In this document: positions 1-64,000 of the stretch, piece after piece
Layout: the number at the start of each line of letters is the position of its first letter
Numbering within the stretch: position 1 is the first letter of the stretch
Assembly: GCA_020723285.1 (NCBI GenBank)
Contig: DYJE01000007.1
Coordinates: 1 to 64,000 of the forward strand
DNA from: Desulforapulum autotrophicum
GTDB lineage: Bacteria > Desulfobacterota > Desulfobacteria > Desulfobacterales > Desulfolunaceae
Direction of reading: 5' to 3'
DNA: 64,000 nucleotides
Notes under the pieces: generated by a model
Told to the model about the DNA's origin: nothing
Database searches by the model: none
The model's input: only the letters and a program-made list of their open reading frames with translations
Translations under genes and position numbers: made by a program

Positions 1-33
1 TGTTATGAAATTCTACTTTTTACGAGTCCATCA
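1..33. repeat. Right end of another MITE-like repeat copy
   Basis: Bases 15-32 match the right terminus of the 150-bp element at 150-299 (a tract of the form ACTTTTTACGAGTCCATC), so the window opens inside or just at the edge of a third copy. It is followed by AACATCCAACATCGAATG, the complement of the GATGTT-type short repeats that surround the other copies. Only the end is visible. Confidence 0.6.
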
Positions 34-149
34 ACATCCAACATCGAATGAAGGATAACTCCATTTTTATATGTTGAATGTTCGGAGTATTAGCTATCCA
101 TGCGGAAATGGTGATCCTGCAGCACATTCACCATTCGATGTTGAGTGTT
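34..149. repeat. GATGTT-type short-repeat spacer
   Basis: Non-coding spacer whose two ends carry inverted versions of the same short repeat (ACATCCAACATCGAATG at the left, CCATTCGATGTTGAGTGTT at the right). This could form a long stem. No convincing gene is seen in it; short open frames here consist of repeat sequence. Confidence 0.55.
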
Positions 150-299
150 GATGGCGTCGTAAAAAGTCCCATATGCGGCGTTATAGTGTTTGGCCAGACA
201 CTCGACATACTATATGTATGCCTTCGCGCCTGGCCAAACACTATGCCTTGCCTCTGGGCCTTTTTCCATAGCCATCGGGCGACTTTTTACGAGTCCATC
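150..299. mobile_element. MITE-like 150-bp non-coding element, copy A
   Basis: The element has terminal inverted repeats GATGGCGTCGTAAAAAGTC and its near-perfect complement (17 of 19 positions). Inside is a second inverted repeat, TAGTGTTTGGCCAG paired with CTGGCCAAACACTA. A copy of identical length with about one visible difference lies at 56639-56788. The sequence AGTGTT directly abuts both ends (144-149 and 300-305), consistent with a 6-bp target duplication, although the flanks are themselves repetitive. No coding capacity, so any movement would need a transposase supplied elsewhere. Confidence 0.75.
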
Positions 300-346
300 A
301 GTGTTCGATGTTCAAGATGTTCGATGTTCAAAAAAACCGCCGTCAA
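300..346. repeat. GATGTT-type short tandem repeats
   Basis: Units of the form TTCGATGTTCAAGATGTT run on from the right end of the MITE-like element. The same motif flanks copy B at 56.6 kb and forms an inverted pair at 62.5 kb. From 347 to 506 nothing recognisable is seen apart from the ribosome-binding site of the next gene. Confidence 0.55.
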
Positions 347-506
347 CCCTTTGACATCCTTAAGAAGCCAGCGCCCATGGCCGCGAACACCGTGAGACAA
401 CGAACCCACATCCCGAACAAACATTGTATTGACCCGTTCCGGCTTCTATACTATTTATTGAATTTGCTTATTTATCAAAAAAACATTCACCCGCGCGGGG
501 AGGGCC

Positions 507-692
507 ATGAACCGCCTGATCATACTTGTTTTGAGAATCATTCTGGGCATAGCGTTCGCCATTCTGCTGACCCGGTTATTTCATCCTGAAAAAGGGTTTG
601 TTTTTATAGCGGGAATCGCTGTTCTCCTTGTGGGTTTTTCCTATCTGTCGTCGGCCATGCGGACCCGGAAGAAAAAGGAGCCGAACCGATGA
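507..692 (+). CDS. Small two-helix membrane protein upstream of selB
   Basis: A 61-residue protein with two hydrophobic segments (about residues 4-23 and 31-49) and a strongly basic C-terminus (RTRKKKEPNR), predicted to sit in the inner membrane. I do not recognise a family. The start is supported by GGGAGG just upstream. Its stop overlaps the selB start in an ATGA arrangement, so the two are very likely cotranscribed and translationally coupled. Nothing in the sequence ties it to selenocysteine insertion beyond this position. Confidence 0.7.
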   Translation: MNRLIILVLRIILGIAFAILLTRLFHPEKGFVFIAGIAVLLVGFSYLSSAMRTRKKKEPNR

Positions 693-2605
693 AGCAGATC
701 GTTTTGGGAACAGCCGGACATATCGACCACGGGAAGACAAGCCTGATCAAAGCCCTCACCGGCATCGAAACCGACCGTCTGAAAGAGGAAAAAGCGCGGG
801 GCATCACCATCGAGCTGGGATTTGCCTCCATGGATCTCCCCAGCGGACAGCACCTGGGCATCGTGGATGTTCCGGGTCATGAAAAATTCGTGAAAAACAT
901 GGTGGCCGGAGCCACGGGCATCGACATGGTGGCCATGGTCATCGCCGCGGACGAGGGCGTCATGCCCCAGACCCGTGAACACATGGAGATCTGCACCCTT
1001 CTGGGCATCCGCCACGGCATGGTGGTGATGACGAAAAAAGACATGGTGGACGAGGAGTGGCTGGATCTGGTCACTGAAGATATAAGGAACTTCGTCAAAG
1101 GCACCTTTCTCGAAGACGCCCCCATCATTCCTGTTTCGTCCATGACCGGCGACGGGCTTCCCGAGCTGATCAAAACCATGGATGACATTGCGGCGCAGAT
1201 TCCTGAACGTACATCCACCGGGCTTTTCCGCCTTCCGGTGGACCGGGTGTTTACCATGAAGGGTTTCGGCACGGTTATCACCGGCACTGTGGCTTCCGGG
1301 ACCATCAGAGTGGGTGAAACCATCATGATTTACCCCTCCATGGTCACGTCCAAAGTGCGGGGTATTCAGGTGCACAATGTCAGCACCGAATCCGCCGCCT
1401 CCGGCATGAGAACGGCCATCAATTTCCAGGGGCTTGAAAAAACGGCCATCGAGCGCGGCGAGGTGGTTTCCGTTCCCGAGGGTATGCGGAACAGCCATCT
1501 GGTGGACGCACGGATGCATTATCTTTCCAGCAACAAGAAACCCCTGAAAAACAGGACCCGCATCCGTTTTCATACCGGGACCTGCGAGATCATGGGCAAC
1601 CTGATCCTTCTGGAATCGGAAACCCTGGACCCCGGAGAGACAGCGGTGGTTCAGATCCGTCTGGAATCCCCGGTGGCCTGCGTGAAAGACGACCGTTACG
1701 TGGTCCGCAGTTATTCTCCGGTTCGGACCATTGCCGGCGGCGAGATTCTGAACCCGTTTCCCGCCAAGCACAAACGGTTCAAGGACGACATCGTCTCCGG
1801 TCTCAAGGGCATCACCGAGCAGGACCTTGACAGCATCATTTCGTTTCACTGCTCTCAGGCCGGTTTCAGGGGCCTGACGTTTAACGACCTGAAACTCATG
1901 ACCAATACGTCGGACAAGAAACTCCAGACGGCGGTGTCCGGTCTCCTGACCCACAAACGGCTGATCCAGACGGACAAGGAAACCCGGACATTTATATTCA
2001 AGGATGTTTTCGACAGCCTGAACACCATGGCCACGGAATACCTGACGAACTACCACGCGGCCAACCCTCTTCGGGAGGGGATGCCCAAAGGCGAACTCAA
2101 GTCGAAGTTCTCTCTGGATCTGGGGGTCAAGCTGTTCAATCTGATGATCAACCATCTTGTCACGACAGGTGCCTTGGTTCAGGAAAACGATACCGTTCGC
2201 CTTGCCGGGTATAAAGTGGCCTTGAAAGTCGATCAGGCCGACATGCGGAAGAAAATCCTTGACGCATATGTGGAAACAGGGATCACACCTCCGTATTTCA
2301 AGAGCCTGGTGACGGAAACATTGGGCTATGATCCGGATCAGGCCAAAGATGTGCTGATGCTTCTGGTGAACGAGAAAAAGCTTGTCAAAATTAAAGAGGA
2401 TCTTTATTTTCATGCTGACGCTCTCGACGCTCTCCAAAAGAAACTGGTGGAGTTCCTCACCGTCAACACGTCGATCGACGCGCCCCAGTTCAAGGACCTG
2501 ACCGGTGGAATCGCGCGGAAATACCTGATTCCCATCCTTGAATACTTCGACATGAAAAACATCACCATCAGGGTCGGGGACACACGGCAGCTTCGAAGCC
2601 GTTAA
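689..2605 (+). CDS. selB: Selenocysteine-specific elongation factor SelB
   Basis: SelB carries Sec-tRNA(Sec) in its GTP form and binds the SECIS hairpin in selenoprotein mRNAs through C-terminal winged helices, delivering selenocysteine at UGA. The 638 residues fit (E. coli SelB is 614). The N-terminal GTPase shows G1 AGHIDHGKTSL, G2 RGITIELGF, G3 DVPGHEKFVKNM and G4 TKKD. EF-Tu-like beta barrels follow, and the C-terminal half looks like the winged-helix array. No selA, selD or tRNA-Sec gene is visible here. A likely client, the UGA-containing hdrA at 53880-56312, is on the same segment, which supports active selenocysteine use. Confidence 0.96.
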   Translation: MKQIVLGTAGHIDHGKTSLIKALTGIETDRLKEEKARGITIELGFASMDLPSGQHLGIVDVPGHEKFVKNMVAGATGIDMVAMVIAADEGVMPQTREHMEICTLLGIRHGMVVMTKKDMVDEEWLDLVTEDIRNFVKGTFLEDAPIIPVSSMTGDGLPELIKTMDDIAAQIPERTSTGLFRLPVDRVFTMKGFGTVITGTVASGTIRVGETIMIYPSMVTSKVRGIQVHNVSTESAASGMRTAINFQGLEKTAIERGEVVSVPEGMRNSHLVDARMHYLSSNKKPLKNRTRIRFHTGTCEIMGNLILLESETLDPGETAVVQIRLESPVACVKDDRYVVRSYSPVRTIAGGEILNPFPAKHKRFKDDIVSGLKGITEQDLDSIISFHCSQAGFRGLTFNDLKLMTNTSDKKLQTAVSGLLTHKRLIQTDKETRTFIFKDVFDSLNTMATEYLTNYHAANPLREGMPKGELKSKFSLDLGVKLFNLMINHLVTTGALVQENDTVRLAGYKVALKVDQADMRKKILDAYVETGITPPYFKSLVTETLGYDPDQAKDVLMLLVNEKKLVKIKEDLYFHADALDALQKKLVEFLTVNTSIDAPQFKDLTGGIARKYLIPILEYFDMKNITIRVGDTRQLRSR

Positions 2606-2748
2606 GAACCCAAGGCTCATGATGCGGGTATAAAATATTTTGACATTCGGATAAAATAATTTCATATTTTCAGGGTTTCATGGGATCCATACATAACGAT
2701 TGACGGCAGATGGCCCATTTGGACATCCAACGACAGTGAGGAGCGGTG

Positions 2749-4029
2749 ATGAGCAAGAACAAAGTGAAAGGAAACAATGGAAATTCGGAAAAGGCCGGTT
2801 TCGGGACCTATGCCTCTTTGCGTATTGTGATAGGTATTGTGGTTGTCATGGGGTGTCTGTGGCTCGGTGCAGCGGGCATCGCGTTTTTCACCGAAGGTGA
2901 GAATGGGAAGTCCAAATACAGGGAAACCGTTGAACAATACCCCCTGATGGAAAAAGCCGACGGCATGATCCATGGGTTTGCAGCAGGTGACGAACACGGA
3001 GAGTCTGAAGGGGAGAAAAAAATGAAGTCGTCCGAAGCCTTGGATATGGTTCAGGACAAAATTGAAAACCCCGGTTTGGAATCAGGCTATTTCCACAGCC
3101 AGTTTCTGGGTGAACACGAGTCGGCGTCCATCGATACACGGGATGTCCCCACCGCCGTTCATCCGGTTGAAGAACCTGCTTCGGGCGGTCACGGTGCTGA
3201 AGGTGAAGCGGCCGAAGGCCATGGCTCTGGCGGTCATGAGGCTTCAGCCCCCACAAAGGTCATGACCCGGAAAGTGATTGGGGTGGCGTTTGTGGAAGCT
3301 CTGGTCGAACCCCTTGAGAGTGAGCTTCACAGCTTCTGGGGCTGGCGTCCCAACGATCTCTGGATCACGAAACTGGGGAGGGACAACGCGGAAAACTACC
3401 AGCTGGGCGTCCGGGAAATCACCCGCCGCTCTGCGGATATTCTGGCGGAACGCATTGCCCGTACCGGCAGCAACGTGTCGTACAACAAGTACTTAAACGA
3501 TGCGGTAAACAGTCTGACGGTTGACCCCGGAAGCTACTGGTGGCCCTCCGCCGAGCGCGAATACCAGCGTGCCATTGACAATTTGAGAAAATACAAGGAG
3601 CAGCTGGCCAGGGGCGAGGAATCGTTCTACACCCGTCCGGACAATCTGATTCCCCTGCTCATCGAATACCGTACCCGCCTGGGGGACTGCGACAACAAAC
3701 TGGTCCGTCTTGAAGGTGTTCCAGCCACTCAGGTCAGCACCTTCGAAGCGGATGACCGTTTCTATTACGCCAAAGGTCTGGCCGCCGCCATGCTTCCCGT
3801 GCTGGAGGCGATTCAAGAGGATTTCTACCTGAGCCTGAAAACACGGGACGGCATCGAAACCCTCCACCATGCCATCGAATCCTGCAAAGGTGCGGCCCAC
3901 ATGTCTCCGTGGATCGTTCTTGAAGGGAATTACAACGGTTTTCTTGCCAACCACAGGGCCAATATGTCGACCTATATCAGCCACGCCCGGTTTTACATCG
4001 GCGTCCTGATCACCACCCTTTCCACCTGA
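2749..4029 (+). CDS. DUF2333 family membrane-anchored protein
   Basis: A 426-residue protein with one N-terminal transmembrane helix (about residues 24-47), a low-complexity linker rich in Gly, His and Glu (about 140-165), and a conserved C-terminal domain containing WGWRPNDLW and KLGRDNAENYQLGVREITR. These match what I recall of DUF2333. The function of that family is unknown. I chose ATG at 2749 over GTG at 2746 because GAGGAG upstream is better spaced. The topology suggests a periplasmic domain tethered to the inner membrane. It stands alone between selB and a repeat region. Confidence 0.8.
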   Translation: MSKNKVKGNNGNSEKAGFGTYASLRIVIGIVVVMGCLWLGAAGIAFFTEGENGKSKYRETVEQYPLMEKADGMIHGFAAGDEHGESEGEKKMKSSEALDMVQDKIENPGLESGYFHSQFLGEHESASIDTRDVPTAVHPVEEPASGGHGAEGEAAEGHGSGGHEASAPTKVMTRKVIGVAFVEALVEPLESELHSFWGWRPNDLWITKLGRDNAENYQLGVREITRRSADILAERIARTGSNVSYNKYLNDAVNSLTVDPGSYWWPSAEREYQRAIDNLRKYKEQLARGEESFYTRPDNLIPLLIEYRTRLGDCDNKLVRLEGVPATQVSTFEADDRFYYAKGLAAAMLPVLEAIQEDFYLSLKTRDGIETLHHAIESCKGAAHMSPWIVLEGNYNGFLANHRANMSTYISHARFYIGVLITTLST

Positions 4030-4035
4030 TTCGTG

Positions 4036-4100
4036 CCTTCAACCCGACCCGCGATAGCTGCAAGCCCATCGTAGGTCGGGTTCAAAAACCCGACAAAAGC
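4036..4100. repeat. REP-like palindrome (CGGGTT variant)
   Basis: AACCCGACCCGCGAT at the left and GTAGGTCGGGTTC...AACCCGAC at the right belong to a palindrome family found at several intergenic places in the window. The stem GTCGGGTT/AACCCGAC is perfect. It lies just after the stop of the DUF2333 gene. Confidence 0.6.
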
Positions 4101-4122
4101 CCCGATCCTTTGAATAATCGGA

Positions 4123-4159
4123 CAGTTTCAATACATCGATGCCCGATGCATTGAAACTG
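4123..4159. repeat. Perfect 10-bp inverted repeat
   Basis: CAGTTTCAAT (4123-4132) and ATTGAAACTG (4150-4159) are exact complements. The loop contains a second short stem (CATCG/CGATG). It is in the spacer between converging genes. No poly-T run follows, so it is not a standard terminator. Confidence 0.5.
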
Positions 4160-4194
4160 CCGATGCGTCCCATGCATTCAAGGCTGCCGTTTTG

Positions 4195-4247
4195 TAAGGA
4201 AGGGACCATGTGTCGGCTTTCGTGCCTTCAAGCCGACCTGCGATGAT
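4195..4247. repeat. REP-like palindrome (CGGCTT variant)
   Basis: A copy of the dispersed palindrome: lead GGGACCATGTGTCGGCTT, loop, then AAGCCGACCTGCGATGATT. The stem base is C:G swapped compared with the GGGTT variants at 4.0 and 56.4 kb, so pairing is retained. Confidence 0.6.
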
Positions 4248-4267
4248 TGCTGCGATGGGTTGCCGAT

Positions 4268-6310
4268 TCAAAGCTGAGCCAGCTTGTCCACATCCACGAT
4301 GAGACCTACGGTGCCGTCGGGCATGATGGCTGCCCCGGATATTCCGGCGCTGTACGTGAATCCTTCACCGAGATTTTTAATGACGATCTGCTGTTTGCCG
4401 AGGATTTCATCCACCAGAAGGGCGATGCGGCGAGAACCGCTTTCAACCACCACCATGAGTCGGGCCGCTTGGTCATCACGGTTGCATTCCAATCCCAGCC
4501 ATTCGCCGAGATCGATCAGCGGCATGATTTTCCCCTGAATCAGGATGGTTTTTTCCCTGCTGATGAGGGAGGTCATGTTCCTTGCGTCCAATGTGCACGA
4601 GGTGACGATGGAAAGGGTGGGGATGATGTAACGATCCTGACCTGTCCGGACGATCATTCCGTCGATGATGGCGAGGGTGAGGGGGATCTTGAGGATGAAC
4701 ACACAGCCTTTGCCTTCCTCTGACCGGCACTCGATCTGGCCGTTCAGGGACTCCACCACGTCCTTGACCACATTCATGCCCTGGCCTCTGCCGGAGAGAT
4801 CCGTGACCTGTTCTGCCGTCGAAAATCCGGGTTTGAAAATAAGGTTGTGGATTTCAGCGTCGCTCAAGGCAGTTTCATCCGCGATCAGGCCGACCTGTTT
4901 CGCTTTGTCGATGATGGCGTGTTTGTTCAGGCCTTTGCCGTCATCCGTGATTTCAATGTGAACGTATCCGCTTTTGTGAAACGCGTTGATACGAATGTTG
5001 CCATGGGGTGTTTTACCGCAGCGGGTCCGGGCTTCTTCCGAACTTTCGATGCCGTGGTCAACGGCGTTCCTGATGATATGAAGAAGGGGCTCACCCATTT
5101 TATCCACCAGGGTTTTGTCAAGTTCCGTTTCTTCTCCATGCACTTCGCATTCCACCTTTTTACCGGATTTTTTCGAAGTGTCACGGACAAGCCGGATCAT
5201 TTTCTGAAATGTTTCTTTGATGGGCACCATGCGGAGCATCAGGCCCGCTTCATGAAGTGACCGTGTGATTTTATCCATCTGGCTGATGTTCTTGATCAGC
5301 GACTGGGATTGAATGGAACGGATTTCCGTGGATTGAACCACCATGGTTTCTGCGATGACCAGCTCGCCGATCATGTCGATGAGCCTGTCAAGGCGTTCAG
5401 CGTCAATGCGGATAGACTGCCGCATGCGGGTTTCGGAAGGAACAGTCGTCGTGTCGGCTACAGTCTGTTTGATTTCATCGGGTTTTTTACCTGTGTTCCG
5501 GGTCTGATCCAAAGCTGAAAGATGATGTTTTGCCAGAGAATCGATAAGGGGGGATACAGGGTCCGGCTGAGAGACGTTTTCACCTTTGGACCAGGCGTTT
5601 GTTCGCCTGAGCCAGTCGACGACGGAAAACAAGAGATCGATTTTTCCCTTCAGGCTTTCCGACTCCAGGAGCTCTTCGGTCACATGGCAGAGACGCTCAG
5701 TTTCCGAAAGGTTCATGAATCCCGCTTCGCCTTTCTGGGTATGGAACAGGCGTTTCAGTTCCTGAAGAAGATCGGGGTCTTCGTTTTTTTCAAGGCTCAG
5801 AAGTTTTTCTTCGATCTGGTCAATCACCAGGGTCTGCAATTCAAGGAATTCGGCGAAAAGATCCATATCGAGATGGGCCGGGAGGGCGTCCGGATGACGG
5901 AGACAACCCTGGACCTGTGCCCCGTCCGGGGGGACAGGTTCCAGGGCGGGTGGGGTATCAGAAGGCTCCGGCGGTTCTGCAAGAAAGTCCTCCCATCGTT
6001 TCCTGAACGTCATGGAGCTGAAATCGTAATCGTTGCGGGCATGGATCTGAAGGTCTGACAGAAACGAACCCATATATGACAGAAAATCATCCCGTGACGT
6101 CGCATCCGATGAAAAATGATGTTCAGCCTGAGCAAGGAACTCCCGGGTCGTGGATTCAAGAACTGTCTGGCCGTTATCTTTGGCCCAGACGGCGATATCA
6201 TCGAACAGGGTCACAAGGCTTCGGAGTTGTTCGGTGTCTTCAGGCTCCATAAGGATAAACTGGACTGAAATGGACTCGATTCGTTGCGATAGAAGTTCAT
6301 TGGTCAGCAT
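4268..6310 (-). CDS. cheA: Orphan CheA-type chemotaxis histidine kinase
   Basis: A 680-residue cytoplasmic histidine kinase of the CheA class. It has an Hpt domain with the phospho-accepting His at about residue 190 in FHTQKGEAGFMN, a dimerisation region around 305-370, and a HATPase domain (N box HIIRNAVDHGIE, G1 DDGKGL, G2 GFSTAEQVTDLSGRGQG). A CheW-like regulatory domain fills the last 130 residues. The first 150 residues before the Hpt are not recognised. No cheW, cheY, cheR or receptor genes lie nearby, so the partner system must be elsewhere. It could control chemotaxis, type IV pili or another output. A clear promoter lies upstream. Confidence 0.9.
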   Translation of the reverse strand: MLTNELLSQRIESISVQFILMEPEDTEQLRSLVTLFDDIAVWAKDNGQTVLESTTREFLAQAEHHFSSDATSRDDFLSYMGSFLSDLQIHARNDYDFSSMTFRKRWEDFLAEPPEPSDTPPALEPVPPDGAQVQGCLRHPDALPAHLDMDLFAEFLELQTLVIDQIEEKLLSLEKNEDPDLLQELKRLFHTQKGEAGFMNLSETERLCHVTEELLESESLKGKIDLLFSVVDWLRRTNAWSKGENVSQPDPVSPLIDSLAKHHLSALDQTRNTGKKPDEIKQTVADTTTVPSETRMRQSIRIDAERLDRLIDMIGELVIAETMVVQSTEIRSIQSQSLIKNISQMDKITRSLHEAGLMLRMVPIKETFQKMIRLVRDTSKKSGKKVECEVHGEETELDKTLVDKMGEPLLHIIRNAVDHGIESSEEARTRCGKTPHGNIRINAFHKSGYVHIEITDDGKGLNKHAIIDKAKQVGLIADETALSDAEIHNLIFKPGFSTAEQVTDLSGRGQGMNVVKDVVESLNGQIECRSEEGKGCVFILKIPLTLAIIDGMIVRTGQDRYIIPTLSIVTSCTLDARNMTSLISREKTILIQGKIMPLIDLGEWLGLECNRDDQAARLMVVVESGSRRIALLVDEILGKQQIVIKNLGEGFTYSAGISGAAIMPDGTVGLIVDVDKLAQL

Positions 6311-6387
6311 GGTTCGTCACATTTATATGAATGATTCTGGGTTGGAACTTGGATGGCCGTCGACATTCTGTTTTGACTTGGGGATAA

Positions 6388-6416
6388 ATTATACAGAAGA
6401 GAATACCTGATGTAAA
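6388..6416 (-). promoter_or_regulatory. Predicted sigma-70 promoter of cheA
   Basis: On the minus strand TTTACA (6416-6411) and TATAAT (6393-6388) are separated by 17 bp. Transcription would start near 6381, about 70 nt before the cheA start codon. The remainder of 6311-6525 shows nothing else. Confidence 0.6.
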
Positions 6417-6531
6417 GAATCTTGGCGTATCACCGCGGCCTGTCATGGTTAAGACCAGGCCTTAAGGCTCTCTGTGAGTATGGGATTGCCCGATTATTTC
6501 AAAGGCAGTTTTTTTTATAACAGCGCAAATG

Positions 6532-6566
6532 AAAAAGCCGGATCGTCAACAACCGATCCGGCTTTC
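6532..6566 (-). terminator. Rho-independent terminator after the riboswitch-controlled gene
   Basis: Arms AAAGCCGGATCG and CGATCCGGCTTT (12 bp, perfect) with an 8-nt loop, followed on the minus strand by a U run. It lies 30 nt after the stop of the gene at 6596-7054. Confidence 0.85.
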
Positions 6567-6595
6567 GGAGAAAGGTAAAAGAGGACGCCGGGCAA

Positions 6596-7054
6596 CTAAA
6601 ACGTTGTCACACGCACAGTGCCATGAACATCAACAGTCATATGGCCCACTCCAAACGTCCCGAGGGATGCGCCTGAAGCGATTTCGGTCCCAAGGCGGAC
6701 CGTGGTGGCCAGATTGCGGATATCCACAATCCGTCCGTCCAGGGTGCATTCGTAACCCATGGCACCGCTTTCGGTGACGATATGGGTGACTGCCTTGGGA
6801 TCAATGCCGATCTGACCTTGATACGTGATATCGGTGAAGCTGAGATAGCCGCCATGGCCCCCGAAATAATAAGCTCCGGTTGCTTGGTCATGGTTTATCT
6901 GAACAAGGCCCAAAAGATCCGAAAATCCTGCCTGGGCCGTGATATTAGCCAGTTCTGCATCTGACATGCGGACAGCATTTGCAAAACCCGATGTAGGAAG
7001 GGCGAACAGACATATGGCACATATGATGGTTGTAAAATAACGAAGATTTCTCAT
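6596..7054 (-). CDS. Secreted FilA-like protein under a four-aptamer riboswitch array
   Basis: A 152-residue exported protein. A signal peptide (about residues 1-25, ending SGFANA) is followed at once by VRMSDAELANITAQAGF, the N-terminal motif shared by seven proteins in this window and similar to the FilA/DUF6160-type family I recall from Acinetobacter. The remainder is predicted beta-rich, with Gly/Thr-rich strands and an end of the form VRVTTF. The function is unknown; a surface fibre, adhesin or coat component is a reasonable guess. The ribosome site AAAGGAG is well placed. It is monocistronic, bounded by a terminator below and, above, by four tandem c-di-GMP-I aptamers, so second-messenger control of this one gene seems to be its main feature. 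Confidence 0.8.
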   Translation of the reverse strand: MRNLRYFTTIICAICLFALPTSGFANAVRMSDAELANITAQAGFSDLLGLVQINHDQATGAYYFGGHGGYLSFTDITYQGQIGIDPKAVTHIVTESGAMGYECTLDGRIVDIRNLATTVRLGTEIASGASLGTFGVGHMTVDVHGTVRVTTF

Positions 7055-7080
7055 GGCGAACTCCTTTCTGTGGTTATTCC

Positions 7081-7156
7081 TACAGGTAACCCGGCTGTCC
7101 TTGATTACAAGGACCCGTGGCTTTCCGTCCCAGAGTTACCTCTGGTTTGGCGTAGA
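7081..7156 (-). ncRNA. GEMM-I (c-di-GMP-I) riboswitch aptamer A, nearest the gene
   Basis: Reads on the minus strand GCCAAACC, a P2 hairpin CCAGAG-GUAA-CUCUGG with a GNRA loop, GGGACGGAAAGCC, ACGGGUCC, GGACAGCCGGGUUACC: the GEMM-I core. The G at the position equivalent to Vc2 G20 is kept, which favours c-di-GMP over cGAMP. P2 differs from its neighbours by a compensated base pair. Only about 25 nt separate it from the start codon, and GGUUA of its 3' strand could pair with UAACC just downstream (7072-7076), a possible switch helix. Confidence 0.9.
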
Positions 7157-7231
7157 GGAGGCGGCCCGGCTGTCCTTTGGCTAAGGACCCGTGGCTTTCC
7201 GTCCCAGGGTTACCCCTGGTTTGGCAGTCTC
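7157..7231 (-). ncRNA. GEMM-I riboswitch aptamer B
   Basis: Same core as aptamer A: GCCAAACC, P2 CCAGGG-GUAA-CCCUGG, GGGACGGAAAGCC, ACGGGUCC and GGACAGCCGGG. The final GGGUUACC is changed to GGGCCGCC, so this copy may be weaker or altered in its terminal stem. The G20-equivalent is kept, but the A18-equivalent is C. Confidence 0.85.
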
Positions 7232-7250
7232 ATTGTCAGTTAAAAATATT

Positions 7251-7327
7251 AACAGGTAACCCGGCTGTCCTTGATTACAAGGACCCGTGGCTTTCCGTCC
7301 CAGGGTCGCCCCTGGTTTGGCGTTGGT
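7251..7327 (-). ncRNA. GEMM-I riboswitch aptamer C
   Basis: Almost identical to aptamer A (same P3 loop UUGUAAUCAA). P2 is CCAGGG-GCGA-CCCUGG, so the loop is a different GNRA tetraloop. The GGGUUACC end and the G20-equivalent are present. Confidence 0.9.
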
Positions 7328-7402
7328 GAGGCAACCCGGCTGTCCTTTGGCTAAGGACCCGTGGCTTTCCGTCCCAGGGTTACCCCTGGTTTGGCATCAT
7401 GC
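7328..7402 (-). ncRNA. GEMM-I riboswitch aptamer D, transcribed first
   Basis: Almost identical to aptamer B in the P3 region (UUAGCCAAA). It has P2 CCAGGG-GUAA-CCCUGG, GGGACGGAAAGCC and GGACAGCCGGGUUGCC, and keeps the G20- and A18-equivalents. It is the first aptamer made as the leader is transcribed. Confidence 0.9.
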
Positions 7403-7421
7403 GCTTCGTCACTCTTTTACC

Positions 7422-7460
7422 CATGTTCCTTTTTTAATGAGATGCTTAAAAAAGAACATG
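7422..7460. repeat. Long AT-rich inverted repeat ahead of the riboswitch array
   Basis: CATGTTCCTTTTTTAA and TTAAAAAAGAACATG pair over 15 bp with one bulged base and a short loop. It sits between the stop of the propeller gene and the array. It could end transcription from the propeller gene or be an operator; a uridine run is inside the stem and not after it. From 7461 to 7597 nothing further is recognised. Confidence 0.5.
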
Positions 7461-7597
7461 GTCATCATGATTTTCAAAGAACAAAGGAGTGTCTGAATGT
7501 CAAAGGCAGTTTTCTACAGACGTACTTCGCTGTTTTTTTTATCGGAAGTACAAAGAAAAAACTGAAGAGGAAAAATGTCGTGGGGTGATTGAAATGA

Positions 7598-9193
7598 TCA
7601 TGGGGCAATTCTTACATCGATCCTGAAAATTTCAGGACCTTGATCCGCACGAATGGCCAGGGTTTTTAAGGATTGTGCGTCACTGAACAGAATCGGGACA
7701 TTTTTGAGAAAACCTTTGAAATATTCCCGGCATTCCACATTGTCCACCACCAGCATCCACTGTTCTCCCCGGCAGGCCTGAAATGCGAAATGTCGGCTGT
7801 CAGGGCTGAAAGCCATCATGCCGATTTTATCGTAACGTTTGGATTCCTTTCCATCCGTCACGATGAACGATCCTGAAGAATTTTGCGCCACATAGGCGTG
7901 GCGCTTTGAGTCCGGGCTGAACAGAAAGGTTGCGATGGTGTCGTAACCGGCCAGTTCCACATCGTTCACCACCATATGCTGCAAAGCGCCGATTTTGACT
8001 TTGTAGGCCATTTTCGATGAATCCGGGCTGTAAGCAGGGAACGACACGGATTCGTATTCTTTTTTCGAGCCATCTTCGGTGACGACAGAATAGGTTTTGC
8101 CGGATAAGGCCACATAACTGAAATGACTGGAATCCGGGCTGTACTGGTAGGGACCGATATCCTTGAGCCATGGACCTTTTTTAGTGTCCGTGATGACACA
8201 GCTTTGTTCGCCTTTTCGGACGGCGTACATGCAGTGTTTTGAATCGGGGCTGTATACGGGCTGTGTGACAGCATCCCATTCTTCCTGAACCGTGTCGTCC
8301 ATGACGGCCACATGTTTGCCTGATTTCGCGGCACGATAGGCCAGATGTTTGGAGTCCGGGCTGAAACCGTAGGAAAGGATGCTGTCATAAGCAGGGCTTT
8401 GAACCCCGTTCCGAACAAGAAACCAGGACTGCTTTTTTCGGGCAGTATAACACAGGATACTGGAATCGGGACTGAAACCCGGCAAACGTATTTCATCGTA
8501 AGGCAGCCCTTCCTTCCCGTTCACAACCATTATCCATGCGTTGTTTGAAAACGCGGGGTATACGACGGTTTTGTCGTCGGGACTGTAAACGGGATAGCCG
8601 GTGCCGTTGATGCCCGTGTAGTTTTTTCCTTTTTCCCCGTTGATGACCACAAAATGATTTTTTGAAAAATCCCTGGCCAGGTAGGCCACGGATGAACCCG
8701 AATGGTTGAAGACGATATTGGCTATACTGTCGTATGCTTCGCTTTGATGGCCGTCGATCACGGCATGGGACCGGTTGTTCAGTCTGGCGATGTAAGCGGT
8801 GCGCTTTCCGCAAGGGCTGAACACCAGTCCCAAGCTGCTGATATTTTCGTACAAAGGGCCACGTTCCATGTTTTTGAAAACACGGATACCGTTAGAATCT
8901 CCGGTCATTTTCACCGCATAGGCCACGGAGTCCATGAGGGGGTAATTGGTTCTCAATGTCTGGGCATAAAACGTGGATGTCGCGGGAATGGAACTGAGCC
9001 GTGTAATTGTTTCAACAAGGGCAGAAGGGTGTGACGTCTTGCCGTACGCGGCTGATCCTGAGAAAAGGACCAGGGTGAGTCCGTAAAAATACAGAAGGTA
9101 TGACAAAGCATACCGCAGTAAGCCGGTCTGCACTCTGCAACCTGATGGAGGAAAAGGGGACCTGTATATCATGCTGAAATATGGAACGTTCAT
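7598..9193 (-). CDS. Exported beta-propeller (WD40/TolB-like repeat) protein
   Basis: A 531-residue protein with a hydrophobic export signal (about residues 25-50, ending SGSAAYG) and then roughly ten repeats of about 45 residues with consensus FSPDSkhxAYxAxxgg..VVxDGxexxxYDxI. This is the pattern of a periplasmic or surface beta-propeller of the TolB/WD40-like type. The start at 9193 was chosen because GGGAGG precedes it and because a terminator stands between the upstream gene and this point; a TTG further up has no support. It is downstream of the FapF-like and porin genes on the same strand and may belong to the same surface system. The exact role is unknown. Confidence 0.75.
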   Translation of the reverse strand: MNVPYFSMIYRSPFPPSGCRVQTGLLRYALSYLLYFYGLTLVLFSGSAAYGKTSHPSALVETITRLSSIPATSTFYAQTLRTNYPLMDSVAYAVKMTGDSNGIRVFKNMERGPLYENISSLGLVFSPCGKRTAYIARLNNRSHAVIDGHQSEAYDSIANIVFNHSGSSVAYLARDFSKNHFVVINGEKGKNYTGINGTGYPVYSPDDKTVVYPAFSNNAWIMVVNGKEGLPYDEIRLPGFSPDSSILCYTARKKQSWFLVRNGVQSPAYDSILSYGFSPDSKHLAYRAAKSGKHVAVMDDTVQEEWDAVTQPVYSPDSKHCMYAVRKGEQSCVITDTKKGPWLKDIGPYQYSPDSSHFSYVALSGKTYSVVTEDGSKKEYESVSFPAYSPDSSKMAYKVKIGALQHMVVNDVELAGYDTIATFLFSPDSKRHAYVAQNSSGSFIVTDGKESKRYDKIGMMAFSPDSRHFAFQACRGEQWMLVVDNVECREYFKGFLKNVPILFSDAQSLKTLAIRADQGPEIFRIDVRIAP

Positions 9194-9217
9194 GGACCTC
9201 CCGGTATTCAGGGTTTT

Positions 9218-9249
9218 AAAAAAAGAAACCATGCAGCGCATGGTTTCCT
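9218..9249 (-). terminator. Rho-independent terminator after the FadL-like gene
   Basis: Arms GAAACCATGC and GCATGGTTTC (10 bp, perfect) with a 3-nt loop, followed on the minus strand by seven U. It separates the FapD/FapF/porin operon from the propeller gene. Confidence 0.85.
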
Positions 9250-9276
9250 TATGAAAAACAGGTTTCAACCGGTGTG

Positions 9277-11034
9277 TCAATCAAATGGGTTTAATTTATT
9301 AAAAACACTTTTGACCCCGTCGATACTGTGCTTGGTCTGCTCGACAAAAATATCCAGGGGCATACTGACGGAGCCAGAAAAAATGTAGATTTTCGTTTCC
9401 TGATAATAATCCAGGCCGGTGAAGGGGTTGTAGACCGGCTTGGTCCAGTCACCGGAGTTCATCAGGTTGCTTGTCCCGTTGGGAACGGAAAAGGAATCGT
9501 TGAAAATATAAGCGAACGCCAGATCGAGGTTGACACCGTTTTTAAGTTTGATTCCAAGGCCTGTTCCGATGTTGTGAAGATCCGGAAGGGAATACAGCCC
9601 GTCGTAAAGGTCGCTCTGAACGGATGTGGGCCGCATTTCATAACCCATTCTAAGGGTCAGCCAGTCCAAGGGCATCAGTTCCAAACCCACACTCCAGTGC
9701 AGGGTGTCTTCAAAATGCCGTTCAAGAACCATTTCATTGGGCTGCTCACCGTAACCCATGATGTTGACAAGACGAAGGAGACTGATGTTCTGGTCGAAAA
9801 CAAACCGGTCTTCCTGAACAACAGACCAGTCGGCCCACTGAAGATCGAAAAGAAGTTTCAGCTGATCAACAGGCTGGAGCCTGATCCCGGCCTGAATGCG
9901 CTGAGGGTAGCTGAAGGAATTGGATGAACAGTAGCCGTACTGGTCTTCACCGTTTGTGGGAAGGTTGAGGGAAGCTGCGGCCACAGGGAGTATCATACCC
10001 TGGCTCATCCAGTTCATCATGGCTGTAAACTGCGGGGAGTGCTGGATGCTGTACCGCCCGATCAGTTCGACATTGATCTCGCTTTGATAGGTGACACCGA
10101 AACCCAGCCACTTTTTGGGCTGCCACAGCACACCCAGATTGTATGAGGGTGAAAAGTCGTCTCTGAGTTTCAGGGAAACCTGGGCCAGCTTGTCATAGGG
10201 CCCCACGCCGCCGCCAAACCAGGGAGAGGGGAGGGTCAATTCGGAAATGATCGGAATTTCAAGGCCCTGTGTGGCGTCACCCAGCATTTTTGTCAGGGCG
10301 ATCATGTCACTGGGTGAACGCATGTCCATGGACGCGAAGGTTGCGGTCTGGCCGAAGCCCACGGAAAAACCCACGGAAAGCGTGTCATCAATTTTATAAC
10401 TGGCGGAAGGGGTCGCGTATAACAAATGCTGCTGAACGACATTTTTTGCCTGGAATCTCAAGGGATCGTCGGGTTCGTCGTGGGTAAATCCGGCAGCGAA
10501 GGGCGCATAGGAACCGATGGCAAATGTCCATCGGGAGTCGGGGTTCCGTGAAGATACACCCATGGTGGGTCCGAAAAGAAAAGGGATGGTGTCATTGTAC
10601 AATGGCAGATACATCAGAGGACCTGTGGTACCTTCCGTTCCGGCCAGGGGGTCACGGTTTTCAGGGTCCACGGCATTGGGCCCTGTGATGTTGGGCCCCC
10701 ATTTGTTCAGGAAGGGTTCCGCGTCCGGGTCAGCTTCCAGGCGTTTGGTCATCAGGATAACAGGAAGTGTCAGGCCCTGTTCAAAAACTTTGCCATTGGG
10801 AAGGGCCGAAAGACCGGCCGGATTGTAGTGCATGGACATGAGACCCGGCGGATCGGCGGTGCAGGTGTTTGCAAGGGATATACCCCGGGTGCTAATGGCC
10901 ATCTGTTCGTGAAAAACGGCAAAACAGGGCTCGGAAAAAAACAAGACGATCAGTGAAACGAACAAGAACCTGGACAGCCATGGAAGCAAGGCTTTTGATT
11001 CTGATAAGACGTTTGTTCTCTGGCTCATATTCAT
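9277..11034 (-). CDS. OmpP1/FadL-like outer-membrane beta-barrel protein
   Basis: About 585 residues, with a signal peptide near residues 20-40 (FVSLIVLFFSEPCFA) and the FadL hallmark YNPAGLS shortly after it. Many amphipathic strands follow and the protein ends in NPFD. FadL-type porins move hydrophobic compounds across the outer membrane through a lateral opening. Here it overlaps or nearly touches the stop of the FapF-like gene, so the two are surely cotranscribed. That context suggests a role in the same surface or secretion system and not ordinary fatty-acid uptake, but this is inference. ATG at 11034 or 11028 are both possible starts; the upstream TTG lacks a ribosome site. Confidence 0.82.
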   Translation of the reverse strand: MNMSQRTNVLSESKALLPWLSRFLFVSLIVLFFSEPCFAVFHEQMAISTRGISLANTCTADPPGLMSMHYNPAGLSALPNGKVFEQGLTLPVILMTKRLEADPDAEPFLNKWGPNITGPNAVDPENRDPLAGTEGTTGPLMYLPLYNDTIPFLFGPTMGVSSRNPDSRWTFAIGSYAPFAAGFTHDEPDDPLRFQAKNVVQQHLLYATPSASYKIDDTLSVGFSVGFGQTATFASMDMRSPSDMIALTKMLGDATQGLEIPIISELTLPSPWFGGGVGPYDKLAQVSLKLRDDFSPSYNLGVLWQPKKWLGFGVTYQSEINVELIGRYSIQHSPQFTAMMNWMSQGMILPVAAASLNLPTNGEDQYGYCSSNSFSYPQRIQAGIRLQPVDQLKLLFDLQWADWSVVQEDRFVFDQNISLLRLVNIMGYGEQPNEMVLERHFEDTLHWSVGLELMPLDWLTLRMGYEMRPTSVQSDLYDGLYSLPDLHNIGTGLGIKLKNGVNLDLAFAYIFNDSFSVPNGTSNLMNSGDWTKPVYNPFTGLDYYQETKIYIFSGSVSMPLDIFVEQTKHSIDGVKSVFNKLNPFD

Positions 11035-11035
11035 C

Positions 11036-12115
11036 TCAAAGTTTGAAGTCAAAGGGAATGCTGAAGGAAAACGTAAAATCAGAAGCCGAATTCGTCAAAC
11101 CGATACCCAGTGATGTGCTGACGGTTTTTTGCGGGGAAATACGCCATCCGGTGCCGATATTTAAAACCGCCGAGGTGGAATCACCGCTTGATTGAGTGCC
11201 CCGGCCCTCATAATAATATTTGTATTTCGTGGCGTAGGACAGGTTCAGGCTGGAGTTGATGGACACGGTGTACGAAAGGGCGTAGGCCATGCCCATGGAC
11301 AGGCCGAGGGTTTTTCCCGGTGCCACTTTTGTCAGAAGCAATCCTTCACGGCGCTGGCTGAGATTGGAGGCGTCAAGAGGGTAATAGATGGAGCCGCTTC
11401 CGAAAACAAACACAGGGTCCAGGGATTTGCTGGCCGAAAGGCCTGCGGAAAGGGAATAGAATCCAGAGCCGGTGGCCAGGGCGTTGTTGATGTCCACTTT
11501 GAACGGACTGGCCCCGGTGGGCAGGACCACGGAGCCGTTGTACATGATCGTGACGCTTCGACCGTCTGATTTCTGGGGCTGCCAGATACCGCCGAACGAA
11601 ATGTCCCCGATGTCCGTGGCGTTTCGTTCGTTGGATGTGGACCTCTGGTCACTTTTATAAACAAAGGGCAGGGTGGCGCTCATGGACAGGTTGTCCAGCA
11701 GGGCGTATTTGAACCCGATGTTGTTGGTGAGATTGTGATTGCTCGAATGGTCCACTTCGGTGGTGTCATTGATGCTTTCAAGAATATCCGTGGCGTTGTG
11801 GGCGTATACGAAACCGTAAGTGATTTCGAGGTTTCCTTCCCGAGACAGGGAGTAGTCCTGACCTGCGGCCGTGAGGATCTCTTTTTCCTGATCGGTCTTT
11901 TCGTCCACAGTGGCCTCAAGCTTGCTCCTGACATCGGTTTCCTCACGAAGGCGTCTGACTTCGTCCTGAAGGGCTTTGAGCTGAACGCCAAAGTCGTTTG
12001 CCGATCCAGCTTTGTCGGCCGTCTTGTCATGCGGTTCGTTTTCAGCGACAGCCGATACGGCAATCATAAAAACCAGGGGTACAACCATCATGAGTTGTTT
12101 TAATCGAGCTGCCAA
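11036..12115 (-). CDS. FapF-like outer-membrane channel (coiled coil plus beta barrel)
   Basis: A 359-residue exported protein with a signal peptide ending AVSAVA, then a short heptad-like coiled coil (about residues 44-75, LKALQDEVRRLREE) and a predicted beta barrel ending FSFSIPFDFKL with a terminal hydrophobic residue. FapF, the trimeric outer-membrane pore that exports Pseudomonas amyloid subunits, has the same arrangement of coiled coil followed by barrel. The TTG start at 12115 is favoured by GGAGG nine bases upstream and by the basic residues it adds before the hydrophobic core. It is preceded by the C39-type gene, as fapD precedes fapF in Pseudomonas. No FapB or FapC amyloid repeats are seen; the FilA-like proteins are the candidate cargo. 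Confidence 0.68.
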   Translation of the reverse strand: MAARLKQLMMVVPLVFMIAVSAVAENEPHDKTADKAGSANDFGVQLKALQDEVRRLREETDVRSKLEATVDEKTDQEKEILTAAGQDYSLSREGNLEITYGFVYAHNATDILESINDTTEVDHSSNHNLTNNIGFKYALLDNLSMSATLPFVYKSDQRSTSNERNATDIGDISFGGIWQPQKSDGRSVTIMYNGSVVLPTGASPFKVDINNALATGSGFYSLSAGLSASKSLDPVFVFGSGSIYYPLDASNLSQRREGLLLTKVAPGKTLGLSMGMAYALSYTVSINSSLNLSYATKYKYYYEGRGTQSSGDSTSAVLNIGTGWRISPQKTVSTSLGIGLTNSASDFTFSFSIPFDFKL

Positions 12116-12192
12116 AATACCGTTCCTCCACCAGATGATGTTCGTTTTTTTTCGGGGTCCAAATCAGACGGACCCGATATTTCATAAATTCA

Positions 12193-12942
12193 TTAGGGTT
12201 TGTAATACTGTTTTACTTCAGGCACTTCTTTGGACGCCTGATCGATGTCCAGCGGGATTCTGTCCACGGGGTCGATGTACATGGACTTCACGGCCGCGTC
12301 CTCGTCGATGTAAAGCAGGTCTTCCTCCCTGAGTTTCAGGGCGTGGTATTCCTTTTTGTTGCCTGATGATACGACGAACATGACATTTTCATACCAGATG
12401 CTTTCGAACTGGGACAACGTGTAGCTGCTGTGCCCACGCCAGGGATCAGCGATGAAAATATGGCCGTCATGAATTCCTTTGACGACCACGAAGTGTCTGT
12501 ATTCGAATATTTTGATGGGAACGATGCAGGGCCAGAATTCAGAATCCTGCAAGTCCCCTAAATTTCCTTTGTATCCGCTGGCTTCATAGCCGAGGGCGTT
12601 GACGAATTTTTTCATGTCAAGCAGTGAAAAAGCGCGCCGTTGTTTGATTCTCTCAGGGTCTCCGTATTGGAGCATGCCGTGAATGACCTGTTTTTCCGTG
12701 AAATGTTCTCCAAGATAGAAACGCATGAGGGTCGCCAGGGCCGCAGACCCGCAACTGTAATCGTAGGTTTGTTTGACCAGTCGGTCCGTCTGGAATTCGG
12801 ACAGGGGTTTTATCCGGTGATGGGATGTGACATTGGGGTCTGTGGAGTTCGCGATGATCCAGTCGCCTTTGGGAGCGGAATTTTGAGGATAAAAACTGCT
12901 GAATATGGCGATTCCAACTAAAAAACCTATAAGAACATGCAT
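12193..12942 (-). CDS. C39-family peptidase-like protein, FapD-like
   Basis: A 249-residue protein with an N-terminal hydrophobic anchor (residues 2-18) and a papain-like C39 domain. A complete catalytic set is visible: Gln58 and Cys64 in KQTYDYSCGSAAL, His150 in YRHFVVV and Asp166 in IADPWRG. C39 domains cleave after double-glycine leaders in bacteriocin exporters. In the Fap system FapD is a stand-alone periplasmic C39 protein needed for fibre export. This protein has no ABC transporter attached, so the FapD comparison fits better. The start is supported by GGAGC. About 80 nt separate it from the FapF-like gene in one apparent operon. Confidence 0.75.
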   Translation of the reverse strand: MHVLIGFLVGIAIFSSFYPQNSAPKGDWIIANSTDPNVTSHHRIKPLSEFQTDRLVKQTYDYSCGSAALATLMRFYLGEHFTEKQVIHGMLQYGDPERIKQRRAFSLLDMKKFVNALGYEASGYKGNLGDLQDSEFWPCIVPIKIFEYRHFVVVKGIHDGHIFIADPWRGHSSYTLSQFESIWYENVMFVVSSGNKKEYHALKLREEDLLYIDEDAAVKSMYIDPVDRIPLDIDQASKEVPEVKQYYKP

Positions 12943-13067
12943 GAACGTGCTCCGTTGTCTTTACAGAAAAATAAGACATTTTAGTAACTTATGCCTGTAT
13001 GAGACGATAGGATCATGGGGTTGAACCGTTTGAATCGGGTTAACTCCAGGAACTTAATTGATTTATG

Positions 13068-13080
13068 TAAACATTGTTTT
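13068..13080. promoter_or_regulatory. TetR-type operator candidate upstream of the FapD-like gene
   Basis: TAAACATTGTTTT, 12 of 13 matches to the palindrome TAAACAWTGTTTA found at promoters of this region. It lies about 125 nt before the FapD-like start, within an AT-rich stretch that could hold a promoter. Confidence 0.5.
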
Positions 13081-13170
13081 GAAATTCAATATCAAGGAAT
13101 TGAACGAATGTAAAGTAAAAAGGGGGAGGTTTTTCATTTCATGGATTTGTGGGGAATAATATCATGATAA

Positions 13171-14145
13171 TCAAAGACGGTCGTTGATGGTAATGATGAC
13201 ATCGCCCCCGTTGATCCGTGTTTCACCACCGGTCATGGTGAACGTTCCAAGGGTCTGACCGATGTCGGCTGGATCGAGAATCTCTTTTGAAATGTCCTTC
13301 AGCTGCTTTTCAGAATGGGAAAAACGAAGGGTAAAGTTCATATCAATACGGGAAATCATGTGATTGAGACCGATGTGGATGAATTTTCTCCCTTCGGGAA
13401 TCACGAGGTACTCTGTTTCGGACGTCAGGGGGTTGGTGGTTTTAACGACAGGACGCCACACGGTTTCAAGACCTGTTCCTCTCGGAAGCAGAACCATAAG
13501 GTCATCACCTTCAGCGGTGCCCACCGTGATGGTCTGACGGTTGGGAAACACGGAAAATGAGGTGTCTGTTTCAGGGATATGGCCTGCTTCGTAGATGTTG
13601 CCCTGATAACTGCAAATGTAATGGCCTGTGCTGCCGGAGGGAAGATCGATGCGGTCCTGGGATATGGTGATCTGTTTGGTTTTTATGTCCGGATTGTTGT
13701 CAAAGTATTCCGGCACATCGACCTTGGCGTTCATGATTCCGTCAAAGACAAACTGCGTGTAAAGATCTGAAGCGTATCCGTCACGGTTGTTTATTTTGTA
13801 GGGAGTATTTTCATAATACACAGTGTCAACGCTTGTGGTGACATAAAAATTTTCGTGGTACGTGTTGCCGAATGCATCGATGGTCTGCTTGCCGTAAAAA
13901 TCCACGGCAACGGTTTTGAACGAATCCGAACTTCCGGAAGGCGTGTTGGACTGGGAAAACGACGTCAGGAATTGATCGATGGAATCTGTCGGAAAAACGA
14001 TATCCGGCTGATTGAATGCGGGATTATCCGTGACGGCCTTGCCGGATATGGTGGACAGGTCTTCGTTGGTCATCTTTTCAAGACAGAGAGCGTCAAAGGG
14101 CAGGCAGATGAATACCATATAACACAAAAAAGCGAATTTTTTCAT
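13171..14145 (-). CDS. Secreted FilA-like protein, long form
   Basis: A 324-residue exported protein. A signal peptide (residues 1-21) is followed by LEKMTNEDLSTISGKA, a divergent version of the family N-terminal motif. The body is predicted beta-rich with many Thr, Asp and Tyr residues. It has YLVIPEGRKFIHIGL near residue 245, equivalent to the IPANTSFVRxGL core of the shorter paralogs. Its promoter carries the perfect palindrome at 14190-14202. It lies just upstream of the FapD-like gene on the same strand and is the natural first candidate for an exported substrate. The start is supported by GGAG. Confidence 0.75.
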   Translation of the reverse strand: MKKFAFLCYMVFICLPFDALCLEKMTNEDLSTISGKAVTDNPAFNQPDIVFPTDSIDQFLTSFSQSNTPSGSSDSFKTVAVDFYGKQTIDAFGNTYHENFYVTTSVDTVYYENTPYKINNRDGYASDLYTQFVFDGIMNAKVDVPEYFDNNPDIKTKQITISQDRIDLPSGSTGHYICSYQGNIYEAGHIPETDTSFSVFPNRQTITVGTAEGDDLMVLLPRGTGLETVWRPVVKTTNPLTSETEYLVIPEGRKFIHIGLNHMISRIDMNFTLRFSHSEKQLKDISKEILDPADIGQTLGTFTMTGGETRINGGDVIITINDRL

Positions 14146-14189
14146 TGGTTTGACTCCAATGTCACACGAAGCAAATAATTATGGGATGA

Positions 14190-14235
14190 TAAACATTGTT
14201 TATGAGATGTTAACAAAGTCAAATTGTACGGTCAA
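14190..14235 (-). promoter_or_regulatory. Promoter with overlapping palindromic operator
   Basis: Minus strand TTGACC (14235-14230), 17 bp, TAACAT (14212-14207), then after 4 bp the perfect palindrome TAAACAATGTTTA (14202-14190) over the expected start of transcription. The same arrangement precedes 23802 and, with TTGACA, 15323. Likely a TetR repressor site. Confidence 0.65.
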
Positions 14236-14310
14236 TAAAATTTATAGTTTTTTTAAAGACGTTTGGGATGGGCTGAGAAATACAGGGTCCATGGATGATA
14301 TTATTACCGA

Positions 14311-14952
14311 TTACGGCTGAAGACCTTTCTTGAATATTTTTGCGATCAACGACACCAGAAGGTGGATGTGCTCTTCCGCATTGATGATTTCTTTTCCGGG
14401 ATAATTTCTGAACGTCATCAACACTCCCATGACCGACGATATGAACGCGTGGGATATGGTTCGATCCGGATCCGAGATTCCGGCAAACGTGAGCACTTCG
14501 ATGATTTTGTCGATCAGGGCGGACTGAAGAGCCTGAAAGCGTGCGAGAAGATACGAGGGCATGTTGCCTTTGATCATCAGGTAACTCATCATCTGGAACG
14601 TGGCTTCATTATGAATCAGGTGGTGAACAATGGCTTTGCCCATTTCTTCAAGGGGATCCACCGGCAGGGATTTCTGGCTTGCCTCTTTGAACGTTTCCTG
14701 GAAAACGTTTTTGATCGATGAAAGATCCTTGATGAACGCTTCCATGAACAGCTCGTCCTGGCTTGGGAAATACCTGTATATGGCGGCCGGTGAAACTCCG
14801 GCTTCCGCTGCGATGTCCCGCATGCCGATTTCATCAAAAGGTTTCTTTTCGAACAATTTCAGAACAGCCTCAAGAATCAGGCTTTTTCTGGCTTCTCTCT
14901 CATCTTCTCTCAACTGTTTCAATATTGTGCTGGCCAAAGCATCTTCCTTCAA
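14311..14952 (-). CDS. TetR/AcrR family transcriptional regulator
   Basis: A 213-residue regulator. The N-terminal helix-turn-helix is typical of TetR (KPFDEIGMRDIAAEAGVSPA followed by AIYRYFPSQDELF), with an all-helical ligand and dimer domain behind it. Proteins of this family usually repress promoters by binding a short palindrome as one or two dimers. The start is uncertain: TTG at 14952, or TTG at 14937 which is better placed behind AAGGAAG; no upstream ATG exists. It stands between two oppositely oriented groups of FilA-like genes, and similar palindromes lie in front of both and of tetR itself, so it probably controls the surface-protein regulon and itself. The inducer is unknown. Confidence 0.88.
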   Translation of the reverse strand: MKEDALASTILKQLREDEREARKSLILEAVLKLFEKKPFDEIGMRDIAAEAGVSPAAIYRYFPSQDELFMEAFIKDLSSIKNVFQETFKEASQKSLPVDPLEEMGKAIVHHLIHNEATFQMMSYLMIKGNMPSYLLARFQALQSALIDKIIEVLTFAGISDPDRTISHAFISSVMGVLMTFRNYPGKEIINAEEHIHLLVSLIAKIFKKGLQP

Positions 14953-14998
14953 TAAAAGTCCATGGTTTTTTGCGGAACAGTAACATGGTTTACTTGGA

Positions 14999-15014
14999 TA
15001 AACAATAATTGTTA
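14999..15014. promoter_or_regulatory. Candidate autoregulatory operator of tetR
   Basis: TAAACAATAATTGTTA holds the palindrome AACAAT-A-ATTGTT. The half site TAAACAAT matches the family operator but the spacing differs. It is about 50 nt before tetR. The rest of 14953-15197 is AT-rich and shows no gene. Confidence 0.4.
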
Positions 15015-15197
15015 GAAAAAAAATTATTTTTTATTTCGTTAAAGTAATAAACCCGAATGTCCGAAACCATATTGGTAATGATATTTGAAACATAGCTTGA
15101 ATCATCCCAAATCAATATATACGAGGTGGCGAGATATGAAAATAAAAGATTTAAAAAACAGCAAATTAACAGATGTTAAAAAAAAGATATTTTACGC

Positions 15198-15244
15198 TTG
15201 ACAAAGACTGATGGATATGTAAATTTATCCGTAAACAATGTTCG
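15198..15244 (+). promoter_or_regulatory. Promoter and operator of the gene at 15323
   Basis: TTGACA (15198-15203), 16 bp, TAAATT (15220-15225), then TAAACAATGTTCG (15232-15244) at the expected start of transcription. The palindrome has two mismatches in its second half. Confidence 0.6.
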
Positions 15245-15322
15245 TTATATTTTTAATTGTTATTTCATGTTTGCAGGAATGAAAACATGAATCACCCGTT
15301 TGTCTGAACGAGAGGAAGCCTT

Positions 15323-15901
15323 GTGACAAGTAAGACGTTGGCACCCATTACCAAGCAGCTGGCCTTGTTCCATGTGGTCCTTGTCATTGTGCTACTCACG
15401 TTTTCACCCGCATCCTCCATCGAAAAACTGGGAAACGAAGAGCTCAGCCACATATCGGGTCAAAGTGGCGTTACGGTGATTCTCGAAGATTTCAAAGTCA
15501 CCACGGAAATGGGTCGTTTATCCATCGGAGGCGAAGACGGTCTTGGAATACCCGCCGCCGCCGACGGAGCCTATTTCGTTTTTGACAGCAACCGGGTCAC
15601 CGAGCTTGACGTTGAACGGGGTTCCTTTGATTTTGATGTTTTTACGCTGCCGACCAATTATGTGGTGGACGGCGAAGTGATGATCCCGGCCGGAACAACA
15701 GCGTCATGCATCGATTTTGGCGAGGCGTGTTTCAACATCAACATGAGCGATGCCATTGTGACGTTGAAATTTGCGAACAATCCTGACGGAAACGCCAACG
15801 GCATGACGGATTTTTCAAAAACAGTGTGCAACTTTGCCTTGAACGGATCGACGGTCACTGTAAAGAGTGATGATGTAAAAATGTATATCTTTTCACACTG
15901 A
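15323..15901 (+). CDS. Secreted FilA-like protein with MYIFSH C-terminus
   Basis: A 192-residue exported protein. A signal segment around residues 12-32 is followed by IEKLGNEELSHISGQSGVTV, the family motif. Two shared features follow: VMIPAGTT in the middle and an aromatic end MYIFSH, matching YIYAH and YIYGH of two other members. Three cysteines in the second half may form a disulfide. The GTG start is supported by AGAGGAAG. The gene carries its own promoter and operator and begins the plus-strand group of family genes. The function is not known; the shared ends suggest recognition by a common exporter or assembly partner. Confidence 0.78.
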   Translation: MTSKTLAPITKQLALFHVVLVIVLLTFSPASSIEKLGNEELSHISGQSGVTVILEDFKVTTEMGRLSIGGEDGLGIPAAADGAYFVFDSNRVTELDVERGSFDFDVFTLPTNYVVDGEVMIPAGTTASCIDFGEACFNINMSDAIVTLKFANNPDGNANGMTDFSKTVCNFALNGSTVTVKSDDVKMYIFSH

Positions 15902-15967
15902 CGGGTCGTGATCGACTTTTTTTGTGTGAGATTAAAGAACAATGTTCAGTGTTTTAAAACGTGTTGG

Positions 15968-16050
15968 TTCCAGTGTTAAAGCCAAGTCCTGACACCCTCG
16001 GGACGCGGAAAGCTCATGGGTCCCAAGGGACAGCCGGGTTGCCTCTGGAA
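15968..16050 (+). ncRNA. GEMM-I-like (c-di-GMP-I) riboswitch, divergent
   Basis: A closing stem UUCCAG/CUGGAA (15968-15973 and 16045-16050) encloses GCCAAGUCC, a 7-bp P2 (GUCCUGA/UCGGGAC) with loop CACCC in place of GNRA, GGGACGCGGAAAGC, AUGGGUCCC and GGGACAGCCGGGUUGCC. The core order matches GEMM-I, and the G20-equivalent is kept. It ends 47 nt before the next start codon, so it belongs to the 5' leader of the gene at 16098. Confidence 0.75.
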
Positions 16051-16097
16051 ATGTGTGCACTAACCACTATTAACGTATTTCGATGAGGAGGATTCAA

Positions 16098-16697
16098 ATG
16101 AAAAAATTAGTTCTTGCCGCAGCCGTCATGATGCTCGTACCCTTCAGTGCTTTCGCTCTGGACACCCTGGATGACGAAGCCCTTTCAAGCCTGACGGCTC
16201 AGGAAGGGGTGACCATCACTTTCGATAGTGTAAAGATTACCCAGCAAGCTTCTGATACGGCATGGTATGACAGTGACGGAGCAACTGGAACTACGCAAGC
16301 ATTGACCGATGTTGATGGCGACGGTGATGTTGATGCAAATGATACTATTGCATTCACTGCCGCCGGTGGCCGTGTTTACGTTGACCAGAGTGGTAGCACT
16401 GAAACGACTCTCACTGGAAGCTTGACTATCGATGTCGCGACAGCTCCTGTTGGTGGAATATCAGTTGGCGGAACAACGATCCCTGCAAATACATCTTTCG
16501 TTCGCATCGGACTTCCCAGTGTCAGTCAGGCAGCATCGGCGAAGTTAATGACGATTTCCATGGATGGCGATATGACGGGCCTTACCAACACGGCGAATTT
16601 TGCTGCGCCTGCTGCTGGTGTAGATGCTCTTGGGACCTTGATTCAAAATGGTGGTACGTCAACTGTAGCTGGTGCGGTTTATATCTACGCCCACTAA
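16098..16697 (+). CDS. Secreted FilA-like protein under a c-di-GMP-type riboswitch
   Basis: A 199-residue exported protein with a clean signal peptide ending PFSAFA and mature start LDTLDDEALSSLTAQEGVT. It contains TIPANTSFVRIGLP and ends VYIYAH, both shared with the protein at 23802. An acidic loop DVDGDGDVDANDT (about residues 73-85) looks like a calcium-binding EF-hand or dockerin-type loop that the paralogs lack. ATG at 16098 was chosen because GAGGAGG sits just before it. The leader carries a GEMM-I-like aptamer and a strong hairpin follows the gene, so it forms its own transcription unit. The likely site is the cell surface. Confidence 0.82.
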   Translation: MKKLVLAAAVMMLVPFSAFALDTLDDEALSSLTAQEGVTITFDSVKITQQASDTAWYDSDGATGTTQALTDVDGDGDVDANDTIAFTAAGGRVYVDQSGSTETTLTGSLTIDVATAPVGGISVGGTTIPANTSFVRIGLPSVSQAASAKLMTISMDGDMTGLTNTANFAAPAAGVDALGTLIQNGGTSTVAGAVYIYAH

Positions 16698-16732
16698 TTG
16701 ATGGTTCAGATGGTTTAATTTGAAGGATGCGA

Positions 16733-16764
16733 ATATAAGAAGAGGCGATCGCCTCTTCTTATAT
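16733..16764. terminator. Perfect 16-bp palindrome, bidirectional terminator candidate
   Basis: ATATAAGAAGAGGCGA and its exact complement meet with no spacer, 36 nt after the stop of the gene at 16098. The A/T-rich outer arms could serve as terminator tracts in either direction. Confidence 0.65.
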
Positions 16765-16905
16765 CCTCCACATTAAAATGACAGAAGGCAGAACAGCTCA
16801 TGACAACGGACTTAAAGTTTTACGTCTGTTTTAACGATAAACAATCGTGAGAGCGGATGTAGTTTTTTAAGCCCGTTTTTTAATCCAGTGACCCGGAAGT
16901 GAACC

Positions 16906-18246
16906 ATGAAAATTCGTGCAGCAGCGTTGGTTCTTTTAATATCAACCGTTTTCATCCCGCTTTCCTCTTTTGCCGTGGAGAGTCTCTCTGAAGACGAAAT
17001 GGGTCAAATTACCGCGCAGGACGGAGCCACCTTTGTCATCGAAGACTTCGATTTCTACATCACAAGCCCCGGAGCCACGTACCTGGACACCCACACCGAG
17101 GTGACAGGCAATGAAAACGGACGGGGCTCCATGACATTCCAGAACCTTGAAATCCATGACGGCATATCCGGAGCCGCCGTGTTTTCAACCAACATGGACT
17201 GGGATATTTTCAGCCAGACGCGCGGGGACGTGGATTACAATTTCGCCAAATTCAGCTTTTACAACACCACGACCGTGATGGATGTGGATGCGGGGAATAT
17301 CCGGCTCACACCCTTGAAGCTGACCTATGGTGCCAATCATGTGATATCCTCTTACCAGAATTACACCATCGATATCGGAGCCCTGGCCATCAGCGACATT
17401 TCCATCAACCAGATGACGGCTTACCTTGGTGCACTGTCAAACAACACCGGTGTTGCGGGTGAAATCGGGCTCAATATGAAAATCAGCAGCATGATTTTTG
17501 ATATCATGCGGCCCCAGGCCAGTGCCCTGACGGAACCTTTTGAGTTCTCCAACATGATGGTTTGCGGATCTTTCACAGGATCGGAGCCGGCATACGACAG
17601 CACCAAACCCCTTTCAGAAACATCGGTTCCCGGTCTCTGGTCTGAAGAACGGGCCGAGGAATACGCCGGCGGAGACGCCCAATACAAAGCGCAGCTGCTT
17701 GCGGCAAACCGCTGGAAACCGGACCCCGACTCGTGGGCTGCCCACGGTTTGTTCAGAATCGGTGATGTTGAAAACGGGAACCCCATGCGGATCAACATGA
17801 CGGTGGACAACAACTACTACATTCCCTTTCCTTACGATATCGTTTCCGGTGAACCGACCCAGGACAGCCGGGTCGAATGGTACGAGGCCGAATCAGGCGA
17901 GCTGTTCACGGCTGATCGGGGCTGGCGTGACGGCAAAGACAACTACCTCACCGACGGGACGCATTACAGGCCCATACGGAATCCAAGATTCGGAAAAGCG
18001 TACATGACAATGGACGCCCCGATTTCAGGGTCTTTGCGTCTCGGAAACGAGGGCGGCGATATCCTGATCGTCGACGGGATCAATCTTCAGATGCATGTGG
18101 AAGTTCCGGGTTACGGTTACGGAAACACCCCCAACTCCATCCCAAGACCGTATCCTGATCCCGATCTGCCTGCCCCAAGGTATGATACATACAACAATAT
18201 CAACGGGCTGAATTACAACAGTGCAGCGTGGTGGAACGGTCAATGA
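16906..18246 (+). CDS. Large secreted FilA-like protein
   Basis: A 446-residue exported protein. The signal peptide ends LSSFA and the mature N-terminus is VESLSEDEMGQITAQDGATF, a good match to the family motif. The long body is beta-rich and aromatic, with repeated 'F(Y)N...DI' type strands and a Pro/Tyr-rich tail (about 405-446) ending in WWNGQ. It has no IPANTSFVR core and so represents a different subfamily. A weak copy of the TetR-type half site (TAAACAAT) lies at 16838-16845. It is followed after 24 nt by the related gene at 18271, presumably cotranscribed. Confidence 0.75.
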   Translation: MKIRAAALVLLISTVFIPLSSFAVESLSEDEMGQITAQDGATFVIEDFDFYITSPGATYLDTHTEVTGNENGRGSMTFQNLEIHDGISGAAVFSTNMDWDIFSQTRGDVDYNFAKFSFYNTTTVMDVDAGNIRLTPLKLTYGANHVISSYQNYTIDIGALAISDISINQMTAYLGALSNNTGVAGEIGLNMKISSMIFDIMRPQASALTEPFEFSNMMVCGSFTGSEPAYDSTKPLSETSVPGLWSEERAEEYAGGDAQYKAQLLAANRWKPDPDSWAAHGLFRIGDVENGNPMRINMTVDNNYYIPFPYDIVSGEPTQDSRVEWYEAESGELFTADRGWRDGKDNYLTDGTHYRPIRNPRFGKAYMTMDAPISGSLRLGNEGGDILIVDGINLQMHVEVPGYGYGNTPNSIPRPYPDPDLPAPRYDTYNNINGLNYNSAAWWNGQ

Positions 18247-18270
18247 CAATCGACAGAACGTGGCGGAATA

Positions 18271-19350
18271 ATGATTAATTTAGGAATACCCATGGATAGA
18301 AAGTCCACCCGTTTGATATGCATTTTTGCGTTATGCTGCGTGTTGTGCCTGATTCGCATCGACACATCCTATTCTGAAATACAGATCATGAGCGATGATG
18401 AACTGGGAAAAACCGATGCTCAGTTTTCAAGGATCACGCTGGAATCGTTTTATCAGGAAAATGACACGGTCCGAATTTTTCTCGATATCCATCAGCAGCT
18501 CTATGGAAGCATCGACTCTGTCAAGGCGGGGTATTACTACCGATCGTCACAGGATATGCAGACCAACGTTCCTTATGTAGGCATGTCCGGTTTCGAGGGT
18601 TTTTACGATATTCAGAAATACAACAACGGTGCCAATTTCAATTTCATCAAAATCACATCGGACTTCAACACCATGGCACCTCAGGGCAGCGCCACATTCG
18701 AGCCCTGGGGAAATGGCGGTTTTAATGAAAGCGATCCCCAGGGCACGTTGACGGCCAACTGCAACAACTATGACTGGGATCTCTGGATCGACAACATGAA
18801 GTTCGGTGAAAGCCCGGACAAACCTGTCTATATGAACGGACAGATCATCCGGTTTGAATTTGACGGGAACCTGACCGACGGAACCGCGGACAATCTCAGA
18901 CGTATCATCATTGGAACAAATGACCAGCAGGGAAATATCTCCGCGAATTATCAGCGCTACACAGGCATATGCAACCCCATGCTTCTGGCGCACACAGCCG
19001 GAAGATCCCTGGGCGTCGGCGATCCCTATTCGTACACTCCAGGTACGATCCAGCTGATCCGCGACTCCTATCTCCAGTGTTTCGGCATCAACGTGTTCAA
19101 CGTGGAAGACCGCGACACCGGGTTCTGGATGGTTATCAACTTTACAGGAAACAATATCGGTTATGAACTGATTACAGGCTTTCCTGAAAACTCCATCGAT
19201 TTTTCATACACCGATGGGTTGAAAGATATCCCCCTCTGGGATCCGGACTGGGCTCCCGGTGTTGACCGAAACAACGTCAGTCTGAACGGACCGTTGACCG
19301 ATCCCTACGGTACGGCGACCCAGCTTCACTCCCATGAAAAAGGTCCTTGA
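18271..19350 (+). CDS. Secreted FilA-like protein related to its upstream neighbour
   Basis: Up to 359 residues, with ATG possible at 18271 or, behind AGGA, at 18292. The signal peptide (about residues 12-36) is cysteine-rich. The mature start reads EIQIMSDDELGKTDAQFSRI, a divergent family motif. The protein is Asn/Asp/Tyr-rich and beta-predicted, and shares with the preceding protein stretches about an N...DWDLW-type strand. It is followed by a strong terminator, so it closes a two-gene unit. Probably a second subunit of the same surface structure; this is inference from pairing and motif only. Confidence 0.7.
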   Translation: MINLGIPMDRKSTRLICIFALCCVLCLIRIDTSYSEIQIMSDDELGKTDAQFSRITLESFYQENDTVRIFLDIHQQLYGSIDSVKAGYYYRSSQDMQTNVPYVGMSGFEGFYDIQKYNNGANFNFIKITSDFNTMAPQGSATFEPWGNGGFNESDPQGTLTANCNNYDWDLWIDNMKFGESPDKPVYMNGQIIRFEFDGNLTDGTADNLRRIIIGTNDQQGNISANYQRYTGICNPMLLAHTAGRSLGVGDPYSYTPGTIQLIRDSYLQCFGINVFNVEDRDTGFWMVINFTGNNIGYELITGFPENSIDFSYTDGLKDIPLWDPDWAPGVDRNNVSLNGPLTDPYGTATQLHSHEKGP

Positions 19351-19378
19351 GGACAGCAATACCTTAGTGTACCATTAC

Positions 19379-19412
19379 AGCGCCACGTCGTGCTTCACGT
19401 GGCGCTTTTTTT
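19379..19412 (+). terminator. Rho-independent terminator
   Basis: AGCGCCACGT and ACGTGGCGCT pair over 10 bp with an 8-nt loop and are followed by a T run. It closes the 16906-19350 unit. Confidence 0.9.
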
Positions 19413-19433
19413 ATTGGGACTGAAAGAATCGTG

Positions 19434-21806
19434 ATGAACAAATCAACTCCTGCAATCTGTCTGATTATCGCGCTGCTGTGCATCGGCATTTATTTTCAGA
19501 CGTATCAAGCCTCCTTTATCAATTATGACGATCAGGACTATGTCACTGAAAACAATACCATCCGGAAGGGCCTGACCTTCCAGGGGATCGCGTGGGCGTT
19601 TTCGTTTAATGAAAACGACCTGACGTACTGGCATCCCCTGGCCTATATCGCACATATGGCGGATTGTCAGTTGTTTGGCGTCAAGGCTGGCTGGCATCAC
19701 CTGTCCAATGCGTTCCTGCACGCCCTGAACGCCATCCTTTTATATTTAACGCTTCTTTCCATGACCGGCTCGCGTTTCAGAAGTGCATTTGCAGCAGCCA
19801 TGTTTGCGGTGCATCCCGTGTGCGTTGATTCCGTGGCCTGGATTTCACAAAAGAAGACCCTCCTGGCCGCCTGCTTCTGGCTGCTGTCTGTTTTGACTTA
19901 CACCCGGTATGTCAGGCGGATGAGCCTGAAGCGTTATTTTGCCGTCTGTGTGTTTGTCGCGGCAGGTCTGATGACGAAACCAGTCCTTGTAACCCTTCCC
20001 ATTATTTTTCTTGTATTGGACTTCTGGCCCCTGAAGCGGATGAATATCGCCGGAACGAGCCACGGCGACATGGCAGGCACAGCTCAGAACATTTCCTTTT
20101 CCCGGCTTGTTCTTGAAAAAATCCCGTTCATGGTCTTTGTGATATTGTGGGGCATCACGCCGTTTCTTGCAGATCATGTCACGGCAAAAAATATTTCCCT
20201 TGACGTTGTGCCCTTGGGATTGCGTTTTAAAAACGCCGTTGTTTCATATTTCCAGTATCTTGGAAATTTTATTTACCCTGTGGATCTGGCTTTTTTGTAT
20301 CCATACCCCGATTCGGTAACGAACTGGGCTGCGCTGCTTTCGGTCTCTGGATTGGCCGTCATCCTGGTCGTTTTTTATAGGGCAAGACAGAAAAAACCCT
20401 ATCTGTTGTCCGGCTGGCTGGTGTTTTGCCTGACGCTCGTTCCGTTTCTCGGTTTTGTCCAGGGTGCGGTCTGGCCCGCATACGCGGATCGTTTCGCCTA
20501 TGTCCCCTTTATCGGGCTTTACGTCATATCTGCCTGGGGAATCGCGGATTTAACCGGACGATCGATTTTGCGTTATATCGCCGCATGTGTCATTGTTGTT
20601 CCGCTTTCGGTTCTGGCCTTTCAGCAGACCGGGGTCTGGAAAGACAATATCCGTCTTTACAGCCACGCGCTCAAGGTGACGAAAAACAATTATCTTGCCC
20701 ACAACAATCTTGGAATCGCCTATGATGAAAAAGGGCTGTATGCTGAGGCTCTTCAGCAGTACGAGCTGGCTCTTGCCATAAAACCAGGTTTCAGCAAAGC
20801 GCATCATAACATCGCGGTCACCATGCTTGAAAGACAGGATAGGGATAAAGCGGAAGCCCATTTCAAGCAATCCATTTTATCCAATCCGGACAACGCCGTG
20901 GCAAAATACAATCTGGGGAACATCGCCATGGCCGCTGGAAGGTCTGAAGAAGCCTTGGCTTATTTTCAGGGTGCTGTTTCCGATAGGCATGATTTTTCAG
21001 ATGCATACAACAACATGGGCGTTCTGTGGCTTCAGAAAGGGATGACAAGGGACGCATTCGAACAGTTCAGGCTGGCTCTGAAATACGGGCCGGACAATGT
21101 CCGGGCGTTGGCGAATATGGGAAACATGCTGTTCGACATGGGACGCCTGAACGATGCGGGGATGTGCTTTTCACGCGGACTGGTCCTTGAGCCCCGAAGC
21201 ATCGAACTTATGAACGATCTTGGCGTTTTATACGCAGCCCAGGGTCAGACAGACCGGGCTGAGGCACTTTTCCAAAAAGTTTTGGCAACAGAGCCAGGCA
21301 ACCTGACGGCAAAATCCAATCTGGCGCTCATGGTTCAGGAAAAGGGCATGCGGGCTCAGCGTCTGGCAAAAGCTGAAAAGGACTGGGCCGCTCATCCCGG
21401 TGATCCTGAAAAACAAAGTGTCTATGCCGGGTTGTGTGTGGATGCGGGGGATTTCACCACGGCGGAAAAACTCTATCTGGGGATTCTGGATAAAAAACCT
21501 GATTCCATTGGGACGTTAGAGTCCATAGCGGATATGTATTCGGAATCGAAACAGTTTACGAGAGCGGTTCTTTTTTATCAGCGTTTGGCTGACAACCATC
21601 CTGAAACCAGGGCGAAGACTTTCTTCAAGATCGCAGGGGTTTACGGTGTTCAGCAAAAGGCCCATGAGTCCGTTCAATGGCTTCAGGCCGCAGCGGATTC
21701 GGGATACCGTGACTGGGTGTTTTTGAGGGATGATCCACGTTTCGATCCCATTCGAAACACCGAACCGTTTCAGGAGTTCTATGCACTTGCCGCCGGGCAG
21801 AAATGA
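19434..21806 (+). CDS. PMT/TMTC-like membrane glycosyltransferase with TPR tail
   Basis: About 790 residues. The N-terminal 400 hold roughly ten transmembrane helices with the luminal acidic motif FINYDDQDYVT after the first helix, as in PMT/TMTC-type O-mannosyltransferases that use polyprenyl-phosphate sugars. The C-terminal half is a run of about nine TPR units (for example YNLGNIAMAAGRSEEALAYF). Proteins of this build are often listed only as TPR proteins; glycosyltransferase activity is inferred from the fold and the DD motif. It sits among the secreted FilA-like genes with a paralog in convergent orientation, so it may glycosylate the exported proteins. ATG at 19434 is preferred to GTG at 19431. 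Confidence 0.72.
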   Translation: MNKSTPAICLIIALLCIGIYFQTYQASFINYDDQDYVTENNTIRKGLTFQGIAWAFSFNENDLTYWHPLAYIAHMADCQLFGVKAGWHHLSNAFLHALNAILLYLTLLSMTGSRFRSAFAAAMFAVHPVCVDSVAWISQKKTLLAACFWLLSVLTYTRYVRRMSLKRYFAVCVFVAAGLMTKPVLVTLPIIFLVLDFWPLKRMNIAGTSHGDMAGTAQNISFSRLVLEKIPFMVFVILWGITPFLADHVTAKNISLDVVPLGLRFKNAVVSYFQYLGNFIYPVDLAFLYPYPDSVTNWAALLSVSGLAVILVVFYRARQKKPYLLSGWLVFCLTLVPFLGFVQGAVWPAYADRFAYVPFIGLYVISAWGIADLTGRSILRYIAACVIVVPLSVLAFQQTGVWKDNIRLYSHALKVTKNNYLAHNNLGIAYDEKGLYAEALQQYELALAIKPGFSKAHHNIAVTMLERQDRDKAEAHFKQSILSNPDNAVAKYNLGNIAMAAGRSEEALAYFQGAVSDRHDFSDAYNNMGVLWLQKGMTRDAFEQFRLALKYGPDNVRALANMGNMLFDMGRLNDAGMCFSRGLVLEPRSIELMNDLGVLYAAQGQTDRAEALFQKVLATEPGNLTAKSNLALMVQEKGMRAQRLAKAEKDWAAHPGDPEKQSVYAGLCVDAGDFTTAEKLYLGILDKKPDSIGTLESIADMYSESKQFTRAVLFYQRLADNHPETRAKTFFKIAGVYGVQQKAHESVQWLQAAADSGYRDWVFLRDDPRFDPIRNTEPFQEFYALAAGQK

Positions 21807-21807
21807 T

Positions 21808-23625
21808 TCAGCGGATCAGGTCGCAGCGTTTCAGGCCATCGGCCGCCAGAGGATGGCCGGGTGACAGTACAAGAGCCCGCTGGAAGAACTCCCGGGCTTT
21901 TATCTTGTCTTTTTTTACAAACAGGATTTCCGCATACAGAATGGTGCCATCGATGTGTGCGGGATAAGATGCAAGAAGTTCCGCCAGCTTGAGTTCCGCC
22001 GCTTCTTTCTGATCGGTTTCATAAAGAAGACGGGCGTGCTGAAAGCCAATCCGGTCTTTCCTTTTAACCCGTGTTATCGTTTCCTCACACAGCATCATGG
22101 CTTCACGGAGTTTATTCTGCTTTTTCAACACCGAGAGGGTCAGAAGGACGGGGGCGTCATTCTTGGAATCCAGATTTACCGCCCGGATCAGATGCACAAG
22201 GGCCTTTTCCAAGTCCCCTGTTTCATACAGGGCCAGTCCCATATTGTAATGGGCCTCTTTGTTATCCGGTTCATGCTTCAGGATGATTCCCAGATGGGAT
22301 TTCGCTTTTTCGGATTCTCCATTTTTGATCATATCCGCCGCCAGGTTGAGATGGGGGAGGGGATGGTAATCGATAATGGACAAGGCGTGTTGAAAAATTG
22401 TCCGGCTGTTTTGCCAGTGGGCAACCTGGCGGTGCAGAATCCATGCGTATCCGGCAAGACAGGTGAGAGCAATGAAGATCACGGCTCGGGATGCCCTGGG
22501 GCGTGTCCCCAGGGTTTCAAGTGAATATGCTGTCATGATGCACAGGCCTGTATAGGGAACATAGGCCCACCGGTCCGCCATGCTCGGCCACAGTGTGCCA
22601 AGAATCAGACCCGACGTAGGAAACAGCGTACCGAGAAACCACAGCCAGCCCACGATCAGATAAGGTTTTTTTTTGTATCGAAGGGCAAAAAAACGTGTGG
22701 CGGAGACGATGACAAGCAACGAGGAAATGCTGTGAACCAGCGGAACAGATTCGGGAAACGGGTAAAGGATCGAAAGATTTACAGGCACAGCGAAGTTTAT
22801 CACGTATTTCACATAGGCCACCAGGGCGTTTGCGAAACGGAGACTGTGGGGAATGACGGACGCTGGCGTTTCATTGGAAAGAAGGGTCGGTGAAAGAAAC
22901 GGTGTAACGAACCACAACGCGGTGATGATGAAAAAGGGGATTTTTTCCCTGAACAGTTTTATTGCGGCACTGTATCCCAAGGCATGGGAGACATCCAAAC
23001 GCCGAAGAGGCCAGATGTCGAGAAGTAAAAGGGCGCAAGGGAAGGTGACCATCATCGGTTTGGACAGTAATCCCAGAGTGAACAGGGATAATGTGAAAAG
23101 GTAACGAATAAGTTTGGGTTTCCGGGTGTAATAAAGGTATGCCAGCATTCCGGAAAACCAGAAAAAACCGGAAACCAGGGTTTTTCTTTCGGCAATCCAG
23201 GAAACTGCGTCGGCGTTCACCGGATGAAAGGCGAACAGGCTGGCGGCCATGGCGCTGGCCGGAAAGGAGCCTGTCATGAATCGGAGAGCCAGAAAAAGAA
23301 GGATCGCGTTGGCCAGGTGAATGATGACGCTGGTCATGTGGTGGCCGCCGGGGTCGAGGCCCCATATCTCGACGTCCAGCATATGGGCCAGCCAGGCCAC
23401 GGGCTGATAGTACATGCAGATATCTTCATGGATGCTGAAGGCCCATACGATGCTTTCCGGGTTGAGGCCGCTTTTCACGGCCATGTTGTCAGTGACGTAC
23501 ACCGGATCGTCAAAATTGATGAAGGCGAATGAAAAGGTTTGATGATAGATGTACAGCACAACAAGAGACAGGCCGATGATAAAAAAAAGATTTTTCTTAT
23601 TGTCGTTAAGCGAGGGTCTGAGCAT
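21808..23625 (-). CDS. Second PMT/TMTC-like glycosyltransferase with short TPR tail
   Basis: A 605-residue paralog of the protein at 19434, with the same N-terminal membrane domain. The motif FINFDDPVYVTDN follows the first helix, and WISQKKT-type and SKPMMVTFP-type loops are shared. About four TPR units follow instead of nine. The two genes converge and their stops are one base apart, so they probably arose by inverted duplication. As with its neighbour, a role in glycosylating surface proteins is inferred from context. It might instead work on an unrelated glycan. Confidence 0.72.
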   Translation of the reverse strand: MLRPSLNDNKKNLFFIIGLSLVVLYIYHQTFSFAFINFDDPVYVTDNMAVKSGLNPESIVWAFSIHEDICMYYQPVAWLAHMLDVEIWGLDPGGHHMTSVIIHLANAILLFLALRFMTGSFPASAMAASLFAFHPVNADAVSWIAERKTLVSGFFWFSGMLAYLYYTRKPKLIRYLFTLSLFTLGLLSKPMMVTFPCALLLLDIWPLRRLDVSHALGYSAAIKLFREKIPFFIITALWFVTPFLSPTLLSNETPASVIPHSLRFANALVAYVKYVINFAVPVNLSILYPFPESVPLVHSISSLLVIVSATRFFALRYKKKPYLIVGWLWFLGTLFPTSGLILGTLWPSMADRWAYVPYTGLCIMTAYSLETLGTRPRASRAVIFIALTCLAGYAWILHRQVAHWQNSRTIFQHALSIIDYHPLPHLNLAADMIKNGESEKAKSHLGIILKHEPDNKEAHYNMGLALYETGDLEKALVHLIRAVNLDSKNDAPVLLTLSVLKKQNKLREAMMLCEETITRVKRKDRIGFQHARLLYETDQKEAAELKLAELLASYPAHIDGTILYAEILFVKKDKIKAREFFQRALVLSPGHPLAADGLKRCDLIR

Positions 23626-23712
23626 GGACGGACCTTGAAAGTCTGATTGTCGGAAAAATGGATGGTTGCATGCTTATGCCCGGATTTCAAGGGGATTTTT
23701 AAATATTTTTTA

Positions 23713-23764
23713 TTGACCACGCGGACAATATTTGTTAACAATGTAATCAGATAAACAATGTTTA
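23713..23764 (+). promoter_or_regulatory. Promoter and perfect palindromic operator of the gene at 23802
   Basis: TTGACC (23713-23718), 17 bp, TAACAA (23736-23741), 10 bp, then the perfect palindrome TAAACAATGTTTA (23752-23764). The shared TTTGTTAACA tract at the -10 also occurs at the 13171-14145 promoter. Confidence 0.65.
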
Positions 23765-23801
23765 TGTCAATAATCTTTTAGTGTCAAAGCCAGGGTGTGG
23801 A

Positions 23802-24350
23802 ATGAAAAAAACAGCATTGACGTTGATTCTCGCATGCGCGGCCCTATGCATGCCTTTGAGTGCTTCAGCCATAGAGACTTTGAACGATGACGCCTTGTCC
23901 GCGGTTACGGCGAAATCGGGGGTCACCATTTTTCTTGAAGGTAAGCTCACCATGACCCAGGAGTTTACAAACATCGGTATCGGTGACGATGATGGAATTG
24001 GTGGTGGCACCAGCGGCGGCTGGCTGATCATGGACAGCGGCGGGGAAACGTCTTTCATGGAGGTTTCCATGAAGGATGCGAAAATTGAAATCGATGTGGC
24101 CACAACCGGCGTGGACGGATACAAACCCAGTCTCCACAGTGAAATTTTCATTCCCGCCAATACCTCGTTTGTCCGGTTCGGGTTGCCGGATAACGTGGCT
24201 GTCAACACCTTTCTGGCCAATGGCTACCATCTTTATCTGAACAATGAATATTCCACCGTGGGTGCAAGCTACATGGGTGAGCTGCGAATCAGTGACATGC
24301 AGTTCCAGATGAATGGAACGCCCACAACGCTTTATATCTACGGGCATTGA
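23802..24350 (+). CDS. Secreted FilA-like protein with YIYGH C-terminus
   Basis: A 182-residue exported protein. A signal peptide ending LSASA is followed by IETLNDDALSAVTAKSGVT. It shares IPANTSFVRFGLP and the end LYIYGH with the riboswitch-controlled protein at 16098, and IDVATT in the middle, so the two are close relatives. The ATG start follows AGGG and gives a clean signal peptide. Its own promoter carries the perfect TetR-type palindrome and a terminator follows, so it is a single-gene unit controlled by the regulator and not by c-di-GMP aptamers. Confidence 0.82.
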   Translation: MKKTALTLILACAALCMPLSASAIETLNDDALSAVTAKSGVTIFLEGKLTMTQEFTNIGIGDDDGIGGGTSGGWLIMDSGGETSFMEVSMKDAKIEIDVATTGVDGYKPSLHSEIFIPANTSFVRFGLPDNVAVNTFLANGYHLYLNNEYSTVGASYMGELRISDMQFQMNGTPTTLYIYGH

Positions 24351-24400
24351 CCGGAGGGGGCTGTTAAGCAGAACGGGCAAGACGTTAAAGACAAACAGTT

Positions 24401-24433
24401 AAAAAGGCCGGTGCCGATGCATCGGCCTTTTTT
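24401..24433 (+). terminator. Rho-independent terminator
   Basis: AAAAAGGCCG and CGGCCTTTTTT pair around a loop with a small inner stem, 50 nt after the stop of the FilA-like gene. Confidence 0.85.
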
Positions 24434-24460
24434 ATATGCTGATCGAACGTCTGGGCGGCG

Positions 24461-24664
24461 TCATTTTTTTTTATCATGTATTGTTTTCAGCCACTCTTCC
24501 TGCTCTTTCCGGTAATCTTCCTCACTTTTTCTGCCGCTCACGTTTTTTTCCTGCTCCAGGAAATCAGAGATTTTCATGGGTTTTCGTGAACTGCCCAAGG
24601 GTGTCAGCAGCCGAATAATTTTTTCCACAGTTACATTTCTTTCTTTTTCATCGGGGAGATTCAT
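24461..24664 (-). CDS. Small charged protein of unknown function
   Basis: A 67-residue, highly charged protein rich in Lys and Glu, ending TIHDKKK, with no hydrophobic segment. It is not recognised. There is no strong ribosome-binding site. It is kept as a candidate because it fills the space between flanking genes on the opposite strand and has a coherent helical, Lys/Glu-rich composition. Confidence 0.4.
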   Translation of the reverse strand: MNLPDEKERNVTVEKIIRLLTPLGSSRKPMKISDFLEQEKNVSGRKSEEDYRKEQEEWLKTIHDKKK

Positions 24665-24721
24665 GGTATTTTACTCTATTTAAAATATATTAATAAATTA
24701 CAGACATATACCACAAGGCCT

Positions 24722-25600
24722 ATGGATTCCAAAACAACGGTCCGCATGTTTATCTCCTTATTACCATGGTTTAAGAAAGCCGTCTTTCTTTTTGTCATGA
24801 TTCCGTCTCTGGTATCGGCATCGAATCTTGCGGAAATATATAAAAACAGGGGTAATGCGTTTTACCAGAAAAGACAGTATATACAGGCTGTGAAAGAATT
24901 TTCCAAAGCCATCGAGATCAATCATGACTATATTGAAGCTTACTACAACAGAGGGCTTGCCTACTACGATCTCAATCTGTTTTACAAAGCCATCGTGGAC
25001 TTCGACATGGTTCTCATGCTCAATCCGGAAGTCCGTGAAGCCTATTTAAGACGTGGTCTTGCCTATAACAAAGTCAATAAACTGAAGCTTGCACTGGCCG
25101 ATGTCAAAAAAGCGGCGGGCATGGGTGATCCTGATGCGGTGAAAATGCTTGAAAGTGGCGAACTTGCCCTTCAGGTTGAAAAAGAGCGTCGCCGTCAGCT
25201 GAACATGCGCTCGATCATTGATGACAAGCAGAAAGAGTTTAATCGTGAGGTTACGGTGGTCAGTCTTGACAACGAATTCGGCGGCAATACGGTCATGACC
25301 ACCCATTCCAAGGGTGATCCGGTTTACGACGGCAAGGACGGTGTTTTCAAATCAACGGATTTTTTCAACTCCAGTGATGAACTTGTCAAAACCGTAGTTT
25401 TTCACACTGGGGCCTTCAACTCCGTGAATGGCCGAAATAAAACCGTCCTCTGGTATAATCCCGATTCGACCCTGAAGAAAAAAGAGTTTTTCTATACCGG
25501 GAAACGGCTCGGTTTCACCGGTACATTTTTTTATGACAGCAAGGGTAATCTCACGTCTAAAAAAATCTTTGATAAATTCGGCAAAGAAGTCAAAGAGTGA
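24722..25600 (+). CDS. Exported TPR protein with C-terminal beta-repeat domain
   Basis: A 292-residue protein with an N-terminal export signal (about residues 18-34) and three TPR units (about 37-140), for example YYNRGLAYYDLNLFYKAIVDFD. A charged helix (to about 175) and then a domain of repeating strands (YDGKDGVFKSTDFFNSSDEL, FYDSKGNLTSKKIFD) follow, similar in style to MORN-like or antitoxin-like 'YWxNGx' repeats. TPRs mediate protein contacts; the tail is unassigned. Probably periplasmic. No operon partner is obvious. Confidence 0.7.
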   Translation: MDSKTTVRMFISLLPWFKKAVFLFVMIPSLVSASNLAEIYKNRGNAFYQKRQYIQAVKEFSKAIEINHDYIEAYYNRGLAYYDLNLFYKAIVDFDMVLMLNPEVREAYLRRGLAYNKVNKLKLALADVKKAAGMGDPDAVKMLESGELALQVEKERRRQLNMRSIIDDKQKEFNREVTVVSLDNEFGGNTVMTTHSKGDPVYDGKDGVFKSTDFFNSSDELVKTVVFHTGAFNSVNGRNKTVLWYNPDSTLKKKEFFYTGKRLGFTGTFFYDSKGNLTSKKIFDKFGKEVKE

Positions 25601-25678
25601 ACCGGAATCCCGTTTATGGGATACCTATGCCCAGGCAATGTGGAACAGGTGATGGTCCGGGCTCGATTCATCGATGGT

Positions 25679-27073
25679 TCATGGAGGCGGCATTCTTTTG
25701 ATGGTCGACGATAGCGGCTTGTATTGACGGCTTAAATCGATCAGGGATAATCTGACCGACTTATCCAGTCCGTTCCACAGCCTGGGCAGCTTGTCAAGAT
25801 CCACCAGTGGCAGGACTTCGAGCTTTTTTTTCTCGCTGAAATAGGGCCATAGTGTGTTGATCACCGACGGTGGGGCGTGATCGACGATGATGGCTATTTT
25901 TTCATTTTTCATGGATTTTGAAAAATCCTTGATCAGCGCCGCATCCATGGTTTTAATGATTTTTGCAAATTTATCAGGATCATAGTTTGTCATCATTTTA
26001 ATAAAATCTGCGTCGCTGAAGCCGGAAAGGATATTTTTCACTCTTCCGGGCTTCATGGTTTCCACCATGTCTGCAATGAGGTCATAATATCCAAGCCCCA
26101 GGGTTTCGTTGAGGAGCTCCACCACATGGTCATCCGGGTATTGCCCAAGAACCCCGGCGATCAGGGCTCTTTTTTTCATGCAATACGCCACCTGAACTTT
26201 CTGCCTGTTTGAGAGACTGCCGGAAACGGAATACAGTTTCCGGCGCGACAGATGATCTGAAAAAGCCCCTGTAATTTTAACGTTTCCTTCCCTGATCAGC
26301 TGCGCAACAACATCCGCGATGATGGGTTCAGGGCATTGCTCTATAATTTCGGCACTTTTTTCCGGCGACAGATGTCTGGAAAGCCGACCCAGGAATCGGG
26401 TTTTAGCATCTTTGTCCATATGGAGTCCGGAAAGCACCCGGACGTTTCTGGCGGCATCCATTTCCTGGACCACATCGGCGATCAGCTGATAATAATCCAG
26501 CGTGATGCATTCGCTTAACAGATCCACAAGATAGGTATCGCTGTTGGCGGAGAGGACGCTGACGATCAGTTTTTTCCGTGTCATGGTGAAACCGATCCGT
26601 GTGCTTTCCGATACCGTCAGCCCTTTTGACAAGGCGATCAGCTTTGAAGATGAAAGATGGTCTGCGAGGCGTCCCGCCACTTTAGCTTCCCCTTTTTTAA
26701 TCAGTCTTTTAACGACATCCACAGAGAGTTCCTCAGGCAGTCTTTCGATGATGGGGGCTCCTTTTACAGGGTCAAGATGGCACGTCACCTCCGCAAGAAA
26801 GTCCCTGTCAAGCCCCTTGGATATGGCCACGGCCCGGTCAACCGGGATGGTTCCCGAGATGGCCGCAACGGTTTCAGGAGTCATTTGTCTCGCAAGACGG
26901 ACTGAGATGAATACGGGCAAATATCGGCTTCCTGTGCTCAGGACTGAGTTGATGGGGTCGGTTTTACTGTCACGGCCCGGTTCTTTGGAGTCGGGATTCT
27001 TTGATAATGCGATTCGGGCCTGGCTTAGAAACAGTATGATCAGAAGTGCAGGCAACAGTCCGGTTTTTTTCAT
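25679..27073 (-). CDS. Exported helical-repeat protein (MgtE-N/FliG-like repeats)
   Basis: A 464-residue exported protein with signal peptide MKKTGLLPALLIILFLSQAR and start supported by AAGGAG. The body is built from short helical hairpins of the kind seen in the MgtE N-terminal and FliG middle domains. It is internally duplicated: AGRLADHLSSSKLIALSKGL and TGAFSDHLSRRKLYSVSGSL, and LSECITLDYYQLIADVVQEM and LNETLGLGYYDLIADMVETM, recur about 145-150 residues apart. No catalytic motif is seen. A structural or scaffolding role in the periplasm is likely. It is divergent from the SCP2 gene. Confidence 0.65.
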   Translation of the reverse strand: MKKTGLLPALLIILFLSQARIALSKNPDSKEPGRDSKTDPINSVLSTGSRYLPVFISVRLARQMTPETVAAISGTIPVDRAVAISKGLDRDFLAEVTCHLDPVKGAPIIERLPEELSVDVVKRLIKKGEAKVAGRLADHLSSSKLIALSKGLTVSESTRIGFTMTRKKLIVSVLSANSDTYLVDLLSECITLDYYQLIADVVQEMDAARNVRVLSGLHMDKDAKTRFLGRLSRHLSPEKSAEIIEQCPEPIIADVVAQLIREGNVKITGAFSDHLSRRKLYSVSGSLSNRQKVQVAYCMKKRALIAGVLGQYPDDHVVELLNETLGLGYYDLIADMVETMKPGRVKNILSGFSDADFIKMMTNYDPDKFAKIIKTMDAALIKDFSKSMKNEKIAIIVDHAPPSVINTLWPYFSEKKKLEVLPLVDLDKLPRLWNGLDKSVRLSLIDLSRQYKPLSSTIKRMPPP

Positions 27074-27167
27074 TGTCAGCTCCTTTTCTTTGGGGTTTGG
27101 ACTCAGCCCTGAGTTCATTGATCGGGCCGAAGTTAAAGCTGTGCACATAGAAGTGAAAAAATATATA

Positions 27168-27196
27168 TTGACAACAACTACTGCGATAAATATAGT
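27168..27196 (+). promoter_or_regulatory. Sigma-70 promoter of the SCP2 gene
   Basis: TTGACA (27168-27173), 17 bp, TATAGT (27191-27196): near-consensus. The leader to the start codon at 27306 is about 100 nt. Confidence 0.7.
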
Positions 27197-27305
27197 GACT
27201 ACTATACTTACTGTGGCGAGTCAAGCTGTTTTAACTTGGCGGATTCCGGAATATGAATGGGTTTCCGGACGTGTATTGTTTAATGATTAAAAAAAAGGAG
27301 AAACC

Positions 27306-27905
27306 ATGTCTGAACAAATGATCAATCTGAGTTTTTCAATGAAGGAAATTTTTGGCCTCATCCCTGACATCGCATCCAGCGTCATCCGCTATAACTCGGT
27401 TGCGGCCGGTCTGGCGGATTCATTTCAGGGCAAAGAAATGGGTTTTGCGTTTCAGTTTGACGATGAAGCTTACAGTCTCACAATCAGGAATGGACGGGAT
27501 TTTGCTGTAGGAAACGGCAACATGGAAAAACCATTGGTGAAAGTGACCATGAGCATGAGTGATCTCGAACAGCTGATCAAGGTCCGGAATGCGGCCGTCT
27601 TTCTCGGGAAAGGCGTGGACCCTGAAAAGCTTGGGGGAATTTCAAGATTGGCACAAAGTTATGAAAAACTGTCAGGGCTTAAAGGGTCGATTGTCACGGA
27701 ACTGAAAACCGGTCCCAGCGAAACAAGCCGTATCGCCTTTACGTTCAACGGGAGCGATTCGCCCAAGGCCACCATTCGGCTCACCATGGACAATCTGGTC
27801 GGAATCATCAGTAAAAAGGACAATCCCGTGAATCTTTTCATGTCGGGGCAGCTTCAGGTTGATGGCGACATGGGACTTGCCATGAATGTTCAGACCCTTT
27901 TCTAA
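27306..27905 (+). CDS. SCP2 sterol-binding domain protein
   Basis: A 199-residue cytoplasmic protein resembling the SCP2 lipid-binding fold: FAFQFDDEAYSLTIRNGR followed by VKVTMSMSDLEQLIKVRNAA, and a C-terminal part where ATIRLTMDNLVGIISKKDNP and LQVDGDMGLAMNVQTLF fit the end of the domain. SCP2 proteins hold acyl chains or other lipids in a hydrophobic tunnel. AAAAGGAG precedes the start. The cargo is unknown. It precedes the phosphatase operon on the same strand, but about 390 nt separate them. From 27906 to 28294 I see no other gene and no clear regulatory signal. Confidence 0.7.
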   Translation: MSEQMINLSFSMKEIFGLIPDIASSVIRYNSVAAGLADSFQGKEMGFAFQFDDEAYSLTIRNGRDFAVGNGNMEKPLVKVTMSMSDLEQLIKVRNAAVFLGKGVDPEKLGGISRLAQSYEKLSGLKGSIVTELKTGPSETSRIAFTFNGSDSPKATIRLTMDNLVGIISKKDNPVNLFMSGQLQVDGDMGLAMNVQTLF

Positions 27906-28294
27906 AAAAAGAAAAAAATGGCGGTTGTAAAAATTCAGAGTCCCTTGACCTCGGCATGACCCATCGGTGGTGAACGGCAAGTCATCGTAAAATCGTTATG
28001 ATTCGGCGGGAGGTTCGTCGTGAACCCTGGGCATCCGTTTTGATATTTCACGAGACTGACATGTCAAAATCGTTCGGAAATGCTGTGTGAGGGGCTCTGA
28101 TCTTTCTGTTTGTCTTTTGATTTGTCTTGAAAAAAAAGATCCATTTCGATTATAATGTCTTCGTAATCATTCCAAATCCAGGCACAATAAGCTTTTCATC
28201 AAGGTTCTGTTCAGTTGACTTTCCGGCGCAAGGCAAGGTGCCTGTCGCTAACGGCCTGGTTCTTCTTCAATCCCTCGCAGGAATTACATTGCTC

Positions 28295-30472
28295 ATGCTT
28301 TTTCTCACGTCATTGGAGTGCAGGACGAAATGCATCATCCTTTTTATGGGGTTCGTTTTGGCCATGGTCCTGCCGACAGGGGCTGAAACCATACCTCTCA
28401 ATTCAGACACAAAGACGCTGAATCTTGGCGCTTTATTCGACTACTGCGAAGATAAGCGCGGTGATATGGAATTAACATCGTTAATGTCAGAAAAAGGGGC
28501 CGGATTATGGAAAAAAAACGAAAAGAAAGCCCTGACGTTCGGTTATTCCAATTCCGTTTACTGGATTAAAGGCGAACTGGTCAACGAAGAAGCAAAAGCC
28601 CTCACATTTCTGGTGGAAGTGGCTTATCCGGTGATTGATCATATAACGGCTTATGTATTGAAGGAAAAGAGCCTCGAAGAATTGACGATGGGCGATAAGC
28701 TCCCCTTTCACAGCAGGCCGGTCGAGCACAGGAATTTTTTGTTTCCTCTATCACTTGGAGCAAAGGAGAACGTCACACTTGTTCTCCGGGTCAAGACCAC
28801 CAGCAGCATGCAGATCCCCCTATACATCCACAATGAACGGTATTTCATGGAAAACGATCAGTCTGTGATGCTGGGACTTGGGTTGTATTACGGATCCATG
28901 GTGATCATGATCCTTTACAACCTGTTCGTTTTCCTGTCGGTCCGCGAAATCAATTATCTGTACTACGTGATCTATGTGGCCAGCATGGCCATTTTTCTTA
29001 CGAGCCTGAACGGAACCAGTTATCACTATCTCTGGCCGGGCAGCACATGGTGGAACGATCAGGTTCTGGTGGTTTCGCTGAACGGCGTGGTGTTTTTCGC
29101 CATTCTTTTTACTGTGGGGTTTTTGAAAATCAGGGAGTCGCGGCCGAAAAGCTACCGGCTGTTCTTCGTCATGGCGTGCCTGTCAGCGTTCATTCTGGTT
29201 ATATCATTTAAAATACCCTATAAAATCGGGATTCTGTCAACCATGGCCCTGGCCGTGGTATCCATTGTCTGGTGCATGATCGTCACCATCCAGCGCTGGC
29301 TTGAGGGGTATTCGTCGGCCAGATTCTACGCCGTGGCCTGGTTTGCCATGCTCGCGGGCGGCATTATCCTTGCCCTTAACAAAGTCGGTGTCATCCCCCG
29401 CAGTGGATTGACGGAATACGCCACGCAGTACGGTTCTGTTCTTGAGGTGGTTCTTCTGTCGTTCGCCCTTGCCGACCGTTTGAACATCGAGAAAAAAGAA
29501 CGGATCGAAGCCCAGAACCAGGCCCATCTGCAGGAACGGAACGCCCGAATCGCCAACGAAAACGCGCTGATGAACGAAAGAAAAGCCAGAGAAGCCAGGG
29601 AACAGGCTTTTGAAGTGCAGAAAAAAGCCAAGGAAACTCTGGAACAGAAAGTGGAGGAAAGAACTCATGAGCTGAATGAAACCCTTGATATCGTGAAAGA
29701 AGCCAACAGTCAGATATTGAGCAGTCTGAGGTACGCCCGAATGATTCAGCTGGCCATGCTTCCACAGGCTGAACGCCTGTCGGAGTATTTCGCACGGCAC
29801 TTTGTCTGGTGGCAGCCGAGAGACATCGTCGGCGGCGATTTTTACTACATCGATGCCATTGAACCCGGCCATATTGTTGCTGTGGCTGACTGTACGGGGC
29901 ATGGCGTGCCAGGGGCGTTCATGACGCTTATCGCCAGTTCCGAACTGAAACGTATCGTAAGAGGCGACGGATGTTACGATCCCGGCGAAATCCTGACGCG
30001 GATGAACCGAAGAATCCGGAAAACTCTGAAGCAGGATACGTCCACGGCGATATCCGATGATGGGCTGGACATCGGTATCTGTGTTATCAGAAAACAGGAT
30101 GGGGTCCTTGAGTTTGCCGGTGCCCGTCTGGGTCTCGTTTACACCCTGGGCGAGGCGATGCTTACGGTTCATGGAGACAGAAACAGCGTGGGCTATGTAT
30201 CGTCCCCGGCTGATTATGCTTATCCAAGCCATAGAATTCCCTTTTCCAATGACATGACGTTTTACATGTTCACGGATGGTGTCACGGATCAGCTTGGCGG
30301 GGAAAAAGCGCGTCGGTTCGGCACCCGGAGGTTGATGGAGGTTCTTGAGAAGAATAGAGCCCTTTCTATCGACATTCAGTACGAACGATTGAAAGCAGCC
30401 CTCGATGGATATCGGGGCGACAGAGACCAGATGGATGACATGACCATGGTGGCTTTTGGCGGTAATGGGTAG
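28295..30472 (+). CDS. SiaA-like 7TM receptor with PP2C (SpoIIE) phosphatase domain, copy 1
   Basis: About 725 residues. A signal peptide is followed by an extracellular 7TMR-DISMED2-type beta domain (VKTTSSMQIPLYIH near its end), a seven-helix 7TMR-DISM membrane domain beginning GLGLYYGSMVIMILYNLFVF, a Glu/Lys/Arg-rich coiled coil, and a SpoIIE-type PP2C phosphatase. The metal-binding acidic motifs are all present: VGGDFYY, VADCTGHGVPGAF, FTDGVTDQ and RDQMDDMTMV. Such proteins dephosphorylate partner proteins in response to an external signal; with SiaB and SiaC downstream the target is probably SiaC. The start is uncertain (an earlier one is possible); 28295 gives a length like that of its two paralogs. 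Confidence 0.82.
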   Translation: MLFLTSLECRTKCIILFMGFVLAMVLPTGAETIPLNSDTKTLNLGALFDYCEDKRGDMELTSLMSEKGAGLWKKNEKKALTFGYSNSVYWIKGELVNEEAKALTFLVEVAYPVIDHITAYVLKEKSLEELTMGDKLPFHSRPVEHRNFLFPLSLGAKENVTLVLRVKTTSSMQIPLYIHNERYFMENDQSVMLGLGLYYGSMVIMILYNLFVFLSVREINYLYYVIYVASMAIFLTSLNGTSYHYLWPGSTWWNDQVLVVSLNGVVFFAILFTVGFLKIRESRPKSYRLFFVMACLSAFILVISFKIPYKIGILSTMALAVVSIVWCMIVTIQRWLEGYSSARFYAVAWFAMLAGGIILALNKVGVIPRSGLTEYATQYGSVLEVVLLSFALADRLNIEKKERIEAQNQAHLQERNARIANENALMNERKAREAREQAFEVQKKAKETLEQKVEERTHELNETLDIVKEANSQILSSLRYARMIQLAMLPQAERLSEYFARHFVWWQPRDIVGGDFYYIDAIEPGHIVAVADCTGHGVPGAFMTLIASSELKRIVRGDGCYDPGEILTRMNRRIRKTLKQDTSTAISDDGLDIGICVIRKQDGVLEFAGARLGLVYTLGEAMLTVHGDRNSVGYVSSPADYAYPSHRIPFSNDMTFYMFTDGVTDQLGGEKARRFGTRRLMEVLEKNRALSIDIQYERLKAALDGYRGDRDQMDDMTMVAFGGNG

Positions 30473-30478
30473 AAGAGC

Positions 30479-32677
30479 ATGACCTTCACAGTGAAAAAGA
30501 TGTTGGGAACGATCAGGGCCGGAACCGTGGTTCTGTTCGTGGTGTTCGCTGTTTTTGCTCAGGTGGCCGCTGATGCCGGGCTTCAGACGGAACCCGTATG
30601 GGTTGACGATAAAACGCAAAAACTCAATCTTTCACGGCAAACAGAAATCCTGGAGGATAAAACAGGGGAGCTTGAAATTGGAGAGGTCTGTTCGGGCAGT
30701 GCTGATTCGGAATGGACGCGACCTCTGGGAGAGACCATCAATCTGGGGTACACCGAATCGGCACTCTGGACACGGACGATCCTTGAGAATCGTTCGAACA
30801 AGTCCCTGAAATTTGTTGTTGAAATCGGATATCCTTTTCTCGACCATGTCCATGTGTTTGCCACCAAGGGGCAAGGACGTTCGGAATGGGTCATGGGCGA
30901 CAAACACCCTTTCAGGCAGAGGCCCATCGATGAGCCGGGGTTTGCCTGGCCGCTGGAAATCGCTTCCGGAGAAGTGGTTTCAGTCTTGACAAGAATCAAG
31001 ACGTCTAGCTCCATGCAGATTCCCATCACATTGTACAACCCCGGAGTGTTTTTCGATGAAAAACAGCGGGCCATGCTGTTTCAAGGGTTGTATTACGGAA
31101 GCATGGTGATCATGGTCCTTTACAATTTTTTCCTGTTCCTGTCGGTGAGAGAATCCGACTATCTGTATTACGCCCTTTATGTCCTTTCACAATGCCTTTT
31201 TTTCGTCAGCATGAACGGGTTGAGCTTCAAGTACTTCTGGCCGGATGCCACAAACTGGAACGATGGAGTGATCGTGGTGGCTCTTTCGGCCATGCTTTTT
31301 TCAGGGAATCTTTCCGCCATAAAGTTCATGAATCTGACAAAGGAGAGTGGGAAAACCTACACGGTGTTTCTTGGTCTGGTTATCGTTTCAGTTGTCCTCA
31401 TGCTGATGAGTCCCTTTGTGCCTTATAAACCGGGGGTGATCACAGCCATGATGCTGGCCATTCTATCGTTCTCTTTTGGGATTCCCGCTGTTCTTGTCCG
31501 ATGGTACGGAGGGTTTCCCCCAGGGAGGTTTTTCGCTTTTGGCTGGCTGTCCCTGGCCTGCGGTGCGATTGTTCTGGTCATGAACAAAACGGGATTCGTT
31601 CCCCGGAATTTTCTGACTGAAAATGCAGCTCAGATCGGTTCTGTGGGCCAGGTCATGCTTTTATCTTTTGCCTTGGCCGACAGGCTCAATATGGATAAAA
31701 AAGAAAAAATCGAAGCCCAGATCATGGCCCTTGAAGAAGAGCGGAACGCGCGTATCGCCAATGAAAAGGCGATCGTCAATGAGAGGCTCGCCAGGGAAGC
31801 CAAAGAAGAATGTTATTATATCCGGAAGAAAGCGGCTGAAAGCCTTGAGGTGGAAGTGGCGGAACGGACCAGCCAGCTGAACGAAACTCTGGTGAAGGTG
31901 AACGAGTCCAGCCAGCAGATGATAAGCAGTCTCAGATATGCCCGAATGATCCAGATGGCCATTCTTCCGGATCTTGAAAAGATCAGAACCTGGCTTCCTG
32001 GCCTTGTGGTGTGGTGGGCCCCCAGAGAAATCGTGGGCGGGGATTTTTATTATGCGGATCGGATCAGGGATGGATTTATCGTTGCTGTGGCCGATTGCAC
32101 GGGGCGTGGCGTGGCCGGAGCCTTCATGACCATCATCGCGGGTTCTGAATTGAAGCGTATCGTGAAAGGTGAGGAATGTCATGATCCCGGAGAAATTCTC
32201 ACGCGCCTGAACAGGCGGGTCAGAAAAGCTTTGAAGCAGGATTTGCGGCGGACCGGGATCGATGACGGATTGAATATTGGAATCTGTGTGGTGGGCACAG
32301 GCAGCCGGACACTGTGGTATTCCGGCGCAAAAATTGATTTGATTTATACCCTGGACCGTGAAGTTCATACCCTGAAAGGCGACAGGAAAAGCGTGGGTTA
32401 TGCGTCGGTGGGGGATTCCGGGTATTCGGTTCAGAGTATGGGGCTTGACAAGCGTATTTCAGTATATCTGTGTACGGACGGGATTACGGATCAGCTCGGA
32501 GAGCGTTCAGGCCAGCGATTCGGTACACGGAGGCTCAAGGATCTTATCGCTGAACATGCCCGGCTGCCCATTCCCGTTCAGTGCGAAATTATCAAAGCCA
32601 GTTCGGAGGTCCACAGAGGCACGCGGGATCAGATGGATGACATGACTCTTCTGGCTTTTGATGTGGCGGTCGTTTGA
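30479..32677 (+). CDS. SiaA-like 7TM-PP2C phosphatase, copy 2
   Basis: A 732-residue paralog with the same order of domains: signal peptide, extracellular beta domain, 7TMR-DISM (GLYYGSMVIMVLYNFFLFLS), coiled coil and PP2C phosphatase. It starts six bases after copy 1. The phosphatase motifs are VGGDFYY, VADCTGRGVAGAF, CTDGITDQ and RDQMDDMTLL. The usual GHG is GRG here, a change next to a metal-binding Asp that may alter activity. The extracellular domain has diverged most, suggesting a different ligand but a shared target. Confidence 0.83.
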   Translation: MTFTVKKMLGTIRAGTVVLFVVFAVFAQVAADAGLQTEPVWVDDKTQKLNLSRQTEILEDKTGELEIGEVCSGSADSEWTRPLGETINLGYTESALWTRTILENRSNKSLKFVVEIGYPFLDHVHVFATKGQGRSEWVMGDKHPFRQRPIDEPGFAWPLEIASGEVVSVLTRIKTSSSMQIPITLYNPGVFFDEKQRAMLFQGLYYGSMVIMVLYNFFLFLSVRESDYLYYALYVLSQCLFFVSMNGLSFKYFWPDATNWNDGVIVVALSAMLFSGNLSAIKFMNLTKESGKTYTVFLGLVIVSVVLMLMSPFVPYKPGVITAMMLAILSFSFGIPAVLVRWYGGFPPGRFFAFGWLSLACGAIVLVMNKTGFVPRNFLTENAAQIGSVGQVMLLSFALADRLNMDKKEKIEAQIMALEEERNARIANEKAIVNERLAREAKEECYYIRKKAAESLEVEVAERTSQLNETLVKVNESSQQMISSLRYARMIQMAILPDLEKIRTWLPGLVVWWAPREIVGGDFYYADRIRDGFIVAVADCTGRGVAGAFMTIIAGSELKRIVKGEECHDPGEILTRLNRRVRKALKQDLRRTGIDDGLNIGICVVGTGSRTLWYSGAKIDLIYTLDREVHTLKGDRKSVGYASVGDSGYSVQSMGLDKRISVYLCTDGITDQLGERSGQRFGTRRLKDLIAEHARLPIPVQCEIIKASSEVHRGTRDQMDDMTLLAFDVAVV

Positions 32678-32709
32678 ACCCCGGTTTTAAGGAACAGCAC
32701 AGGACGTGT

Positions 32710-34878
32710 ATGGTCAGTCACCGGAAAAATTTCTGGATCATCGTGATAACAGCCCTGATCTGCTGGCAGAGCCCGGACCATGCGTCGGCCGATGGGGTCA
32801 TCATGTTGAGGAGCGGCAGTGAATCCAGGTATGTTCAGCGGTTTTTTGATTATCTGGTCGATGTTCGCGGAGAATACTCCTTTAAAGATGTGGGACAGGG
32901 CCTCCAAAAAACAAAGTGGGTCAGGAACACCCGGGGCGGACTGAATTTCGGTTACACGGATTCGGTGATATGGGTGAAGGGAACGGTCAAGTATACCGGG
33001 CCTTCAGACGGTTCTTTCGTGTTTGAAGTTGCATACCCTGTTCTTGACGATATCGCCGTTTATATTTCAAGGCCGGAAGGCGTCACGGAACTGCGTATGG
33101 GAGATAAATACCCGTTCTATGAAAGGCCCCTTAGGCACAGGAATTTCCTGGTGCCTGTGACGTTCAAACCTGAAGAAACGATAACCCTTTATTTCCGCGT
33201 CAAAACCACAAGCTCCATGCAGATTCCCCTCAACGTGTATCCTGAAGATAAAATGGCGTCGCGGTCTCAGGCCGATATGCTGGGCCTCGGGCTGTATTCA
33301 GGGGCCATGCTGATCATGATCGTGTACAATCTATTCATTTTCTTCTCCATCCGTGAAAGCACTTATCTTTATTACGTGATTTACGTGTTTTTCATGACCC
33401 TCTGGTCCACCAGTCTGAACGGGCTGACGTTTCAATACCTGTGGCCCCAGGCAACGGTCTGGAACGATCAGGTGATCGTTTTTGCGCTGAACGGCATTGT
33501 CTTTTTCGCGTCGATGTTCGCATCCCGTTTTTTAGACGCCCGAAAGACCTATCCCGTGAACGCTCGTCTGTTCATGGTTCTTCCGGTCATTTCTTTTTTC
33601 ATGATGCTGTCCGCCTATGTCATACCCTACAGGATCGGGATTTCCACGGCCATGATCTTCGCAGTGATCACCATCCTTTACGGGTCCGTGATTACTGTTT
33701 TACGCCTTCGTGACGGATTTGCCCTGGCCCGGATTTTTATTCTGGCATGGGCTATGATTCTGGCCGGCGGGGTGATTATGGCATTGAACAAGTTTGCGTG
33801 GCTTCCCCAGAATGTTCTGACGGAAAAAGCCATTTACGTTGGGGCAGTGATAGAGGTGGCGCTGTTGTCTTTTGCTCTGGCCCACAGGTTCAACCTTGAA
33901 AAAAAAGAACGCATCGAAGCGCAGTACACTGCGGGAATACATGAGCGGTATGCCAGAATCGCGAAGGAGAATGAACTTTTGAATGAACGAAAACTTCTGG
34001 CTGCCCGTGACGAATCCCTTGTCGTTCAGAAACGGCTGACCGAACAGCTGGAGGCCAAAATTGAGGAAAGGCGTCTGGAACTCAACGAAAACCTGGACAA
34101 GATCAGGCTGGCCCACGACAAGATCATGGAGAATCTGGCCTACGCGCGGCTGATTCAGTCGGCGATGCTTCCGGATCCTGAAGACGTCGCCGCCATTTTT
34201 CCGGATCATTTCATCTGGTACGCCCCGAGAGAAATTGTCGGTGGCGATTTTTACTACATCGACACCATCGATCAGGGTGTTCTTGTCGCCGTGGCGGACT
34301 GTACCGGGCACGGAGTCCCCGGAGCCTTTATGACCCTTGTGGCGAACTGGGAGCTGAAACGGATCGTCAAAGGAGAAAAATGCTATGATCCTGCCGAAAT
34401 TCTTGCTAAAATGAACAAACGCATCAAGAAGACACTGAAACAGGATCAGGCAGGATCCTTTTCAGATGACGGACTGGACATGGCCGTCTGTGTCGTCGAT
34501 ACCGAAAAGAAAAGGTTGTCTTACGCCGGGGCCCGTATTGATCTGCGGTATGGGCTGAATCACGAAATCCATACCATCAAGGGCGACCGACGAAGCCTCG
34601 GCTATATCGCATTCAAAGGCGACTACCGATACACAGTTCATCACCTGGACGTCGAAAATCAAATGACCGTATATCTTGCAACCGACGGAGTGCCGGACCA
34701 GCCTGGTGAAAAGGGCCAGCGTTTCGGTTCAGCCCGTCTCAATGAAGCGATCGCCGCCCATTCGAACCAGCCGCTGCCGCTTCAGTGTGAACGGTTGAAA
34801 GAGACTTTGATGACGTATCGCGGTGAAAGAGATCAGGTGGATGATATGACCATGGTTGCATTCAACACTGAATTCTAA
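32710..34878 (+). CDS. SiaA-like 7TM-PP2C phosphatase, copy 3
   Basis: A 722-residue paralog (start ATG 32710 behind AGGA). Extracellular domain, 7TMR-DISM (GLGLYSGAMLIMIVYNLFIF), coiled coil and PP2C are in the same order. Phosphatase motifs VGGDFYY, VADCTGHGVPGAF, ATDGVPDQ and RDQVDDMTMV keep all acidic residues, with Pro replacing Thr in the DGxTD motif. It is the copy nearest to siaB and siaC. The three copies share the cytoplasmic end strongly and the sensor poorly, as expected if they pass different signals to one partner. Confidence 0.83.
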   Translation: MVSHRKNFWIIVITALICWQSPDHASADGVIMLRSGSESRYVQRFFDYLVDVRGEYSFKDVGQGLQKTKWVRNTRGGLNFGYTDSVIWVKGTVKYTGPSDGSFVFEVAYPVLDDIAVYISRPEGVTELRMGDKYPFYERPLRHRNFLVPVTFKPEETITLYFRVKTTSSMQIPLNVYPEDKMASRSQADMLGLGLYSGAMLIMIVYNLFIFFSIRESTYLYYVIYVFFMTLWSTSLNGLTFQYLWPQATVWNDQVIVFALNGIVFFASMFASRFLDARKTYPVNARLFMVLPVISFFMMLSAYVIPYRIGISTAMIFAVITILYGSVITVLRLRDGFALARIFILAWAMILAGGVIMALNKFAWLPQNVLTEKAIYVGAVIEVALLSFALAHRFNLEKKERIEAQYTAGIHERYARIAKENELLNERKLLAARDESLVVQKRLTEQLEAKIEERRLELNENLDKIRLAHDKIMENLAYARLIQSAMLPDPEDVAAIFPDHFIWYAPREIVGGDFYYIDTIDQGVLVAVADCTGHGVPGAFMTLVANWELKRIVKGEKCYDPAEILAKMNKRIKKTLKQDQAGSFSDDGLDMAVCVVDTEKKRLSYAGARIDLRYGLNHEIHTIKGDRRSLGYIAFKGDYRYTVHHLDVENQMTVYLATDGVPDQPGEKGQRFGSARLNEAIAAHSNQPLPLQCERLKETLMTYRGERDQVDDMTMVAFNTEF

Positions 34879-34894
34879 TAAGAAGGAGATCGTC

Positions 34895-35443
34895 ATGCCG
34901 GTGAGGTTGTACAACCTGAGGGAATGTTTTTTAAATAAGCGGATTATTTTCTGCTACAGCGGCCCCATGAGCCAGGATCTGATGGTTGAGATCGGCAACA
35001 CCCTCAAGCAGAAGATGCAGCAGGAAACGTTCAACCGGAGCGTGGTGGCCAAGACCTTTGCCATTCTCGTGGAACAGGTCCAGAACATCATGCATTATTC
35101 CACGGAAAAAACGCAGCTGGAGGCATTGGACGACGCCAAACTCGGAAGTGGAATCGTCGCCGTGGGATTCGAGGACGAACGGTACTATGTGGCCAGCGGC
35201 AACATGATCCAGGTGAAGGACAGGGAAAAAATCTCGGAAAAGATCTCCAAGATCAATCGCATGACTCCCGATGAGAAAAAGCAGTACTACAAGGAAATGC
35301 GTAAGAAAAACCCTGATGAATCCAGCCGGGGAGCTGGCCTTGGATTTATCGAGATGGCCAGGAAATCGGATCATCCCGTGGATTTCGATTTTATCGATGT
35401 GGATCTTGACTACTGCTTTTTTACCATAAGACTGTATATCTGA
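34895..35443 (+). CDS. siaB: SiaB-family protein kinase
   Basis: A 182-residue cytoplasmic protein with a GHKL-type fold: an N-box-like QVQNIMHYS (about residue 65) and a glycine motif RGAGLGFIEMARKS (about 150-163). In Pseudomonas aeruginosa SiaB phosphorylates SiaC and the SiaA phosphatase reverses it. The start at 34895 is fixed by AAGGAG; it follows the third phosphatase by 16 nt and is 11 nt ahead of siaC. The set phosphatase-kinase-substrate is complete here. Confidence 0.8.
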   Translation: MPVRLYNLRECFLNKRIIFCYSGPMSQDLMVEIGNTLKQKMQQETFNRSVVAKTFAILVEQVQNIMHYSTEKTQLEALDDAKLGSGIVAVGFEDERYYVASGNMIQVKDREKISEKISKINRMTPDEKKQYYKEMRKKNPDESSRGAGLGFIEMARKSDHPVDFDFIDVDLDYCFFTIRLYI

Positions 35444-35454
35444 ACGGAGGCTTT

Positions 35455-35841
35455 ATGGATGATCTTAAAATTGATGCGACAAAATTCACCCCCGGGATTT
35501 CTTTCGATTACGGTAAAAGAGAACTTATGATCAAAGGCGAATCGTATCCGGAGAATACGTCGGAGTTTTTCAATCCCGTTTTCGCATGGCTCGAAACGTA
35601 TCTTGCCGAGGAACGCGAGGAACCCACGGTGGTCAACATCGAGCTTTATTACTTCAACAGCAGCTCGTCCAAAGTCCTGATGAATTTTTTTGAAGTTTTG
35701 GACAACGCCGGTGAACGGGGCCAGAAAATCACCGTCAACTGGATCTACGAAGAGGAGGATGAGGACAGCCTGGAATTCGGCGAGGAATTCGCCGAAGACA
35801 TGAACCACATCGAATTCAGACTCGAACTGAAGCAATCGTGA
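35455..35841 (+). CDS. siaC: SiaC-family regulatory phosphoprotein (DUF1987)
   Basis: A 128-residue acidic protein of the SiaC/DUF1987 type. The central LYYFNSSSSKVLMNFFEVLD (about residues 61-80) holds the Ser/Thr segment where Pseudomonas SiaC is phosphorylated (Thr68 there). The fold resembles STAS anti-sigma-antagonist proteins. In Pseudomonas, unphosphorylated SiaC binds and activates the diguanylate cyclase SiaD. No SiaD gene is adjacent here, so the output enzyme must be elsewhere or the partner differs. Confidence 0.82.
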   Translation: MDDLKIDATKFTPGISFDYGKRELMIKGESYPENTSEFFNPVFAWLETYLAEEREEPTVVNIELYYFNSSSSKVLMNFFEVLDNAGERGQKITVNWIYEEEDEDSLEFGEEFAEDMNHIEFRLELKQS

Positions 35842-35865
35842 GAATGGCGTGGTTAAAAGTAGGAA

Positions 35866-37008
35866 TTAACATCCGGACCCGGATTTGGCGATTTCCTCTG
35901 CCAGTCTCAGAACATCCGCCTTTTCATGAAGGGCTGTAAGGCTGATCCGCAAAATGGCCTGACCCAGAGGCACCGTGGGAAACCGCGCCGGAAATACAAA
36001 AAGTCCCTTGTCAAAAAGCCTTCGCGACAGCGCAAGGCTTTTTTGTTCATCGCCCACGGTCACAGACAGGATCTGGGCTTCTCCTTTGACCGTTAAGCCC
36101 AGATCCCGGGCTTTTTTGACGAACAGCTCACAGAGTTCCGTCAGGCGGTCCCGCCTGTCATCAGCCCCCTCGATCATGCCGAGGATGTCCGCCGCACTTT
36201 TCGCCTGGGCTTCGGGAAGGGACGTGGTATAGATCAGCGGACTTGCGAAATTCATCAGGTATTCCCGATATAGTTTGGGCAGAAGAACGAAGGCCCCGAA
36301 AAGTCCGAAAGCCTTGCCCATCGTCCCCACAGCCACATCTGCCAAGGGTCTTGCCATACCCCGGCCTCCCTTTCCAAGAACACCGAAGGAGTGGGCTTCG
36401 TCCACCACGCACAACAGGCGGTGTTTTTCTTTCAGGGTACGGAGGGCTAAGATGTCCGGCGTATCTCCGTCCATGCTGAACAGCGCTTCGGTGACCAGGG
36501 CTTTGGGGCCGGGACCCTGGGCGTTGATGCGGCGCTCCAGATGTCCGGCGTCGTTGTGCCTGTACCCGAAAAAAGACGCCGAACTCAGTGTGATCCCTTT
36601 GACGCTGCTGGCATGGACATGCTTGTCAAAGAACACGGCGTCACCTTTTCCGAAAAGGGTGGACAGGACGGCCAGATTGGCCTGATAGCCCGAAGGAAAG
36701 AAAAGGGCGTCTTCATACCCGAAATACCCGGCGAATGCCATTTCCGCGTCACGGATGGCATGATGGTTCCCCGTGACCAGGCGGGATGAGGAGGACGACG
36801 GCCCAAGATCGGCGAAATGCTCTGCCACCCGCTGCTTCACCGAGGGATCTGCGGCAAGGCCTAAGTAGTCGTTGGATGCGAAGTTCAGGATGCGGCGGCC
36901 GTTCACCGTGACAAACCGCCCGTTTTTCTCCCCGATGGTCAGGGGATTTCTGATCAGGCCCGTCAGGCGCTGATGATCGAGTTTTTTTCTGTACCTGTCG
37001 TCAAACAT
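35866..37008 (-). CDS. bioF: 8-amino-7-oxononanoate synthase BioF
   Basis: BioF condenses pimeloyl-ACP (or CoA) with L-alanine using PLP, the first step of biotin ring assembly. The 380 residues match the family. FASNDYLGLA at the start, the substrate loop SSSSRLVTGNH, PLP-binding VVDEAHSFGVLG and the PLP lysine in TMGKAFGLFGAF are present. It is the last gene of the biotin operon and overlaps the preceding hotdog gene by 46 bp, more than the other joints in the operon. The stop is 22 nt from the convergent siaC stop. Confidence 0.94.
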   Translation of the reverse strand: MFDDRYRKKLDHQRLTGLIRNPLTIGEKNGRFVTVNGRRILNFASNDYLGLAADPSVKQRVAEHFADLGPSSSSSRLVTGNHHAIRDAEMAFAGYFGYEDALFFPSGYQANLAVLSTLFGKGDAVFFDKHVHASSVKGITLSSASFFGYRHNDAGHLERRINAQGPGPKALVTEALFSMDGDTPDILALRTLKEKHRLLCVVDEAHSFGVLGKGGRGMARPLADVAVGTMGKAFGLFGAFVLLPKLYREYLMNFASPLIYTTSLPEAQAKSAADILGMIEGADDRRDRLTELCELFVKKARDLGLTVKGEAQILSVTVGDEQKSLALSRRLFDKGLFVFPARFPTVPLGQAILRISLTALHEKADVLRLAEEIAKSGSGC

Positions 37009-37433
37009 GAGAAAAGCTTCCTGTAATGCTGTTCAAGACTATTTTTCTGAAAATCGTCTCCGTAATCCGTGACAGCGAAAAGAAACTGTCCGCTGATCGT
37101 GATCCCCCCGTCGTTTTGACCTTCAAGGCGGTATCCGTAGGCGTTTCGGCTCCGGCTTTCGCAGACGCCGTAAAGGCGGAAAAGGCCGGGGGATACACGG
37201 GAGGGCCCCGTATAGGATGCGATGCCGAGGAGAAAGGCGTGTCTTCTGAAATCCAGATGCTGCCGTATATGGATTGCCCCGGTCTGGGCGAGGATTTCCA
37301 CGCCGGAGAACGTTTCAGCCTCATTGAGGGAAACGGTTTTCTCGGCATGGATCGTGGCCCCATCGATCCGTGTGATCCGGTCGATCATGATGAAACGCTC
37401 AAGCCCGCAGTGGATGCGGATGTTCAGCTCCAT
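36963..37433 (-). CDS. Hotdog-fold protein, probable 3-hydroxyacyl-ACP dehydratase-like
   Basis: A 156-residue protein whose first 75 residues read like the start of the FabZ/FabA hotdog dehydratases (FIMIDRITRIDGATIHAEKT, followed by VEILAQTGAIHIRQHLDF). I assign it with moderate confidence. The operon also has a second FabZ-like gene at 40525, so the two may act as a pair or on different chain lengths. Its start overlaps the KAS stop by 10 bp. It is a candidate for the dehydration step in pimeloyl-ACP synthesis, which is inferred from the company it keeps. Confidence 0.65.
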   Translation of the reverse strand: MELNIRIHCGLERFIMIDRITRIDGATIHAEKTVSLNEAETFSGVEILAQTGAIHIRQHLDFRRHAFLLGIASYTGPSRVSPGLFRLYGVCESRSRNAYGYRLEGQNDGGITISGQFLFAVTDYGDDFQKNSLEQHYRKLFSCLTTGTEKNSIISA

Positions 37434-38668
37434 GGTTTCACCACCAGAGCGCAGTTCTGACCGCCGAAACCGAAGTTCTGGAGCAGGATATGCGAAGGTC
37501 TGATGTCGCGTGGCTCGATGAGGATGTCCAGATCCGGGGCGATGGATTCAGTGAGGTTCCGGACTCCCGGAAACAGGCGGTGATCTGAGCAGGCAAGGCA
37601 CAGGGCCAGTTCCGCCGCACCACAGGCCGAGGCCAGATGCCCGGTCCAGGATTTGAACGAAACGATCGCCGGGTTATGATGAAAAACACGACAGAGCATG
37701 GCCGCTTCCATGCGGTCGTTCAGCTCGGTTCCTGTGCCGTGGGCCGAGACAAGATCCACGTCAGAAGGCGTGATACCCGCTTCGTCAAGGGCCTTTCGGA
37801 CAGCATTTTCCGCGTAAAACCCCGAAGGAGAGGGTGCTGTCATGGCATGTCCGTCCAGAGTGGCACCATAACCTTTGATTTCTGAAAGGATGCGGGCGTT
37901 TCGTTGACTTGCGTGATCGAGGCTCTCCAGAACGAAAAAGGCTCCGCCTTCACCGGGTATGAAGCCTTTCAAGTCCGGTCCGAAGGGAGCGTATGCGGTG
38001 TCCGGGTCTTCGTGACCATGCCAGAGCGCCCCGGCTTTTTTGTATGAGAGAAGACCGCCGGGCGACAGCCGGCTGTCGCCTCCCCCTGCCACGGCGATGT
38101 CCAGGTATCCGTCCCTGATTTTTCTGAACGCTTCTCCCACAGCCATCAATGACGCCGCGCAGGCGGAACCCAGGGTCATGTTTTCCCCGTGGATACCGGT
38201 GAGCCGGGAGATCAGCGACGTGGCGGTGTTGGGGAGAAATACAAGGAGAAACAGGGCCTTGAGTCCCTGCTCGTCGATGATACCGTTCCGGATGTTTGGC
38301 ATTTCACCGGAAATATCCATGTTCGGACCGCTGGCTGTGAAAAGCCCGGCGTGCTCAAGCTGTTTTCCGTCAAGGCCTGAAGCCTGCACCGCGGCAAGGG
38401 CCGACGCCGTGGCCATGGCGGCCCCCCGGTTGAGATAGCGGGCCTCCTTGCAGCGCCCGGTGAATGATTTGATGTCGAAATACCGGACAGCAGCCTCGGC
38501 GAGCTCGGGATGTGACCCGGGCCGGGTAAAATAACGGCGGTTCGCAACAATGGATTCATGGACTTCGGACGCAGAGGAACCCATGACCGAGACGAAGCCC
38601 ATGGCGGTGATCACCACGGAACGCTGATTTTTTGTCTTTATGGGGTTTGTGATCAGACGGTCAGGCAC
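37424..38668 (-). CDS. 3-oxoacyl-ACP synthase (KAS I/II type) of the biotin operon
   Basis: A 414-residue condensing enzyme of the FabF/FabB family. The Cys-His-His set is visible: Cys in LGSACAASLMAVG (about 170), His in SAHGTGTELND (about 310) and His in SWTGHLASACGAAEL (about 347), and the family end NFGFGGQNCALV is present. It extends an acyl chain with malonyl-ACP. Its place in a biotin operon suggests a dedicated condensing enzyme for pimeloyl-ACP, as proposed for similar genes in Desulfovibrio biotin operons. It overlaps both neighbours. Confidence 0.9.
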   Translation of the reverse strand: MPDRLITNPIKTKNQRSVVITAMGFVSVMGSSASEVHESIVANRRYFTRPGSHPELAEAAVRYFDIKSFTGRCKEARYLNRGAAMATASALAAVQASGLDGKQLEHAGLFTASGPNMDISGEMPNIRNGIIDEQGLKALFLLVFLPNTATSLISRLTGIHGENMTLGSACAASLMAVGEAFRKIRDGYLDIAVAGGGDSRLSPGGLLSYKKAGALWHGHEDPDTAYAPFGPDLKGFIPGEGGAFFVLESLDHASQRNARILSEIKGYGATLDGHAMTAPSPSGFYAENAVRKALDEAGITPSDVDLVSAHGTGTELNDRMEAAMLCRVFHHNPAIVSFKSWTGHLASACGAAELALCLACSDHRLFPGVRNLTESIAPDLDILIEPRDIRPSHILLQNFGFGGQNCALVVKPWS

Positions 38669-39297
38669 AGGTCCTCCAGGGGAATCCGGGAAAGGGGGGT
38701 GGGCGTTTCGGCGGGGAAACCCGCCGTGACAAAACAGGTGACCCGGACATCCGGGTGGAGCATTTTCGACAGATCCGGGATATACACAAAGGGCGCGGTG
38801 AGAATGCAGGTGCCCACCCCAAGCTCGGCACCTTTCAGCATGAAGGCGGACAAGGAAAGGCCGGTGGTGATGTCCGCGTCGCTGAACCCTTTGGGGTTTT
38901 CCCTGAGAACACCGGCGGCAATCAGCCTGTCTGAAAACGAAGGGGTTTTCACCGTCCCCACGGCAAAGAGGTAAGGGGCCGAAATCATGAATTCGGCAAA
39001 CCGGAAATAAGACCGGATCAGGTTTTTAGGGCTTTTCACCGCCTGATTCGGGTCAATGGCGGCAAGAAACCGGTCTTTGCCGTCCACCAGTTTCTGGTGA
39101 AGGCCGGTGCGGACGATCTCGCTTTCAATGAGGAGAAACCGGACCGGCTGGGTGTGAGAAGGCGAAGGCGCATAACGGGCGCTGTCCAGCATGGCGTTGA
39201 TCAGCGCCCTGGCCGGTTTTTCGGGTTGGTAGGCTCTGACGCTCCGGCGCTTTCTCAGGATCTCATCGAGAATGGACAGCGGATAAGTCTCATTCAT
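38653..39297 (-). CDS. Nitroreductase-family flavoprotein of the biotin operon
   Basis: A 214-residue FMN protein of the nitroreductase fold: RKRRSVRAYQ near the start (FMN phosphate), ARYAPSPSHTQP (substrate and FMN) and GAELGVGTCIL (about 165). These enzymes transfer hydride from NAD(P)H to activated double bonds or nitro groups. The operon otherwise supplies condensation, ketoreduction and dehydration steps but no FabI-type enoyl reductase, so this protein is a candidate for that missing step. This is inference. The start at 39297 overlaps the ACP stop by 8 bp. Confidence 0.82.
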   Translation of the reverse strand: MNETYPLSILDEILRKRRSVRAYQPEKPARALINAMLDSARYAPSPSHTQPVRFLLIESEIVRTGLHQKLVDGKDRFLAAIDPNQAVKSPKNLIRSYFRFAEFMISAPYLFAVGTVKTPSFSDRLIAAGVLRENPKGFSDADITTGLSLSAFMLKGAELGVGTCILTAPFVYIPDLSKMLHPDVRVTCFVTAGFPAETPTPLSRIPLEDLCLTV

Positions 39298-39670
39298 GGT
39301 CAGCCACTCTGGCCTGGATGTAGCTGGCCAGATCCCTGACTTTGAGAACCGGTCCCGCCTCAAGGTCGGCCACCATGTCCCGGATTCGGGCCTGATCGAG
39401 GAACGGGTATTTCTCCGCCAGATAAGCACGTTTATCATCCTGGGATTCTCCCGCCTCATTCAGGTAGATCCTGAGGTTTTTCAGAAAGATCGCGTCGTCG
39501 TCGATGTCTGTCTTGAATTCGGAATTGAGTGTCACCGCGATTTCCAGAAGGTCGATGGATTCGGCGTTAAGATCCCTGATCAGGTAGCTGTCAGCGGTTA
39601 TCGTCGCGGGATCGAGATCCAGAATGTCCGAGAGAACGGTGATAATTCGGTTTAAAAGAGGTGTGGTCAT
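39290..39670 (-). CDS. Acyl carrier protein of the biotin operon
   Basis: A 126-residue acyl carrier protein. The phosphopantetheine serine lies in DLNAESIDLLEIAV (about residue 38), with ESID for the usual DSLD. It is longer than a standard ACP by about 45 residues, with an extra helical, charged C-terminus. AGAGGAT precedes the start. It would carry the growing pimeloyl chain for the KAS, SDR and dehydratase encoded around it. A 105-nt gap separates it from the SDR gene, the only gap in the operon. Confidence 0.88.
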   Translation of the reverse strand: MTTPLLNRIITVLSDILDLDPATITADSYLIRDLNAESIDLLEIAVTLNSEFKTDIDDDAIFLKNLRIYLNEAGESQDDKRAYLAEKYPFLDQARIRDMVADLEAGPVLKVRDLASYIQARVADHE

Positions 39671-39775
39671 GGTGATCCTCTGTGTTTCATGGGTTGAGAT
39701 TCATGCCTCCGGCGGCATGGAGGCTCTTTAAAAAAAAATATGCCGTGTGGATAACGCCCACCTTCTCTTCATCGG

Positions 39776-40528
39776 TCACAGGCGCTGCTTCCCAGCGCTC
39801 AGTCCGCCGTCCATGGTTATTTCTGTGGCGTTCAAGTGTCTGGCCTGGTCTGACAGCAGAAAAAGAAGGGTTGAAGCCAGATCATGCGTTGACACGAAGG
39901 ACCGCGACGGAATCTGCCGGAGCAGGGCTTCCCGGTTTTTTTCGATGTAGGGTTTTCCCCGTCCGGCCTCCACATAGCCCGGCCTCAGGGTCACTGTGCT
40001 GAGCCCTTTGGAACCGAGTTCCAAAGCCAGATTTTTGTACATCGCTTCTGCGGCCAGTTTCGCCGCGGCATAGAATCCCTGGCCCGGATTGGGACGCCCT
40101 GCTGCGGCTGAGGAAACAAACACCAGACGTCCAAAGCGCCGGTGCATCATGATCCGTGCCGCACGTTTCAGCATGTCGGCCCGTGCGGCCACATGGGCGG
40201 CCATATAGCGTCCGGTTTTGTCAGGATCAGCCGCCGCCACCAGATTTTCGTAATCCCCTTGAACAAAATCAACCAGATAATCCAGATTGTTATCTAACGC
40301 TGAGAACGCAGCGGTCAGCGATGACGGCGAGTCGAAGTCCATGAAACAGGTGTCGAAGGCCCCGGAATACTCGTTGAGACACTGGACGATGTGTTCACGG
40401 GCCGCCTCGCTTCGGCAGGAAAGAACGGGACGGATGCCTTCGGCGATGACGAGGGGCGCAAGGGCAAGGGCCAGCTCGCAGTTCCCGCCGCAAAAAAGGG
40501 CTGTTTTTCCTGAAAAGGAGAGATTCAT
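39776..40528 (-). CDS. SDR-family 3-oxoacyl-ACP reductase-like protein
   Basis: A 250-residue short-chain dehydrogenase. The catalytic Ser in VSSAAAGRP and Tyr-Lys in FYAAAKLAAEAM are intact, and the end NATEITMDGGLSAGK is typical of FabG. The N-terminal cofactor loop is unusual: FCGGNCELALALAPLV instead of TGGxxGIG, so its NAD(P)H preference cannot be read off. The start overlaps the FabZ-like stop in an ATGA arrangement. It fits the ketoreduction step of a dedicated pimeloyl-ACP route. Confidence 0.85.
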   Translation of the reverse strand: MNLSFSGKTALFCGGNCELALALAPLVIAEGIRPVLSCRSEAAREHIVQCLNEYSGAFDTCFMDFDSPSSLTAAFSALDNNLDYLVDFVQGDYENLVAAADPDKTGRYMAAHVAARADMLKRAARIMMHRRFGRLVFVSSAAAGRPNPGQGFYAAAKLAAEAMYKNLALELGSKGLSTVTLRPGYVEAGRGKPYIEKNREALLRQIPSRSFVSTHDLASTLLFLLSDQARHLNATEITMDGGLSAGKQRL

Positions 40529-40821
40529 GTCCGGATCGTTCCTGTGGCCACAGTCTGATCGTTGTGGAAAAGGGTGCATTTTATGCCGGAATCTGAGGCT
40601 GCGATACGGTAAGGGTACGAGCCGGGGCTGATGAACCGTTTGAACCTGAACTGGTCGAGCCGGATGTTTTCCGGGGCATGACCCCTTTTTTCCAGTGCAC
40701 GGGCAAAGGCCCAGACGATGAAGCTTCCGGGGACCACGGGATGCCCCGGGAAATGGTCGCGGTATATCGGGTCCTCGGGATCAAAGGTGAAAACGCCCTG
40801 GACATTGAATGTCAGGTCCAT
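40525..40821 (-). CDS. Short FabZ-like 3-hydroxyacyl-ACP dehydratase
   Basis: A 98-residue hotdog protein with the FabZ active-site motif DHFPGHPVVPGSFIVWAFAR, including the catalytic His. The acidic residue that usually follows on the central helix (Glu in FabZ) is not obvious here. It is shorter than FabZ (about 140-150), ending after the strand VATGTIRT. It overlaps bioB by 10 bp and the SDR gene by 4 bp. Its likely role is dehydration of 3-hydroxy intermediates, or a binding-only relative working with the hotdog protein at 36963. Confidence 0.75.
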   Translation of the reverse strand: MDLTFNVQGVFTFDPEDPIYRDHFPGHPVVPGSFIVWAFARALEKRGHAPENIRLDQFRFKRFISPGSYPYRIAASDSGIKCTLFHNDQTVATGTIRT

Positions 40822-41795
40822 GTCAGTCCTGCGTCACGGGTCATGTTGATGTCCATGGCCGCGTCACGGCCCGAGGTGGTCAGGTAGTTTCCGATCATCA
40901 GGCCGTCGGCTCCGGCCAGATACACCCAGCTTTGGAAATCCCGCAACGTGACTTCCCGGCCGCCGCACACCGTGACACCCCGGTGGGGGTTGGTGAGCCT
41001 CACCAGAGCAATGCAGGCCAGGGCGTCCATGGGGGAAACAAGGGGCATATGTTCCAGGCGGGTGCCTTTCACCGGGTTCAGGAAATTAACGGGTACCGTG
41101 TCCACGGGCAGGTCTTTCAGGGTGAAGCAGAGTTCCACACGCTGCTGCCAGGATTCCCCAAGCCCGAAAATGCCGCCGCTGCACACCTTGAAACCGTTAT
41201 CCGCCGCTGTCCTTATGGTTTCAATGTCTTCCTCGTAACTGTGGGTGGTGCAGATGTTCGGGAAATGGCTTCGTGCAGTTTCCAGGTTGTGGTGATATCG
41301 GGTCATGCCGCTTGAGATCAGTCGTTTCGCGCTTTTTTCCGAAAGCATGCCCAGGCTGCCGCAGACCGTGAGCGCTGTTTGGGTTCGGATGATTTCCACA
41401 GCCCGGCAGATGGCGTCGATGTCCGCATCGCCCAGACTGTGACCGCTGGTGACGATGGAATAATGGGTGGCCCCCTGTTTTTCCATGTCAAGGGCTTTAG
41501 CCACCATCTCTTCCGTTGAAAGCAGGGGGTAGATGGGGATCTGCGTGTCGTGGAACGAGGACTGGGAACAGAACGCGCAGTTTTCAGAGCATTTTCCGGA
41601 CCGTGCGTTGATGATGGAGCAGAGGAACACGGTGCTGCCCTTGGCTTTTTGCCGCAGGGTGTCCGAGGCATGGAACAATGCCGAAAGATTCCGTGTTTCG
41701 GGCTGAACAAGGCCGAGGGCTTCAGCCGGTGTGATGTGGAATCCGGTATCGCTGAGGAGTTTTCCGAGGATTGTGCCGTTGTCCGTTGGGGTCAT
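40812..41795 (-). CDS. bioB: Biotin synthase BioB
   Basis: BioB is a radical SAM enzyme that inserts sulfur into dethiobiotin. The 327 residues match the family. The radical SAM motif SGKCSENCAFCSQS, VTSGHSLGDADI and a late GGREVTLRD are present, the last contributing the conserved Arg of the second cluster region. The start at 41795 follows AAAGGAC. It is the first gene of the operon, behind a promoter overlapped by a BirA-type operator. bioA and bioD are not in this window. Confidence 0.95.
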   Translation of the reverse strand: MTPTDNGTILGKLLSDTGFHITPAEALGLVQPETRNLSALFHASDTLRQKAKGSTVFLCSIINARSGKCSENCAFCSQSSFHDTQIPIYPLLSTEEMVAKALDMEKQGATHYSIVTSGHSLGDADIDAICRAVEIIRTQTALTVCGSLGMLSEKSAKRLISSGMTRYHHNLETARSHFPNICTTHSYEEDIETIRTAADNGFKVCSGGIFGLGESWQQRVELCFTLKDLPVDTVPVNFLNPVKGTRLEHMPLVSPMDALACIALVRLTNPHRGVTVCGGREVTLRDFQSWVYLAGADGLMIGNYLTTSGRDAAMDINMTRDAGLTWT

Positions 41796-41826
41796 GAAGC
41801 GTCCTTTCACATTCAAATGGAAAGGG

Positions 41827-41880
41827 ATCATAAACCCCGTCGGACATCCCTGTCAACCCAAAAAATAAAATGGGTTGACA
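41827..41880 (-). promoter_or_regulatory. BirA-type operator and promoter of the biotin operon
   Basis: TGTCAACC (41851-41858), 14 bp and GGTTGACA (41873-41880) form a perfect inverted repeat with the spacing known for BirA boxes. On the minus strand TTGACA (41856-41851), 18 bp and TATGAT (41832-41827) form a promoter whose -35 lies in the operator. Biotin-loaded BirA would block RNA polymerase. Confidence 0.85.
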
Positions 41881-41911
41881 GGAATCGCGTTGCATGAAAC
41901 TTCGTTAAGGC

Positions 41912-42661
41912 TCACACCTTGGACAGCAGGTCCTGAGCGTATTTCTTGAAAAAGGCGTTGTCGGTTTTCAGTTCGGTGAGGATTTTTTTGGCTTCGGCCT
42001 TGTTGTCCTTGCCGCCCATGTTGATCAATGCTTCGGCCATGTAGACCACGCCTTCGGGTTCTTCACCGAAGTGGCCGGATTTCTGGTACTGCCGGAAATA
42101 ATCCAGGGATTTCTTCTTGTCGTTCAGGGGCCAGGGGAGCACGGACCAGAAACGGCCGATGCCCACCAGGGCGGCGTATTTTTCATAGGTTTTGTCAATG
42201 GCGATGACTTTTTCGAAGCTGGACTGTGTTTTGTCTTTCAAGCCTTCCTTGAGGGCTTTTACGATGCTGACGCCATCGGCGTAAATCCCGACGTTCAGGG
42301 CGTAAAAGTAGTAACCGTCGGGTTTTTTCGGGTTCAGGTCGATGGCTTTCTGGGCGTAAGTCATGCCTTCCTTACCCAGGGTGGCGCAGGTTTTTTTCCA
42401 GTCTTTTGCACCGGTCTGCTGGGCTTTGTTGGCGTAATAGCGGAGGGCGCGGGCGCATTTCCAGTTGGCTTCGAAGCTGCCGGGATCGGCGGCCACAGCC
42501 TGTTTGTAGAAATCCATGGATTTCTGGTATTTTTCAAGGGTTCCGTCATACGAGAACAGGGCGTCGCCTTGTTTGATCAGGCCTGCGCTGTCGGCCAAAC
42601 AGACGGCGGGAAGACACAGGGCGACAGAAGCGAGAAACACGAGTCGAAGCATTTTTTTCAT
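41912..42661 (-). CDS. Periplasmic TPR-like protein
   Basis: A 249-residue exported protein with signal peptide ending LPAVCLA. TPR-like helical repeats follow (YKQAVAADPGSFEANWKCAR; YAQKAIDLNPKKPDGYYFYA; AALVGIGRFWSVLPWPL). The last part resembles the TPR proteins that accompany TRAP transporters (TatT-like), but no transporter genes are nearby. The start is followed by a clean hydrophobic core. It stands alone between the GT2 gene and the biotin operon. Confidence 0.7.
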   Translation of the reverse strand: MKKMLRLVFLASVALCLPAVCLADSAGLIKQGDALFSYDGTLEKYQKSMDFYKQAVAADPGSFEANWKCARALRYYANKAQQTGAKDWKKTCATLGKEGMTYAQKAIDLNPKKPDGYYFYALNVGIYADGVSIVKALKEGLKDKTQSSFEKVIAIDKTYEKYAALVGIGRFWSVLPWPLNDKKKSLDYFRQYQKSGHFGEEPEGVVYMAEALINMGGKDNKAEAKKILTELKTDNAFFKKYAQDLLSKV

Positions 42662-42809
42662 GTCAAATCTCCATGATTGGGTTGAGAACAGGGGAAGAAA
42701 CGGTCACCCTGTGATTGAAAGATGATGGTTGTTTTCATGCCAAAAACAAAACATGCGAACATGATCGGTGTTCAATATCAAAAAGATGTTTTTTTGCAAG
42801 GGGTTTTTT

Positions 42810-42839
42810 GATTTTGTCGGCCAATCGGCCGACAAAATC
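42810..42839. repeat. Perfect 13-bp hairpin
   Basis: GATTTTGTCGGCC and GGCCGACAAAATC with a 4-nt loop, next to the terminator of the GT2 gene. It may add to transcription stopping but lacks a following U run on the minus strand. Confidence 0.55.
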
Positions 42840-42842
42840 AGA

Positions 42843-42876
42843 ATAAAAAAACCCGCGGGGGACTCCCCGCGGGTTG
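42843..42876 (-). terminator. Rho-independent terminator of the GT2 gene
   Basis: AACCCGCGGGG and CCCCGCGGGTT (11 bp, perfect) with a 4-nt loop, followed on the minus strand by a U run. It is 23 nt after the stop at 42899. Confidence 0.9.
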
Positions 42877-42898
42877 GATTGCTTGTAAAATGTAAGGA

Positions 42899-44428
42899 TT
42901 AAAGCTGGACTTCGTTGTTGTTATGGGCCGGGAAAATAACCGGCTCACTGCGTTTGAACGAAAATTTTTTATACCTGGCTTTGGGCTTGATCTGCCGTGT
43001 CAGCCAGCCTGAATTGTGCGGGGTCAAAAGGGAATAGGGCATGACCCATGCAAGGCCGAGGAACGAGTAGAATCCGTAAAAGTACGACCAGAAAGAATTG
43101 AAACTGCTGTATTTCCAACCGTAGAATCCGGCGGGGAGGCTTGAGAAGATCACGACGCTCAACAGCAGATTGGGCAGGAAGGTCATGGGTTCCCAGGCGA
43201 TAAGGCCCCAGCTGAGGACGATCATGATCGGAGCTTTCACCAGCATCAGCCAGCCGAGAAGAAGATTGATCCTTGCTCCCAGCATGGATTCCTTCCGGAA
43301 AGGTCTGAAGATGAACCGGGTCATGGAAAACATTTCGCGGATGTTGCTTCTGTTCCAGCGGAGAAACATCTTGCACAGATTGACATAGGTGACGGGAACC
43401 TCGGTGTACACCACGGCGTTTTTCTGGAAAAGGATTTTGTAGCCTTCACGGATGATGAGGTTGGTGAGAGCCCGGTCTTCACCGATGTTGGCCGGCTGCC
43501 CCAGGAAAGTCTGGTTCAGCCATTCTTTGAGGACACGCATGACCACGGATCGTTTGTACGCCGACAAAGCGCCGGGAGTGCACATCACGGTGTTCACCAT
43601 GCTCTGGCTGGACCTAACAAAGTCGAAGCTGTACACGAAAACCACGTCCAGCATCTGGGGAATGAATCCGGCGTCCTTGTTCAAAACCCGGACGTTGCCG
43701 GCCACCGCACCCACTTTCCGGTCGGTGATCATGGGGCTCACGAGATTCCGGATGGTGTCGGTTTCGACGATGCTGTCGCTGTCGATGGTGACGATGACGT
43801 CCCCGGAGCTTTTCTTGAATCCGGCGTTCAGGGCGTGACGTTTGCCCTGGTTCCGGGGCAGTTTGATGGTGATGATGCGTCCGTTCAGGTCTTCTTTGGC
43901 TTTCTGAATCCAGTGCCAGGTGTCGTCCTGGCTTCCATCGTCCACGGCGACGATTTGGAACTTGCGTTTCGGGTAATCGTTGTCGGAAATGCTTTGAAGT
44001 GTCTTGTATACCTGGGGACCTTCGTTGAACGCGGGGACGATCACCGAGCAGGTGGGCAGCTTGTCGTCGTCAAGGCCGGGAATAGGACGGTAGTGGTACA
44101 CCAGGTCTGTTCGCCAGATCAGTTCGGAAACGGTGATGATCATCAGGATGGTGCAGATGAGAATCATGGGTTTGCCAAAGGGCGTGGTCCAGAGAATGGT
44201 CCAGATGGCTTCGTTTTTTTCCCAGCTCAGCCAGCCTGCAAGGCAGATGGTTATCGTACAGGCGACAATCAACGAACGGTAATAGGTTTTCCATTTCCCC
44301 TGTTCGGTGCTGTCGTCCGTTGGATTTTCGTTATGGCTTGATTTGAAAAAGGATTTGTGATTTCCGGAATTTCCCTGAGAGGGTGAATCTTCGTTCCGTG
44401 GCCCGATCGAAGTCGATTCTGTTGTCAT
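42899..44428 (-). CDS. Processive GT2 glycosyltransferase (hyaluronan/chitin-synthase-like)
   Basis: A 509-residue inner-membrane glycosyltransferase. About 45 polar residues precede two transmembrane helices (about 49-70 and 82-103). A GT-A domain follows with VDDGSQDD, DSDS (metal binding), GEDRALT (catalytic Asp) and LRWNRSN, the counterpart of QxxRW that marks processive synthases. Several more helices end the protein. Such enzymes polymerise and export a polysaccharide such as hyaluronan, chitin or poly-N-acetylglucosamine. No PilZ domain is present, so direct c-di-GMP binding is not indicated. The product cannot be told from sequence. Confidence 0.85.
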   Translation of the reverse strand: MTTESTSIGPRNEDSPSQGNSGNHKSFFKSSHNENPTDDSTEQGKWKTYYRSLIVACTITICLAGWLSWEKNEAIWTILWTTPFGKPMILICTILMIITVSELIWRTDLVYHYRPIPGLDDDKLPTCSVIVPAFNEGPQVYKTLQSISDNDYPKRKFQIVAVDDGSQDDTWHWIQKAKEDLNGRIITIKLPRNQGKRHALNAGFKKSSGDVIVTIDSDSIVETDTIRNLVSPMITDRKVGAVAGNVRVLNKDAGFIPQMLDVVFVYSFDFVRSSQSMVNTVMCTPGALSAYKRSVVMRVLKEWLNQTFLGQPANIGEDRALTNLIIREGYKILFQKNAVVYTEVPVTYVNLCKMFLRWNRSNIREMFSMTRFIFRPFRKESMLGARINLLLGWLMLVKAPIMIVLSWGLIAWEPMTFLPNLLLSVVIFSSLPAGFYGWKYSSFNSFWSYFYGFYSFLGLAWVMPYSLLTPHNSGWLTRQIKPKARYKKFSFKRSEPVIFPAHNNNEVQL

Positions 44429-44672
44429 GATATATGTCTTACCTTGTTAAAGTTGTTTTTACAACAATGGCTTATTTCCTCATAAATTCTAAAAGAAAAT
44501 AAACGGCGGGTATTATATACCTCTTTACAGGGTTTACAAGGTTTTTTTCGCTCCTATAAGAATAGTTTATGCAATTTTGTACCGATAAGTCATCTTCATG
44601 TTAAGTTGTGATGAAGCCCCAGGGAACGGTGAACTTCCGTTGTATGACAGAAGCCCGTTCCAGGGGCCGAGG

Positions 44673-45161
44673 TCATATCCGGAGCAGTTCTTCAATTTTT
44701 TGAATCACGTCTTCCGGGGTTGATGCGTAAATCAGCCCTTGTCTGTTCAGCAGGGTCGCAAAATCGGAATCCTGCTTGAAACCGAAAAGAATCAAGGGTT
44801 TGTTGCATTTGATGGACAAGGCGATTTCCGACAGGGTGCCCGCGCCGCCGGGACAGGCCACCACCACATCGCTGGACAGGATGTTGATGGTGTTCCGGGC
44901 ATATCCCATGCCGGTGACAATGGGGACCTTTATGAATTCCGACATGCCTTCCGAATGGTTTTCCGGGAGGATCCCGATGGTCAGGCCGCCTTTTTCGAAG
45001 GCCCCTTTGGATGTGGCTTCCATGATTCCGGTGCATCGCCCGCCATTTAAGAGGACCCATCCTTTTTCGGCGATGAGTCCGCCCAGTATCTCAGCCTGTT
45101 TCAATGTCGAAAAATCGGCGTTTCCGCCTCCCATGACGCCCACAATCGGTGCTCTTTTCAT
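44673..45161 (-). CDS. TIGR00725/LOG-like Rossmann-fold protein
   Basis: A 162-residue protein of the SLOG superfamily, close to TIGR00725 proteins: VGVMGGGNAD at the start, LLNGGRCTGIMEATSKGA and CPGGAGTLSEIALSIKCNKP. The PGGxGTxxE motif is shared with LOG phosphoribohydrolases that release cytokinin-like bases, but members of this subgroup have no settled function. The gene stands alone; 44429-44672 shows nothing else. Confidence 0.8.
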   Translation of the reverse strand: MKRAPIVGVMGGGNADFSTLKQAEILGGLIAEKGWVLLNGGRCTGIMEATSKGAFEKGGLTIGILPENHSEGMSEFIKVPIVTGMGYARNTINILSSDVVVACPGGAGTLSEIALSIKCNKPLILFGFKQDSDFATLLNRQGLIYASTPEDVIQKIEELLRI

Positions 45162-45380
45162 TTTTCACCTGAATGATGCCTGATTTGTATTTGATTTCAT
45201 TGAAGCTGCTGTTATAATTGCGCACATTTTTTGATGAAAGAAACGATACATCTATTTTCAGGTTTCTTCAAGACGGGATCTTGCCGAATGCAAGTTTTTT
45301 ATCTGACGGCCCCGTTTTTTTTCTATGTAAGACGGCCCTCTGGGAGTCTGGGGTGAAAGGGTAAATACGGAACATATCCG

Positions 45381-46271
45381 ATGAAAAAATTGACCATCAA
45401 AGTTGGACGAAACGATTTGTGTCCCTGTGGAAGCGGCGAGAAGTTCAAAAAATGCTGCGAGGGGAAAGGGGCTCCCATCGCTGTGGATCTTGCGGGCCTT
45501 TATTGGAAAAAATACAGAATACGCTTGAAAAATCAAGCGGATATCGAAGGGCTGAAAAAGGCGGGGGAGCTTGTGGTTGAAACCCATCGCCGTGTGGAAG
45601 ATATCATCAGGGCAGGGATCACCACCAACGATATCAACGCGTTTGTCCATGATTTCACGGTGAAAAACGGAGCTGTTCCGGCACCCCTCAACTACAAAGG
45701 CTATCCCAAGAGTGTCTGCGTTTCGGTGAACAGCGTGATATGCCACGGAATACCCGGTGATCAGGTTCTTGAGGACGGCGACATCGTCAATGTGGACATC
45801 ACGTCGATTCTTGACGGGTATTATGCCGACGCCAACCAGACCCTTTTTGTGGGAACACCGTCGGACGGCGCGAAAAAAATTGTCGCGGTGGCCCGTGAAA
45901 GCCTGGTCCGGGGTCTTGAGATGGTGAAACCCGGAAACACCATCGGGGATATCGGCTGGGCCATCCAGACGTATGCGGAAGCCGAGGGGTGCTCGGTGGT
46001 GAAAGAGTTCATCGGCCACGGCATCGGCCGGGATTTCCATGAGGAACCCCAGGTCCCCCATTTCGGCAAACGGGGAAAAGGAGTCCCCCTTGTTCCGGGT
46101 ATGGTGTTTACCGTGGAACCGATGATCAATCTCGGTGGTCCGAAGCTCTATATTTTAGATGATCAGTGGACGGCGGTCACCGCCGACGGTTCCCTGTCCG
46201 CCCAGTTTGAGGAAACCATCGTGGTGACCGAAGACGGATTCGAAAGCATGACGCCCCTCGTGACCGGGTGA
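45381..46271 (+). CDS. map: Methionine aminopeptidase with N-terminal SEC-C zinc motif
   Basis: A type I methionine aminopeptidase that removes N-terminal Met from new proteins. Residues 11-26 hold the SEC-C zinc motif ([16 protein letters not shown]), found in a subset of bacterial MetAPs and thought to help ribosome binding. The catalytic metal ligands are all present: Asp in VNVDITS, Asp in YADANQT, His in [10 protein letters not shown], Glu in FTVEPMI and Glu in AQFEETI. The 296 residues equal a 250-residue core plus the zinc extension. It converges with kdsD. Confidence 0.94.
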
Positions 46272-46277
46272 GGCCCT

Positions 46278-47252
46278 CTATTTCCCGCTGAACTTGAACT
46301 GGCCCTTGCCCAGGATGTCGTGAAGGTGGAGAATCCCCATCACATGGCCCTCGTCATCGGTGATGGGCAGAACCGTGATCTGGTGCTGCTCCATCATGTT
46401 CAAAGCATCGTAAGCCGCTGTTCCGGTTTTTAAATGTTTGGGGTTCTGTGTCATGACCCGGACGACGGGCCTGTCCGGGGTCCATTCCCCCAGAGCCATG
46501 AGATGCCGGACGTCGCCATCGGTGAGAACGCCCACCAGTTTTTCTGCATCATCCACCACCAGCGCAATACCCAGACGGAACCGGTCAATGGTCAGAATGG
46601 CTTCCCTGAGGCTTGCACGGTCGCTGACCCCAGGAATTCTGTCTCCGGTCAGCATGATTCCGTCCACATTCCCCGCAAGACGCTGCCCCAGTTTTCCCCC
46701 TGGATGAAATTTTTTGAAATCGCTGGATTTGAACTGTTTTTTTTCAATGAGGACCACGGCAAGGGCGTCACCCATGGCCAGGAGTGCCGTGGTGCTGGAC
46801 GTGGGGGCGAGCCCCAGGGGGCAGGCTTCCTTTTCGACGCCCACATCGATCACCAGGTCCGCCGTGGACGCCAGAGTGGAAGACGGATTGCCGGTAAAGG
46901 CAATGACCTTGCATCCGATGCCCGTGATACTGGGAATCAGGATGTTCAGTTCTTCCGTTTCCCCGCTGTTTGAAAGGGCGATGAAAATATCGTCCCTGCA
47001 CACCATGCCCAGGTCTCCGTGCATGGCTTCCACCGGATGAAGAAAAAAGGAATTCGTCCCCGTACTGTTCAGTGTGGCTGCGATTTTCCGGCCGATGAGA
47101 CCGGACTTGCCGATGCCGGAGATAATGACACGGCCTTTGGACATGCAGATAGATTCCACCATATCGATGAAACGCTGGTCGAGTTTGTCCACAAGGCCCA
47201 GAACGGCCTCGGCTTCAATTTTCAGCACATCGGCGGCTTGTTTGATGATCAT
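46278..47252 (-). CDS. kdsD: Arabinose-5-phosphate isomerase KdsD/KpsF
   Basis: Converts ribulose-5-phosphate to arabinose-5-phosphate, the first step to KDO of lipopolysaccharide. The 324 residues match. A SIS domain (GIGKSGLIGRKIAATLNSTG, ALSNSGETEE, PTSSTTALLAMGDAL) is followed by two CBS domains (about 205-324). It shows that the host is a Gram-negative making KDO-containing LPS or capsule. No other kds genes are adjacent. Confidence 0.93.
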   Translation of the reverse strand: MIIKQAADVLKIEAEAVLGLVDKLDQRFIDMVESICMSKGRVIISGIGKSGLIGRKIAATLNSTGTNSFFLHPVEAMHGDLGMVCRDDIFIALSNSGETEELNILIPSITGIGCKVIAFTGNPSSTLASTADLVIDVGVEKEACPLGLAPTSSTTALLAMGDALAVVLIEKKQFKSSDFKKFHPGGKLGQRLAGNVDGIMLTGDRIPGVSDRASLREAILTIDRFRLGIALVVDDAEKLVGVLTDGDVRHLMALGEWTPDRPVVRVMTQNPKHLKTGTAAYDALNMMEQHQITVLPITDDEGHVMGILHLHDILGKGQFKFSGK

Positions 47253-47514
47253 CGGTTTGTCCTTGATATATTAATGATTTGAATCTGTCCCGTGAGCCCG
47301 GTTCCTATGTTTCAGGTCTTGGAATAAAAATCAAGAGTCAATTGGGATACCGTGTTTTACGGATGATGATTTCAAGCATATTTTGGTTTGACAAAAAAAA
47401 ACCGTTCCATTATAACTATCAGGCTTTAATTATCACCATTATGAATATATACCATCAGGTCCTGGTTTTTAAAGCGATTACGAACCGGATCATCTGATTA
47501 GAGGAGTGAGTCTG

Positions 47515-47793
47515 ATGCTTTGTACTACCGTGAGAAACAATGTCGAATGCCCCTTTATGACCAAAAAGGGCTGTTCTTATGAGGGCAATGTCTGCAAAAC
47601 CATCGTTCCCCAGTGTGAAGGCTGCGCGAGAATTCACGAGTATTCGGAAAAATTCTACTGCCAGATTCTTCCCGACCCCATGGCCAAATGGAAAACCGGC
47701 AACTGCAATATGGCAACCCATGTTTCCAGCATCAAGGTTGAAACCAAGCAGAAGATCAACCCGATCAAGGCTTCAAAGAGAAGCAAGGGATAA
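47515..47793 (+). CDS. PxxKW-family cysteine-rich protein
   Basis: A 92-residue cytoplasmic protein with eight cysteines in CPFMTKKGCSY, VCKTIVPQCEGCARI, YCQI and NCNM, and the signature PMAKWKTGNC, matching the PxxKW cysteine-rich family known from anaerobic delta-proteobacteria. The cysteines suggest iron-sulfur or zinc binding; the function is unknown. ATG at 47515 is placed eight bases after GAGGAG. A terminator follows about 90 nt later. Confidence 0.82.
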   Translation: MLCTTVRNNVECPFMTKKGCSYEGNVCKTIVPQCEGCARIHEYSEKFYCQILPDPMAKWKTGNCNMATHVSSIKVETKQKINPIKASKRSKG

Positions 47794-47884
47794 TCCCGGA
47801 ATTCATTCAGAGCTGCACCGTAGTGAAACAAATGACGGTTACGGGCGATCTGTACGAAAAATGGTTTGTGAATGTGATGACATG

Positions 47885-47916
47885 CCCCTGTTCCAGCAAG
47901 AACGGGGGTTTTTTTT
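47885..47916 (+). terminator. Rho-independent terminator
   Basis: CCCCTGTTC and GAACGGGGG pair with one wobble around a 6-nt loop, followed by eight T. Confidence 0.8.
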
Positions 47917-48023
47917 AAGGTAAACGTTGAGTGTGTTCAACGTGCTGAAATAAATCATTATATGCGGCTTTGGCCGGTTTTTGGTCCACAGAATTCCGGC
48001 AGGAGTGCTTTAAGGAGAATCCC

Positions 48024-49337
48024 ATGAACGAATTGGCAAAACAACTGAACGACGACATCAACGCCGGTAACCCCAAGGTTTATGACATGTTGTCCAGTAT
48101 CGGGAAAAACCTGTTCTTTCCCAAAGGCATCCTCAGCCAGAGTGCCGAAGCCAAGCAGAAGGCTCACAAACTGAACGCCACCATCGGCATTGCCAAGGAG
48201 GAGGGCAACATCATGTTCCTGCCTTCGGTGATGGAAGCCATCGACATGGGAACCATCACGCCTGAAGAATCCCTGACCTATGCGCCATCTTTCGGAATTC
48301 CCGCGTTACGGCAGGCCTGGAAAGACGCCCAGTATGAAAAAAATCCTTCACTTCAAGGAAAAAAAACGAGCCTTCCCATCGTGACCTGCGGCATCACCCA
48401 TGCCATCAGCGTGGTGGCCGACGTGTGGGCGGACCCCGGCGACGTGGTGATTCTTCCGGACATGATGTGGGGCAATTACAACATGATCCTCAATGTGCGC
48501 AAAGGGGCGGAGATCGTGAAGTACAAGCTGTTCTCCGACCAGGGTGGATACAATGTCGAAGCCTTTGAAAAGAAAGTGAAGGAAGAGGCGGCCAAACGGG
48601 ACAAGATCATCGTTCTCCTGAATTTTCCCCAGAACCCCACGGGATACACGGCCACGAAAAGCGAAGGCAAGGCCATCGCCGACATCCTTACAAAGGTGGC
48701 CGAAGGCGGGACCCAGGTGATCGCCGTCACCGATGACGCCTATTTCGGTCTCTTTTTCGAAGAGGACGCCATGCAGGAATCCATTTTCACGTTGCTCTGC
48801 GACCGTCATGAAAACCTTCTCGCCGTGAAACTGGACGGGGCCACTAAGGAAAACTACGTGTGGGGCCTGCGGGTGGGTTTTATCTCCTACGGCACGAAAA
48901 TAAGCGGTGACGCTGAAAAAGTCTACGAAGCCCTTGAAAAGAAAACAGCCGGTTGTGTGCGCGGCAACGTGTCCAACTGCTCACACCTGGGCCAGACCAT
49001 TGTCCTCAAGTCTATGAAAGACCCGCGCTATGCCGCGGAAAAAGAGGAAAAATTCAACACCCTCAAAGCCCGGGCCAACAAGGTGAAAGAAGTCCTCAAA
49101 AATCCCAAGTACAAGGATGCCTGGGATGTTTACCCCTTCAACTCCGGCTATTTCATGTGCATCCGGCTTAAGAACATCGACGCGGAAACCCTTCGGGTTC
49201 ACCTCCTTGATACATACGGCGTGGGTCTCATCGCCCTGGGCGACCGTGACCTCCGGGTGGCCTTCTCCTGTCTGGACCTTAACGACATCGAAACCCTTTT
49301 CGACATCGTGCTTCAGGGTGTGGCAGACCTGACTTGA
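48024..49337 (+). CDS. Class I/II PLP-dependent aminotransferase
   Basis: A 437-residue fold-type I aminotransferase. The substrate and PLP features are visible: YAPSFGIPALRQAW, NFPQNPTGYT (Asn ligand), DDAYFGLFF (Asp and Tyr) and the Schiff-base Lys in KLDGATKENYVWGLRVGF. The Arg that binds the substrate carboxylate would be in DRDLRVAFSC. Substrate specificity cannot be told; long members of this group act on aromatic or branched-chain amino acids. AAGGAG precedes the start. It may feed 2-oxoacids to the oxidoreductase 14 kb away, which is speculation. Confidence 0.85.
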   Translation: MNELAKQLNDDINAGNPKVYDMLSSIGKNLFFPKGILSQSAEAKQKAHKLNATIGIAKEEGNIMFLPSVMEAIDMGTITPEESLTYAPSFGIPALRQAWKDAQYEKNPSLQGKKTSLPIVTCGITHAISVVADVWADPGDVVILPDMMWGNYNMILNVRKGAEIVKYKLFSDQGGYNVEAFEKKVKEEAAKRDKIIVLLNFPQNPTGYTATKSEGKAIADILTKVAEGGTQVIAVTDDAYFGLFFEEDAMQESIFTLLCDRHENLLAVKLDGATKENYVWGLRVGFISYGTKISGDAEKVYEALEKKTAGCVRGNVSNCSHLGQTIVLKSMKDPRYAAEKEEKFNTLKARANKVKEVLKNPKYKDAWDVYPFNSGYFMCIRLKNIDAETLRVHLLDTYGVGLIALGDRDLRVAFSCLDLNDIETLFDIVLQGVADLT

Positions 49338-49346
49338 TACACTTTT

Positions 49347-49373
49347 GGGGCGGGATTTTTTCCCGCCCCTTTT
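49347..49373 (+). terminator. Rho-independent terminator
   Basis: GGGGCGGGA and TCCCGCCCC (9 bp, perfect) with a 5-nt T loop, followed by a short T run, 10 nt after the aminotransferase stop. Confidence 0.9.
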
Positions 49374-49440
49374 GATGACCATCATGTCTTCCGAAATGTT
49401 CTGAGTTATATTCATCCTAACCTTTGAAGCCTTTCTTGCG

Positions 49441-50311
49441 GTCAGCCGCATCACTCCGGCCCTGAAATCTGATGTCATCCTGAAGAATCTCGGGCTTTTT
49501 AAACAGGGAAAGATGAGTTCGCCGGTTCCCTTTTGTTTTCTCGTAAGGGTTCGTTGTTCGTGCCGGGGGCTTCAGTAAACTGCTGCCTGTTTCAGGGGAC
49601 CAGTACGACCCGTGTCCTTGACCAGAAAATATTCGATGCCGACCTGTTTTCCAACTACCGCTCGGCGGTCACTTATCTTCTGGCCCATCTGAACACGGCG
49701 TATCACATCGGTATGGAACGAAAAGAACAGCTTGAAATCCCCGAGGGCGCGTTGCGTGAAGCCTTGATCAATGCCCTGGGCCATCGGGATTACCGGAAAC
49801 CCGGCGACCTCCAGGTTCACATCTTTCAGGATCGGGTTGAAATCGTGAACCCCGGCGGATTGGTTGGCGGCATGACTCTGGATAAACTGGGAAGCACCAG
49901 TCTTCCGCGAAATCCCCTGCTTTTCGGCATGATGCACCGCATGGGGCTGGTGGAAAAGATCGGCTCCGGCCTCACACGCATGTCCGACATGTGCCGCGAC
50001 CAGAAGAGTCCGGCCCCGGAAATCCAGGCCGACACGGACTGGTTCCGGATCGTGTTTCAACGTCCGGCTGACGAATCCCTTGATGAAACGTCGGGAAAAC
50101 GTCGGGAAAGAGGCGGAAACGTGTCGGGAAAACGTCTGGAGTGGTCTTGACTGCCTGCCGTGAAAACAGCACCATCACCATTCCCGAACTGGCCGGACGT
50201 ATCGGTGTCACCGAACGGTCAATCCAGCGGAGCATCCAGACCTTGAAGAAAACAGGCCTGCTCAGACGTGTCGGGGGACGGAAAGAAGGCCAATGGGAGG
50301 TGATGGAGTGA
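49441..50311 (+). pseudogene. Decayed AlbA_2/RecG-like ATP-binding regulator fragment
   Basis: A broken gene. ILKNLGLFKQGKMSS (frame from 49471) resembles the end of the AlbA_2 domain of schlafen-like transcriptional regulators. The reading then shifts to FVPGASVNCCLFQGTSTTRV and LREALINALGHRDYRKPGD (HATPase_c_4-like part), and near 50130-50160 shifts again to ITIPELAGRIGVTERSIQRS, a winged helix ending WEVME. The N-terminal part is missing. At least two frameshifts are needed to rebuild it, so it is most likely a remnant. Members of this group are often near restriction or toxin genes. Confidence 0.7.
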
Positions 50312-50812
50312 AGATCCACACCATTTTTCTGGATGATATCTTCATCGTTGAACTTGCAGACGCGATCAAAGCAGTTAAAACCCTAAAGGTTGAGCTGGAA
50401 CAATTATGAAAGACTATACAGGCATTCTGACCTGTTGTTAAATCTTATCTCAATCTCATCCAAATCTAACCTCAAGATCCTATTCAACACCCGGTCCGCT
50501 GTGGATTCTGGTCGACCAGTTTGATGTAATAAATAATGATTATAAACAGTTGACTGCGTCCGGCAATTCAAGTACGGTGAATTGGACGATCGGAAAGACA
50601 GGCTTTTGTCAAAGAAAAAACGGCGTGTTTTGCGCGCATCGTCTCCTTCATCATGTCTTGCATCGGATTCAAAGAAACGTTTTGTATCATCGCATCCAGG
50701 TCTGAACGGGCTGTTGATCAGGCTCGACCGGCCGGATTTGTCATTGTGCCGAATCGGCCCTGAATATCGGGGTTTTCGGTGTTTTATATCCATGTATCCA
50801 CGGAGGGGGATT

Positions 50813-52657
50813 ATGAACTGTATCAAAAAATTCGGTAAGTTATGGGTGTTGATTTTCATGCTGGCCTTCATGGCCGTGCTGCCCGGTTGCGACGAGGACC
50901 CGGAGACCACGGAAGCGGTGGTGTCCGACGGGATCACGGACAACGACCTTGCGGCGAACCGGCCGGAAGTGCTGCCCCAGGTGACGGTGTACAAGGTGCT
51001 GGATAAAAACTGCACCTCGTTCGCCAAATACCTGCTGTCTGAAAACATCGACGGACTGGGGGTGGTATTCTGTGTGCGGAAATTCGGGGACACGGCCTGG
51101 ATTCGTCTGGGCAGCGATGTGATCTATACCGATGAGGATGGTCATGCCACACTGCCGGAGCTGAGGAAACGGCTGCCCAAGGCCATTCTCGACGCTGCGC
51201 CCATTGACGTTCAGCTTCAGGCCAGGGTTTACTTTGACAGTCAAACTTATGTCTCCGACGATCTGGGGCTTGTCCGGGTTCTGAGCGCCGATAAAAGCCG
51301 GAATCCTGAAGTGGTGTACACCGATCACGACAACACCCTGCACGCCACCGGCGGCCAGAATTCCATCGAAGACTGGATCGATTTCCTCAACTGGGCGAAA
51401 AACGACTGGCCCCTGGTGGATGACACCGTGGTCAGCGCTGTGGCCGAACTGAAATCGGAAAACCGGAATCTGGTGATCGTGTCGGGAATGTCCGGGGATA
51501 TCCGTTTCAAATGCCGGGAACAGATGAACCTTCATTTTGAAAACGGCGGCCGGCGTTTCATTCCCCTCATCACCAAAGACGATTTCCCCTACGAGGACAG
51601 TCAGGTGTTCAAACGTGAGGCGATACACATCCTCAAGGATCTTTACGGTTCGGTCAAAAGTCTGGCCATGGTGGGTGACACGGTCCGCCAGGACGGGTAC
51701 GGAGCCATCGCCAACGCGGTTCAGTATGTGCCGTTTCAGGTGCATTACACTCTGGCCCCTGGTCTTCTGGACACCGAAGGTTTCGGAGCCATCGATCCAG
51801 CCTCCATCTGCGACACCTGGCGGAACGTTCTGGACGCCATCGACAACGGACCGGCCATCGAGGACAACGTGTTCCTGAAACGTCATGAAGGGTTCCTGAA
51901 CATCGCCCACCGGGGTGGAGGAATCCTTGTTCCGGAAAACACCCTCGAAGCGTACAGGAATTCCTACGCCGTGGGTGCGGAATCCATTGAAGGGGATGTT
52001 CACATGACCCGTGACGGGGTGATCGTCGTGTCCCATGACGACACGGTGGACCGCTGCACCAACGGAACCGGGAAAATCATGGACAAGACCCTTTCGGAAA
52101 TCAAGGCCCTCGACGCAGGCTATCGGTATACCACGGACAACGGAGCCACCTATCCCTGCCGTGGAAAAGGCTATAAAATCCCCACCCTTGAAGAAGTGTT
52201 CACAGACCCGGTCATCGCCCGTCGTCCCATGGTCCTTGAAATCAAACAGAGCGGCCTTGAAGTGGCGGAAAAGGTGCTGAACCTGATTAAAGCCTACGAT
52301 ATGGAAAACCGGCTGATCGTGGGGGCCTTTGACCAGGACACCGTGGATCTTGTGGGCGATCTTGCCGCAACCCGGCTGATGGACATCGTTCGGATTTACC
52401 CCACGGAAGGCGTCCTTTCCTTTGTCTTCACCCCGGCGGTGATCATGGCTTCTTCGGATTACAAAAGACCGGCGGAAGTCCTGGCCCTTCCCAAAGAGAT
52501 CGTGACCACCCTTCTGGTTCAGAAAGCCTGGTACATCGGCTGCAAAGTCTATGTGTGGACGGTGAACGATGAAAGCGGCATGCTCTGGCAGAAAGACACC
52601 TGCAAGGTGGACGGCATTATGACGGACAACCCGGCGCTGCTGGAGTCTTTGTTGTAA
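50813..52657 (+). CDS. Lipoprotein with HAD-like and glycerophosphodiesterase domains
   Basis: A 614-residue protein with a lipoprotein signal (AFMAVLPGC, lipid on Cys about 25), start fixed by GGAGGGGG. Residues about 50-345 hold a HAD-type phosphatase-like domain (VVYTDHDNTLHAT, VIVSGMSGD, AMVGDTVRQDG). About 360-610 is a GDPD domain (NIAHRGGGILVPENTLEAYR, EGDVHMTRDGVIVVSHDDTV, MVLEIKQSG) that hydrolyses glycerophosphodiesters to glycerol-3-phosphate. The fusion could release phosphate or glycerol from phospholipid head groups at the cell envelope. The region 50312-50812 upstream shows no convincing gene. Confidence 0.85.
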   Translation: MNCIKKFGKLWVLIFMLAFMAVLPGCDEDPETTEAVVSDGITDNDLAANRPEVLPQVTVYKVLDKNCTSFAKYLLSENIDGLGVVFCVRKFGDTAWIRLGSDVIYTDEDGHATLPELRKRLPKAILDAAPIDVQLQARVYFDSQTYVSDDLGLVRVLSADKSRNPEVVYTDHDNTLHATGGQNSIEDWIDFLNWAKNDWPLVDDTVVSAVAELKSENRNLVIVSGMSGDIRFKCREQMNLHFENGGRRFIPLITKDDFPYEDSQVFKREAIHILKDLYGSVKSLAMVGDTVRQDGYGAIANAVQYVPFQVHYTLAPGLLDTEGFGAIDPASICDTWRNVLDAIDNGPAIEDNVFLKRHEGFLNIAHRGGGILVPENTLEAYRNSYAVGAESIEGDVHMTRDGVIVVSHDDTVDRCTNGTGKIMDKTLSEIKALDAGYRYTTDNGATYPCRGKGYKIPTLEEVFTDPVIARRPMVLEIKQSGLEVAEKVLNLIKAYDMENRLIVGAFDQDTVDLVGDLAATRLMDIVRIYPTEGVLSFVFTPAVIMASSDYKRPAEVLALPKEIVTTLLVQKAWYIGCKVYVWTVNDESGMLWQKDTCKVDGIMTDNPALLESLL

Positions 52658-52762
52658 TCAAGATGACACCCATGGGATTTGGCAACGTGGTGCGGCAGGT
52701 CGGGTGAAAGCCTGACCTCCGTTAAAAACCATGCAAAGAGCCCTCTTGAAAGAAAACTGGGT

Positions 52763-52814
52763 AAGGATGGGGTCATGTGTCGGCTTTTGTGCCGAGAGGC
52801 CGACCGGCGATGAT
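52763..52814. repeat. REP-like palindrome copy
   Basis: Lead AAGGATGGGGTCATG followed by TGTCGGCTT, loop, GGCCGACCGGCGATGATT: the CGGCTT form of the dispersed palindrome, with one mismatch in the right arm. Confidence 0.65.
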
Positions 52815-52889
52815 TTTACAAACCCGATGGGAAATGGATGGTGAAAGCCGTCAACCGTCTGGAAACAGGCTTTGGCCGGAGTGCTCTGC

Positions 52890-53288
52890 TCAGAATATGC
52901 AGTCCACGCCGAGTCTCGTGCAGATGAAGGAGAGCTTCTTGTCATTTGTGATCAGCACGCCGCCGTTTCTCCTGGCCAGGATGGCGTAAACCATGTCGTA
53001 AACTGGATGGTTGTTTTTTATGCTTTCCGTCAACGCTTCTTTCCAGAGGTCCCTGACATCCATGAAATCATCGATCAGTGACATCCCGTCTTCGGCCAAT
53101 TGCAGGCCCTCATCATGGGTGATCCATCCTGATTTATGGCATTTCCATACGACGTTGGATAGTTCAGAGACGTAAAGGTCTGGGGAGATCACCCATTGGG
53201 CTTTGTTGTAACTGTCCTGAAAAACAGTACTCTTTTCTTTGCACAAAAGGATTTCCACCGCCGCGCTTACATCGAGGACGACGATCAT
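52890..53288 (-). CDS. vapC: PIN-domain ribonuclease toxin (VapC-like)
   Basis: A 132-residue PIN-domain protein. Acidic residues of the metal site are in VVLDVSAAVE (Asp6), SELSNVVWK (Glu), YDMVYAILARR (Asp) and ITNDKKL (Asp). PIN toxins cut RNA, often initiator tRNA. The start overlaps the stop of the upstream antitoxin by 4 bp, the usual vapBC layout. Confidence 0.88.
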   Translation of the reverse strand: MIVVLDVSAAVEILLCKEKSTVFQDSYNKAQWVISPDLYVSELSNVVWKCHKSGWITHDEGLQLAEDGMSLIDDFMDVRDLWKEALTESIKNNHPVYDMVYAILARRNGGVLITNDKKLSFICTRLGVDCIF

Positions 53289-53530
53289 CGGTCGCGATCC
53301 TCGCGGATCAGGGAGACGATGTCCATATCCTTGACGGATGGCGCTATACTGCGGGCATTGATTTTTTCCATCAGCTGCCGACGGCGCACAACGTTGGGCA
53401 GTTCCTGGCCCAATCCTTTTTCAAGAAGAACGATGACCTGCTGGGCGATGGTCCTGTTCTGCTTTTTTGCTGCATAGGATATCTTTCTGTACAGGTCTTC
53501 CGGGCAATCTCTGACTTGAAGTAATGGCAT
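53285..53530 (-). CDS. vapB: VapB-like antitoxin (ribbon-helix-helix)
   Basis: An 81-residue protein beginning MPLLQVRDCPEDLYRKISYA, a FitA/CopG-like ribbon-helix-helix N-terminus, followed by a helical Arg/Glu-rich tail that would wrap the toxin. It should bind VapC and repress the pair. A long palindrome lies just upstream. Confidence 0.82.
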   Translation of the reverse strand: MPLLQVRDCPEDLYRKISYAAKKQNRTIAQQVIVLLEKGLGQELPNVVRRRQLMEKINARSIAPSVKDMDIVSLIREDRDR

Positions 53531-53542
53531 GTTTTATCCTCC

Positions 53543-53569
53543 GCATACATAATACAGCCTGATGTATGC
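53543..53569. promoter_or_regulatory. Palindromic operator candidate of vapBC
   Basis: GCATACAT, 11 bp, ATGTATGC: perfect 8-bp arms beginning 13 nt upstream of the antitoxin start codon, where autoregulation by an RHH antitoxin is expected. Confidence 0.6.
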
Positions 53570-53662
53570 ATGTGTCAAAGGTATTGTTCTGAATATGAAA
53601 AGTGGATCGGGATGTTCGTATAGGATGGCGATGGCGAGTGAAATGGCAGGGCGTCGCATGAT

Positions 53663-53714
53663 AAGGAGGGGGGGATGTGACGGCTTTCGTGCCGAGAAGC
53701 CGACCTGCGATAGT
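53663..53714. repeat. REP-like palindrome copy
   Basis: GGATGTGACGGCTTTCGTGC then GAGAAGCCGACCTGCGAT: the CGGCTT form of the family, located between vapBC and the hdrA stop. Apart from this and the terminator below, 53570-53879 shows nothing. Confidence 0.65.
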
Positions 53715-53812
53715 TGTACTTATGGCGAACGTTTTCAACCTGTTTGCCCAGCTTTTCAAAAGCTGGCCGCCGGAGGCAGGAATTTATGTAAATCATTATT
53801 ATTGCCAATTCC

Positions 53813-53849
53813 TAAAAAACAGCAAAGGGCAGACATACCGTCTGCCCTT
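53813..53849 (-). terminator. Terminator at the end of the Kor-Hdr cluster
   Basis: AAGGGCAGAC and GTCTGCCCTT (10 bp, perfect), 5-nt loop, with a U-rich tail on the minus strand, 30 nt after the hdrA stop. Confidence 0.8.
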
Positions 53850-53879
53850 GCGTATTTTGTCTCTGGGACAACCCATCAC

Positions 53880-56312
53880 TTATTTCTGTTTTTTAAGAAC
53901 CGCAACGGTCTCGTCGATTTCCTTCTTAGTGACACTTTTTCGTAACGGTTCCAGGGCGCGCATCACCTCGGCCCAGCGGATGCCTTCGGCGGCGCTGACC
54001 CATTCAAGCTGGAGACGTTCTTTCCGGATGCCCAGGCGTTCCATCTTTTTGTGAATTTTTTCCACACGCTTCACGGTCCAGTGGTTGGCGTCGATGTAGT
54101 GGCAGTCGCCGATATGGCAGCCGCTCACCAGGATCACCGGGGCGCCTTTCCTGAAGCCTTCCCAGATGAACTTTTCGTCCACTCGGCCCGAACACATCAC
54201 GCGGATCAGGCGGGCGTTGGGCGGATACTGGAGGCGTGAAACCCCGGCGTAATCCGCACCGGCATAGGAACACCAGTTGCAGGCGAAGGTGAGGATCTTG
54301 TCCTCGGGGTTTTCCGCGAGAAGTTCGTTCACCTGGCCCGTGATCTGTTCGTCGGTGAAATGGTTCATGGTGATGGCGTCGAACATGCATTCGGCGGCGC
54401 AGGTGCCGCAACCGGCGCAGGCGGCGGCGTTGACCACCGCCGGGATTTTCTTTTTCACGTCCACGGTGATGGCGTTGTACGGGCAGACTTCGGCGCATTT
54501 GCCGCAGCACTTGCATTTGTCTTCAATGATGACCGAGGTGATGGGTTCGGTGGTGATCTCGCCCTTGTGCATCAGGCGGATGGCACGGGCCGCCGCAGCG
54601 GAGGCCTGGGTCACCGAGTCCTTCACGTCTTTCGGGGCTTCGGCGCATCCGGCGTAGAACACGCCCCGGGTGGCCGCGTCCACGGGCTGGAGTTTGGGAT
54701 GGGCTTCGAGGAAGAACCCGTCCGGCGTGAGCTGAAGGCCCAGCATCTCCTGAAGCCGCCGTGTGCTTTTCGACGGTTTCACGCCCAGAGCCAGAACCAG
54801 CATGTCGAGGTCCATGAATTCGATGGCACCGGTGGCTGTGTTCTCCACGGCGATGCGAAGGCTTTTATCCGGCATTTCCTCCACGGAACCGGGAATCCCC
54901 CTCAGGTAATTGACGCCCAGCCTTCGGCTTCGTTTGAACAGATCCTCGAACCCTTTTCCGAAAGCCCGGATATCGATGTAGAACACCTTGATGTCTATGT
55001 CCGGGTAGTGTTCCTTCAGAACCAGGGTGCTTTTCACGGTGTTCATGCAGCAGATGTTGGAGCAGTACTCGCCGCCTTTCCGGGCGGACCGCGACCCCAC
55101 GCACTGGATGAAACCCACGGAACGGGGCGTCTTACGGTCCGACGGCCGGATCAGGTGGCCCTGGGTGGGGCCGCCCGCGTTCACCAGGCGTTCCAGTTCC
55201 AGGCTGGACAACACGTTATCGAACCGGGTGTAGCCGTATTCGTCCAGTTCCCTGGGGTCGTAGGGTTCAAGGCCGGTGGCCACGATGATGGAACCCACGG
55301 TTTCCTCGATTTCCTCATCGGACATGTGGAAGTCGATGCATTTCTTTCCGCAGACCTCCACGCATTTGGCGCAGACCGCCGGGTTGTGACCCAGGCATTC
55401 CGACGGGTTCAGGACATAGGCCGAGGGAACAGCCTGGGGAAAGGGCGAGTAGATCGCCTTCCTGGATGATAAACCCACGTTGAACTCGTCGGGGCGCACC
55501 ACGGGGCAGACCTTGGCGCAGTCGCCGCAGGCCGTGCACTGGGATGCGTCCACATATCGGGCTTTTTTACGGATCCTGACCTTGAAATTGCCCACGTAAC
55601 CTTTGACGTCCGTCACTTCACTCAGGGTGAGAAGCTTTATGTTTGGATGCCGACCGGCATCTGTCATCTTCGGCCCGAGGATTCAGATGGAACAGTCCAT
55701 GGTGGGAAACGTCTTGTCCAGCTGAGCCATCATCCCCCCGATGGAGGGACGCTTTTCAACGAGCACCACCTCGTAGCCGTTGTCCGCCAGGTCTAGGGCC
55801 GCCTGGATGCCCGCGACGCCGCCGCCGATCACAAGAGACCGTTTGGTCAGGGGAATGGTTTCCTCGGTGAGGGGTTGAAGCCCGCGGACTCTGGCCACGG
55901 ACATTTTCACCAGATCGACGGCTTTATCGGTGGCCCCGTCCCGGTCTTTCATGTGAACCCAGGCGCACTGTTCGCGCAGGTTCGCCATTTCAAGAAGGTA
56001 GGGGTTCAAACCTGCCGACGTCATCATCTGGCGGAACGTGGGTTCGTGGAGCCTGGGCGAACAGGAGGCCACCACCACCCGGTCGAGCCCGAGGTTTTCG
56101 ATGTCTTCCTTGATTTCGTTCTGTCCCGGTTCCGAACAGGCGTACTGGATTTCCCGGGACGCCGCGACAAACGGCAGGTCTTTCGCCGCGTCGGCGACCT
56201 TCCCGCAATCCACAGTGTCCGCGATGTTTTTCCCGCAATGGCAGACATAGACGCCGATCCGCGCCGGTCTGTCATCTCCTTGTCCGTTTTTCAACATGAC
56301 GTTCGATTCCAT
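53880..56312 (-). CDS. hdrA: HdrA-MvhD fusion selenoprotein with in-frame UGA
   Basis: An 810-residue HdrA-type flavoprotein if UGA at 55685-55683 is read as selenocysteine 210. The frame is open on both sides: ...TFPTMDCSI-U-ILGPKMTDAGR..., and HdrA proteins normally have Cys (or Sec) at this place. The FAD site VIGGGVAGIQAALDLA precedes it. 4Fe-4S motifs (CTACGDCAKVCP, CKCCGKCAEVCP, CAGCGTCAAEC) follow, and the C-terminal 130 residues are an MvhD-like domain with CNWCSYAGAD. HdrA is the FAD electron-bifurcating subunit of heterodisulfide-reductase complexes. A SECIS-like hairpin follows the UGA, and SelB is encoded in the same window. Start supported by AAGGAAAG. Confidence 0.88.
55646..55685 (-). 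promoter_or_regulatory. UGA(Sec) codon and SECIS-like hairpin in hdrA
   Basis: The UGA (55685-55683) is followed after 21 nt by a perfect 6-bp stem GATGCC/GGCATC (55661-55656 and 55651-55646) with a GGUC loop. Bacterial SECIS elements sit at such a distance and carry a G-U in the loop, as in E. coli fdhF. Confidence 0.72.
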
Positions 56313-56337
56313 TCTCTTTCCTTAACCCATGGTTTTC

Positions 56338-56545
56338 ATAAAAACGGGCAGCGCTGTAACACGACTGGCCGATTATTCTGAGGATGGGGCCATTTGTCGG
56401 GTTTTTAAGAACCCGACCTGCGACTCATCCGTCAATCACTCGATCTCCGTCATAAAACGGACATCGTTGTAACGCGGCCCACCGATTATTTTGAGGATGG
56501 GGCCATTTGTCGGGTTTTTAAGAACCCGACCTACGATTCATCGGT
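56338..56545. repeat. Tandem pair of REP-like palindromes
   Basis: Two similar units of about 92 bp (56338-56430 and 56455-56545), each with GCCGATTATTCTGAGGATGG or its variant, then CATTTGTCGGGTT and AACCCGACC. They hold the GGGTT form of the palindrome family and share a longer leader than the other copies. Confidence 0.65.
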
Positions 56546-56587
56546 CATCAAGCCCACGGCCTTTCAAGCGGCCAATATCCCCATCCA

Positions 56588-56638
56588 CGCTCCGGCGTTC
56601 ATCCGCCATTCGATGTTGGATGTTGAGCGTTGGATGTT
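56588..56638. repeat. GATGTT-type short repeats
   Basis: CCATTCGATGTTGGATGTT and following GAGCGTTGGATGTT units run up to the left end of MITE copy B, as at copy A. Confidence 0.6.
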
Positions 56639-56788
56639 GATGGCGTCGTAAAAAGTCCCATATGCGGCGTTATAGTGTTTAGCCAGACACTCGACATACT
56701 ATATGTATGCCTTCGCGCCTGGCCAAACACTATGCCTTGCCTCTGGGCCTTTTTCCATAGCCATCGGGCGACTTTTTACGAGTCCATC
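56639..56788. mobile_element. MITE-like 150-bp element, copy B
   Basis: Same length and sequence as copy A (150-299), with about one visible substitution (G to A in the TAGTGTTTGGCC arm). GATGTT directly abuts both ends (56633-56638 and 56789-56794). It lies between the HdrB-fusion gene and the hdrA selenoprotein gene, so it splits this cluster of same-strand genes. Confidence 0.78.
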
Positions 56789-56829
56789 GATGTTCGACGT
56801 TCAGCTTTTCTTTTATCCTTCATCTTTCG

Positions 56830-58413
56830 TCACTCCCAGCAAATCGTCTCCGCCACCAGACTCACCAGATCCTTCACGCCCAGTTCTTTCTGCGCGTCCC
56901 GGAACGGATTTTCCATGGCGCAGGCGAGATGCACCTGGCATTTCGGGCAGGCCGTCACAATCGTATCGCAGCCGGTGTCTTTCGCCTGTTTCAGGCGTTT
57001 CACCTGAAGGGCCTTGCTGTAACTGTCGCAGCCGATCCAGCCGCTGTTGCCGCAGCAGACCGCCGATTTTCCGCTGTCCTGCATTTCGGTGAAACCTTGG
57101 GGCTTCATTTTTGAGAGCAGGGTCCGGGGCAGTTCCGGCCGTCCTTCGAACCGGCTCATGCGGCAGGAATCCTGGAAGGTGACGGCTTTGCCGAAGTCTT
57201 TGAACGTGACGGCGTTCTTGCCGATTTCACGTTCGAGAAAGTCGTAAATGTGGGTGATTCTGACGTTTAAGTCAAAGCCCTGCTCCTTGTAATCGTGGGC
57301 CAGGGTCCTATAGCATTCGGGGCAGGCCGTGATGATTTCCGTAACGCCGGTGCTTGCCATCATGTCGGCGTTGAGTCTGGCAAGGCGTTTGAAATTTTCA
57401 ACGTCGCCGGTCCAGAGAAGGTCGTGCCCGCAGCAGCGTTCATCTGGAAGAACCGCGGGAACAACATCGAAAAAGTTCAGGAGTCTCAGGCTGTCCAGGG
57501 TGATGGACGAGGTGGTGACGCCCAGGTGCCGGTTGAAAAACGTGTCGAAATAGGGGGTGCAGCCCCCGAAGAACAGAACTTTTCCCCTGGGGTCGGTTTT
57601 GATTTCCGGAGGGACGGCGGACCAGCGGTTCATGGTGAGATTTTCTGCGGTCATGGTCCGCATGAGACTCTGGAAAAACCCGCCGTGGACTTCGTGGCCG
57701 TCATGCCGGTTCTGCTTCAGGAAGTGCCGCGCATCGCGGATGAACTCGGGAAAGTTCACAGCGGAAGGACAGCGTTCGTAACAGGTCCCGCAGGTGAGAC
57801 AGGACCAGACGTTTTCCACGAACGCCTCCGAATCAAGGTTGCCGGTGATGGCATCATGGGCCACGGCCCTTGGGGAAAAGGCTTTGCCCGAAAGGGCCAG
57901 AGGACAGGCCGAGGTGCATTTGCCGCAATCCTGACAGGAATGGACATCGTACCTCGTAAGGATGTCCGCCATGGCAAGGGGGGCCGCTTCTTCGGCCGCA
58001 CGTTTCCTTGGGACCGGGCTTTTGCCCATGGCCTTGATATCCCTGACGAAGCTTTTCAGGCAGTCCAGAAGTTTTTCCGGTTCGTCGGGCAGAAAGGTTT
58101 CAAAACGGAGACGGTTTTTCTGGATACCCAAAAGTTCCAGGATTTTCCGGGTGTCTTCCGTGTTGCTCGCCGCGTTTTCCGTACCCACGCCGTAACGGCA
58201 CGAGCCGGAACGGCAACCGGCGAGGAGGACGCCGTCGGCCCCCATTTCAAAAGGTTTGAACAAAAGGGCCTTGCCGATCCGTCCGGTGCAGGGGACCCTG
58301 ACCATTTTGATTTCAAGGGGAATGTCTGCCCCCCGGTCCTGAAGTTCCATATAGGCGGCGTGGGGGCCCCAATTGCACACGTACACGATGAAATTGAATT
58401 GATCCTGATTCAT
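56830..58413 (-). CDS. MvhD-HdrC-HdrB fusion protein
   Basis: A 527-residue fusion. Residues 1-130 resemble MvhD (FIVYVCNWGPHAAY, VRVPCTGRIGK, GCRSGSCRYGVG). A 4Fe-4S pair follows (CQDCGKCTSACP and CLTCGTCYERCP, HdrC-like). The last 270 residues hold two CCG motifs (RCCGHDL with CPEC, and VCCGNSG with CPKC), as in HdrB, which bind non-cubane iron-sulfur clusters. In HdrB these clusters reduce a disulfide or another substrate. The MvhD part lacks the second Cys of CxWC. The start was placed at MNQDQF behind AGGA, 25 nt after the upstream gene. Confidence 0.88.
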   Translation of the reverse strand: MNQDQFNFIVYVCNWGPHAAYMELQDRGADIPLEIKMVRVPCTGRIGKALLFKPFEMGADGVLLAGCRSGSCRYGVGTENAASNTEDTRKILELLGIQKNRLRFETFLPDEPEKLLDCLKSFVRDIKAMGKSPVPRKRAAEEAAPLAMADILTRYDVHSCQDCGKCTSACPLALSGKAFSPRAVAHDAITGNLDSEAFVENVWSCLTCGTCYERCPSAVNFPEFIRDARHFLKQNRHDGHEVHGGFFQSLMRTMTAENLTMNRWSAVPPEIKTDPRGKVLFFGGCTPYFDTFFNRHLGVTTSSITLDSLRLLNFFDVVPAVLPDERCCGHDLLWTGDVENFKRLARLNADMMASTGVTEIITACPECYRTLAHDYKEQGFDLNVRITHIYDFLEREIGKNAVTFKDFGKAVTFQDSCRMSRFEGRPELPRTLLSKMKPQGFTEMQDSGKSAVCCGNSGWIGCDSYSKALQVKRLKQAKDTGCDTIVTACPKCQVHLACAMENPFRDAQKELGVKDLVSLVAETICWE

Positions 58414-58438
58414 GGATGTCCTGTCCGATTCTTTCCTT

Positions 58439-61400
58439 CTATTTAAACTCCAGAAGTTCTTCGATGATTTCTTCAAAAAACGCCTGCCCCCGGTAAGGGC
58501 TGTCCGCCGCGTTGGTGGGACAGACCGAGGTGCAGTTGCCGCAGCCTTTGCAGAACGCTTCATCCACCACGGCGTGATAACCGAAGATGGCGTTCTCTGA
58601 AAGGGTCACAGCGCTGTAAGGGCAGATCGTCACGCACCGTCCGCAGCCCCTGCAGAGGGTCTTGTCGATGGTCACGGTGTAACCCTTGCCCTGCCTCGGT
58701 CCCCTGGGCATGATGGCTGCGGCGAGCATGGCCGCCGCCGCGCCTTTCTGATGTTTCGAACCCTGAACCGTGGGGGGATCGGATAGCAGAAGACCGGGAA
58801 TGGACGTGAAGCCGGGGTAAAGGAAGGGCTGGCCGGAAACGTCTTTTTCCTGAACGCCCGCTTCGATGGTGAATTCCTTCTTCAGGTCGGGCTGGTCTTT
58901 CATCCGTTTGAACGGCACGTTTTTCCGGGTTTTTTCACCCATGACAATGGATCCGGCCTGGAACGTCTGGTCGCTGCCGCCTGCGGTGAATGAGATTCTG
59001 AAATCGCCCAGGGTGCCCGAAACCTCGGTCACCTTGGCCCCCTTGATCACATGGAGTGAGGATGGCACATCGGTTTTCAGGCTGTCCGTTTCCTTTTTTC
59101 TGAACAGAACCACGTCAAAGCCCGACCGTGCGAGAATGGCGGCGCTGGTGAACGCGCTTTCGGAATCGCCGATGACGGCGGTGGTGAAATTGTAGTTCCT
59201 CGGTGATTCGGGGTGGCTGCTGAGTTTCCGGGCCCGTTCCACCGATCGTCCGATCAGACCTTTGAACGCTGAAACGGCCAAATACCCATCGGTTTTGACA
59301 AGCCGGAGAACCTCGCCTCTGAGATTGCAGGTTTCCACCATGGACCGGCTGATGCCCGTGCCGTTGAATAGGGCGTTTTTGAGGCGGCTTTTCTGGTCGG
59401 TGCAGGAACTGCACACGAAGTTCAGGGGACAGCAGACGCAGGACGCCAGAACCACACGGGTGATGCCTTTCTCGCGGATGGTTCTCACCATTTTCGCAGC
59501 GCCTTCGGGCACACAGGCCGAGGAAAGGACTTCCGCATGGACAATGTCCGCCGTGTTTTCAAGGTTTGCGATGTAATCGGTCATGCCGGGAAGCCAGCCC
59601 TGGGATTCATTGCAGGTGCAGGCGAAAACACCCACGCGAACGTCTTTCGAAAGGCCGGGGGTAGGGGAAAGGGACGTGATGCCGTATCCCCGGGATCTCT
59701 GGAGTGAGCCGGAAAGAAGCTCCATGGCTGATGCCGCCGCCGCGAAACCCTGGACCATCATGGTGTAAACATCGGTTTTATCTGTTTTGTCAGGCGTTGC
59801 GCCGTAAGCCCGGATCATATCGTCCCCGGATATTTTGGGAACCACCTGAGCCATGGCGGGGTCGGCCACGATGATCACCCCCACATGGTCCTTGATTTCA
59901 TCCGCGGTCTGGCCATGATCGATGGCGGCCACGGTGCCGCAGGCTTTCACACATTCCAGACACTGGGAACAGACCCCGCACTGGAGGCAGCGTTCCGACT
60001 CAAGTGCTGTCTGGGAAAAACTTAAGCCGAGCACCACTTCGCTGAAGTTGAGTTGCCGGTCAGACGGCGGAAGTTCAGACACTTCCACGCGGTTTATGGC
60101 CTTCAGATCGGAGGGAATTTCGGGGAAATCGCAGCAGGCCGGTCTTGCACTTTTTTCGGTCTGGGCCATGAACTCGGGCTTTTCTCCGGTGATGTCCAGA
60201 ATCAGGGCGCCTGCCGCTTTCCGTCCTTGGGCCATGGCGTGGACCACGGAAGCCGGGCCGGTTACGGCGTCACCGGTGGCGTAGAGGCCTTTTACGCCTG
60301 TCCTGAACGACGTGTCGGTTGAAATCACGCCCGTTTCGGTGACGTCAAAATCGCAGCCCGCTTCATAGGGGCCTTTCTGGCCCACGGCAACAAAGACGTG
60401 ATCGAAGTCATGATCGGAGGGGACGGCGTCGGGAATGGCCACGGGCCAGGCGATGCCCCGTTCGTCCGGTTCACCCGGCCGGGTCTGGATCAGGCTGACG
60501 GCGGTGAGTTTGTCTTTTTTTCCTTTGAACGCCACGGCCTTTGCAGAATAGATGAATTTCACCCCTTCTTCCAGAGCGCCTTTGACTTCCTCGTCATCGG
60601 CGGTGACTTTGTCTTTGGGAAACCAGGAAACAAGGGTGGTGTCCGCGCCCAGGCGGACCAGGGTTCGCGCCAGATCGAAGGCGGAGTTCCCGTCGCCGAT
60701 GACGGCGGTTTTGCCTTTGGGGGCCACGGCTTCTCCCCGGTGATACGCCGCGAGGAAATCCACGCAGCCGTGAACGCCATGAAGGTCTTCCCCGTCGATG
60801 CCCAGATTCCTGTCGGCCCATGTGCCGGTGGCCATGAGCACCGCATCGTATTTTTTAAGGAGGGTTTTCAGATCTTTTTTCAGGTCGACGGCGGAGCCGG
60901 TTTTGAACTGAACGCCCCTGCTTTTGATGTATCCGATTTCCCGGTCAAGGACATCCCGGGGCAGCCGGTGCTCACCGATGCCGTAACGGAGCATGCCGCC
61001 TGTTTTCTTCTCTTTTTCGATGACGGTGACGGAAAAACCGTGTGCGGCCAGTTCGGCGGCGGCGGCGAGACCCGAAGGCCCCGAGCCGATGACGGCGATC
61101 TTTTCAGGCCGTGTCTGGTCGGGCCTGCCGGATGCCCAGCGTTTTGCGTCTTTGGGGTCTTCCTGTTCGGCGAGGAACCGTTTGATGGCCCGGACCGAAA
61201 CCGATCCGTCCACATCGCCCCGCCTGCACGCCGCTTCGCACGGGTGGGTGCAGATCCGTCCGCACACCGAAGGCAGGACATTGGCTTCACGGATCACATC
61301 AAGGGCCTCCTTGTATTTCCCCGCCCGGGTCAGAGCCACATAAGCCTGGACATTGACCCCCAGGGGACAATTGGCCTGGCAAAGGGGCATCCGGCGTTTG

Positions 61401-61840
61401 TCGATGACAGCCTGGCCCGGAAGCCTCATGCGGTTTTTCGATGCCACGGCCTTGTCACCGTCGCCGGCCGAAACCGGACAGATGTCCTCGCAGCGGCCGC
61501 AGAGGATGCACCTCTCCCGGTTCACATATGTCGGAACGGGTTTAAGGGACACGGAAAAACCCTGGGATGTTTCGGTGATTTCCGTCACGTCCGAGGGCAG
61601 GGCCACGTTGATTCTGGAATTCCGGAGGATTCTTAAGAGGCCGGGTCTGTGGGCGTAATTCAGAAGGAGTCCTGAAGAAAGCCGGTATTCCTCTTTTTTC
61701 AGTTTCGCGTCAAGGTCGGCGCAAGAGTCCACCAGAGTGACGGGTATGCCCATCTCGCCCAGCTTGTTCACGGCGGCGATGCCGGAAGGTGTCGCTCCAA
61801 GGACCATGACCTTGTGCAGGCGATCTTTTGTTTGATTCAT
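58439..61840 (-). CDS. Large HdrA-like/GltD-like iron-sulfur flavoprotein fusion
   Basis: An 1133-residue redox protein. N-terminal Rossmann-like region (VMVLGATPSGIAAVNKLG), 4Fe-4S motif CILCGRCEDICP, then a GltD-like part (CGRICTHPCEAACRRGDV, IAVIGSGPSGLAAAAELA, TAVIGDGNSAFDLARTL) for FAD and NAD(P)H. A cysteine cluster (CLQCGVCSQCLECVKAC) comes next, then an HdrA-like N-domain (VGVFACTCNESQGW) and two C-terminal clusters (CRGCGRCVTICP, CKGCGNCTSVCP). It could bring NAD(P)H into an Hdr complex or serve as its bifurcating flavoprotein. It overlaps korC by 4 bp. It has no in-frame UGA. Confidence 0.82.
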   Translation of the reverse strand: MNQTKDRLHKVMVLGATPSGIAAVNKLGEMGIPVTLVDSCADLDAKLKKEEYRLSSGLLLNYAHRPGLLRILRNSRINVALPSDVTEITETSQGFSVSLKPVPTYVNRERCILCGRCEDICPVSAGDGDKAVASKNRMRLPGQAVIDKRRMPLCQANCPLGVNVQAYVALTRAGKYKEALDVIREANVLPSVCGRICTHPCEAACRRGDVDGSVSVRAIKRFLAEQEDPKDAKRWASGRPDQTRPEKIAVIGSGPSGLAAAAELAAHGFSVTVIEKEKKTGGMLRYGIGEHRLPRDVLDREIGYIKSRGVQFKTGSAVDLKKDLKTLLKKYDAVLMATGTWADRNLGIDGEDLHGVHGCVDFLAAYHRGEAVAPKGKTAVIGDGNSAFDLARTLVRLGADTTLVSWFPKDKVTADDEEVKGALEEGVKFIYSAKAVAFKGKKDKLTAVSLIQTRPGEPDERGIAWPVAIPDAVPSDHDFDHVFVAVGQKGPYEAGCDFDVTETGVISTDTSFRTGVKGLYATGDAVTGPASVVHAMAQGRKAAGALILDITGEKPEFMAQTEKSARPACCDFPEIPSDLKAINRVEVSELPPSDRQLNFSEVVLGLSFSQTALESERCLQCGVCSQCLECVKACGTVAAIDHGQTADEIKDHVGVIIVADPAMAQVVPKISGDDMIRAYGATPDKTDKTDVYTMMVQGFAAAASAMELLSGSLQRSRGYGITSLSPTPGLSKDVRVGVFACTCNESQGWLPGMTDYIANLENTADIVHAEVLSSACVPEGAAKMVRTIREKGITRVVLASCVCCPLNFVCSSCTDQKSRLKNALFNGTGISRSMVETCNLRGEVLRLVKTDGYLAVSAFKGLIGRSVERARKLSSHPESPRNYNFTTAVIGDSESAFTSAAILARSGFDVVLFRKKETDSLKTDVPSSLHVIKGAKVTEVSGTLGDFRISFTAGGSDQTFQAGSIVMGEKTRKNVPFKRMKDQPDLKKEFTIEAGVQEKDVSGQPFLYPGFTSIPGLLLSDPPTVQGSKHQKGAAAAMLAAAIMPRGPRQGKGYTVTIDKTLCRGCGRCVTICPYSAVTLSENAIFGYHAVVDEAFCKGCGNCTSVCPTNAADSPYRGQAFFEEIIEELLEFK

Positions 61841-62415
61841 GACATCGCTCCTGTCTTTCCCGCAGCTTTCCGTTCAAGGCCCTTGAGCCTGGAAAGGCCG
61901 TAATCGTAACCTTTGCCGAACGCGTCGAGGTTCATCTTCTCCGTTCCCTTTGGCACGGATTCCGTCACGGTGGTTTTTGCCGCATCGAGGGTCACCACTT
62001 CCGTGACCGAGGTGATGAACCCGATCATGATGATGTTGGCCATCATCTTCCGGCCCAGTTCCTCGGCGAGGCGTGTGGCGGGTACGGCGTATTTTTCTTT
62101 GATCGAATCGTCAGGCTGGACAAGATCCCGGTCGTACAGAAGCATGCCGCCGTCCTTGAGCTGGCCGATGTATTTTTCGTAACCCGACTGGGACATGGCC
62201 ACAAGGACATCGGCGCTGCGAATATACGGGTAGTGGATCATGGTGTCCGAGATGATCACCTGGGCGCTGCACGCTCCGCCCCGGGATTCCGGGCCGTAGG
62301 ACTGGACCAGGGTGCTTTCCCTGCCGTCACCGATGGCGGCGGCGTTGCCCAGGACTTTTCCGGCCAGGACGATGCCCTGTCCTCCGAAACCGGTGATGAT
62401 GACTTCTTTTTTCAT
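61837..62415 (-). CDS. korC: 2-oxoacid:ferredoxin oxidoreductase gamma subunit (KorC-like)
   Basis: A 192-residue gamma subunit: ITGFGGQGIVLAGKVLG at the start, SYGPESRGGACSAQVIIS and YPYIRSADVLVAMSQSGY are typical. With KorA and KorB it oxidises a 2-oxoacid to its acyl-CoA and reduces ferredoxin. Start supported by AAAGGAT. It overlaps the next gene and is separated from korB by two unrelated small genes and a repeat. Confidence 0.9.
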   Translation of the reverse strand: MKKEVIITGFGGQGIVLAGKVLGNAAAIGDGRESTLVQSYGPESRGGACSAQVIISDTMIHYPYIRSADVLVAMSQSGYEKYIGQLKDGGMLLYDRDLVQPDDSIKEKYAVPATRLAEELGRKMMANIIMIGFITSVTEVVTLDAAKTTVTESVPKGTEKMNLDAFGKGYDYGLSRLKGLERKAAGKTGAMS

Positions 62416-62475
62416 ACGTCGAATCCTTTAATCATCCTGTTTGGATCAGGAGAAGAAGGCATTTATAAGTTATGA

Positions 62476-62600
62476 ACTATGAACATCGAACATCGAACAT
62501 CCAATGGTGAATGGGTTGCAGGTTCGAGAGCGGTGAAGTTCCCGACGGCGTTGCCATTCGATGTTCGATGTTGGGTGTTCAATGTTCGATGTTCGTTTTT
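62476..62600. repeat. Inverted GATGTT-type repeat pair
   Basis: GAACATCGAACATCGAACAT at the left and TTCGATGTTCGATGTTGGGT at the right face each other over a 55-nt spacer and could form a long imperfect stem. The right arm runs into the last codons of the DUF2442 gene. No MITE copy is inserted here. Confidence 0.6.
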
Positions 62601-62839
62601 TTATCATTTCCGACAATCTGCCATCGGGCTTCAATGGTGTCCGCCGATAAGTCGGCTCCACAATCCCATTCAACGAAGTATCCACCATTGTGAATCTTTA
62701 TGAATTCACCATGGTCTTTGAGCGGTTCAAACGCTTCATACTCCAGAAATGGGCTGACATCAAACTGTCCGATCCGTCCATCGTCCGAAACGATGGACAA
62801 TATCCAATTTTCTGTCGGAATGATCTTTGTTATTCTCAT
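62579..62839 (-). CDS. DUF2442-like protein
   Basis: An 86-residue protein of the DUF2442 type (NWILSIVSDDGRIGQFDVSP, GYFVEWDCGADLSADTI). Its start overlaps the DUF4160 stop by 4 bp. DUF4160-DUF2442 pairs are common and have been suggested to be toxin-antitoxin-like; the function is unproven. The end, KKTNIEH, is encoded by the short-repeat array, so the C-terminus was probably changed by the repeat. Confidence 0.8.
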   Translation of the reverse strand: MRITKIIPTENWILSIVSDDGRIGQFDVSPFLEYEAFEPLKDHGEFIKIHNGGYFVEWDCGADLSADTIEARWQIVGNDKKTNIEH

Positions 62840-63108
62840 TGGTCTAATCCCCTGATTGGGAAAGGTTTTTTTCCGTCAACAGCCAGATTCCAATCCGCCA
62901 TCAAATCTTCCTGATGAATTTCAATCCAGGCCACAACCAGTTTATGCTTATTGTTCGGAAGCTCACCAGCAAGGAGTGAACCTTCAGGGATTGAATACAC
63001 AGCAACAGATCCTTGATAATCAGCATGTATATGGGGTGTGTGGTGTTTATCAATATCACGATAGAACATTCTGATTAAAATTCCATAAAACATTGAGATC
63101 GTTGGCAT
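62836..63108 (-). CDS. DUF4160-like protein
   Basis: A 90-residue protein with the DUF4160 pattern: ISMFYGILIRMFYRDIDKHH near the start, HTPHIHADYQG and HKLVVAWIEIHQEDLMADW. Paired with the DUF2442 gene behind it. The pair lies inside a kor operon, 21 nt after korB, which suggests insertion of a mobile cassette. Confidence 0.8.
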   Translation of the reverse strand: MPTISMFYGILIRMFYRDIDKHHTPHIHADYQGSVAVYSIPEGSLLAGELPNNKHKLVVAWIEIHQEDLMADWNLAVDGKKPFPIRGLDQ

Positions 63109-63129
63109 TCAGGCTCCATTTTAAAAATG

Positions 63130-63969
63130 TCAATCCAAACCGTTGATCATTTTATACTTCTCATAGAACGTCGGTTTGTCCCGGTTCACGAAAGTCCCGA
63201 GGACGATGCCGTTCTGGAAATCCAGGTCCACCGAGGCCGGGTCCGCGCCGTTTTTGATGATGCTTTTCTCCTGGTAGAGCTTCAGGGAATCCAGGGATTT
63301 CTCCTTGTTCCGCCTGCCGTAGTTGATGGGGCAGGGGGCCAGAACTTCGATGAACGAAAACCCTTTCCGTGAAAGGGCTTCGGAAATGGATTCGGTGAGG
63401 TCCCGGGTGTGGAGAATGGTCCATCTCGCCACATAGGTCGCACCTGCGGCATAGGCCAGAAGGGGCAGGTTGAACGGATCTTCCGGATTGCCCGATATGG
63501 ACGTGGTTGTTTTGGCCTTGTGGGGCGTGGTGGCCGCGGCCTGTCCGCCGGTCATGCCGTAGTTCAGGTTGTTCACGCAGATCACGGTCAAGTCCATGTT
63601 CCGCCGGGCCGCATGGATGAAGTGGTTGCCGCCGATGGCGAACAGGTCGCCGTCGCCGCTGAACACGATGACGTTCATGTCCGGTTTGGCCAGTTTAAGA
63701 CCCGTGGCAAAGGGAATGGCCCTGCCGTGTGTGGTGTGGAACGAGTCGAGTTTGATGTAGCCCGCCGCGCGGCCTGAGCACCCGATGCCGGAAACCATGG
63801 ACACGTTGTTCAGGTTTTCGCAGCTCCGTTTGATGGCGGAGAGGCAGGCGGAAAAAGCCGTTCCGATGCCGCAGCCGGGACACCAGATATGGGGAATGCG
63901 GTCCGTCCGGATCAGGTCGTCCAGGGGATGGGCGGGTGTGATGTCCGTCTGTTTCTTTTTGCCTGTCAT
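63130..63969 (-). CDS. korB: 2-oxoacid:ferredoxin oxidoreductase beta subunit (KorB-like)
   Basis: A 279-residue TPP-binding beta subunit. IWCPGCGIGTAFSACLSAI near the start and the TPP-Mg motif GDGDLFAIGGNHFIHAARRN followed by NNLNYGMTGGQ are typical. The substrate (2-oxoglutarate, pyruvate or aromatic 2-oxoacid) cannot be told. AGGGGG lies within the end of the upstream gene, 4 nt away, so the two are translationally coupled. Confidence 0.93.
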   Translation of the reverse strand: MTGKKKQTDITPAHPLDDLIRTDRIPHIWCPGCGIGTAFSACLSAIKRSCENLNNVSMVSGIGCSGRAAGYIKLDSFHTTHGRAIPFATGLKLAKPDMNVIVFSGDGDLFAIGGNHFIHAARRNMDLTVICVNNLNYGMTGGQAAATTPHKAKTTTSISGNPEDPFNLPLLAYAAGATYVARWTILHTRDLTESISEALSRKGFSFIEVLAPCPINYGRRNKEKSLDSLKLYQEKSIIKNGADPASVDLDFQNGIVLGTFVNRDKPTFYEKYKMINGLD

Positions 63970-63973
63970 GATG

Positions 63974-64000
63974 TCAAACCCCCTTGCCCGAAATGTCTTT
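63974..64000 (-). CDS. Partial: C-terminal end of the preceding subunit gene, probably korA
   Basis: Only the last eight codons and a TGA are visible, reading KDISGKGV. The place, 4 nt before korB, is where the alpha subunit gene usually lies. Identity is inferred from position alone. Confidence 0.5.
   Translation of the reverse strand, partial: KDISGKGV

What the first reader, a model, noticed from the sequence alone, without database searches (positions are those of the whole stretch)
7081..7402. Four tandem c-di-GMP-I (GEMM-I) riboswitch aptamers before one secreted-protein gene
Four complete GEMM-I cores lie head to tail on the minus strand and end about 25 nt before a FilA-like gene. 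Each has GCCAAACC, a GNRA-capped P2, GGACGGAAAGCC and the GGACAGCCGGG strand. P2 of aptamer A has a compensated base change, and all four keep the G20-equivalent that favours c-di-GMP. Single and double GEMM aptamers are known; four in a row is unusual and would give a steep or multi-input response.
Basis: partly seen in the sequence, partly recalled or inferred. Interest (0 to 1): 0.9.

Follow-up and report, generated by a model that had tools for sequence, protein, structure and literature searches.

The report
Four-receptor c-di-GMP riboswitch array
Upstream of a gene for a probable secreted protein, one bacterial RNA leader packs four copies of a sensor for the signal molecule c-di-GMP with little room for more than one on/off control site; relatives carry two to six copies before the same kind of gene, a compact stacking that may show whether such sensors work together.

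Summary
RF01051 finds four aptamers on the minus strand (61.2-69.7 bits, cut-off 35). All four keep G/A/C at the ligand contacts and P2 covaries across relatives. A FilA-like gene in a fil-type cluster starts 30 nt after the last aptamer.

It is not a one-off. The same genome has five aptamers at a paralogous fil locus; a second genus has a 4- and a 5-array with the same linker pattern; others have 2-6. A strict-pattern scan of 84,980 species genomes for three compact aptamers of this subtype gave six stretches. A published survey reports 347 doublets and 12 triplets.

Linkers are 8, 29 and 8 nt with no terminator-like site, leaving little room for a platform per aptamer. Folding against a shuffled-linker control favours SD occlusion when the aptamers are folded (11 of 14 arrays), i.e. 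a translational OFF switch, but the window contrast is small and other folds disagree. "Multi-input" is not supported here; "steep" would need coupling (independent sites: Hill 1.3 at n=4).

The parts
7472..7482 (-). boxA-like element GTTCTTTGAAA
   Evidence: TTCTTTGA lies within 260 nt upstream of 15 of 17 arrays examined, a one-letter variant (ATCTTTGA) in one (C75), none in G045
7421..7461 (-). leader hairpin CCATGTTC..GAACATGG
   Evidence: judged by eye in the leaders, with differing stems; not seen in G374, weak in G016
7403..7422 (-). conserved leader GGGTAAAAGAGTGACGAAGC
   Evidence: composite boxA-N-GGGTAAAAGRG pattern: 6 matches in 389 genomes, 6 of 6 at fil aptamer arrays, reversed-pattern control 0
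7327..7405 (-). c-di-GMP-I aptamer 1
   Evidence: RF01051 63.9 bits
7322..7329 (-). short linker 1 (TCACCAAC)
7252..7331 (-). c-di-GMP-I aptamer 2
   Evidence: RF01051 68.7 bits
7226..7254 (-). linker 2, 29 nt, contains a GTTAA/TTAAC hairpin
   Evidence: predicted fold
7157..7235 (-). c-di-GMP-I aptamer 3 (97% identical to aptamer 1)
   Evidence: RF01051 61.2 bits; identity
7152..7160 (-). last short linker with anti-SD CUCCU (7156-7160; its first C is the C93-equivalent of aptamer 3)
7082..7161 (-). c-di-GMP-I aptamer 4 (94% identical to aptamer 2)
   Evidence: RF01051 69.7 bits; RF03168 68.4 bits
7068..7085 (-). tail hairpin CUGU..ACAG directly after aptamer 4
   Evidence: outer stem of at least 3 bp in 15 of 15 arrays (segments delimited by eye)
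7061..7066 (-). Shine-Dalgarno AAGGAG
   Evidence: 6 nt before ATG
6596..7054 (-). FilA-like gene, 152 aa, probable secreted protein (DUF6160 24.1 bits, below cut-off 27)
7598..9280 (-). beta-propeller protein (PD40; partial match to NCBIfam TmcD 115.3 bits, cut-off 440), fil cluster
9277..11052 (-). FadL-family FilD-like outer membrane protein
   Evidence: NF050080 287.4 bits, cut-off 970
12193..12942 (-). C39 peptidase, FilB-like (also FapD-like)
   Evidence: NF050078 195.3 bits, cut-off 475

Best explanation
A c-di-GMP-I riboswitch that has multiplied its receptor domain to four while keeping a single, translational expression platform. Shown: four aptamers with c-di-GMP-type contact letters; linkers with little room for separate platforms; no intrinsic-terminator-like site; one Shine-Dalgarno sequence right after a tail hairpin; anti-SD CUCCU in the last linker; boxA-hairpin-GGGTAAAAG leader shared with relatives. 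Inferred: when the last two aptamers are folded and hold c-di-GMP, the linker between them pairs with the SD across aptamer 4 and blocks translation of the FilA-like protein (OFF switch). Upstream aptamers were added by duplication of an aptamer pair and tune threshold and stringency, or couple through shared linkers. The boxA-like leader probably keeps RNA polymerase processive through the long untranslated leader, as proposed for CRISPR arrays.
For: Aptamers. Contact letters G/A/C in 4 of 4 window aptamers; G and C at the first and third contact in 52 of 55 aptamers of 14 arrays. No terminator-like site in 6950-7650, shuffle mean 1.2. Last short linker begins UCCU in 9 of 13 arrays against 2 of 11 non-terminal short linkers (homologous arrays, not independent). 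Folding up to the ATG with both last cores held and contact letters open: the SD pairs with the last linker with P=0.95 in the window (0.28 unconstrained) and P>=0.5 in 7 of 14 arrays. SD openness falls in 11 of 14 arrays, mean change -0.19 against -0.015 with shuffled linkers. A five-aptamer array at a paralogous locus, and a 4- and a 5-array before probable orthologues in a second genus with the same linker pattern; two of the four 5-array linkers are letter-identical. Leader: 6 of 6 pattern matches in 389 genomes at arrays. 20 GGDEF matches in the genome, two of them parts of one frame and one a fragment. Vc2, described as the best known GEMM-I RNA, is a translational OFF switch (PMC9262584 passages).
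Against: In the window the SD is predicted mostly closed in either state (unpaired 0.19 free, 0.04 folded), and with the coding start included and no constraint it already pairs with the linker at 0.70, so the computed contrast is small. In that longer construct the pairing reaches P>=0.5 in only 3 of 14 arrays (window, G216, G004). In G016, G026 and L062 the change goes the other way. L059 and L063 have no CUCCU in the last linker and close the SD by other pairs; L063 changes by only -0.01. The window linker-SD duplex is not exceptional for its composition (56 of 300 shuffles as good). The tail hairpin is weak by energy: -0.5 kcal/mol in C75 and G001_5, no fold in L059 and L063, another fold in L062. 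In C79 and C75 a local P1 (UCUAC/GUAGG, UCCUA/UAGGA) could trap CUCCU and free the SD. Canonical P1 looks weak or absent here, and P1 loss abolishes binding in Vc2 though not in Cd1. No binding or expression data exist. The SD is constrained anyway, so complementarity to CUCCU is not independent covariation. boxA rests on similarity: one position off the gamma-proteobacterial consensus GYTCTTTAANA, and no rRNA leader of these genomes could be read.
Confidence: 0.45

Rival explanations
1. ON switch: c-di-GMP stabilises a local P1 of the last aptamer that uses the CUCCU linker (UCUAC/GUAGG in the window), which frees the SD.
For: The register is shared by the window and the paralogous array with pair changes (sequence). 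Putative pilus or fibre genes are often induced by c-di-GMP (general knowledge).
Against: By eye, the local P1 shrinks to 2-3 pairs in G177, G216, G132 and G001_4 (sequences); folding with the aptamer cores held closes the SD in 11 of 14 arrays.
Confidence: 0.3
2. Pseudo-cooperative series of complete riboswitches, each with its own platform, as in the Bacillus thuringiensis triplet.
For: Tandem c-di-GMP-I riboswitches are described this way (PMC9481103, PMC4759541 and PMC12452182 passages). The third linker of the C75 array resembles its own SD tail (shuffle p 0.001; 0.0115 in G001_5).
Against: Linkers of 8, 29 and 8 nt and no terminator-like site in 6950-7650. Window linker 2 does not resemble the tail (p 0.22); of 16 linkers tested only the two named have p below 0.05.
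Confidence: 0.07
3. Selectively neutral copy-number drift: unequal recombination between near-identical aptamers makes arrays grow and shrink without function for the number.
For: Within-array identity reaches 97-99% (window 1-3, C75 1-5, G001_5 1-3; neighbours 2-3 in G001_4), against 87-90% for matching positions of the window array and G001: concerted evolution.
Against: Copy numbers 4 and 5 and the order of short and long linkers are the same in two genera, two 5-array linkers letter-identical, although other linkers and P3 loops diverged; P2 is intact in 54 of 54 usable aptamers.
Confidence: 0.15
4. Upstream aptamers act as a c-di-GMP sink or as RNA-stabilising structure rather than as switches.
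For: The UCCU start is a feature of the last short linker (9 of 13) more than of others (2 of 11).
Against: First and third contact letters are kept in 52 of 55 aptamers, upstream copies included; a cis sink would need very high transcript levels.
Confidence: 0.08

Closest known systems
c-di-GMP-I (GEMM-I) riboswitch, RF01051; Vc2 as translational OFF switch
   Same: Aptamer sequence, structure and ligand-contact letters; SD-level control proposed
   Different: Four aptamers before one SD; C-G instead of G-C at the pair next to the G20-equivalent; P1 short or replaced, with a 3'-side hairpin after the second and fourth copies
Triple-tandem c-di-GMP-I riboswitch Bc3-5 (Bacillus thuringiensis)
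   Same: Several c-di-GMP-I aptamers before one operon of surface proteins
   Different: There each unit has its own terminator and is modelled as an ON switch (passages of PMC4759541); here no terminator-like site and short linkers
Glycine riboswitch (two aptamers, one platform; 'quadruplets' = two such units)
   Same: Multiple like aptamers with one platform; array readable as two aptamer pairs
   Different: Different RNA class; cooperativity and inter-aptamer contacts not shown here
boxA-preceded CRISPR arrays and rRNA leaders
   Same: boxA-like element ahead of a long structured untranslated RNA
   Different: Here it precedes a riboswitch array; Nus-factor binding not tested

Membership tests
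c-di-GMP-I riboswitch (RF01051) | Covariance-model score above gathering cut-off | tested here: met
   4 of 4, 61.2-69.7 bits, cut-off 35
c-di-GMP-I riboswitch (RF01051) | GNRA-capped P2 with covariation | tested here: met
   54 of 54 usable aptamers of 55
c-di-GMP-I riboswitch (RF01051) | G at the 20-, A at the 47-, C at the 92-equivalent (Vc2 numbering recalled; G20 named as selectivity position) | tested here: met
   4 of 4 in the window
c-di-GMP-I riboswitch (RF01051) | Canonical P1 next to the ligand site | tested here: inconclusive
   weak or absent by eye in the window copies; Vc2 needs it, Cd1 does not (passages)
c-di-GMP-I riboswitch (RF01051) | Binds c-di-GMP | not testable with these tools
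   no binding data
c-di-GMP-I-UAU / c-di-GMP-I-GGC variants (RF03168, RF03167) | Variant contact letters (U20..U92; G47), as I read them from the model consensus and names | tested here: not met
   these models give the best cmscan match for two window aptamers, but the contact letters are G/A/C
Pseudo-cooperative tandem riboswitch | Each aptamer has its own expression platform | tested here: not met
   linkers 8, 29, 8 nt; 0 terminator-like sites
Cooperative multi-aptamer riboswitch (glycine type) | Several like aptamers, one platform | tested here: met
   one SD and one gene after four aptamers
Cooperative multi-aptamer riboswitch (glycine type) | Cooperative ligand binding | not testable with these tools
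   needs titration
boxA / Nus antitermination leader | boxA sequence ahead of an untranslated RNA | tested here: inconclusive
   TTCTTTGA before 15 of 17 arrays; one position off the gamma consensus; no rRNA leader available for comparison

The most novel reading that the evidence does not exclude
The fil leaders of these Desulfobacterota are a distinct RNA device: a Nus-type antitermination leader feeding a compact array of three to six c-di-GMP receptors whose neighbours share linker strands, so that bound receptors are physically coupled and read out once, at a single SD. Receptor number is a selected set-point, not a series of independent switches.
Probability: 0.3. Interest if true: 0.8.

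Novelty: new variant of a known kind. Interest (0 to 1): 0.62.

Why it matters
In the survey passages that I saw, counts of tandem c-di-GMP-I riboswitches stop at three and are explained by independent platforms in series. Compact arrays of four to six before one SD ask whether GEMM-I aptamers can cooperate at all, and give natural length variants (2, 3, 4, 5, 6) before the same kind of gene with which to measure it. A boxA-like leader before a riboswitch array, if confirmed, would link Nus-factor antitermination to riboswitch control.

Tried and rejected
Rejected: chance or DNA-level repeat (RF01051 scores, compensated P2 changes). Rejected: assembly artefact (an independent genome, G001, has a 4- and a 5-array with the same linker pattern). 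Rejected: cGAMP specificity in the window (G at the 20-equivalent in all four). Rejected by eye only: -35 promoter reading of TTCTTTGACA (no -10 seen 17 nt downstream; in G132 a TTGACA/TATATT pair lies upstream of it). Rejected as general: long linkers being decayed copies of the SD tail (below p 0.05 in 2 of 16 linkers tested, C75 and G001_5).

The match lists were cut off, so array counts are lower bounds. Positions were listed for 26 genomes that I chose among those with 7 or more matches, not all of them (the list was also cut off at its weak end). The genome-wide scan pattern fits this aptamer subtype only; canonical GEMM-I arrays such as that of G045 do not match it, and records near the window's own genome may be left out of it. 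G052 was dropped from the tail and linker counts because no gene follows its second aptamer; one of the five G016 linkers was not tested because the script merged two aptamers there.

Full report
What is there. On the minus strand of the window, 7082-7405, four c-di-GMP-I aptamers lie head to tail (RF01051 63.9, 68.7, 61.2, 69.7 bits in 5'-3' order, cut-off 35). Linkers after the C93-equivalent are 8, 29 and 8 nt. Aptamers 1 and 3 are 97% and 2 and 4 are 94% identical, so the array reads as a duplicated pair: (1-short-2)-long linker-(3-short-4)-hairpin-SD-gene. All four have G, A and C at the three contact positions. The Rfam sub-models RF03167 and RF03168 score best in cmscan for two of them, but the contact letters that I read as defining those variants are absent.

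Not a one-off. The same genome has five aptamers in a row at C75:11273-11672, before a FilA-like gene behind a similar gene order (C39 peptidase, outer membrane protein, FadL-type protein, beta-propeller protein; for C75 judged from the translations, not scanned, except the FilA-like protein). In a second genus of the family, G001 has a 4-array and a 5-array, before FilA-like proteins that resemble those of the window and of C75. In the 5-arrays two of four linkers are letter-identical between the genera (TGTAACAGTTAACAGAAGACGTACAAG and TCCTAT); the other two, and the three of the 4-arrays, are similar in kind but differ. Other arrays: six aptamers in G016; four in G026 (three over cut-off as best clan match, one by pattern), G132, G177, G216 and L062; three in G374 and in L059 and L063 (two of three over cut-off); two in G004; and a canonical-type four in G045 with 5-7 nt between the matches. 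In the order, 281 of 389 sampled genomes have some RF01051 match and at least 9 of 389 have a compact array of three or more (G000, G001, G016, G026, G045, G132, G177, G216, G374); the lists were truncated. Among the 26 genomes, the only other triple I saw has about 150 nt between aptamers (G171).

What is published. The tandem-riboswitch survey reports 347 doublets and 12 triplets of c-di-GMP-I (PMC9481103, passages); the quadruplet passage that I saw there concerns glycine. A 2025 survey describes c-di-GMP tandems as complete units in series (PMC12452182, passages). The Bacillus thuringiensis triplet has a terminator per unit (PMC4759541, passages). The listings of searches showed no paper on four or more c-di-GMP-I aptamers; they cover only the held open-access library and I read passages, not whole papers.

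Downstream gene. In 14 of 14 arrays with a readable SD tail the next ORF looks, by eye, like a signal peptide followed by a FilA-like segment. Ten of the 14 were scanned with Pfam (window; nine): DUF6160 matches 10 of 10 at E 0.0022 or better, over its cut-off in 6 of 10 (window 24.1 bits, cut-off 27, not over). The other 4 of 14 were not scanned. Neighbours match NCBIfam FilD and FilB well but below their strict cut-offs. 'Fil' is named a putative pilus system there; the C39 peptidase also resembles the amyloid-maturation peptidase FapD.

Platform. After the last aptamer comes a hairpin whose outer stem is at least 3 bp in 15 of 15 arrays (segments delimited by eye, so the count leans towards the stem; shuffle p below 0.05 in 14 of 15, 0.075 in G016), with changed pairs (U-A to A-U in G374; U-A to C-G in G004 and G002). 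By energy it is weak in some: -0.5 kcal/mol in C75 and G001_5, no fold in L059 and L063, a different one in L062. The SD follows directly. The short linker before the last aptamer starts UCC in 12 of 13 and UCCU in 9 of 13 arrays that have one; non-terminal short linkers (12 nt or less) start UCCU in 2 of 11 (L059 and L063 end with a long linker instead). CUCCU is complementary to AGGAG. The last linker is the best duplex partner of the SD in 10 of 13 arrays with more than one linker; exceptions L062, L059, L063. In L062 the first linker pairs with the SD over 11 bp.

Direction. With both last cores held folded and contact letters open, in constructs ending at the ATG, the SD pairs with the last linker with P>=0.5 in 7 of 14 arrays, window 0.95. 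SD openness falls in 11 of 14 (mean -0.19; shuffled linkers -0.015), and in those 11 at most 2 of 25 shuffles are as closed. Against this: three arrays go the other way; two of the 11 (L059, L063) do not use the linker and one of these changes by only -0.01; in the window the SD is mostly closed in either state (0.19 to 0.04); and unconstrained folds that include the coding start show the pairing at P>=0.5 in only 3 of 14, the window already at 0.70. I therefore favour a translational OFF switch at modest confidence, lowered from 0.5 to 0.45 on rechecking because the window contrast is small. Vc2 is described as a translational OFF switch in PMC9262584 (passages).

What the copy number does. 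For n independent sites that must all be filled, the midpoint moves to 2.4, 5.3 and 6.7 Kd for n=2, 4, 5, while the effective Hill value is only 1.19, 1.30 and 1.33. So extra copies mainly shift threshold and stringency unless neighbours couple. Short linkers are at once the 3' flank of one aptamer and the 5' flank of the next, which makes coupling possible but does not show it.

Leader. A boxA-like TTCTTTGA lies within 260 nt upstream of 15 of 17 arrays, with a variant in C75 and none in G045. GTTCTTTGAMA occurs 16 times in the own genome (reversed control 4), and of these 16 sites only the window array site is followed by GTAAAAG within the stretch examined. The composite pattern occurs 6 times in 389 genomes, 6 of 6 at these arrays, control 0. 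boxA before CRISPR arrays is reported as promoting expression of long arrays, with GTTCTTTAAAA in one Legionella strain (PMC7862264, passages); the gamma-proteobacterial consensus is GYTCTTTAANA (PMC5725501, passages). Nus binding here is an inference.

Ligand supply. The genome has 20 GGDEF matches, two of them parts of one frame and one a fragment with a stop.

Relatives with other letters. G026 aptamer 2 has A at the 20-equivalent, and G002's third aptamer too (read by eye), a letter linked to cGAMP preference (PMC9481103 passages). Mixed arrays may therefore exist elsewhere, but not in the window.

Verdict. Real, rare, conserved, a new variant of a known kind; direction of the switch open.

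Noticed in passing
window 7403-7482 (minus strand): boxA-like element, hairpin and GGGTAAAAGAG leader; the composite pattern was found only at these arrays in 389 genomes.
   Followed up: partly
L053 (G026) and L064 (G002): Single aptamers with A at the 20-equivalent inside otherwise G-type arrays, a possible two-ligand (c-di-GMP and cGAMP) array.
   Followed up: no
L072 7438-7794 minus (G045): Four canonical GEMM-I aptamers with 5-7 nt between matches before a hydrolase-like gene; by eye, linkers 1 and 2 hold a 9-nt complement flanking aptamer 2 that competes with a hairpin in linker 1.
   Followed up: partly
L062, minus strand, first linker (oriented 1306-1322) and SD tail: An 11-bp complement between the first linker and the SD region, -20.4 kcal/mol, 0 of 300 shuffles as good.
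   Followed up: no
L015 13036-13115 and 13989-14084 (G000 C75): Two more FilA-like genes each preceded by a single GEMM-I aptamer in the same genome; ten DUF6160 matches at E up to 1, five of them over cut-off.
   Followed up: no
window 15362-15499, 16098-16328, 16924-17163 and 23820-24101 (plus strand): Further DUF6160-like genes near the fil cluster without an RF01051 match.
   Followed up: no
G171:C1:2470529-2471057: Three GEMM-I aptamers with very similar scores about 150 nt apart, perhaps a series of complete riboswitches.
   Followed up: no
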